Positions 1 to 20,707 of a DNA stretch of 20,707 bases are shown one piece after another. Within the stretch, counting starts at the first letter, position 1, and each line of letters starts with the position of its first letter. The translations under genes were made by a program, and so were the position numbers. The notes beneath the pieces are model-generated. The model was not told the origin of the DNA. It searched no databases and worked only from the letters and a program-made list of their open reading frames with translations. The DNA is from a virus: positions 1-20,707 of the IMG/VR virus record IMGVR_UViG_3300040810_000490, one strand, 5' to 3'.

Positions 1-779
1 GTACCACCAACACCACGAACAACAGTCATAGTTGTTGGTGTTGCTACGGTGAAATCCATGAACTCATCATTAATGACAATTCTGCCTGTAGCGCCAATGT
101 CTCCATATTCATTTTCTTTGCTAGGGCTAAAGGACAATGTTGTTGCGGATGAATTAATATCAAAAGCAATTACGCCGTTAGTTTGCTCTGGCACTTTTTT
201 GTTTTTAATGTCAGATAGTTTTAGCACATCAACGAGATTAAACTTAACTACATCACGGCTTGGGTTTTGATAGCTATCGACAATGTATGATTCGCGTTTA
301 AAGTTTTCTGGATAGTAAAGACCGTTAACTAAATAACCACGGTAAACGTAAGCGGTTTTATTCTTGATATGGTTACGCGCAAACAGTTTGCAAAAGTGAC
401 TGCCCTTTACAGCTCTGTCAACATACAGCCCTCTCAAGCTGTACGCGTCATTATCAATAAAGTCTTTAATTGATACGCTTAGGTTTGCTCGCATCCCGAT
501 TGTTTTAGAGGGGTCTGCGCGAGGCGTTGAAAAATTACCAATCTTTACCGACTCACTGCCAAAGTGCTGCAAATTAGCGATGTGAGTTTGCGAGTAGCGG
601 TACAGTCTAAAATCATTACCAGTGTAAGCTTCAATATCGTCCGTTGTTTTTGGTGTGCCAAAGCTGTTGGGATCTGCCGCCCACTGCTCATCTTTTGTGG
701 GGTCGTTAATGTCAAGTCTTAACTCAATAAACTCTACGTATTGGCGCGCATTAGTGTTAACTAGATCTGTGTAACTCAT
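1..779 (-). CDS. Tail-tip / minor tail protein, 3' end outside window
   Basis: The reading frame is open from an ATG at 779 to the left edge (259 residues visible; the C-terminus is missing). The protein begins MSYTDLVNTNARQYVEF and ends at the edge with RIVINDEFMDFT and then VVRGVGGT. The pattern GxIxIxxExMxF followed by a short loop and RGxxGT is seen in phage tail-tip proteins made of beta domains, and the position two genes after the tape measure fits a baseplate or tail-hub component similar in place to lambda gpL/gpK. The start overlaps the stop of the 271-aa gene as ATGA, indicating translational coupling. Family assignment is tentative; tail function rests on gene order and the motif. 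Confidence 0.75.
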   Translation of the reverse strand, partial: MSYTDLVNTNARQYVEFIELRLDINDPTKDEQWAADPNSFGTPKTTDDIEAYTGNDFRLYRYSQTHIANLQHFGSESVKIGNFSTPRADPSKTIGMRANLSVSIKDFIDNDAYSLRGLYVDRAVKGSHFCKLFARNHIKNKTAYVYRGYLVNGLYYPENFKRESYIVDSYQNPSRDVVKFNLVDVLKLSDIKNKKVPEQTNGVIAFDINSSATTLSFSPSKENEYGDIGATGRIVINDEFMDFTVATPTTMTVVRGVGG

Positions 780-1591
780 TTAACACCTTTAATTGTAAGG
801 TTTAAGCTAGATAACAGGCTTGAATCATAAGCAGGTTTAACATCAGTGCTTAAATGGCCATAAATGACATTGTTAGGCTCTTTTTGCTGGTTCCACGCAA
901 ACCACACGGGCAAGCCAGTCGCTTTTTCCATTACATCAACCCATTTTTCATCTAGCCAATTAGGATCTAACAAATTAAACTTAGGATTTTCTGTGACCGT
1001 TCTTTTTAATACAGTCGAGTTTGCAAGGCTATTGCCTTCTGTTGTTGTATTGATGACTTTATTGTCATTCTGCCATTTTGACGGTTGAAACCCCAACCCA
1101 GGACTAACAGGGAATCGCAAAGCTTTACCACACCCAAGCTCACCAATTCGCAATTCTCCATTACAAATAAACTCAAATTTAACTTTTGCCGTTTCAACTT
1201 CATCAAAAACCAAGAAAATTGGGCTGTTATCTTTCTTGCCGCTACCTTGCTTTTGCAAAACCCAAGCACTACCGATAGCATCCCAAGTGTAAAAATTCCA
1301 TCTTACTAAAGCCTGCGTTAAGTTTGCGCCGCTAACAGCCATTGAATTTATAAACGCAGTCTGAGGTAGCGTAACTTCAATCTCTACAGTAGGCGAGTTA
1401 TCGCTAATCCATTTAATATCCGTATTGCCATCTTTGAGCGCTAAAACTCCTGCGGATTCGCTCCCCTCTTGTGAGCTGGTTATGGTCGTGTTTTGACGAT
1501 AGATTAAATTGTCGTACAACATGTAAGAGTTAGCGCAACTTAAAAATTGCTGCTCCTGTGATGCTGTCAGTACTATTGCTTGCCCTATCAT
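776..1591 (-). CDS. Minor tail protein with possible discoidin-like beta-sandwich
   Basis: This 271-aa protein lies directly downstream of the tape measure gene, where tail-tip proteins normally sit. The N-terminal half contains ALKDGNTDIKW followed by EIEVTLPQTAFINSMAVSGAN. This is the pattern of galactose-binding (F5/8 C-like) beta sandwiches, in which a substrate-contrast segment is followed by a strand and a G-x-N turn, so a fibre-like or carbohydrate-contacting role is possible. The C-terminal half (about 165-271) is rich in W, N and beta-strand patterns. No signal peptide or membrane segment is visible. The ATG at 1591 follows a strong SD (GCAGGAG). A distal tail protein is an alternative. 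The tail assignment is firm from context; the fold is a guess. Confidence 0.75.
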   Translation of the reverse strand: MIGQAIVLTASQEQQFLSCANSYMLYDNLIYRQNTTITSSQEGSESAGVLALKDGNTDIKWISDNSPTVEIEVTLPQTAFINSMAVSGANLTQALVRWNFYTWDAIGSAWVLQKQGSGKKDNSPIFLVFDEVETAKVKFEFICNGELRIGELGCGKALRFPVSPGLGFQPSKWQNDNKVINTTTEGNSLANSTVLKRTVTENPKFNLLDPNWLDEKWVDVMEKATGLPVWFAWNQQKEPNNVIYGHLSTDVKPAYDSSLLSSLNLTIKGVK

Positions 1592-1607
1592 TATTTTAAC
1601 TCCTGCT

Positions 1608-3149
1608 TTAGCCGCCTAAACTTGTATTAGCACCGTTTTGGCCTGCTTGTCTAAATGACTCAAACATATTCGCTACAGCATCAGTGCTTAACACGCCGTT
1701 TGATTCTCTCAGCTCGCCTATTAAAGTGTCCAAGCCAAGTATCTCAAATGTACTCGATTGCTGCTGTTGTTGAGCTGGTTGTGCTGCTATTTGAGGTGCG
1801 CCAGCATCACCGCCGCCTCCGCCACTCGCTGTTTCAATTGCATTTATTTGCCTTAATTGCATAGCAGCCAGAAAAACAGCCATGGCAGATGCAACGTAGA
1901 AGTTATTCTCACCATACGCCCTAGCTATTGCCGCAGCCGTATTAATGTAAACACTTTGCTTGGCTTGCTTCTTCTGCTCTTTTGTCATCTTTTTGTTGTT
2001 ATTCTTGGTAAGGTTAAGAGCTGCAACCGCTGTATTTATAAGAATATTTTTATAATTGTTTTCAAGTTGTTGGGTGCGCTGATTTTGCGCTTCAATTTGA
2101 TCTGCTCTAGCTGTAACACTTGCCACAATCGCTTCATCATAGGTTTGCTGGCTAATCAACCCTTGCGCCCTAAGCTCATCAAGTTTAACCAGCTCATTAG
2201 CAAACCTTTCACTTTCTGATTGACCTCTACCTATAACGCTTTCAGCGAATGTTTGAGCCAGCTTTTTCTCTGCTAGCAGTTTCTTTTCAGCATCAATTTG
2301 CAGGTTGTAAGCGTCTATCAGGTCATACTTCTGGTTTATAGCTTGAATATCAGCCTGTGTAGCACCGAGTTGTTGCGCTGTGTATAATGCAAGCTCCCTT
2401 TGTGTTAGTCCTAAAGTTTCAGTTTTTACAGTTAGCGCGTTAACAAATGCATTTAATCGAGTGTTAGCCTCACCTATTTTGTCTGATGCCTCTGGGAGTC
2501 CTTGCAAAAATGTTTCTTCAATACGCTGTGAAAGTATCGCTTGGCGTTTTTCGTTTTCTTCAATTGATGTGTTTAGGCTTTCAAATCTAGCTGTTAATCT
2601 GCCAACAGCAGTTTCGCTTGCTGTGCCGATTTGCTGCGTTATAGCTTCCTGCTCAGCTCTAGCTGCTTCTATTTTCTTTTGTAGTTCGTCGTATTCGTTA
2701 TTTAAGCGAGATGTTGCTGCCAATATAGCTTCATTTTTACTTGCTTGGTCTGTTGACTCAATAAAGCTGTTAAGTTCTTTCTGTGCTTCTTTCTGTGCCT
2801 CTGTGTACTTCTCTAAAGCGTCATCAGCTTCTAATAGGCTTGGTATTAGCAAACCAGCAAAAGACGCAGATAGGCCAACAACAGCACCAACAAGCGGAGC
2901 ACCTAATACAATACCTAAATCCGCAGCTTGCTGAGAGAGCGCAAGCATGGCGGACTGACCGCCCTGCACCTGCCCTACAAACTGTTGAATTTGAATACCA
3001 GCTTGACCAGCATTTCTACTCATACCGCCAAGACGCCCACCAGCTTTATCAGCCTGAGCGCCCAAGTTCTTCATAGAATTGTTAAGCTCGTTTATTTCCT
3101 GCTTAGAGTTTCCCGAATCAACCCTAACCTTTATCGTTTTTTCTGGCAT
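1608..3149 (-). CDS. Tail tape measure protein (short, 513 aa)
   Basis: The protein fills the tail tube, fixes tail length and is thought to be ejected ahead of DNA. Residues 1-50 are charged and helical. Residues about 52-75 (QIQQFVGQVQGGQSAMLALS) match the lambda gpH-type N-terminal signature (TMP_2 family). A glycine/alanine-rich hydrophobic stretch at about 77-106 follows, then long coiled coil (110-380). Near 410-445 is an AAIARAYG...A-rich segment typical of tape measure C-termini, then a Gly/Gln-rich linker. At roughly 0.15 nm per residue the tail would be about 75 nm (inference). Its start lies 26 nt inside the end of the chaperone gene. The alanine- and glutamine-rich composition is normal for the family. 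Confidence 0.93.
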   Translation of the reverse strand: MPEKTIKVRVDSGNSKQEINELNNSMKNLGAQADKAGGRLGGMSRNAGQAGIQIQQFVGQVQGGQSAMLALSQQAADLGIVLGAPLVGAVVGLSASFAGLLIPSLLEADDALEKYTEAQKEAQKELNSFIESTDQASKNEAILAATSRLNNEYDELQKKIEAARAEQEAITQQIGTASETAVGRLTARFESLNTSIEENEKRQAILSQRIEETFLQGLPEASDKIGEANTRLNAFVNALTVKTETLGLTQRELALYTAQQLGATQADIQAINQKYDLIDAYNLQIDAEKKLLAEKKLAQTFAESVIGRGQSESERFANELVKLDELRAQGLISQQTYDEAIVASVTARADQIEAQNQRTQQLENNYKNILINTAVAALNLTKNNNKKMTKEQKKQAKQSVYINTAAAIARAYGENNFYVASAMAVFLAAMQLRQINAIETASGGGGGDAGAPQIAAQPAQQQQQSSTFEILGLDTLIGELRESNGVLSTDAVANMFESFRQAGQNGANTSLGG

Positions 3150-3846
3150 GTTTCTCAGCTCTCAACTGTATAATGTGGCTATCAAGCTCTTTGATTGCTC
3201 GCCATGAAATATCTTCATCCAAAGCTATTGTATCAGTAAATCGCTTAGCTTGCTCTTGCTTGATATATTCGTCATTTGCTCGCTCTCTATCACAAGCGTA
3301 AAAAGCGTTTAATATTTCTGTTTGTAGGTCGTTTAGCATTGGCACTTCTGGATCTGCGCCTGCCTTTTGACACATCTTCAAGTAAGCTATCTTCTCTTTT
3401 TCTGTTGGGTAATTAACATCAAAAGCAACGCGCTTTTTAATTTCTCCAATATCCTTATTTATGTTATCGAATAAAAAGCTGTCGAACTCCATTGACTTTA
3501 GTATTAGCTCTTGGTTAATTGAGTGATAGTAAGAAGGATTCAAAAACAGCTCGGCTGCGTTCTTTTTGTTAAATGGTAATTCATTGTCGTTTTCATCAAA
3601 CACACCGCGCCATTTAGTCACGCAGAACTCAACAAGCCAAACTGCTAACACTTCCTGCTCGCGCTCTGCTATTTCTTCTTTTGTTAATGTTTCATATGGG
3701 TTTGTTTTTCGCTTTCTTATTGCCGCTAAAGCTTTGTTTGATTCTGGTGTTGAATATCGCCTAATCCAAAATATAGCGCCACCAAACTTTACTGGTGCGC
3801 CATTCATCCACTTTTCAGTATCTTCTTTGTAGTCGCGTAAATTCAT
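3124..3846 (-). CDS. Tail assembly chaperone, long in-frame form
   Basis: The 240-aa protein sits between the major tail protein and the tape measure, the fixed position of gpG/gpGT-type chaperones. These bind the tape measure protein during tail-tube polymerisation and are absent from the virion. Residues 15-35 (APVKFGGAIFWIRRY) and 65-125 (LVEFCVTKWRGVFDENDNELPF, then NPSYYHSINQELILKSMEFDSFLF) look like the conserved chaperone domain. Residues 128-240 are a charged helical extension like the T part of gpGT. Here both parts are continuous in one frame, whereas lambda-like phages need a -1 frameshift. The ATG at 3846 lies 57 nt beyond the major tail gene, after a terminator-like hairpin. The family call is from context and general resemblance. 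Confidence 0.82.
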   Translation of the reverse strand: MNLRDYKEDTEKWMNGAPVKFGGAIFWIRRYSTPESNKALAAIRKRKTNPYETLTKEEIAEREQEVLAVWLVEFCVTKWRGVFDENDNELPFNKKNAAELFLNPSYYHSINQELILKSMEFDSFLFDNINKDIGEIKKRVAFDVNYPTEKEKIAYLKMCQKAGADPEVPMLNDLQTEILNAFYACDRERANDEYIKQEQAKRFTDTIALDEDISWRAIKELDSHIIQLRAEKHARKNDKG

Positions 3847-3848
3847 GT

Positions 3849-3899
3849 TAAGCCCTCAAAGCCCAAAAAAGGGGAGCCGCTAAGCATCCCCAGGGCTTA
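3849..3899 (-). terminator. Nested hairpin terminator after the major tail gene
   Basis: On the minus strand a stem GGGGA/TCCCC (3887-3891 with 3871-3875) is followed by six T (3870-3865). It is enclosed by a second perfect 8-bp inverted repeat, TAAGCCCT at 3849-3856 and AGGGCTTA at 3892-3899. Sitting between the highly needed tail-tube gene and the chaperone gene, it probably trims or attenuates downstream expression. Confidence 0.7.
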
Positions 3900-3903
3900 A
3901 AAA

Positions 3904-5070
3904 TTAAACGTTAGTGTAAATAGTTAATGTTGTTGACTCTGCTTTACTGCCTTGCGCGTTAAGCTCAAAGCTAGTATTCAAGAGGTTGGCTTCCGCAGAC
4001 GTTGTGACGTTATTTGATTTACATCTTGGCATTTTGTAAACAGTTTCAGTCAAACCATCATTAGATTTTAAGCCAAAAGCAAAGCTAATATCTGTTGAGT
4101 TTGCAGCAAAGTCTTTAAACTCATAAGGATTTGCAGAGTTGGTGTAAGAAGTACCGCTAAAGGTTACACTGATTGATCCCTTGCCAAACTCGCGACCACT
4201 ACACCCAGCCGCATCAGACGTTTCATATTGGTTATCAATAGAAAGCTCGCCGCTGCGAATGTAACACTTTTTAGAGTCGTCATTAACCCAGAAATCATAA
4301 ATGTTATCGGAGCTATAAGAATCACTGCGCACTGATGCGTTATCAGTTTGACCTGCAACAGCGTCTTTACTGTCTAGCTTATTACCAATTAACCATGTGC
4401 CAGATGTAGTGATAATGTCCGCCTCTGGAATTGTTAAGCTAGCAGCGTTAATCAGGCCATTGTAATAGGTTTGATAACCAATTCCGCCTGCACCTGAGTC
4501 GTAAGGTAGGCGCTCTTGTAGTGTGTCGTAATAGCGAGTTAAACCGCTTGTTACCTTTCGACTAAATACGGTTACAGATGCTCCTGCCGCCTCAGTTGCC
4601 GCTGGCGCTTGAGCTGTTGTCACTGTGTTATCATCTGTTTTTGTTGCTATAATATAGCCGCCGTTAATGTCGTTATTAGCAAACCCACTTACCCAAAAAT
4701 GATCACCAACAATCAAATCAGCAAATGCATCTGACGCACCAGAATCAAAACCGCTAGCTGTTGCTTGAATGTCAGCGCCTGTAACATCTGTTAAAGTTTC
4801 AACACCGTGAATTGCCTTTTTAAACATGTTAAACGAATAATCAGCATAGTCGCGTTCAGCTTCCATTTGATACTCAGTTGATGTTTTAACTGATTCTGGC
4901 GCTTGACCTTCTGGGTCTAACATTGATGATTGCGTGTAATTTACAGTGTCAGCAGGTGCTCCACTTGAACGCCAAAAGAAATCAAAAGCCGGTGTTGCAA
5001 TATCGTCTTTTGCTGATTGTGGAGCAATAAATACTTTTTGATCTAAAGCTCTAATATTATCGTTAGCCAT
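3904..5070 (-). CDS. Major tail (tube) protein
   Basis: This 388-aa protein polymerises into the tail tube. It begins MANDNIRALDQKVFIAPQ, and contains RSSGAPADTVNYTQSS and a long set of beta strands, resembling the Phage_tube_2 group. A segment at about 93-165 (FADLIVGDHFWVSGFANND, then TTAQAPAATEAAGASVTVF) looks like an inserted small beta domain of the sort that decorates the outside of some tail tubes (inference). It follows the tail terminator gene with no spacer (stop at 5071-5073, start 5068-5070) and has a good SD, GAGGGG, 8 nt ahead. A terminator hairpin lies downstream. The length is on the large side for a tube protein because of the insert. Confidence 0.88.
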   Translation of the reverse strand: MANDNIRALDQKVFIAPQSAKDDIATPAFDFFWRSSGAPADTVNYTQSSMLDPEGQAPESVKTSTEYQMEAERDYADYSFNMFKKAIHGVETLTDVTGADIQATASGFDSGASDAFADLIVGDHFWVSGFANNDINGGYIIATKTDDNTVTTAQAPAATEAAGASVTVFSRKVTSGLTRYYDTLQERLPYDSGAGGIGYQTYYNGLINAASLTIPEADIITTSGTWLIGNKLDSKDAVAGQTDNASVRSDSYSSDNIYDFWVNDDSKKCYIRSGELSIDNQYETSDAAGCSGREFGKGSISVTFSGTSYTNSANPYEFKDFAANSTDISFAFGLKSNDGLTETVYKMPRCKSNNVTTSAEANLLNTSFELNAQGSKAESTTLTIYTNV

Positions 5071-5472
5071 TTATAGCCCCTCATAATAAAAGTTTATATT
5101 TAATTGTATTTGATACCATTGCGATTCCTCGCCAATATCCTCAATTTCTACGTTTAAGCATTTTACATTATCGAAAACTTGGTTTTCAAATAACTGCCTA
5201 AGCTCTTTTGCTGCGTCATACATTGCATTTATAAACGAGCCTGTAGGGTAAAACAAATCAAGCGTATAAAACATTTCATCACGCTTCCACTTGCAAGGGT
5301 CTTGAGCTGTTGCAAGTAGCGTTGTTGACTCCCTAATCCATGGCTTACCGTTTGGTGTGTTAAACTTGGAGTTAATCCACTTAACATCAGCAGATGTAAA
5401 ACCTGTTGGTAAATTGTTGTATAGCCTTGTTTGCAATGCCTTTACAGCATCACCGCGATCATAAGATGCCAT
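5071..5472 (-). CDS. Tail terminator protein (gpU-like, DUF4128-type)
   Basis: The 133-aa protein precedes the major tail gene, the usual place for the protein that caps the finished tail tube and joins it to the head. It has the short alpha/beta pattern of gpU-like proteins: an N-terminal helix with RLYNNLP, then FNTPNGKPWIRESTTLLAT and a C-terminal beta ladder ending WYQIQLNINFYYEGL. This resembles DUF4128 proteins, which carry this role in related phages. It overlaps the upstream gene by 14 nt, so translation is probably coupled. The function is from position and general similarity; no catalytic residues are expected. Confidence 0.8.
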   Translation of the reverse strand: MASYDRGDAVKALQTRLYNNLPTGFTSADVKWINSKFNTPNGKPWIRESTTLLATAQDPCKWKRDEMFYTLDLFYPTGSFINAMYDAAKELRQLFENQVFDNVKCLNVEIEDIGEESQWYQIQLNINFYYEGL

Positions 5473-5860
5473 CTTTAATATTTATCCCAGCTCTACGCGC
5501 CGCTTGTTCAACAAAGAATTTAGGCGCTTGTTTAGACCATCCATTATTTAACCGCCTTGCGTAAGGTAGGTTATTGCTAATGTATATGACAGTTAAAGGT
5601 GTCGCATTTAAAGCCTTTATAGCTCTGCTCTGCCTTGCTATATTTGACTGTGCACTTCTTCTATTCTGATAATTGTTATCGTCAGGCGAATTAACTCCAA
5701 CAGTCCAATTAGCCCTAAACCTTCCAGTATCAACAGGGCTTGCAAACGTGACAATGCGCAGAAAGTTTAGCGCAACTGACTTAATGCTTTCGCCGACATA
5801 ATCATTTAGCTCTGATTCAATATCGAATCTTTCAGCATGATTTGTTGTCGTTATAGCCAT
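5459..5860 (-). CDS. HK97 gp10-like head-tail/tail completion protein
   Basis: The 133-aa protein carries the recognisable motif SPVDTGRFRANWTVG at residues 41-55, followed later by LPYARRLNNGWSKQAP. This is the signature of the HK97 gp10-like family of neck or tail completion proteins. It lies between the head-closure candidate and the tail terminator, as expected. Its ATG overlaps the previous gene's stop in a TAATG arrangement, and its end overlaps the next gene by 14 nt. This indicates a tightly coupled head-tail joining block. Confidence 0.87.
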   Translation of the reverse strand: MAITTTNHAERFDIESELNDYVGESIKSVALNFLRIVTFASPVDTGRFRANWTVGVNSPDDNNYQNRRSAQSNIARQSRAIKALNATPLTVIYISNNLPYARRLNNGWSKQAPKFFVEQAARRAGINIKDGIL

Positions 5861-6252
5861 TAAGACCTCTTAGCCACAATAGTATAAACAGCGTCAACAC
5901 CGTCTTTCATAACTGCTAATATATCACAAGATACCATACCTAAATCTGCATCGTTTGACGGGTCAAGGTCTTGTATCTTGCATGTGCAATTATCCTGTCT
6001 AACTTCGAATGGCACTTCACTAGCTTTTACTTTTAGCGCAAATTCAGCGTCAAGTATATTTTGATTCTCATAGCTTGAGCCGTCAAACTTAGTGCGGATA
6101 CATTTACCAGTGAAAGTTACTGTTGTTTCAGTCTCGTTAATCGGGTCGAATCCAGTTGATTGCACAATCTCAATATCACGCCTTGCACCAGCGAAAGCGC
6201 CATTAATTAGCTTTTCGGAAAGGTCGCGGCCAAACTGACGATTAATAGGCAT
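5860..6252 (-). CDS. Head closure / head-tail connector protein (putative)
   Basis: The 130-aa protein starts MPINRQFGRDLSEKLI and then turns strongly beta-rich (DIEIVQSTGFDPINETETTV, TFTGKCIRTKF, CTCKIQDLDPSNDADLG). Small beta-barrel proteins of this size between the adaptor and the gp10-like gene are normally head-closure proteins that seal the portal vertex (SPP1 gp16 or lambda gpFII type). It starts and ends with TAATG overlaps with its neighbours. The function comes from gene order; sequence similarity was not tested. Confidence 0.7.
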   Translation of the reverse strand: MPINRQFGRDLSEKLINGAFAGARRDIEIVQSTGFDPINETETTVTFTGKCIRTKFDGSSYENQNILDAEFALKVKASEVPFEVRQDNCTCKIQDLDPSNDADLGMVSCDILAVMKDGVDAVYTIVAKRS

Positions 6253-6800
6253 TATGAGTAACCTTTAACTAGCGTTAAACCGCTACCGGTAATGCCAAGC
6301 GCTGATTTAAGTAGCGGTTCAAGCAAAGACTTAGCAAATACTAAAGAGCTGTTAGCATTGTCGCCAGATGGTGCATAACCTTCTTTGTATTCAATCTCAC
6401 CTACACCATCCAATTTTTCTTTAGTTACCGCGCCTGTAGTTGGTATTTCTGGCGTTAAAATATTGCCTGATTGATTACCATGACTAGCTGCAACTTGAGC
6501 TTGGATTAATTCCAGCGGGATTACGTTGGCGCCGATAATATTACCGCGAATTGAAACAGGTGAGCGAGGATAAATGCCAGTTTGAGCTGTACTTGTGTCC
6601 TGGTCGCTTAGGCGAGTTCCTTGTAATTCAGACTCAAGCGTATTAAGCCAATTATAAGCAACAATTAGATTATTTTCTGCTGCTGTGTCGTCAGCGTCTA
6701 ACTCTAAACCAAACTGCGCAGCTATAAGCCTAGCGCTTGCAAGGTCTGTGTAGCTGTTAGCGCCTGCTACCTGCGTTCCATCTTCTATTACTAAAGGCAT
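6252..6800 (-). CDS. DnaT-like connector/adaptor protein
   Basis: From the ATG at 6800 the 182-aa product begins MPLVIEDGTQVAGANSYTDL, the N-terminus of the phage 'DnaT-like' domain family (xLIVEDGTxVAxANSY). The family sits next to the portal or connector genes and probably acts as the head-tail adaptor. An in-frame ATG at 6839 would add 13 residues (MYNKVKFNRLAFF), but the family resemblance begins at MPLV, and a predicted promoter start near 6824 lies downstream of 6839, so 6800 is preferred. Neither start has a clear SD. The sequence before 6800 is a T-run ending a terminator hairpin, which is unusual. It begins the connector-tail block. Confidence 0.83.
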   Translation of the reverse strand: MPLVIEDGTQVAGANSYTDLASARLIAAQFGLELDADDTAAENNLIVAYNWLNTLESELQGTRLSDQDTSTAQTGIYPRSPVSIRGNIIGANVIPLELIQAQVAASHGNQSGNILTPEIPTTGAVTKEKLDGVGEIEYKEGYAPSGDNANSSLVFAKSLLEPLLKSALGITGSGLTLVKGYS

Positions 6801-6829
6801 AAAAAAAGCCAAGCGGTTGAACTTGACTT
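6801..6829 (-). terminator. Terminator abutting the adaptor gene start
   Basis: On the minus strand AAGTCAAG (6829-6822), an 8-nt loop and CTTGGCTT (6813-6806) form an 8-bp stem with one G-U pair, followed by a T-run up to the ATG at 6800. It would stop transcripts coming from the two small genes upstream. GGCATAAAAAAAGCC (+, 6796-6810) recurs exactly at 17757-17771 in another terminator. Confidence 0.75.
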
Positions 6830-6830
6830 T

Positions 6831-6859
6831 ATTATACATTACTTTTTGATTGTTTTAAA
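6831..6859 (-). promoter_or_regulatory. Candidate promoter for connector-tail genes
   Basis: A perfect TATAAT (6836-6831) lies 17 nt after TTTAAA (6859-6854; 4 of 6 matches to the consensus -35). The expected start, near 6824, falls inside the 5' arm of the terminator at 6829-6806. Transcripts begun here could not form that hairpin. Confidence 0.45.
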
Positions 6860-6866
6860 TTTAGCT

Positions 6867-7112
6867 TTACTTGGCTGCTTTTAGTGCGGTTTGATAATTC
6901 AAATACTCTTTCATGTGATAATCAATCTTTACTTTATCACCAGCCTCAACAGCCTTTTCGTATTTAGTAAAATGCTCTTGTATCTTCTTTTTGTAAAAAT
7001 CTTTACTCATATTCACCTCTATATAATTAATGTTAGTGCGGTATTTTTCCGCTTCTGCTTGATATGGCGTTGTTATTACTTTGCCTGTGCGTTTATTTTT
7101 GAATTTGTGCAT
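6867..7112 (-). CDS. Small hypothetical protein with two possible starts
   Basis: The full frame gives 81 aa starting MHKFKNKRTGKVITTPYQAE. It overlaps the upstream gene by 20 nt with only a weak GAG-type SD. Residue 35 is an internal ATG at 7010 (MSKDFYKKKIQEHFTKYEKA) preceded by the very strong AGAGGTGAAT, so a 47-aa product (6867-7010) is at least as likely. Both may be made. The short form is a charged helical hairpin; the N-terminal extension is a separate small basic domain. Function unknown. It ends 38 nt before the adaptor gene's terminator. Confidence 0.65.
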   Translation of the reverse strand: MHKFKNKRTGKVITTPYQAEAEKYRTNINYIEVNMSKDFYKKKIQEHFTKYEKAVEAGDKVKIDYHMKEYLNYQTALKAAK

Positions 7113-7350
7113 TCAGCTCACTCAATACCTTTTTACCTTTCTTGCTGTTAATGTGGAATATATTTCCTTTTATTCCCATTTTTCCAGTAGATGGCCAGTA
7201 TTCAGCCTTATCCCCATTGCTAAGATAATTAAACCAATGATAATCTGTATGCTTTTTCCATATGGAATCGTCAGCCATCAGTAGCCTATTCTTTTTAACT
7301 GCCTTTACATGTTCTTTTAGCGCTTTAAAAGTTTCACCAACATCACCCAT
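7093..7350 (-). CDS. Small phage protein with YWPSTGK motif
   Basis: The 85-aa protein contains HTDYHWFNYLSNGDKAEYWPSTGKMGIKGNIFH. The combination HxxYHW...L.G...(D/E)YWPSTGKxxxxG recurs in many small uncharacterised phage proteins, so it is a known phage type without a defined role. The ATG at 7350 has an excellent SD (AGAGGTGATTTATG), a spacing shared with other accessory genes here. It is the first gene of a short minus-strand unit that starts in the 156-nt region shared with the opposite-strand cassette at 7507. Confidence 0.75.
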   Translation of the reverse strand: MGDVGETFKALKEHVKAVKKNRLLMADDSIWKKHTDYHWFNYLSNGDKAEYWPSTGKMGIKGNIFHINSKKGKKVLSELNAQIQK

Positions 7351-7506
7351 AAATCACCTCTCTAAATTGTTTAATCTATTATTTCGCAAGCTTGAGAAAA
7401 TATCTAATTCATTTTTTCGATTACCGGTTATCTATTTAATCGATTTAATTCGTTAGGTAAATTATTTATACGTGTTTATAGTGATAAAAAACAAACGAGG
7501 TGATTT
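7351..7506. promoter_or_regulatory. Divergent intergenic region with two operator-like palindromes
   Basis: This AT-rich 156-nt stretch separates divergent genes. It holds GATTACCGGTTATC (7419-7432; symmetric around ACCGGT except for two T-T positions) and TTAATCGATTTAA (core AATCGATT at 7438-7445 perfectly palindromic). These could bind a dimeric repressor controlling both directions. I could not fix a convincing sigma70 promoter on either strand; TATAGT at 7477-7482 lacks a good -35. Confidence 0.4.
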
Positions 7507-7683
7507 ATGGTAACTGAACAAGATTTACAGCAAGAGCGTAAAAATATTAACCGATTAAAACAGGTTCAGCGCTCATACATGGAAAAGAGAGCTACCAGGT
7601 ATGCTGGCTTAAAAGAAAAAATTGAGCTTAAAAAGTTAATTAATGAACTAAGTAAGGATGTTTGGGATGATGAAATTGATTGA
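7507..7683 (+). CDS. Small charged helical protein, first gene of + strand cassette
   Basis: The 58-aa product begins MVTEQDLQQERKNINRLK and is almost entirely charged and helical, ending SKDVWDDEID. It resembles small phage proteins of unknown role and could be a DNA- or protein-binding regulator. The ATG at 7507 is preceded by CGAGGTGATTT, a strong SD identical in spacing to other accessory genes in the window. It is the first of four small genes that run opposite to all structural genes, and overlaps the next gene by 17 nt. No homologue is recognised. Confidence 0.75.
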   Translation: MVTEQDLQQERKNINRLKQVQRSYMEKRATRYAGLKEKIELKKLINELSKDVWDDEID

Positions 7684-7798
7684 TTTAGCTTTTGAGTGCG
7701 CAACTTACTGTTTGTTGTGTTTAATGATTGGCTTTGCTGTTGGTTATGTTTTAGCAGGGCCAAAGGTTTTAGATATTATTATTAATTGGATATGGTGA
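7667..7798 (+). CDS. Small single-pass membrane protein
   Basis: The 43-aa product (MMKLIDLAFECATYCLLCLM and onward) has one hydrophobic segment at about residues 8-30, then GPKVLDIIINWIW. Two adjacent ATGs (7667 and 7670) are possible starts, with AAGGAT a few nt upstream. It overlaps the end of the 58-aa gene. Small one-TM proteins in accessory cassettes can act in host interference or lysis control, but nothing here shows which. Confidence 0.65.
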   Translation: MMKLIDLAFECATYCLLCLMIGFAVGYVLAGPKVLDIIINWIW

Positions 7799-7801
7799 TT
7801 T

Positions 7802-7981
7802 ATGATTAACAACGGTGTAGCAGGTAGTTCAAACTTTGTAGGCGGCAACACAGAAATTAAAACAGATGCTATCTGGAATATTGCAGCGCGTAACAATGAA
7901 AAGCAAAAGAAGGTGACTTATCGCATTAACGGCGAGCGGGTTAGCAAGGCTGAGTATTTATATTTTAAGGGTATGAAATGA
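7802..7981 (+). CDS. Small hypothetical protein
   Basis: The 59-aa product begins MINNGVAGSSNFVGGNTEIK and ends RINGERVSKAEYLYFKGMK. It has a glycine-rich N-terminus, a helical middle (DAIWNIAARNNEKQKK) and a small beta-turn-helix end (VTYRINGERVSKAEY) of a kind common in tiny phage proteins. The SD region is TGGTGATTT directly before the ATG. It follows the membrane gene by 3 nt and overlaps the next start by ATGA. Function unknown. Confidence 0.7.
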   Translation: MINNGVAGSSNFVGGNTEIKTDAIWNIAARNNEKQKKVTYRINGERVSKAEYLYFKGMK

Positions 7982-8091
7982 AGGATTTGAAAAATCTATG
8001 CAAAGTAGAAAAAGCAATAGTATGGCTTTCTGCTATAGGTATGTGGTTTGCTTTTTGGGTTATTGTTTTTGTGTGTATAAAAGGCGCGTAA
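7978..8091 (+). CDS. Tiny single-pass membrane protein
   Basis: The 37-aa product begins MKDLKNLCKVEKAIVWLSAI and continues through a strongly hydrophobic segment (about 13-33) to CIKGA. It starts within the stop of the previous gene (ATGA), so translation is coupled. Its stop codon lies inside the loop of the terminator hairpin at 8081-8103. The function is unknown; the second membrane peptide in this four-gene cassette. Confidence 0.65.
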   Translation: MKDLKNLCKVEKAIVWLSAIGMWFAFWVIVFVCIKGA

Positions 8092-8103
8092 TGCGCCTTT
8101 TTT
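8081..8103 (+). terminator. Terminator of the + strand cassette (bidirectional)
   Basis: AAGGCGC, GTAAT loop, GCGCCTT, then TTTTTT on the + strand. The other strand also has TTTT after the stem, so it may also act on transcripts leaving the 414-aa gene at 8158. The 8104-8157 stretch beyond it is AT-rich with no gene seen. Confidence 0.85.
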
Positions 8104-8157
8104 ATTTTTATTTATTAATCAATATAACTTTTTAGGTCACGCTTTTCTTTACCTGCT

Positions 8158-9402
8158 CTACACCTCTGTCAGTATGATAAAGCTGTCTTGTCTGGCGGTA
8201 ATATTATCGCTAGACGTTTTATTTTCTACCTCAACCCTAACCCTGTCGCCTTTAGCTAGATTTGCAATAAAGTTAAGTGGAAAGAAAGCAACGTCATTAG
8301 GCCCAACTAGGTTGTTTACAGTTCTTGATATGTGATTTAGTTCGGTAGGATAAGTTAAACCGCCATCAGTTGATTTTGTAACTCTTATGTCAATAACGTC
8401 ATTTGCTGTGCCCTGTATTGCAAAGTCGCCTGTGATTAAATAGTCACCGACGCCAGTTAAGCACTGAAACTCACCGTTTGATGGCTGGGCAAAATGAACA
8501 GACTTTTCAACTGTAAACGTTCCCAGTAATGGCGTGTAAGTGTCAATAGCAGATATTACAGTCTCAACCTGAGCGCTTAAAATTGATTTTATATACTTGT
8601 TTGTATTTGCCACTCCGGTGTTAGAATCCCAATTTGACTTAACAGAGTCAGCGCTAATATTTGGAGTGATCCCTGTATCATTTGGATTAATGACGCCAGA
8701 GCGGGTTATAAAAGCACCTTGCAACACCATGGATTCATCGTTAAGTATGTTTGATTCACCAAGGTCAGTTAGTGCGCCCGTAGCTGGTAGATCGCAGTTA
8801 ATATCTGTAATAAATCGACCCGAGAAGGTTAACCCTAAACCTGTTTTGAACAATGCCGACAAACCAGAAATACCGCGCACAATTGACGTTGATATTCTTG
8901 CGCCATTCCAAGCACCTCTAAACTCTAAAGCAGGCGTACCGCCAAACCTTCCCGTCCCAACCTCTAGATACTGTCTGTAGTCATCAATAAATCCAAGTGA
9001 TGTGCAATCATTAAAGTTTACCTTATCGAACTCTATCGCTTCATTGCCTGATGCGCCAGTTATGCTCCACAAGGATGAACCAGCACCGCTCACTGTAAAG
9101 GTCAGATCTCTACCAAGGATGTTACCACTACCGCCAACAGGCGATTTAAACATCGTGTAACCTGCGACTGTTGAAATTAGTTTTGATGTGTCGAAATTGT
9201 AGCCAGATAAATATAAGCCACCCGCAGGCACTTCTATCGATTGACTACCCATGTCAATAACGCCGTCAATAAAATATTCTTTTGTTGAGTCTAGCGTTCC
9301 TGATAGGTCAGCCGCACTAGTGACATTCACCCTTCCGGTTAAACCAGTTCCTGACTGTATAGCTGAAAGTATTTTTTCTAACAAATCATTTCTAATAGAC
9401 AT
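8158..9402 (-). CDS. Beta-rich structural protein (head fibre/decoration candidate)
   Basis: The 414-aa protein begins MSIRNDLLEKILSAIQSGTG, then is almost all beta strand and glycine turns (VPAGGLYLSGYNFDTSKLIS, SITGASGNEAIEFDKVNFND), resembling the coiled beta-helix or beta-sandwich proteins of virion fibres and decorations. The C-terminal part (about 285-414) looks like a jelly-roll: FFPLNFIANLAKGDRVRVEV. It lies between the major capsid gene and the connector genes, not in the tail-tip region, so capsid attachment is favoured over a receptor-binding tail spike. The N-terminal RNxLLxKI motif is shared with the 39-aa gene upstream. GGAG stands 9 nt before the ATG, and a structured RNA leader precedes it. 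Confidence 0.75.
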   Translation of the reverse strand: MSIRNDLLEKILSAIQSGTGLTGRVNVTSAADLSGTLDSTKEYFIDGVIDMGSQSIEVPAGGLYLSGYNFDTSKLISTVAGYTMFKSPVGGSGNILGRDLTFTVSGAGSSLWSITGASGNEAIEFDKVNFNDCTSLGFIDDYRQYLEVGTGRFGGTPALEFRGAWNGARISTSIVRGISGLSALFKTGLGLTFSGRFITDINCDLPATGALTDLGESNILNDESMVLQGAFITRSGVINPNDTGITPNISADSVKSNWDSNTGVANTNKYIKSILSAQVETVISAIDTYTPLLGTFTVEKSVHFAQPSNGEFQCLTGVGDYLITGDFAIQGTANDVIDIRVTKSTDGGLTYPTELNHISRTVNNLVGPNDVAFFPLNFIANLAKGDRVRVEVENKTSSDNITARQDSFIILTEV

Positions 9403-9428
9403 TTGTCATTTCTCCAATGTCAAACTAT

Positions 9429-9536
9429 CTTGGCAGGTATAAGGCTCATCCTCTGAGCAATCTTCCTAATGGTTGGCAGTTATGGCAGTAAGATTGGGAG
9501 CGCTCCCTAGTTGCGGCCCTGCCAAGGCGACCGCAA
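9429..9536 (-). ncRNA. Candidate structured RNA leader with pseudoknot
   Basis: Between the 39-aa and 414-aa genes the minus strand contains five perfect complementary pairs. S1 is 9536-9531 with 9516-9511 (6 bp). S2 is 9526-9518 (in the S1 loop) with 9437-9429 (9 bp), which makes a pseudoknot. P3 is 9496-9490 with 9464-9458 (7 bp). P2 is 9458-9454 with 9448-9444 (5 bp). GGGAGCGCTCCC at 9496-9507 is a 12-nt palindrome that shares one base with P3. A TATAAT promoter starts transcription at about 9534, at the base of S1. It has no U-tract of its own, so it is probably a 5' leader of the 414-aa gene, though a processed separate RNA is possible. No long reading frame crosses it. I recognise no known RNA family. 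Confidence 0.65.
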
Positions 9537-9540
9537 AATC

Positions 9541-9569
9541 ATTATACAATTAGGTGGTTATAGCGGCAA
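9541..9569 (-). promoter_or_regulatory. Promoter for the structured RNA / 414-aa gene
   Basis: A perfect TATAAT (9546-9541) lies 17 nt after TTGCCG (9569-9564; 4 of 6 consensus matches). The expected start is near 9534. The promoter overlaps the 3' end of the 39-aa gene and would let the leader and the 414-aa gene be expressed apart from the capsid genes. Confidence 0.65.
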
Positions 9570-9669
9570 GCCAATCTCTTAACAGTTGATTCCTGTTGTT
9601 TTGATTTGTTACAGTGCCGCCGTTAGCTGATACTATTTTAGCTAGTAACTGGTTTCTCGTATTACTCAT
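9550..9669 (-). CDS. 39-aa protein with duplicated RNQLL motif
   Basis: The product starts MSNTRNQLLAKIVSANGGTV, continues TNQNNRNQLLRDWLAAITT, and contains RNQLL twice, 21 residues apart. I recall similar tiny proteins near capsid genes of other phages, but could not check this. The 414-aa protein starts with the related RNDLLEKI, suggesting the motif docks proteins onto the same partner, possibly the capsid (inference). The SD is weak (GGAC about 11 nt upstream). It lies just after the bidirectional terminator at 9690-9716. Confidence 0.7.
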   Translation of the reverse strand: MSNTRNQLLAKIVSANGGTVTNQNNRNQLLRDWLAAITT

Positions 9670-9689
9670 GTTCTAATGTCCGCATAAGT

Positions 9690-9716
9690 AAAAAGCCACT
9701 ATTCAGCGGCTTTTTT
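9690..9716. terminator. Bidirectional terminator after the capsid group
   Basis: AAAAAGCC, a 10-nt loop and GGCTTTTTT form a GC-core stem flanked by A/T runs on both sides, so it can work in either direction. For minus-strand transcripts it ends the scaffold-capsid-41-aa unit. Confidence 0.75.
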
Positions 9717-9726
9717 GGTTTTACGT

Positions 9727-9852
9727 TTAGGTTTTGGCTTGCTCCGCTGGCTCTGGATTGAAACGCTCATCTACAACTCTGTAGCCTTTTGCGTTCCATT
9801 CCTTTTTAGTCTCAGTGGAGCATGGATGAGGTAAATACTTTACTTTATCCAT
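9727..9852 (-). CDS. Small capsid-linked protein (KVKYLPHP type)
   Basis: The 41-aa product begins MDKVKYLPHPCSTETKKEWN, continues AKGYRVVDERFNPEP and ends in a short tail. The pattern KVKYLPHPxSxExKxxxxxxGYxVxDxRF is a familiar tiny protein immediately after phage major capsid genes; its role is not established, though a capsid-accessory role is plausible. A strong SD (AAAGGTG) stands 4 nt before the ATG. The gap to the capsid gene is 9 nt, so the two are one operon. Confidence 0.8.
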   Translation of the reverse strand: MDKVKYLPHPCSTETKKEWNAKGYRVVDERFNPEPAEQAKT

Positions 9853-9861
9853 GCGTCACCT

Positions 9862-10842
9862 TTATTGATCAGCGTCAGCGATAGCTAGCGTACCTGCTAA
9901 GTGCTTATCTTCTGCCATTGCTTTATCCCAGTTTGTGCCAGTGAATAAAGCTGTGTCATCTGGTGACTTACCACCGTTTGCAGTATCCCACGCAAAGCCT
10001 TTAACTTTAAGGCCGAACGTGTAATCAGCCTGCCACGTTGTCTCGATGCGCTCTTTACCGTTGGTAGTTTCAAGGTTAGAAACAACGTCAGATGTATTAT
10101 CAACAACGATACCGCGGTTAACAAGTGACAATACCTTGTGCTTGTTAGGTGTGCCTGCAACATATAGTGAAGGAATGTCCGATACTACAAACACTTTGCC
10201 AAGGATTGATTGAACGCGAACATTGCTTGATTCGAACAAGCGCTCGCCATTTTCCAAGCCTTTCTCAAGTAGTTTATGGTATGCCGCGCCGGTCATAATA
10301 TCAGCCGTAAGCATTGATGACATATCACCAAATTTAGCATGTGAGCCATTTAGAACCGTTTGAGTTAACGCGCCTGCACCGCCAGTTAAAGCTGATACGT
10401 CATTAACTAATGCCGCTTGATTTTCAATAGCCGCAACACCAGCACCAACCGCCGTGTTAAGCTGGTCGGCAAGTAAAGCATCCGCAAAACCTTCCGCAAT
10501 TGCTGTAATTGCTTCACCTGGATTGCGCTGCAACCAAGACATTTGTGAAGGTTCAAACAATACAGGGCCAAAGCCACCTGCAACTTTAACGCCTGCAACT
10601 TCACCTTGAGAAAGCGCTGTTGATGCTTGAGCGTTGTTTGTACCATAGCGATTAACGCGACGCTGTGCGCCTGCTAATTGCTGGAAGAATGACTCTTTAT
10701 CATAATCACCGCGGAAACCGTCGGTAGATAAAATAATAGTGCCGCCTGATGCTTGGTTAAACTTATTTGTAGCTTGACCAAGTAGTTCAATTGTTAGGCC
10801 AATAATCTCATTGTTATAGACCTGCATGTTAGATAAAGCCAT
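9862..10842 (-). CDS. Major capsid protein
   Basis: The 326-aa protein follows the scaffold gene by 1 nt and is followed by the small KVKYLPHP protein, the standard place for the major head subunit. It starts MALSNMQVYNNEIIGLTIEL, then has helices and a loop (GFRGDYDKESFFQQLAGAQR), a central region AITAIAEGFADALLADQLNT, and a beta-rich end (ETTWQADYTFGLKVKGFAWD) typical of HK97-fold capsid subunits, where WxxxYxxGxKVKGxAW-like segments are common. No N-terminal propeptide of HK97 type is seen, which agrees with use of a separate scaffold. The exact family was not determined. An SD-like GGAG lies 13 nt upstream inside a small hairpin (10843-10859). Confidence 0.92.
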   Translation of the reverse strand: MALSNMQVYNNEIIGLTIELLGQATNKFNQASGGTIILSTDGFRGDYDKESFFQQLAGAQRRVNRYGTNNAQASTALSQGEVAGVKVAGGFGPVLFEPSQMSWLQRNPGEAITAIAEGFADALLADQLNTAVGAGVAAIENQAALVNDVSALTGGAGALTQTVLNGSHAKFGDMSSMLTADIMTGAAYHKLLEKGLENGERLFESSNVRVQSILGKVFVVSDIPSLYVAGTPNKHKVLSLVNRGIVVDNTSDVVSNLETTNGKERIETTWQADYTFGLKVKGFAWDTANGGKSPDDTALFTGTNWDKAMAEDKHLAGTLAIADADQ

Positions 10843-10843
10843 A

Positions 10844-11488
10844 TTAGCCTGCTCCTAATCGTTTATTAATGTCGTCAATACGCGACTGTTTGTTAAATTG
10901 TTCTTGCGCTTCACCGCTCATCGGTTTAAGTGAGCCTGGGTTAACGCCTGACGCTTTAGAGCCTGCTAAATGATGCTGCATATCAGGATCTTTTTGCGCC
11001 CACCCTAGCCAATCGTCAAATGAACTCGCCACAACTTCACCATCTAGGTTTTTATACTGCGCTACAACTTGACCATCTTCATTAAATGAGTGACTTACAA
11101 GCTGGCTAGCAGTTAGTTGTGAAAGCTTATCTTGTTTAACAAACTTGCTAGTAATATCTTTTACAGCAACGCTATTTTTACTTGATAGAATCATTTCATC
11201 ACGCGCCCCTAGCTTTTCGCTGTATTCACTAAGTTTGCGTTCGTGCTGAGCCTTTTCTAGCTCTAGCGCCTTTTCTAGCTCACCCTTCGCCTTAGCTTCG
11301 TCAATGGCTTTTTGCTCAAGCTCTAAAGCTTCTGCTTTTGCCTTGTCGATAGCCTCTTGCTTTTCAGCTTTTAACGCTGAATTGGTGGCTTTCAAACCGC
11401 TGATTGATTCTTCAAATTGATTGGTTAGCTCAAGCTTCTGCTTTTCTAACATATCATCAATAGCTTTTTGCTGTTCTTCTGTAAACAT
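10844..11488 (-). CDS. Capsid scaffolding protein
   Basis: The 214-aa protein is a highly charged coiled coil from residue 5 to about 105 (LEKQKLELTNQFEESISGLK, KAEALELEQKAIDEAKAKGE), followed by a short globular part (SQLTASQLVSHSFNEDGQVV) and a basic C-terminus ending INKRLGAG, the segment that in scaffolds usually contacts the coat protein. Its place directly before the coat gene supports scaffold function: it organises capsid assembly and is then removed. The ATG at 11488 has a textbook SD, CAGGAG, 6 nt upstream. Confidence 0.9.
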   Translation of the reverse strand: MFTEEQQKAIDDMLEKQKLELTNQFEESISGLKATNSALKAEKQEAIDKAKAEALELEQKAIDEAKAKGELEKALELEKAQHERKLSEYSEKLGARDEMILSSKNSVAVKDITSKFVKQDKLSQLTASQLVSHSFNEDGQVVAQYKNLDGEVVASSFDDWLGWAQKDPDMQHHLAGSKASGVNPGSLKPMSGEAQEQFNKQSRIDDINKRLGAG

Positions 11489-11511
11489 TCATTTCTCCTG
11501 AAAGAATGGGC

Positions 11512-11527
11512 GCTAGCTCCTGCTAGC
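11512..11527. repeat. GCTAGC-TCCT-GCTAGC hairpin before scaffold gene
   Basis: A perfect 6-bp inverted repeat; on the minus strand the loop reads AGGA. A near copy (GATAGC-TCCT-GCTATC) lies at 17714-17729 before the small terminase, and a looser one at 17690-17707. It is in the leader of the scaffold mRNA, 24 nt before the ATG. Confidence 0.6.
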
Positions 11528-11555
11528 TGTTAATAGTCAAGTTAATTTTAACGCT

Positions 11556-11720
11556 TTAGTGTAATGTGGTCAAATTAGCCAACTTGTAGCCAAAATCACC
11601 AAGAATCTCACCGGTGCTAACTTCAATTTCCCACCAGTAAACATCAAAGCACTTGTATGTAATCCCGTTGATTAGCTCAACATCTGAAAGGTCGTCACAA
11701 ATGATCACTTCATTAATCAT
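11556..11720 (-). CDS. Small hypothetical protein (54 aa)
   Basis: The product starts MINEVIICDDLSDVELINGI and continues TYKCFDVYWWEIEVSTGEIL, GDFGYKLANLTTLH: a compact acidic beta-type protein. The start overlaps the end of the minor head gene by 8 nt and has a GAGGT SD, so it is translated with that gene. The function is unknown; the head-gene location suggests a capsid-linked accessory. Confidence 0.7.
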   Translation of the reverse strand: MINEVIICDDLSDVELINGITYKCFDVYWWEIEVSTGEILGDFGYKLANLTTLH

Positions 11721-12867
11721 CTAAATACCTCTTTAAGTCAGGTCTTGATTGCATATACTCTAAAATCTTTTTGTTTTGCTTTGCCATTTCAGCGAGCGTT
11801 AAAGGTCTACCCATGTTATCAGCTAGGGCGCGCCTAAACTCATCAACGGTTAATCCAGCGTTTCTGAATATCTTTCCTCGCGCATCACCAAGCGCCAAAT
11901 CTTGCTGTCCTGCACTTTGACGCTTTAACACATCAAGATAAGTTTCTTGTGCTGATACTTGCCCTACAGTTCCTTTTTTAATATCACCGCGCTTTTTAAA
12001 GTTAACCGCCCTAGTTGCTGCCGTATCACTCAGCGATTGACCGTAAATCTCTGGTACAGTTGTAGTTCTGCAATTTGGGTGAAATGGCGGTAAAGGTTGA
12101 ACTCTATCCGTGAGCTTAACAACCTTCCCGTCCAAAGTTTTACATATTGTGCTTGTGCGCGTATCTATAGTTGCAACAATTCTATACCCGTACACAATAT
12201 CGCTGTTATCTTCATAGAGTTTATTTCTTACCTGCGTTGTTATGTGGTTGGTTGAGGTTCTTACAATCATTTCGGCATCGCGTCTTGACTTGTCAACCAT
12301 ACCATCACGATAACCGTTTTTTCTTGTTCCGATTATTTGCGACACCGTTTCTTGCACAGTTAATCCTGAGTAATAAGCGCCGCCAATCGCATTTGCTATT
12401 TGCCCTGCCTTATCTCCAAGTGATTTAACAAATTTATTGAAGTCAACATATGGAGTTGTTGCGCTATCAGGGAATGTCAAAGGGTTATTTGTTACCGCAG
12501 CCCACAGGCGAGAATCATCTGGAGTTTGTATTAACAGATTGCCAGTTAAATCCTGATTGATCGCATTAGCTATAAAATCAGCATCTTCACTGGCTAGGTT
12601 TTGGAATGACTCAAAATATAGGTCGTCAATATCTTGGTATATCTTATCAAGTCGATTTTCTACAATGCCCAGCAGCTTATTTAATCGCTTAACTTTTGCC
12701 TCTGTTGGTGGCTCACCAAATAGCGATTCATAGTCATATAAAGTGCGCCTAAGCCACTTAGCCATATCAGATAAAATAGCGGTTGTTTGCTCGTTTAAAT
12801 CAGTAGCAAAGCGCTGGTTTAGAATTGATTTAGTTGTTATAGCTGAAAATAAGTCTTCGCTAAGCAT
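11713..12867 (-). CDS. Minor head protein, Mu gpF / SPP1 gp7 family
   Basis: The 384-aa protein has a helical N-terminal half and the family's C-terminal signature: DTRTSTICKTLDGKV at residues 235-249 and LPPFHPNCRTT at 259-269. This cysteine/histidine pattern defines the phage Mu protein F-like (SPP1 gp7) domain, present in a few copies per head near the portal. Position after portal and before scaffold agrees. There is no SD: the ATG at 12867 stands 5 nt after a hairpin-plus-T-run, and a strong promoter predicts a leader of only about 20 nt. That makes this an unusual initiation site. Confidence 0.9.
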   Translation of the reverse strand: MLSEDLFSAITTKSILNQRFATDLNEQTTAILSDMAKWLRRTLYDYESLFGEPPTEAKVKRLNKLLGIVENRLDKIYQDIDDLYFESFQNLASEDADFIANAINQDLTGNLLIQTPDDSRLWAAVTNNPLTFPDSATTPYVDFNKFVKSLGDKAGQIANAIGGAYYSGLTVQETVSQIIGTRKNGYRDGMVDKSRRDAEMIVRTSTNHITTQVRNKLYEDNSDIVYGYRIVATIDTRTSTICKTLDGKVVKLTDRVQPLPPFHPNCRTTTVPEIYGQSLSDTAATRAVNFKKRGDIKKGTVGQVSAQETYLDVLKRQSAGQQDLALGDARGKIFRNAGLTVDEFRRALADNMGRPLTLAEMAKQNKKILEYMQSRPDLKRYLDD

Positions 12868-12893
12868 AAGAAAGCCCTATATTGAATAGGGCT
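12868..12893 (-). terminator. Terminator abutting the minor head gene start
   Basis: AGCCCTAT (12893-12886), TCAAT-type loop, ATAGGGCT (12880-12873), then TTCTT up to the ATG at 12867: an 8-bp perfect stem with a short T-run. It would block read-through from the lipoprotein cassette. Confidence 0.7.
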
Positions 12894-12922
12894 AGTATAG
12901 CAAGTTTAGTGCTGAGTGTTAA
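12894..12922 (-). promoter_or_regulatory. Strong promoter for minor head / capsid genes
   Basis: TTAACA (12922-12917; 5 of 6) and TATACT (12899-12894; 5 of 6) are separated by 17 nt. The start is expected near 12887, inside the 5' arm of the terminator at 12893-12873, so new transcripts would lack most of that arm and escape termination. Confidence 0.6.
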
Positions 12923-13453
12923 TTAATCACCACTCACGCATTCATCAAAGCTAATACTGCTATGGTATTTTGGTATACCTGTATCAAATTGACTCATTTC
13001 ACGATAACCCAAATTGAATTCAAACTTAGAATACCCATCCTTGTTAACACCAGAAATCAAAACATTGCGCGTTGGTATGTGGTAGTTTCCACTCATGCGA
13101 TAGCCGTCATATGCGTAAATATCCACCGTCACACTGTCTTGATGCTTATCTTCGTACTTAAACAAAACACGATTGCGCTTATAGCTATAGTCAAACTCTC
13201 CGTAAACATCTTCTTGACCATCAGCTCTAATTGTCCAATGAATGTGTTCCCACCATTTTTCTGTTAGCGTGAACTGTCCGCCAATATCAAAGCATAAGTA
13301 TTGATACACAGGCTCAGGCGGTGTGGGTGGTAAAGTAACCTCTGGCTTTGTTACTGGCTCGCTTGCAGTTGATGAGCCACCGCAAGCGGTTAACATGCAT
13401 GTAGATGCAGCAAGCCCTAACGCAAACAAAAATTTATCTAGTTTATTTTTCAT
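12923..13453 (-). CDS. Secreted lipoprotein, accessory (moron) gene
   Basis: The 176-aa product starts MKNKLDKFLFALGLAASTCM and has a lipobox LTAC at residues 21-24 (Cys24 becomes lipidated), then GGSS and a proline-rich linker (LPPTPPEP), then a beta-rich domain of about 120 residues. It is exported and anchored in a membrane of the host, so it is not a virion protein. It lies between portal and minor head genes, where phages often insert lysogenic-conversion genes. Superinfection exclusion by blocking a receptor, as T5 Llp does, is one hypothesis. The domain has no recognised family. A strong SD (GGAGGT) lies 8 nt ahead, inside the 56-aa gene. Confidence 0.8.
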   Translation of the reverse strand: MKNKLDKFLFALGLAASTCMLTACGGSSTASEPVTKPEVTLPPTPPEPVYQYLCFDIGGQFTLTEKWWEHIHWTIRADGQEDVYGEFDYSYKRNRVLFKYEDKHQDSVTVDIYAYDGYRMSGNYHIPTRNVLISGVNKDGYSKFEFNLGYREMSQFDTGIPKYHSSISFDECVSGD

Positions 13454-13613
13454 CTTCTTCGACCTCCAAATTATCAGGAATGTAAACGCCCTTGCGGATA
13501 AACTGTGAATTAGGCCCGCTTGTTCTTACGCCTATTTCAAACATTTCATCTAGTAACTTAGTGCGCTCTTGCGTTGTTAGGTCGCGCATTGACCTTAGCG
13601 TATACTGCTTCAT
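13443..13613 (-). CDS. Small hypothetical protein (56 aa)
   Basis: The product starts MKQYTLRSMRDLTTQERTKL, continues LDEMFEIGVRTSGPNSQFIR and ends VEEDEK. It is a charged helix with a short tail and no known family. The ATG at 13613 overlaps the YopX gene's stop as ATGA and has TTAGGTGATTT directly upstream. Its end overlaps the lipoprotein start by 11 nt, so all three genes are a coupled cassette. Confidence 0.72.
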   Translation of the reverse strand: MKQYTLRSMRDLTTQERTKLLDEMFEIGVRTSGPNSQFIRKGVYIPDNLEVEEDEK

Positions 13614-14050
13614 AAATCACCTAATAGCTCTGGGTTTTCGTGGATATTGCCTATTACTTTAAATCCCGTCATTTTATAGTAGCAATCCTTTGCGGTTACG
13701 TATGTTTCACGCCAAAACCTTTCAAAGGTGGCTTGATTTACATCGGCTAGATCAAACGACATGCTCTTATTGAAGTACCTAACGACAAACTTTGCGCTTT
13801 CAAATAAAACAACGCCCTTTATGTTTTCACAGTCATCAGCATACAGTTCGCCTGTCGCCTGCAATCTCCAATCGAAATTTAAAATATCACCCTCATAAAT
13901 CTCAACGCCGTTTTTATCTTTTAGTCCGGTGTATTGCATTGGGTGATAGTGCTTTGATTTAATAAATCCACGTAAATTTGTTAGTGTACAAGTATTATCA
14001 ACCATCGCTTTATCAATGCTATTCCAAGCTCTAAATTTAATATCTCTCAT
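13610..14050 (-). CDS. YopX-like phage protein
   Basis: The 146-aa protein starts MRDIKFRAWNSIDKAMVDNT and contains MQYTGLKDKNGVEIYEGDIL at residues 38-57, then GVVLFE and a C-terminal GNIHENPELL. RxIKFRAW, MQYTGLKDKNGxxIYEGDI and GNIxENPELL are the hallmark of the YopX family of small phage proteins, whose role is unknown. It is normally an early or accessory gene, so its place inside the structural region marks an insertion. SD AAGGTG spaced before the ATG. First gene of the moron cassette. Confidence 0.93.
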   Translation of the reverse strand: MRDIKFRAWNSIDKAMVDNTCTLTNLRGFIKSKHYHPMQYTGLKDKNGVEIYEGDILNFDWRLQATGELYADDCENIKGVVLFESAKFVVRYFNKSMSFDLADVNQATFERFWRETYVTAKDCYYKMTGFKVIGNIHENPELLGDL

Positions 14051-14084
14051 AAATCACCTTGTTAATTGTGTGTCGTTACGTGCC

Positions 14085-14113
14085 ATAATAGGATATAAAA
14101 AAAGGGCAGTCAA
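14085..14113 (-). promoter_or_regulatory. Promoter of the moron cassette, -35 in terminator loop
   Basis: TTGACT (14113-14108; 5 of 6) and TATTAT (14090-14085; 5 of 6), 17-nt spacing; start expected near 14078, 28 nt before the YopX ATG. The -35 box is exactly the loop of the hairpin that ends the portal gene. Confidence 0.65.
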
Positions 14114-14118
14114 GCCCT
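14097..14118 (-). terminator. Terminator after the portal gene
   Basis: AGGGC (14118-14114), loop TTGACT, GCCCT (14107-14103), then TTTTTT. A short strong stem that ends the terminase-portal transcript. Confidence 0.8.
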
Positions 14119-14121
14119 AAT

Positions 14122-15597
14122 TTATTCTTCTGCTTCTTCCTCGTTATCCATGTTAGGGTCTATTGGTCTTGAAGCAATGTCCGAGCCGTTTAACTCTGCA
14201 AAATCCTCTGGTGATTCTGTTTGTGTTAGCCCGTTATCTTTTAGCACCTTCCACATATCATCATTGTTGTAAGCTCCTTGGTAGTTCATTGCAATAAGTT
14301 GCTGTAGCATTTGCGGTGTAATGCGGTCATCAAAGAATTTACGGTTAAGCTCTAGCTTGAAATCATCGGCTTCACCGTTTGCGTTATTTAATCGCATCAG
14401 GCAGGCGATAACGTTGTAGTACATTTCTTCCAAGTTATCTACCATTTGTGTCAGATTGGCCAAACCTGATGATTTACGAATACGAGCCGCTTCCGCTGTT
14501 TCGTTTTGTCCCACTGTGATAATCTGAGCGCCTAACTGTGCCATGCGGTCAATCTTATCTTTGCTGTACTCGATACCAACTGTCGAGCTGTTAATCTGAG
14601 CCATTGAAATATCACAGCCAACATAAGCAGCATTAGATACTCTTAACTTGCCACCCTCAACACCGTTAACGTCTAAGAACTCTTGAGGTGAAACTCCATC
14701 ATTGAGACTGAACGACATAAGCGGCAATGCGTATAACTGGATCATTTGCGCGTTAGCTGCATCTGAGTTGTAAAGCGCGATATTAATATCACTGATTTTG
14801 TATAGTGGCACCTGTCCAATGTCCGGCTTGTTGTTCGTAGCACCGCAGAAATAAAACGGAATATAGTCCATTCGATTACCTGCGCCATCAGTCGGCTCAA
14901 CTAGCAACTTATTGCCTGATTGTGATTGGTCGTCAATATAAACACCATATAAGCCACCTTCATCCAGGAATAACTCATAAACTACGTTGTAACATTCCTT
15001 ACTGAACGCATCACCACTCTTAACAACTCGCTCGAATGTTTCTTTTAGCTGCACGTAATTGAGTCGCTTAACACCATTGATGATGGTTTCCGACCAGTCT
15101 GTAATTTGCTTTGCCTTGAATATGCGACCACTTGCCGGCACCTGATTAGCTTGAGCGTTTTCTGAGTTATCACCCATAACAACACACCAAACACCAACGC
15201 GACCAATTGAGGCAACTTCACGAGCTGTTTCGAACAAGTGGTCTTGAAAACCTAAACCGCTACCGTCTGCGTTATCTTCGATATAAGAAATGGACTCTGG
15301 CAATTCTTCTAGCTCACCGACTTTAAATTCGTAATCTTTAAAGAACATAGCGCCCATTAGAACATCAAGAGTATTTCCGACATAGTTATCAAAGCTTGGT
15401 CTTAGCGCGTAACATTCAAAACCCTTATCTGTGCGAGGTGTTTGGCCATCGCCAAGAATGTAACCATCTTGACCATTGTAATTTGCGCCAGCAATAGCCT
15501 TACTCTTTACATCATCGTTTACACAGTCCTCAACTAGCTGCCATTTTTTAAGCGCTTTGCTGTACTGCTTATTTACTAAATTGTTATTAACTTGCAT
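14122..15597 (-). CDS. Portal protein (DUF4055 type)
   Basis: The 491-aa protein follows the large terminase by 5 nt. It starts MQVNNNLVNKQYSKALKKWQ and continues with the W-x-x-V/L-x-D-C pattern (WQLVEDCVNDD) seen in DUF4055 proteins, then YALRPSFDNYVGNTLDVLMG. The conserved core has GRVGVWCVVMG and the helical stem/wing segment NETAEAARIRKSSGLANLTQ; an N/QE-T-A-E-A-A-R motif is typical of portal proteins. It forms the 12-subunit ring at the packaging vertex. The acidic C-terminus (MDNEEEAEE) is normal. The SD is weak. It ends 4 nt before its terminator. Confidence 0.9.
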   Translation of the reverse strand: MQVNNNLVNKQYSKALKKWQLVEDCVNDDVKSKAIAGANYNGQDGYILGDGQTPRTDKGFECYALRPSFDNYVGNTLDVLMGAMFFKDYEFKVGELEELPESISYIEDNADGSGLGFQDHLFETAREVASIGRVGVWCVVMGDNSENAQANQVPASGRIFKAKQITDWSETIINGVKRLNYVQLKETFERVVKSGDAFSKECYNVVYELFLDEGGLYGVYIDDQSQSGNKLLVEPTDGAGNRMDYIPFYFCGATNNKPDIGQVPLYKISDINIALYNSDAANAQMIQLYALPLMSFSLNDGVSPQEFLDVNGVEGGKLRVSNAAYVGCDISMAQINSSTVGIEYSKDKIDRMAQLGAQIITVGQNETAEAARIRKSSGLANLTQMVDNLEEMYYNVIACLMRLNNANGEADDFKLELNRKFFDDRITPQMLQQLIAMNYQGAYNNDDMWKVLKDNGLTQTESPEDFAELNGSDIASRPIDPNMDNEEEAEE

Positions 15598-15602
15598 ATT
15601 AA

Positions 15603-17177
15603 TTACCCGTTAAAAGGATTCCATAAGTTGTTGCGCTTACTTTCAACAACAGCTAAATATCTAAATGCATCCGCGCCATGTGACGCCCAATCGTGCAAAG
15701 GATTATCACGCCAGCAACCAAGTTTGTCGTTCCACTCTTTGCGGTAGCTCTCTAAACAGATTATACCTTTTTCGCATGATTTTTCATCAAACACGCATTT
15801 TGGCAGTAACGTCCTTACCAATTGTATGCCGTCATCAACACCAAGCTTTGGCACTATTTCAAATCTTGCTGAGTATTTAACTCCGTTATATTCAACACCT
15901 TCTTGCGCCAACTCTTTACGTGTTTTACCTCTGCTACCAAACTCGCGATTGTTCATGTCATGTGGTCCGTAAATCTTACCAAGTGACCATTTATTTTTGG
16001 TCAGTGTATCCTCAATATATTTGAGGTAATAACCTAGCCCTTCACCGCTGTTTTCGTGGTAATGTAAAATATGAACTTCATCACCAACCAAACGCCAAAA
16101 CCATAGGGCAGTAGAGTCACCAATACCAATATCACAAACAACATTAACATCACCCGAATTATCAAATCCGTTAATATCTGCAATGCGTCCATCAGTGTAT
16201 ATTTGCCTAAACTGCTCAGCATAGTAAGCACCTTCTATTGATTGCTCAAATGCTTCCTTTGGTATGGATGGATATTCGCGCTTCATATCTGCGCCTAGCA
16301 CCTTCCATTTAGAAGAATACCAGGCTTTTTGCCCGTCAGTTAAATCTATACCATGCTTCGCCTTTAGTTCTGCAAAGTAAGGCTTTAGACTCTCAACAAT
16401 ATCACCATCAATAGAGTATTCCGCGCGTTTCCACCAACTATAAAAGTGAAAATTAAAATCTAACACAGATAGTTTTTTATTCATTAGCTTTAGCTTGCGA
16501 GCGGTTTCGCTATACTCGTAAAAATAACCCTCTTTACCTTCTGCGGTTGACTCAAGCGTTATTATACCGCCATCAGCAGGAACGGCCTCAAAAGCACCTG
16601 TAACAATCTCCTTTGCTTTGTCTGGGTACTTTTTACATATCTTTCCAAACTCTGACACGTGAAGTCTTTGAAGTGTATCACCACGATAGGAGGTTGAAAC
16701 CTTAATTGCTGAGCCGTTGCTGAATACGTATGCGTTGCCTTTGTCGCTTTTTGGCACTGGTAATTCATAGCCAATTTCAGCAAGCAAATCTTTCTGTGCG
16801 TCGGTTATATTCTCGTAAGCGTATTTAATCTTATTCCTAAAGATGTCTTTTGCGCTATCCAAGTTGTGACAAATGCAGCCAGCGTTATAATCGTTAGTGA
16901 ACAAACAATCATCAAGGCTATCTATCATTTCGAACGTGGTAAAACCAAGCTGGCGAGCTTTTAATATTAAATCCCTACCATGGTGATCAATAAAGCGCTG
17001 CTCTTGTTCTTCATTGGGAATAAACAAGGTCTTTTTACCCTGCTTGTTTTTGATGTGGTAAAGAGTATTCAGCCTAAACCATTTATAAGTTAAAGCGTCT
17101 GCTAATTCTTCATGATTCAGGTTATCAATGTTTGATAGGTATTCTTTTGCTTTTAAGTGATTAGCGCTTACTTCCAC
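15603..17177 (-). CDS. terL: Terminase large subunit (packaging ATPase/nuclease)
   Basis: The 524-aa motor protein pumps DNA into the head and cuts the genome. The ATPase domain shows a deviant Walker A, KARQLGFT (73-80), a Walker B-like stretch with the catalytic acid (LHVSEFG; Glu176), and motif III ITLESTAEG (206-214). The nuclease domain has VCDIGIGDS (Asp349), GPHD (403-406) and HDWASHGADAFRYL (495-508), the RNase H-like acidic cluster. The start is GTG at 17177; SD-like GGAG lies 13 nt upstream. It overlaps the small subunit gene by 17 nt, consistent with co-translation. Confidence 0.95.
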   Translation of the reverse strand: MEVSANHLKAKEYLSNIDNLNHEELADALTYKWFRLNTLYHIKNKQGKKTLFIPNEEQEQRFIDHHGRDLILKARQLGFTTFEMIDSLDDCLFTNDYNAGCICHNLDSAKDIFRNKIKYAYENITDAQKDLLAEIGYELPVPKSDKGNAYVFSNGSAIKVSTSYRGDTLQRLHVSEFGKICKKYPDKAKEIVTGAFEAVPADGGIITLESTAEGKEGYFYEYSETARKLKLMNKKLSVLDFNFHFYSWWKRAEYSIDGDIVESLKPYFAELKAKHGIDLTDGQKAWYSSKWKVLGADMKREYPSIPKEAFEQSIEGAYYAEQFRQIYTDGRIADINGFDNSGDVNVVCDIGIGDSTALWFWRLVGDEVHILHYHENSGEGLGYYLKYIEDTLTKNKWSLGKIYGPHDMNNREFGSRGKTRKELAQEGVEYNGVKYSARFEIVPKLGVDDGIQLVRTLLPKCVFDEKSCEKGIICLESYRKEWNDKLGCWRDNPLHDWASHGADAFRYLAVVESKRNNLWNPFNG

Positions 17178-17688
17178 CGGTTAAGCGCTCCGTTAAAGTC
17201 TGTTCAACTTTTAAATCACCAGATACGTTTGTATCAACCCTTTCTTTGAACGCTTGCACGTCAACGTGTTTACCAATAAGCTCTAGGTTTTTAACCTTAT
17301 CAGGCCACTTTATTTTCCTTACCGTGGTTTCTACGTCATTAGTATTTAACTCTGACAAATCAAAACCGCTTAAATACATGCGCCATGACTTAGGCCAGTT
17401 AACTATAGGCTTAAAGTTGCCGACATTATCAAGAATATCTACAACATCTAAATTGTGAATGTCTACAAGCTGAGATAAAACCCAATCTGAGTTAATTTCA
17501 ACTCTTTCATTGCGCTTTGATTTAAGCTCTGATATACGCTCTTGGATATAAGGTTTTGAAAGGTTTTCACTACCTATACTTGTTGCTGTCTTTTCGCTAT
17601 AACCAGCCCTTACAGCCGCCTGTGTTGCATTTAAATCTATTAGGTACTCTAAGCAAAACATCTCTTGCTTATCGCTTAACTTAGACAT
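17161..17688 (-). CDS. terS: Terminase small subunit
   Basis: The 175-aa protein starts MSKLSDKQEMFCLEYLIDLN and continues ATQAAVRAGYSEKTATSIGS, the classic Terminase_2 N-terminal helix-turn-helix (KQ..F...YL...N.TQAA..AGYS..TA). It recognises packaging initiation sites and recruits the large subunit. The middle is a coiled oligomerisation region, and the end (TLTERLTGGSKR) is a short basic tail. The ATG at 17688 has SD AGGAG inside a hairpin whose near copies recur at 17714 and 11512. It is the first late gene after a pair of terminators. Confidence 0.94.
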   Translation of the reverse strand: MSKLSDKQEMFCLEYLIDLNATQAAVRAGYSEKTATSIGSENLSKPYIQERISELKSKRNERVEINSDWVLSQLVDIHNLDVVDILDNVGNFKPIVNWPKSWRMYLSGFDLSELNTNDVETTVRKIKWPDKVKNLELIGKHVDVQAFKERVDTNVSGDLKVEQTLTERLTGGSKR

Positions 17689-17689
17689 T

Positions 17690-17729
17690 AACTAACTCCT
17701 GCTAGTTTATGTTGATAGCTCCTGCTATC
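17690..17729. repeat. Two AGGA-loop hairpins before terS
   Basis: Minus strand: GATAGC-AGGA-GCTATC (17729-17714, perfect 6-bp stem) and AACTA-GCAGGAGT-TAGTT (17707-17690, 5-bp stem, whose loop is the SD of terS). Both share TAGCAGGAGYTA with 11512-11527. Confidence 0.6.
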
Positions 17730-17761
17730 GGTTAATGTTTGTTTTATTTTAACATAGGCAT

Positions 17762-17793
17762 AAAAAAAGCCCAAACTGATCAAGAATGGGCTT
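17762..17793 (-). terminator. Terminator just upstream of terS
   Basis: AAGCCCA (17793-17787), 13-nt loop, TGGGCTT (17773-17767), then a T-run. It lies 74 nt before the first late gene, so late transcription must be started or antiterminated past it. Confidence 0.8.
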
Positions 17794-17801
17794 TGAGGTG
17801 A

Positions 17802-17859
17802 ATTATGAAGATTTACAAAAACAATTACAACTAATTGCTGTGTGATTATATTAACACAG
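17802..17859 (-). promoter_or_regulatory. Candidate late promoter region with 22-bp palindrome
   Basis: Two promoter-like signals on the minus strand. TTGTAA (17830-17825) lies 17 nt before CATAAT (17807-17802). A perfect TATAAT (17850-17845) with no good -35 is centred in CTGTGT-N10-ACACAG (17838-17859). This looks like an operator or activator site. Both point at terS through the terminator at 17762. The region 17796-17860 contains no convincing gene. Confidence 0.4.
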
Positions 17860-17863
17860 ATAT

Positions 17864-17887
17864 AAAAAAAGCCAAACTAATGGCTTT
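17864..17887 (-). terminator. Terminator after the coiled-coil gene
   Basis: AAAGCCA (17887-17881), loop TTAGTT, TGGCTTT (17874-17868), followed by T-run. It ends the membrane-gene transcript 22 nt after the stop at 17909. Confidence 0.78.
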
Positions 17888-17908
17888 GGTCCTTGTCGGG
17901 TGTATTCT

Positions 17909-18298
17909 TTACATAAATAGTTTTAATACGTCTGGGGCTTTAGCGCCTACAGCAACGCAAAATGCACAAACAACGGCTGTAACTGCTCTTTGCTTTGTGA
18001 CACTTCTGCCATCAAAAAACCTCTTTGCTTCTGACAGTGTGTCTTTGTACTTATCGTTATTGGCTTTTGCCTGGTCTAGAACAGGCTTATATTCAAGCAG
18101 AAAATCATTAAACTTTGCATCAGTATTGTTATTAGCTTCATGCAAAACTTTAATCTCTTGCGTGTGACTGTCTGTTACTTCTTTGTGGTATTTATAGCTT
18201 TCGACTAATTGAGTGATGCTTGTAGTTAAGTTGGCAATCTCTTTAGTTTGCTCTTTAATATCACTGCGTAGTTCTGTTATCTCGTTCTGGCTCGACAT
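17909..18298 (-). CDS. Coiled-coil protein with C-terminal membrane anchor
   Basis: The 129-aa protein starts MSSQNEITELRSDIKEQTKE and is a long coiled coil to about residue 85, then VTKQRAVTAVVCAFCVAVGA is a single hydrophobic segment near the C-terminus. This layout (coiled coil then one TM) resembles XhlA-type lysis accessory proteins and some phage holin partners, although it is longer than XhlA. No signal peptide is present. There is no SD before the ATG; translation may be coupled to the frame overlapping its start (see 18261-18518). Function uncertain; lysis control is a guess. Confidence 0.7.
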   Translation of the reverse strand: MSSQNEITELRSDIKEQTKEIANLTTSITQLVESYKYHKEVTDSHTQEIKVLHEANNNTDAKFNDFLLEYKPVLDQAKANNDKYKDTLSEAKRFFDGRSVTKQRAVTAVVCAFCVAVGAKAPDVLKLFM

Positions 18299-18518
18299 AT
18301 TTAAAAGTTAACATTTGCTTGTATCTTATGCGATAGTATAGCAAATATAGACCTTCTAGCAATCTAAGCGCGACATATGTATGAACGCAGCCCCATGTAA
18401 GCTCTCTTGTATTCACGTCTAGAAAAAAAGGAACCGCAGATAACACAATGAAGTAGGAATATAACCATCCAATAAGAATCGTGAAGTACATCGCTAAAGG
18501 ATGATCCATAATTCTCAT
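18261..18518 (-). CDS. Possible overlapping membrane protein, different frame
   Basis: An ATG at 18518 opens an 85-aa frame (MRIMDHPLAMYFTILIGWLY...) that overlaps the end of the 173-aa gene and runs 38 nt into the coiled-coil gene. It has two hydrophobic segments (about 8-28 and 43-60) and a charged end (YVEPERDNRTTQ), the layout of a small two-TM (class II) holin. AGGGA lies about 11 nt upstream. It would supply translation through the SD-less start at 18298. A chance hydrophobic frame, or a sequencing/natural frameshift in the 173-aa gene, are real alternatives. Confidence 0.35.
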   Translation of the reverse strand: MRIMDHPLAMYFTILIGWLYSYFIVLSAVPFFLDVNTRELTWGCVHTYVALRLLEGLYLLYYRIRYKQMLTFKYVEPERDNRTTQ

Positions 18519-18885
18519 AATAGGCCGCTTCCCTAGACATGGTGAAAAGATATAACGCCATGATAGCACAAGCTATTGATGTTTTTAAATTCACCTTAGA
18601 ATAGTAAAACATTGCCTGTACGTAAAACATTGTGGTGATTATGTAGTAATTAGATTCTTTCTCGTTGAGCATGAGATGATATGCAAGCGCGGAAAAGAAA
18701 AGAGTTAAAATTAAAGGAAGGACTTTTGATGGTTTTGCAGCTTCTATTTTAAAGCTCACTCCAATTAACATTACTGCCGCATAGAGTGAGTAGAATAATA
18801 AGTCAGTGCTACTTATTGTCTTTATTTGTTTCGCCACCGTTATCACGATCGCGTTGCTCGCCTGTACCCATACTTCAATCTCCAT
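18364..18885 (-). CDS. Multi-pass membrane protein, unknown
   Basis: The 173-aa protein starts MEIEVWVQASNAIVITVAKQ and has about five hydrophobic segments: 25-47, 55-73, 79-98, 102-115 and 136-153. The C-terminus (SRREYKRAYMGLRSYICRA) is basic. It is an inner-membrane protein with no recognised family. The SD AGAGGA lies 10 nt before the ATG, and a TATAAT promoter predicts a leader of about 11 nt. It may be an accessory, immunity or lysis-control protein. The last third is overlapped by another frame, and which of the two is translated there is unclear. Confidence 0.65.
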   Translation of the reverse strand: MEIEVWVQASNAIVITVAKQIKTISSTDLLFYSLYAAVMLIGVSFKIEAAKPSKVLPLILTLFFSALAYHLMLNEKESNYYIITTMFYVQAMFYYSKVNLKTSIACAIMALYLFTMSREAAYYENYGSSFSDVLHDSYWMVIFLLHCVICGSFFSRREYKRAYMGLRSYICRA

Positions 18886-18902
18886 TAGTTAAAATCCTCT
18901 TT

Positions 18903-18931
18903 ATTATATATTAAAGTTAAAGCCCCGTTAA
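18903..18931 (-). promoter_or_regulatory. Promoter for the membrane-protein gene
   Basis: A perfect TATAAT (18908-18903) stands 17 nt after TTAACG (18931-18926; 4 of 6). The -35 lies in the loop of the hairpin at 18919-18939, as at 14108. The start is expected near 18896. Confidence 0.5.
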
Positions 18932-18939
18932 GAGGCTTT
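18919..18939 (-). terminator. Hairpin after the 65-aa gene
   Basis: Minus strand AAAGCCTC (18939-18932), loop TTAAC, GGGGCTTT (18926-18919): 8 bp with one G-U pair, then a weak TTTAACTTTAA tract. Probable terminator of the small-gene operon; the opposite strand has a longer T-run but a mismatch in the stem. Confidence 0.55.
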
Positions 18940-19116
18940 TTTCTTTTGCAGTTCTTTAGTTAGCTCTGCGTTAATCTCTATTAGGTCTTTAGCCATATTA
19001 AGCAGCTCTTCTACTTTTGCGATAACAATATCTGGATTGTTTATATCGACTACAAATCCATTGCCAAACCAATCAATCAACTCTTGGTCTATTACTGTAA
19101 TTGCGTTTTTAGTCAT
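18928..19116 (-). CDS. Small hypothetical protein (about 62 aa)
   Basis: The product from the ATG at 19116 is MTKNAITVIDQELIDWFGNG and onward, ending LTKELQKKKAS. The SD GGGTGG sits 5 nt ahead. ATG at 19119 adds one Met, and a GTG at 19125 is further upstream but has no better SD. It is an N-terminal beta/alpha piece followed by a coiled C-terminal helix (KVEELLNMAKDLIEINAELT). The function is unknown. Its start is overlapped by a 16-aa frame from the previous gene's stop. Confidence 0.68.
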   Translation of the reverse strand: MTKNAITVIDQELIDWFGNGFVVDINNPDIVIAKVEELLNMAKDLIEINAELTKELQKKKAS

Positions 19117-19159
19117 CATATCCACCCATTAGTATGTTAGTTATTAGCCATTTAATCAT
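19109..19159 (-). CDS. Possible 16-aa linking peptide
   Basis: ATG at 19159 overlaps the stop of the 46-aa gene (ATGA) and reads MIKWLITNILMGGYDD, ending within the start of the 62-aa gene. It has the stop/start geometry of translational coupling between the two neighbouring genes, so it may act as a relay and not as a functional peptide. Its size makes it very uncertain. Confidence 0.2.
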   Translation of the reverse strand: MIKWLITNILMGGYDD

Positions 19160-19296
19160 AATTCACTCGCTTTTATTAAATAAGACTTACTTCCATCATG
19201 ATAGTTAAAATGATAGTAAAGCTCGCCTGTTTTATCTGAGTGCATGTGAGTTACAGTGTGTAACTTTGTCTTTTTAACCTTCTTTGCTATTAGCAT
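19156..19296 (-). CDS. Small hypothetical protein (46 aa)
   Basis: The product starts MLIAKKVKKTKLHTVTHMHS, continues DKTGELYYHFNYHDGSKSYL and ends IKASEL. It is basic, then has a beta-hairpin-like pattern (TGELYYHFNYHDGS). Its family is not recognised. GAGTGAATT precedes the ATG with SD-like GAGTG. The gap to the HTH gene is 3 nt, so they form one operon. Confidence 0.65.
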   Translation of the reverse strand: MLIAKKVKKTKLHTVTHMHSDKTGELYYHFNYHDGSKSYLIKASEL

Positions 19297-19299
19297 AAT

Positions 19300-19476
19300 T
19301 CACTCACTTAAATCTTTAATTGTTTTTAATATGCAAGCATCTAATAGCTTGCGGTTTGTTTTGTACCAGTTAGCAATGGTGTTTTTATGCTTATCAACGC
19401 TATTGGCTACCATTTCAATAGTTACAGTAGCCTTTAGGTGACTGGTTTTTGATTTTATGTATTGTGAAGGTGTCAT
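19300..19476 (-). CDS. Small HTH DNA-binding regulator
   Basis: The 58-aa protein starts MTPSQYIKSKTSHLKATVTI, continues EMVANSVDKHKNTIANWYKT and ends CILKTIKDLSE. Residues 18-40 have the helix-turn-helix layout of small phage Cro-like proteins, where TIANWYKTNRKLL resembles the recognition helix plus xNWYKxNPxLF motif of a common phage regulator group. It is likely an operator-binding regulator of this or the neighbouring operon (inference). Strong SD GGAGG. It overlaps the 78-aa gene stop by ATGA-type coupling. Confidence 0.7.
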   Translation of the reverse strand: MTPSQYIKSKTSHLKATVTIEMVANSVDKHKNTIANWYKTNRKLLDACILKTIKDLSE

Positions 19477-19709
19477 TTTCCCTCCAGGATTTCCTCAACT
19501 TTAAACTCTTGCTTACGCACACCTCTAGAGACTTGCTCACTCCAATAATTATCACAACTTGCCATCTTAGCGATTACCGATAACTTGCCGCATAACTCCA
19601 TGACACCTTTATAGCTGCCGTCAAAATCTTCAATAGCATCAATAGCCATTTGAGACATGCCTTGTCTATTTATTATCGCACCGCACTTTCTTAACTCTGC
19701 AATTTTCAT
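19473..19709 (-). CDS. Small hypothetical protein, first gene of an operon
   Basis: The 78-aa product starts MKIAELRKCGAIINRQGMSQ and ends QEFKVEEILEGK. It is helical and mixed-charge, with no recognised family. It is the first gene after the best promoter in the window (19766-19738), with SD AGAGGTGATTTATG. The first-gene place and the HTH gene next to it suggest an early regulatory operon. Confidence 0.7.
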   Translation of the reverse strand: MKIAELRKCGAIINRQGMSQMAIDAIEDFDGSYKGVMELCGKLSVIAKMASCDNYWSEQVSRGVRKQEFKVEEILEGK

Positions 19710-19737
19710 AAATCACCTCTTTTGTTTATTTGCACCG

Positions 19738-19766
19738 AGTATAAACACAAATATTGTTCATTGCAA
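19738..19766 (-). promoter_or_regulatory. Near-consensus promoter of the regulatory operon
   Basis: TTGCAA (19766-19761; TTG and final A match) and TATACT (19743-19738; 5 of 6), 17-nt spacing. The start is expected near 19731. ACAATATTTGT between the boxes is nearly palindromic and could be an operator, weakly supported. Confidence 0.65.
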
Positions 19767-19783
19767 CTTTATTTTACGCAATA

Positions 19784-19808
19784 AAAAAGCGCCTATTTAG
19801 CGCTTTTT
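19784..19808 (-). terminator. Terminator of the lysis-type operon
   Basis: AAAAAGCGC, loop TAAATAG, GCGCTTTTTT: a GC-rich stem between A/T runs that works in both directions. It separates the holin group from the regulatory promoter at 19766. Confidence 0.8.
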
Positions 19809-19834
19809 GTTTGATCAAATATATTTTTAGGACA

Positions 19835-20011
19835 TCAACAATCATCAATGGTGTTGATTACTTTGTATTTTACACATTCTATCGTACCAAGCAACTCGGC
19901 TACAGTCATATGCTCTGCGTATTGCCAGATAACATTTTCCATTTCTCGCTCAAAGTCTGCTACCGCACCAGTCTTTACGCCAAAGTCTACATTTTCTACG
20001 TTATCGCTCAT
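19835..20011 (-). CDS. Small hypothetical protein (58 aa)
   Basis: The product starts MSDNVENVDFGVKTGAVADF, continues EREMENVIWQYAEHMTVAEL and ends VINTIDDC. It is acidic and helical with no membrane segment. The ATG at 20011 overlaps the holin stop (ATGA), with AAAGGTT upstream, so it is co-translated with it. The role is unknown; a lysis-associated accessory is possible from position only. Confidence 0.68.
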   Translation of the reverse strand: MSDNVENVDFGVKTGAVADFEREMENVIWQYAEHMTVAELLGTIECVKYKVINTIDDC

Positions 20012-20508
20012 TTTGAACCTTTAATTAACTCTGTCTTTTCACTACTGCTTCGCGTTGTACCAAACCAGTATTGCATTGAACCGCCCCACTCTTTAAGAAC
20101 CATGCCAAGAAGCATGTAAAGCACCTCACGCGCACCCTCTGGGGGCTCTAACCAAAACAATAAGAATACAATCACGCAAACTATAACCGTTAACCCAATA
20201 CTTAGAATTGCTGGCATGTTAGAGCGCTTGTGATTCTTTCTGGCATCCTGTTTGTCTTTTGCCTCAATCTCAAACACATCAACATCAAGCTTTTTCATTT
20301 CAGCTTTGAATTCTAAATCCATTTGCTTTAGTTTTGCTAAGTCGGCAGAGCTAGCACCCAATATAGCGTCGCTAATATCTTGCTCGCTTGCATTTTCATT
20401 GCCTAGCAGTTTGTCACCGATAAACTTTGTAGCTGCACCCGCAAGTGGGCCACCTAATGCGGTCGCAATTGTAGGCGCGATGCTGTTTAATGTATTTTTC
20501 CAATCCAT
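20008..20508 (-). CDS. Holin of the 3TM (gene-transfer-release) type
   Basis: From the ATG at 20508 (SD GAGG, TTAAAT spacer) the 166-aa product starts MDWKNTLNSIAPTIATALGG, then PLAGAATKFIGDKLLG: the APTIATALGGPLAG N-terminus typical of the 3TM holin family. The middle is a charged coil ending DARK, followed by hydrophobic segments about 99-120 and 128-150 and an end YWFGTTRSSSEKTELIKG that matches the family's Y-F-G-S-x-GS-x-K pattern. Holins make the inner-membrane hole that releases endolysin. A longer frame from 20571 adds 21 residues without an SD, so it is not used. Confidence 0.85.
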   Translation of the reverse strand: MDWKNTLNSIAPTIATALGGPLAGAATKFIGDKLLGNENASEQDISDAILGASSADLAKLKQMDLEFKAEMKKLDVDVFEIEAKDKQDARKNHKRSNMPAILSIGLTVIVCVIVFLLFWLEPPEGAREVLYMLLGMVLKEWGGSMQYWFGTTRSSSEKTELIKGSK

Positions 20509-20510
20509 AT

Positions 20511-20681
20511 TTAACCTCGCATAAATCCAAATAAAACAACCAGGCTTACAACTACAAAAGCCGCGATGCAAAACAAAGTAAACTTAAACTTACTCTGCTT
20601 TGTCTTTTTGTTTCTGTATTTCTTAACTAGCATTTTTTCACGCTCTCTATATTTACTCAATGCAAACTTCGACCTGCTCAT
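20511..20681 (-). CDS. Small one-TM protein before the holin
   Basis: From ATG at 20681 the 56-aa product starts MSRSKFALSKYREREKMLVK, then a basic stretch (KKYRNKKTKQSKFKF) and a hydrophobic segment FTLFCIAAFVVVSLVVLFG near the end. An internal ATG at 20633 (40 aa, MLVKKYRNKK) is a plausible alternative start; the 5' start has no clear SD. It lies 2 nt before the holin, so it may be a small lysis helper or a spanin-like anchor, but no lipobox is present. Function unknown. Confidence 0.6.
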   Translation of the reverse strand: MSRSKFALSKYREREKMLVKKYRNKKTKQSKFKFTLFCIAAFVVVSLVVLFGFMRG

Positions 20682-20707
20682 CAATGCCAATTTTATTTAA
20701 TAACTTA
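20653..20707 (-). CDS. C-terminal end of an unknown gene (5' end off window)
   Basis: The last 17 codons read KLLNKIGIDEQVEVCIE then TAA at 20653-20655, in a frame open to the right edge. It overlaps the start of the one-TM gene, in the style of the other phage genes here. The product cannot be named from so little. Confidence 0.5.
   Translation of the reverse strand, partial: KLLNKIGIDEQVEVCIE

Follow-up and report, generated by a model that had tools for sequence, protein, structure and literature searches.

An RNA element whose shape, rather than its letters, is kept among related phages lies between the capsid gene and a predicted spike gene of a tailed phage. That a conserved RNA leader exists at this position is close to certain, and comparison of the sequences gives good support to the view that it constitutes an RNA family defined by conserved shape. 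This family was not previously listed. We consider the element to be most likely a structured 5′ leader of the spike-gene transcript acting in cis as a translational switch, and put the probability of this reading at roughly 0.6. An undescribed pseudoknotted RNA leader had been proposed at this place in a preliminary description made from the sequence alone, and the comparison with related loci supports that proposal overall.

The element and its locus

The DNA analysed, hereafter the window, is the whole stretch of 20,707 nt (positions 1-20,707) of the IMG/VR record IMGVR_UViG_3300040810_000490, a 20.7-kb tailed-phage contig. The stretch of about 150 nt that holds the element is bounded by the capsid gene and two short ORFs on one side and by the gene of a 414-aa protein on the other. 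Read along the minus strand from 9546 to 9398, it presents a TATAAT box, a hairpin (P1) that begins about 4 nt after the box, a palindromic hairpin (P2), three copies of a complement of the P1 loop (A′1 to A′3) and the start codon of the 414-aa gene. The features are as follows.

9862-10842, minus strand: Gp13-like major capsid protein (PF20036)
9550-9669, minus strand: 39-aa ORF (MSNTRNQLL...WLAAITT) just upstream of the promoter, from sequence and alignment A2
9541-9569, minus strand: promoter-like site TTGCCG, 17 nt, TATAAT; matches 10 of 12 consensus positions, which is weak taken alone (1.1 expected in shuffles)
9511-9536, minus strand: P1, 5′-terminal hairpin TTGCGG(TC)-loop-(GG)CCGCAA, from sequence and covariation in relatives
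9526-9518, minus strand: element A, CTTGGCAGG, within the P1 loop, with a 9-bp match to CCTGCCAAG
9496-9507, minus strand: P2, palindromic hairpin GGGAGCGCTCCC, 12 nt, from sequence and a palindrome kept in relatives
9483-9488, minus strand: A′1, CTGCCA, complement of the P1 loop, 6 bp
9473-9479, minus strand: A′2, CTGCCAA, complement of the P1 loop, 7 bp
9444-9458, minus strand: hairpin at the P3 position, GCTCA-GAGGA-TGAGC, between A′2 and A′3
9429-9437, minus strand: A′3, CCTGCCAAG, 9-bp partner of the P1 loop
9398-9421, minus strand: P4 of the window subtype, GACATT-loop with GGAG Shine-Dalgarno-AATGTC, pairing the start codon (9402-9400)
8158-9402, minus strand: 414-aa gene downstream of the element (phrog_16509, function not annotated)

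The minus-strand coordinates previously given for five complementary pairs were all correct on recheck. The pairs that form P1, P2 and the loop pairing are conserved, but the 6-bp pair AATCTT/AAGATT is lost in the four closest relatives and probably reflects a chance match of the sequence. The GCTCA/TGAGC pair is kept but invariant, and hence neither supports nor refutes an RNA structure. The single-sequence folding energy of the element in the window is ordinary (z = 0.25), so that energy as the sole criterion would lend it no support. A scan of positions 9380-9860 for a G+C-rich stem with a T run behind it found none, and an intrinsic terminator or attenuator in the leader was rejected on these grounds.

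Elsewhere in the window the small terminase is conventional (PF03592). Three small plus-strand ORFs (58, 46 and 59 aa; 7507-7981) lie amid the minus-strand structural operon and are possibly an inverted accessory cassette. The head gene cluster includes a YopX-family protein (13610-14050, minus strand; PF09643, E = 1e-20) and a 176-aa protein (12923-13453, minus strand) that carries the lipoprotein-like signal MLTACGG, lacks a Pfam match and is possibly a superinfection-exclusion lipoprotein.

A family united by layout

Loci were gathered with the capsid protein, with a short peptide carrying an RNxLL motif and with two DNA patterns, most of them through the neighbouring capsid gene. The patterns, TTGGCAGG-CTGCCA-CTGCC and the 14-mer CTTGGCAGGGCCGC, were run over IMG/VR; the matches listed were mostly due to chance, and two loci (L039 and L256) were gained from them. 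Our descriptor of the element comprised a TATAAT-like box, a hairpin starting 6-20 nt from the start of the box, a second hairpin adjacent to it and, within 115 nt, at least two or three reverse-complement copies of a word from the loop. It finds 42 copies, 34 of which are non-redundant; for L007 and L030 the placement was made by eye and by similarity. At a score of 6, that of the window, or above, there were 50 member hits (redundant loci included) and none in non-members across 7.5 million strand-bases of fetched sequence.

The members fall into loop types. GAGGG is by far the commonest (26 of 34, including TTAGAGGG in L295 and TGAGGGG in L444), GGCAG occurs in the window, L039, L256, L011 and L007, GACGGG in L349 and L307, and GTGAAGG in L403. 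We built a covariance model, R1, for the commonest subtype only, and its search misses the window copy by sequence. Hence, it is layout, position, promoter and gene context that hold the family together. R1 matched one site per record in seven records, mirror hits on the opposite strand apart, and a second copy of the element was not found in any of these seven.

The position of the putative promoter is a regular part of this layout. A −10 box stands 1-9 nt before P1 in all 34 members (TATAAT or TATACT in 33, TACACT in one), a regularity partly built in, since the descriptor demanded a TATAAT-like box. This agrees with the placement of TATAAT relative to P1 in the preliminary description, and from these positions transcription should begin at or beside P1. 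The assignment of the element as a leader of the 414-aa gene also has its counterpart in the relatives, where the following coding gene begins 94-135 nt beyond P1.

The element seems to be found mostly in marine phages and behaves as an optional module, since L002 and L003 have RNxLL genes without it. The capsid protein of L007 shares 96% identity with that of the window, and there the element lies about 1.3 kb downstream of the capsid gene and precedes another RNxLL gene. Among isolate phages, DNA similarity searches with queries from several subtypes gave no element among the matches listed, which were short and spanned no more than a quarter of the query. At the corresponding site, Vibrio breoganii phage 1.206.O (L031, 3965-4000) has nothing more than a TATAAT box and a simple hairpin, AAAGGGTGGCATTAAGTCACCCTTT.

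Covariation of the helices

The arms of P1 are extremely diverse, with 32 different 5′ arms among the 34 members, and the pairing is kept. When P1, P2 and P3 were aligned in 15 members of the commonest type, 95.7% of the cells were standard pairs. The alignment has 47 double-change cells, against 13.2 (sd 3.2) in shuffled alignments and at most 9 when the partner was slid. Compensatory change in relatives, which had been set as the test of the structure, is thus found in both P1 and P2.

P2 keeps its symmetry while its letters change: it reads GGGAGCGCTCCC in the window, GAGTAGCTACTC in L007 and GGGACGTCCC in L011, with centres as varied as AGCT, GCGC, CTAG, GGCC, ACGT and CGCG. A perfect 8-nt palindrome follows P1 immediately in 32 of 34 members, compared with 5.8% of random windows, a rate that serves as the control because the parsing of P2 sought palindromes. 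Such a palindrome would suit RNA dimers or a palindromic DNA site. We dropped it as proof of dimerisation, since a DNA palindrome would look identical. The wobble cells are more informative in P1, where 12 G-U against 2 A-C on the transcribed strand favour an RNA. In P2 the corresponding counts (8 versus 4) do not decide between RNA and DNA.

The P3 position is more variable. All five members of the window subtype have a hairpin there with an invariant stem, while other subtypes show GCCC-TTCG-GGGC, a hairpin around A′2, or none. In many GAGGG members A′2 sits in the loop of P3, on stems such as AAAAC/GUUUU, AAUAC/GUAUU, AAAGC/GCUUU and AUGC/GCAU, which suggests a loop-loop contact with P1.

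The P1 loop and its complements

The loop pseudoknot proposed from the window alone was partly right: the 9-bp pair between CTTGGCAGG and CCTGCCAAG is real, but the loop usually has three complementary copies, not one. In the 34 members we counted 103 A′ copies, against 11.7 in dinucleotide shuffles (maximum 23), with two to five per member and irregular spacing between them. The loop and its complements change together, giving the pairs GAGGG/CCCTC, GGCAG/CTGCC, GACGGG/CCCGTC, GTGAAGG/CCTTCAC and TGAGGGG/CCCCTCA, and the table of loop type by copy type is diagonal except for one stray copy. The pairing of the loop with downstream sequence, as first described in the window, therefore stays complementary through several concerted letter changes. 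The A′3-P1 loop pairing spans 9-10 bp in the window, L039 and L256 and 7 bp in L011, and is degenerate in L007. The Watson-Crick run of A′3 with the P1 loop exceeds that with the Shine-Dalgarno (SD) sequence in 33 of 34 members, among them those whose SD has drifted to GGGGG; part of this excess is built in because A′ copies were picked by a loop 5-mer.

Pairing with the ribosome-binding site and a proposed switch

Beyond the loop, the last A′ copy often meets the ribosome-binding site. Of the 34 members, 22 show it paired with the SD of the next gene by at least 4 pairs, 23 have two-thirds or more of the AUG in pairs, and z falls below −2 in 20. In the commonest types a single hairpin (P4) covers both SD and AUG, for example AUGAUUCCCUCA...UGAGGGCUAAUCAUG or AUAAUUCCCUCAAU...AUUGGGGGUAAUUAUG, and the outer P4 arms match their own partner more closely than in any of 10,000 permutations among members. 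With A′3 masked, opening the SD costs on average 5.3 kcal/mol instead of 7.9, whereas with A′1 masked it costs 8.0 and thus no less. The window subtype is organised differently. Two-thirds or more of the AUG is paired in each of its five members, in a register that differs between them. In the window itself, A′3-SD pairing is not predicted (0 pairs), masking the A′ copies leaves the opening of the SD unchanged, and the start codon is predicted to lie in a separate short hairpin. Both marks of a translation-controlling leader were nonetheless found, namely a conserved structure between promoter and start codon and a conserved pairing over the SD or AUG, the latter by a route other than A′3 in the window subtype.

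These patterns suggest how a translational switch could work. Since the last A′ so often covers the ribosome-binding site, the element probably controls when the spike protein is made. In the main subtypes A′3 is complementary both to the P1 loop and to the SD, so that the loop and the ribosome-binding site would compete for one strand; the loop, itself SD-like in the commonest type, would rival the gene's own SD for A′3. When P1 holds A′3 the ribosome site would be freer, and when P1 is held by A′1 or A′2 the P4 hairpin would close and translation would be low. Candidate triggers are temperature, folding during transcription, a protein, or dimerisation through the P2 palindrome. In the window subtype, where the P1-A′3 pairing is strongest and the AUG lies in a separate hairpin, a switch may be proposed by analogy; it is less evident there, as A′3-SD pairing is not predicted in the window.

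Other functions could be imagined for the same layout. It is possible, though rather unlikely, that P1 and the loop-A′ pseudoknot stabilise the 5′ end by shielding the transcript from 5′-end-dependent decay, with P4 as a separate translational brake and the A′ copies as redundant partners. The start of P1 at the expected +1 and the prominence of the P1-A′3 pairing, the strongest feature of the window, are consistent with this, and two to five equivalent partners would make a pseudoknot robust. Yet such a role leaves unexplained why the last A′ so often covers SD and AUG. An improbable reading is an expression sensor made of RNA only, in which leaders would pair through the P2 palindrome, and the P1 loop and its three or so A′ copies would make the ribosome site open or close with dimerisation. 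Spike output would then track the amount of transcript late in infection, and what is conserved would be a wiring diagram instead of a sequence.

We see little likelihood that selection acts on the DNA, with four protein sites (one inverted in P1, three direct) and a palindromic site beside the promoter. Operators would agree equally well with A and A′ changing in concert, with a near-perfect palindrome and with a place beside a promoter-like box, if the specificity of the protein differed between phages and the sites consequently changed together. However, the stems of P1, P3 and P4 covary outside these sites, which operators do not need, the A′ copies are irregularly spaced, the P1 wobbles are mostly G-U on the transcribed strand, and A′3 pairs with the SD. 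It is just as doubtful that the element is an independent RNA of about 100 nt, processed to pair in trans with phage or host RNA, or assembled through P2 as a packaging-type RNA. A simple leader would not normally carry several identical repeats and a self-complementary hairpin, and palindrome-mediated dimers are known in other RNAs (PMC7357161). Against this, the window has no terminator after the element, which runs straight into the SD and start codon and often pairs with them, and no second copy was found in the records searched. Finally, an antitermination signal acting on RNA polymerase like HK022 put, to pass terminators further down the late operon, is hardly credible: two adjacent hairpins do follow the promoter directly, and 26 of 34 members have a T-run immediately ahead of the promoter, usually within a terminator-like hairpin, but such a signal requires neither loop complements nor SD pairing, the most constrained features here.

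The downstream protein and the RNxLL motif

An AlphaFold2 model of the 414-aa protein, built with 15 sequences (mean pLDDT 86), comprises an N-terminal helix carrying RNxLL, a beta-helix and a C-terminal TNF-like domain, the RNxLL helix being modelled at low confidence (block pLDDT about 50). The beta-helix matches phage tailspikes with Z of about 16 and the TNF-like domain has structural matches with Z of about 14. The protein is therefore predicted from its model to be a virion spike or fibre; its attachment to the head is a guess based on the adjacency of its gene to the capsid gene.

In the members examined, the protein of the next gene begins with an N-terminal M/RN-x-(I/L)L motif. Unannotated peptides of 35-39 aa with a repeated RN/MN-x-(I/L)L motif occur in the window (9550-9669, minus strand), L020, L030, L312, L349 and others, and alignment A2 gives them the consensus GGTVTxxxNRNxLLxDWL. 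By alignment, the 39-aa ORF of the window, upstream of its promoter, is a relative of 36-aa RNxLL peptides that in other phages are placed after the element. The same motif starts larger downstream proteins whose bodies differ, and it resembles a virion-attachment tag held in common by exchangeable spikes. In L023, downstream of position 841, the N-terminal part of the protein repeats SRNxLL several times, as if anchors were chained.

Relation to known RNAs

In agreement with the preliminary description, which recognised no known family, neither the window element nor the corresponding site of 11 further loci matched any Rfam 15 family at the gathering threshold. Near the window element, a search at E up to 10 returned only chance matches far below gathering scores, and in eight loci of other subtypes the element was unmatched at E up to 1. 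At 4472-4541 of L403, downstream of its GTGAAGG-type element, the Rfam int-alpA RNA scored 33.1 bits against a threshold of 35.8. The motifs of a 2017 survey of 224 candidate RNAs are reportedly included in Rfam, and no description of the element was found in the papers searched. Mu-gpT-DE is a known RNA element that adjoins a phage capsid gene; we rejected this identity as the Rfam scans gave no match.

By function the element resembles translational leaders, and it belongs to no family tested. It is like translational riboswitches and RNA thermometers in having a hairpin-buried ribosome-binding site and an anti-SD strand with an alternative partner in the leader (P4 versus the P1 loop). In contrast with these, its anti-SD motif is repeated about three times, the competitor is the loop of a 5′-terminal hairpin, no conserved ligand pocket was seen and almost no letters are common to the subtypes. 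Outside the −10 box and the pairing logic we saw none in a general comparison of the members. Post-transcriptional control in phage T4 has reportedly been reviewed. Phage leaders that sequester the ribosome site generally do so by a single hairpin or by a site to which a protein binds. They too control genes by hairpins over SD and AUG, but in the present element the conserved architecture also includes a palindrome and, at the 5′ end, a partner for a pseudoknot or kissing contact.

The guanidine-II riboswitch and other palindromic kissing RNAs have hairpins with a self-complementary centre, with fixed ACGR loops in guanidine-II (PMC7357161). P2 has a similar centre, which from its sequence would be fit for homodimers, but its letters vary. 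The packaging RNA of phi29 is likewise a phage RNA with complementary loops. Unlike it, the element is read here as the leader of an mRNA and lies among the structural genes of a phage whose small terminase is conventional, and phi29 packaging RNA was rejected because its Rfam model gave no match; no feature of the element points to a packaging RNA. A type III toxin-antitoxin RNA was also rejected, given the irregular A′ spacing, the lack of a terminator in the window and the spike-like next gene.

Implications

What is conserved in this family is a wiring: loop A, about three complements, a palindrome and a promoter at the 5′ end. Since this wiring is kept while most letters are rewritten, the family escapes sequence searches and models built on one subtype. 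The element stands ahead of spike-like genes, and so bears on the timing and amount of phage surface proteins.
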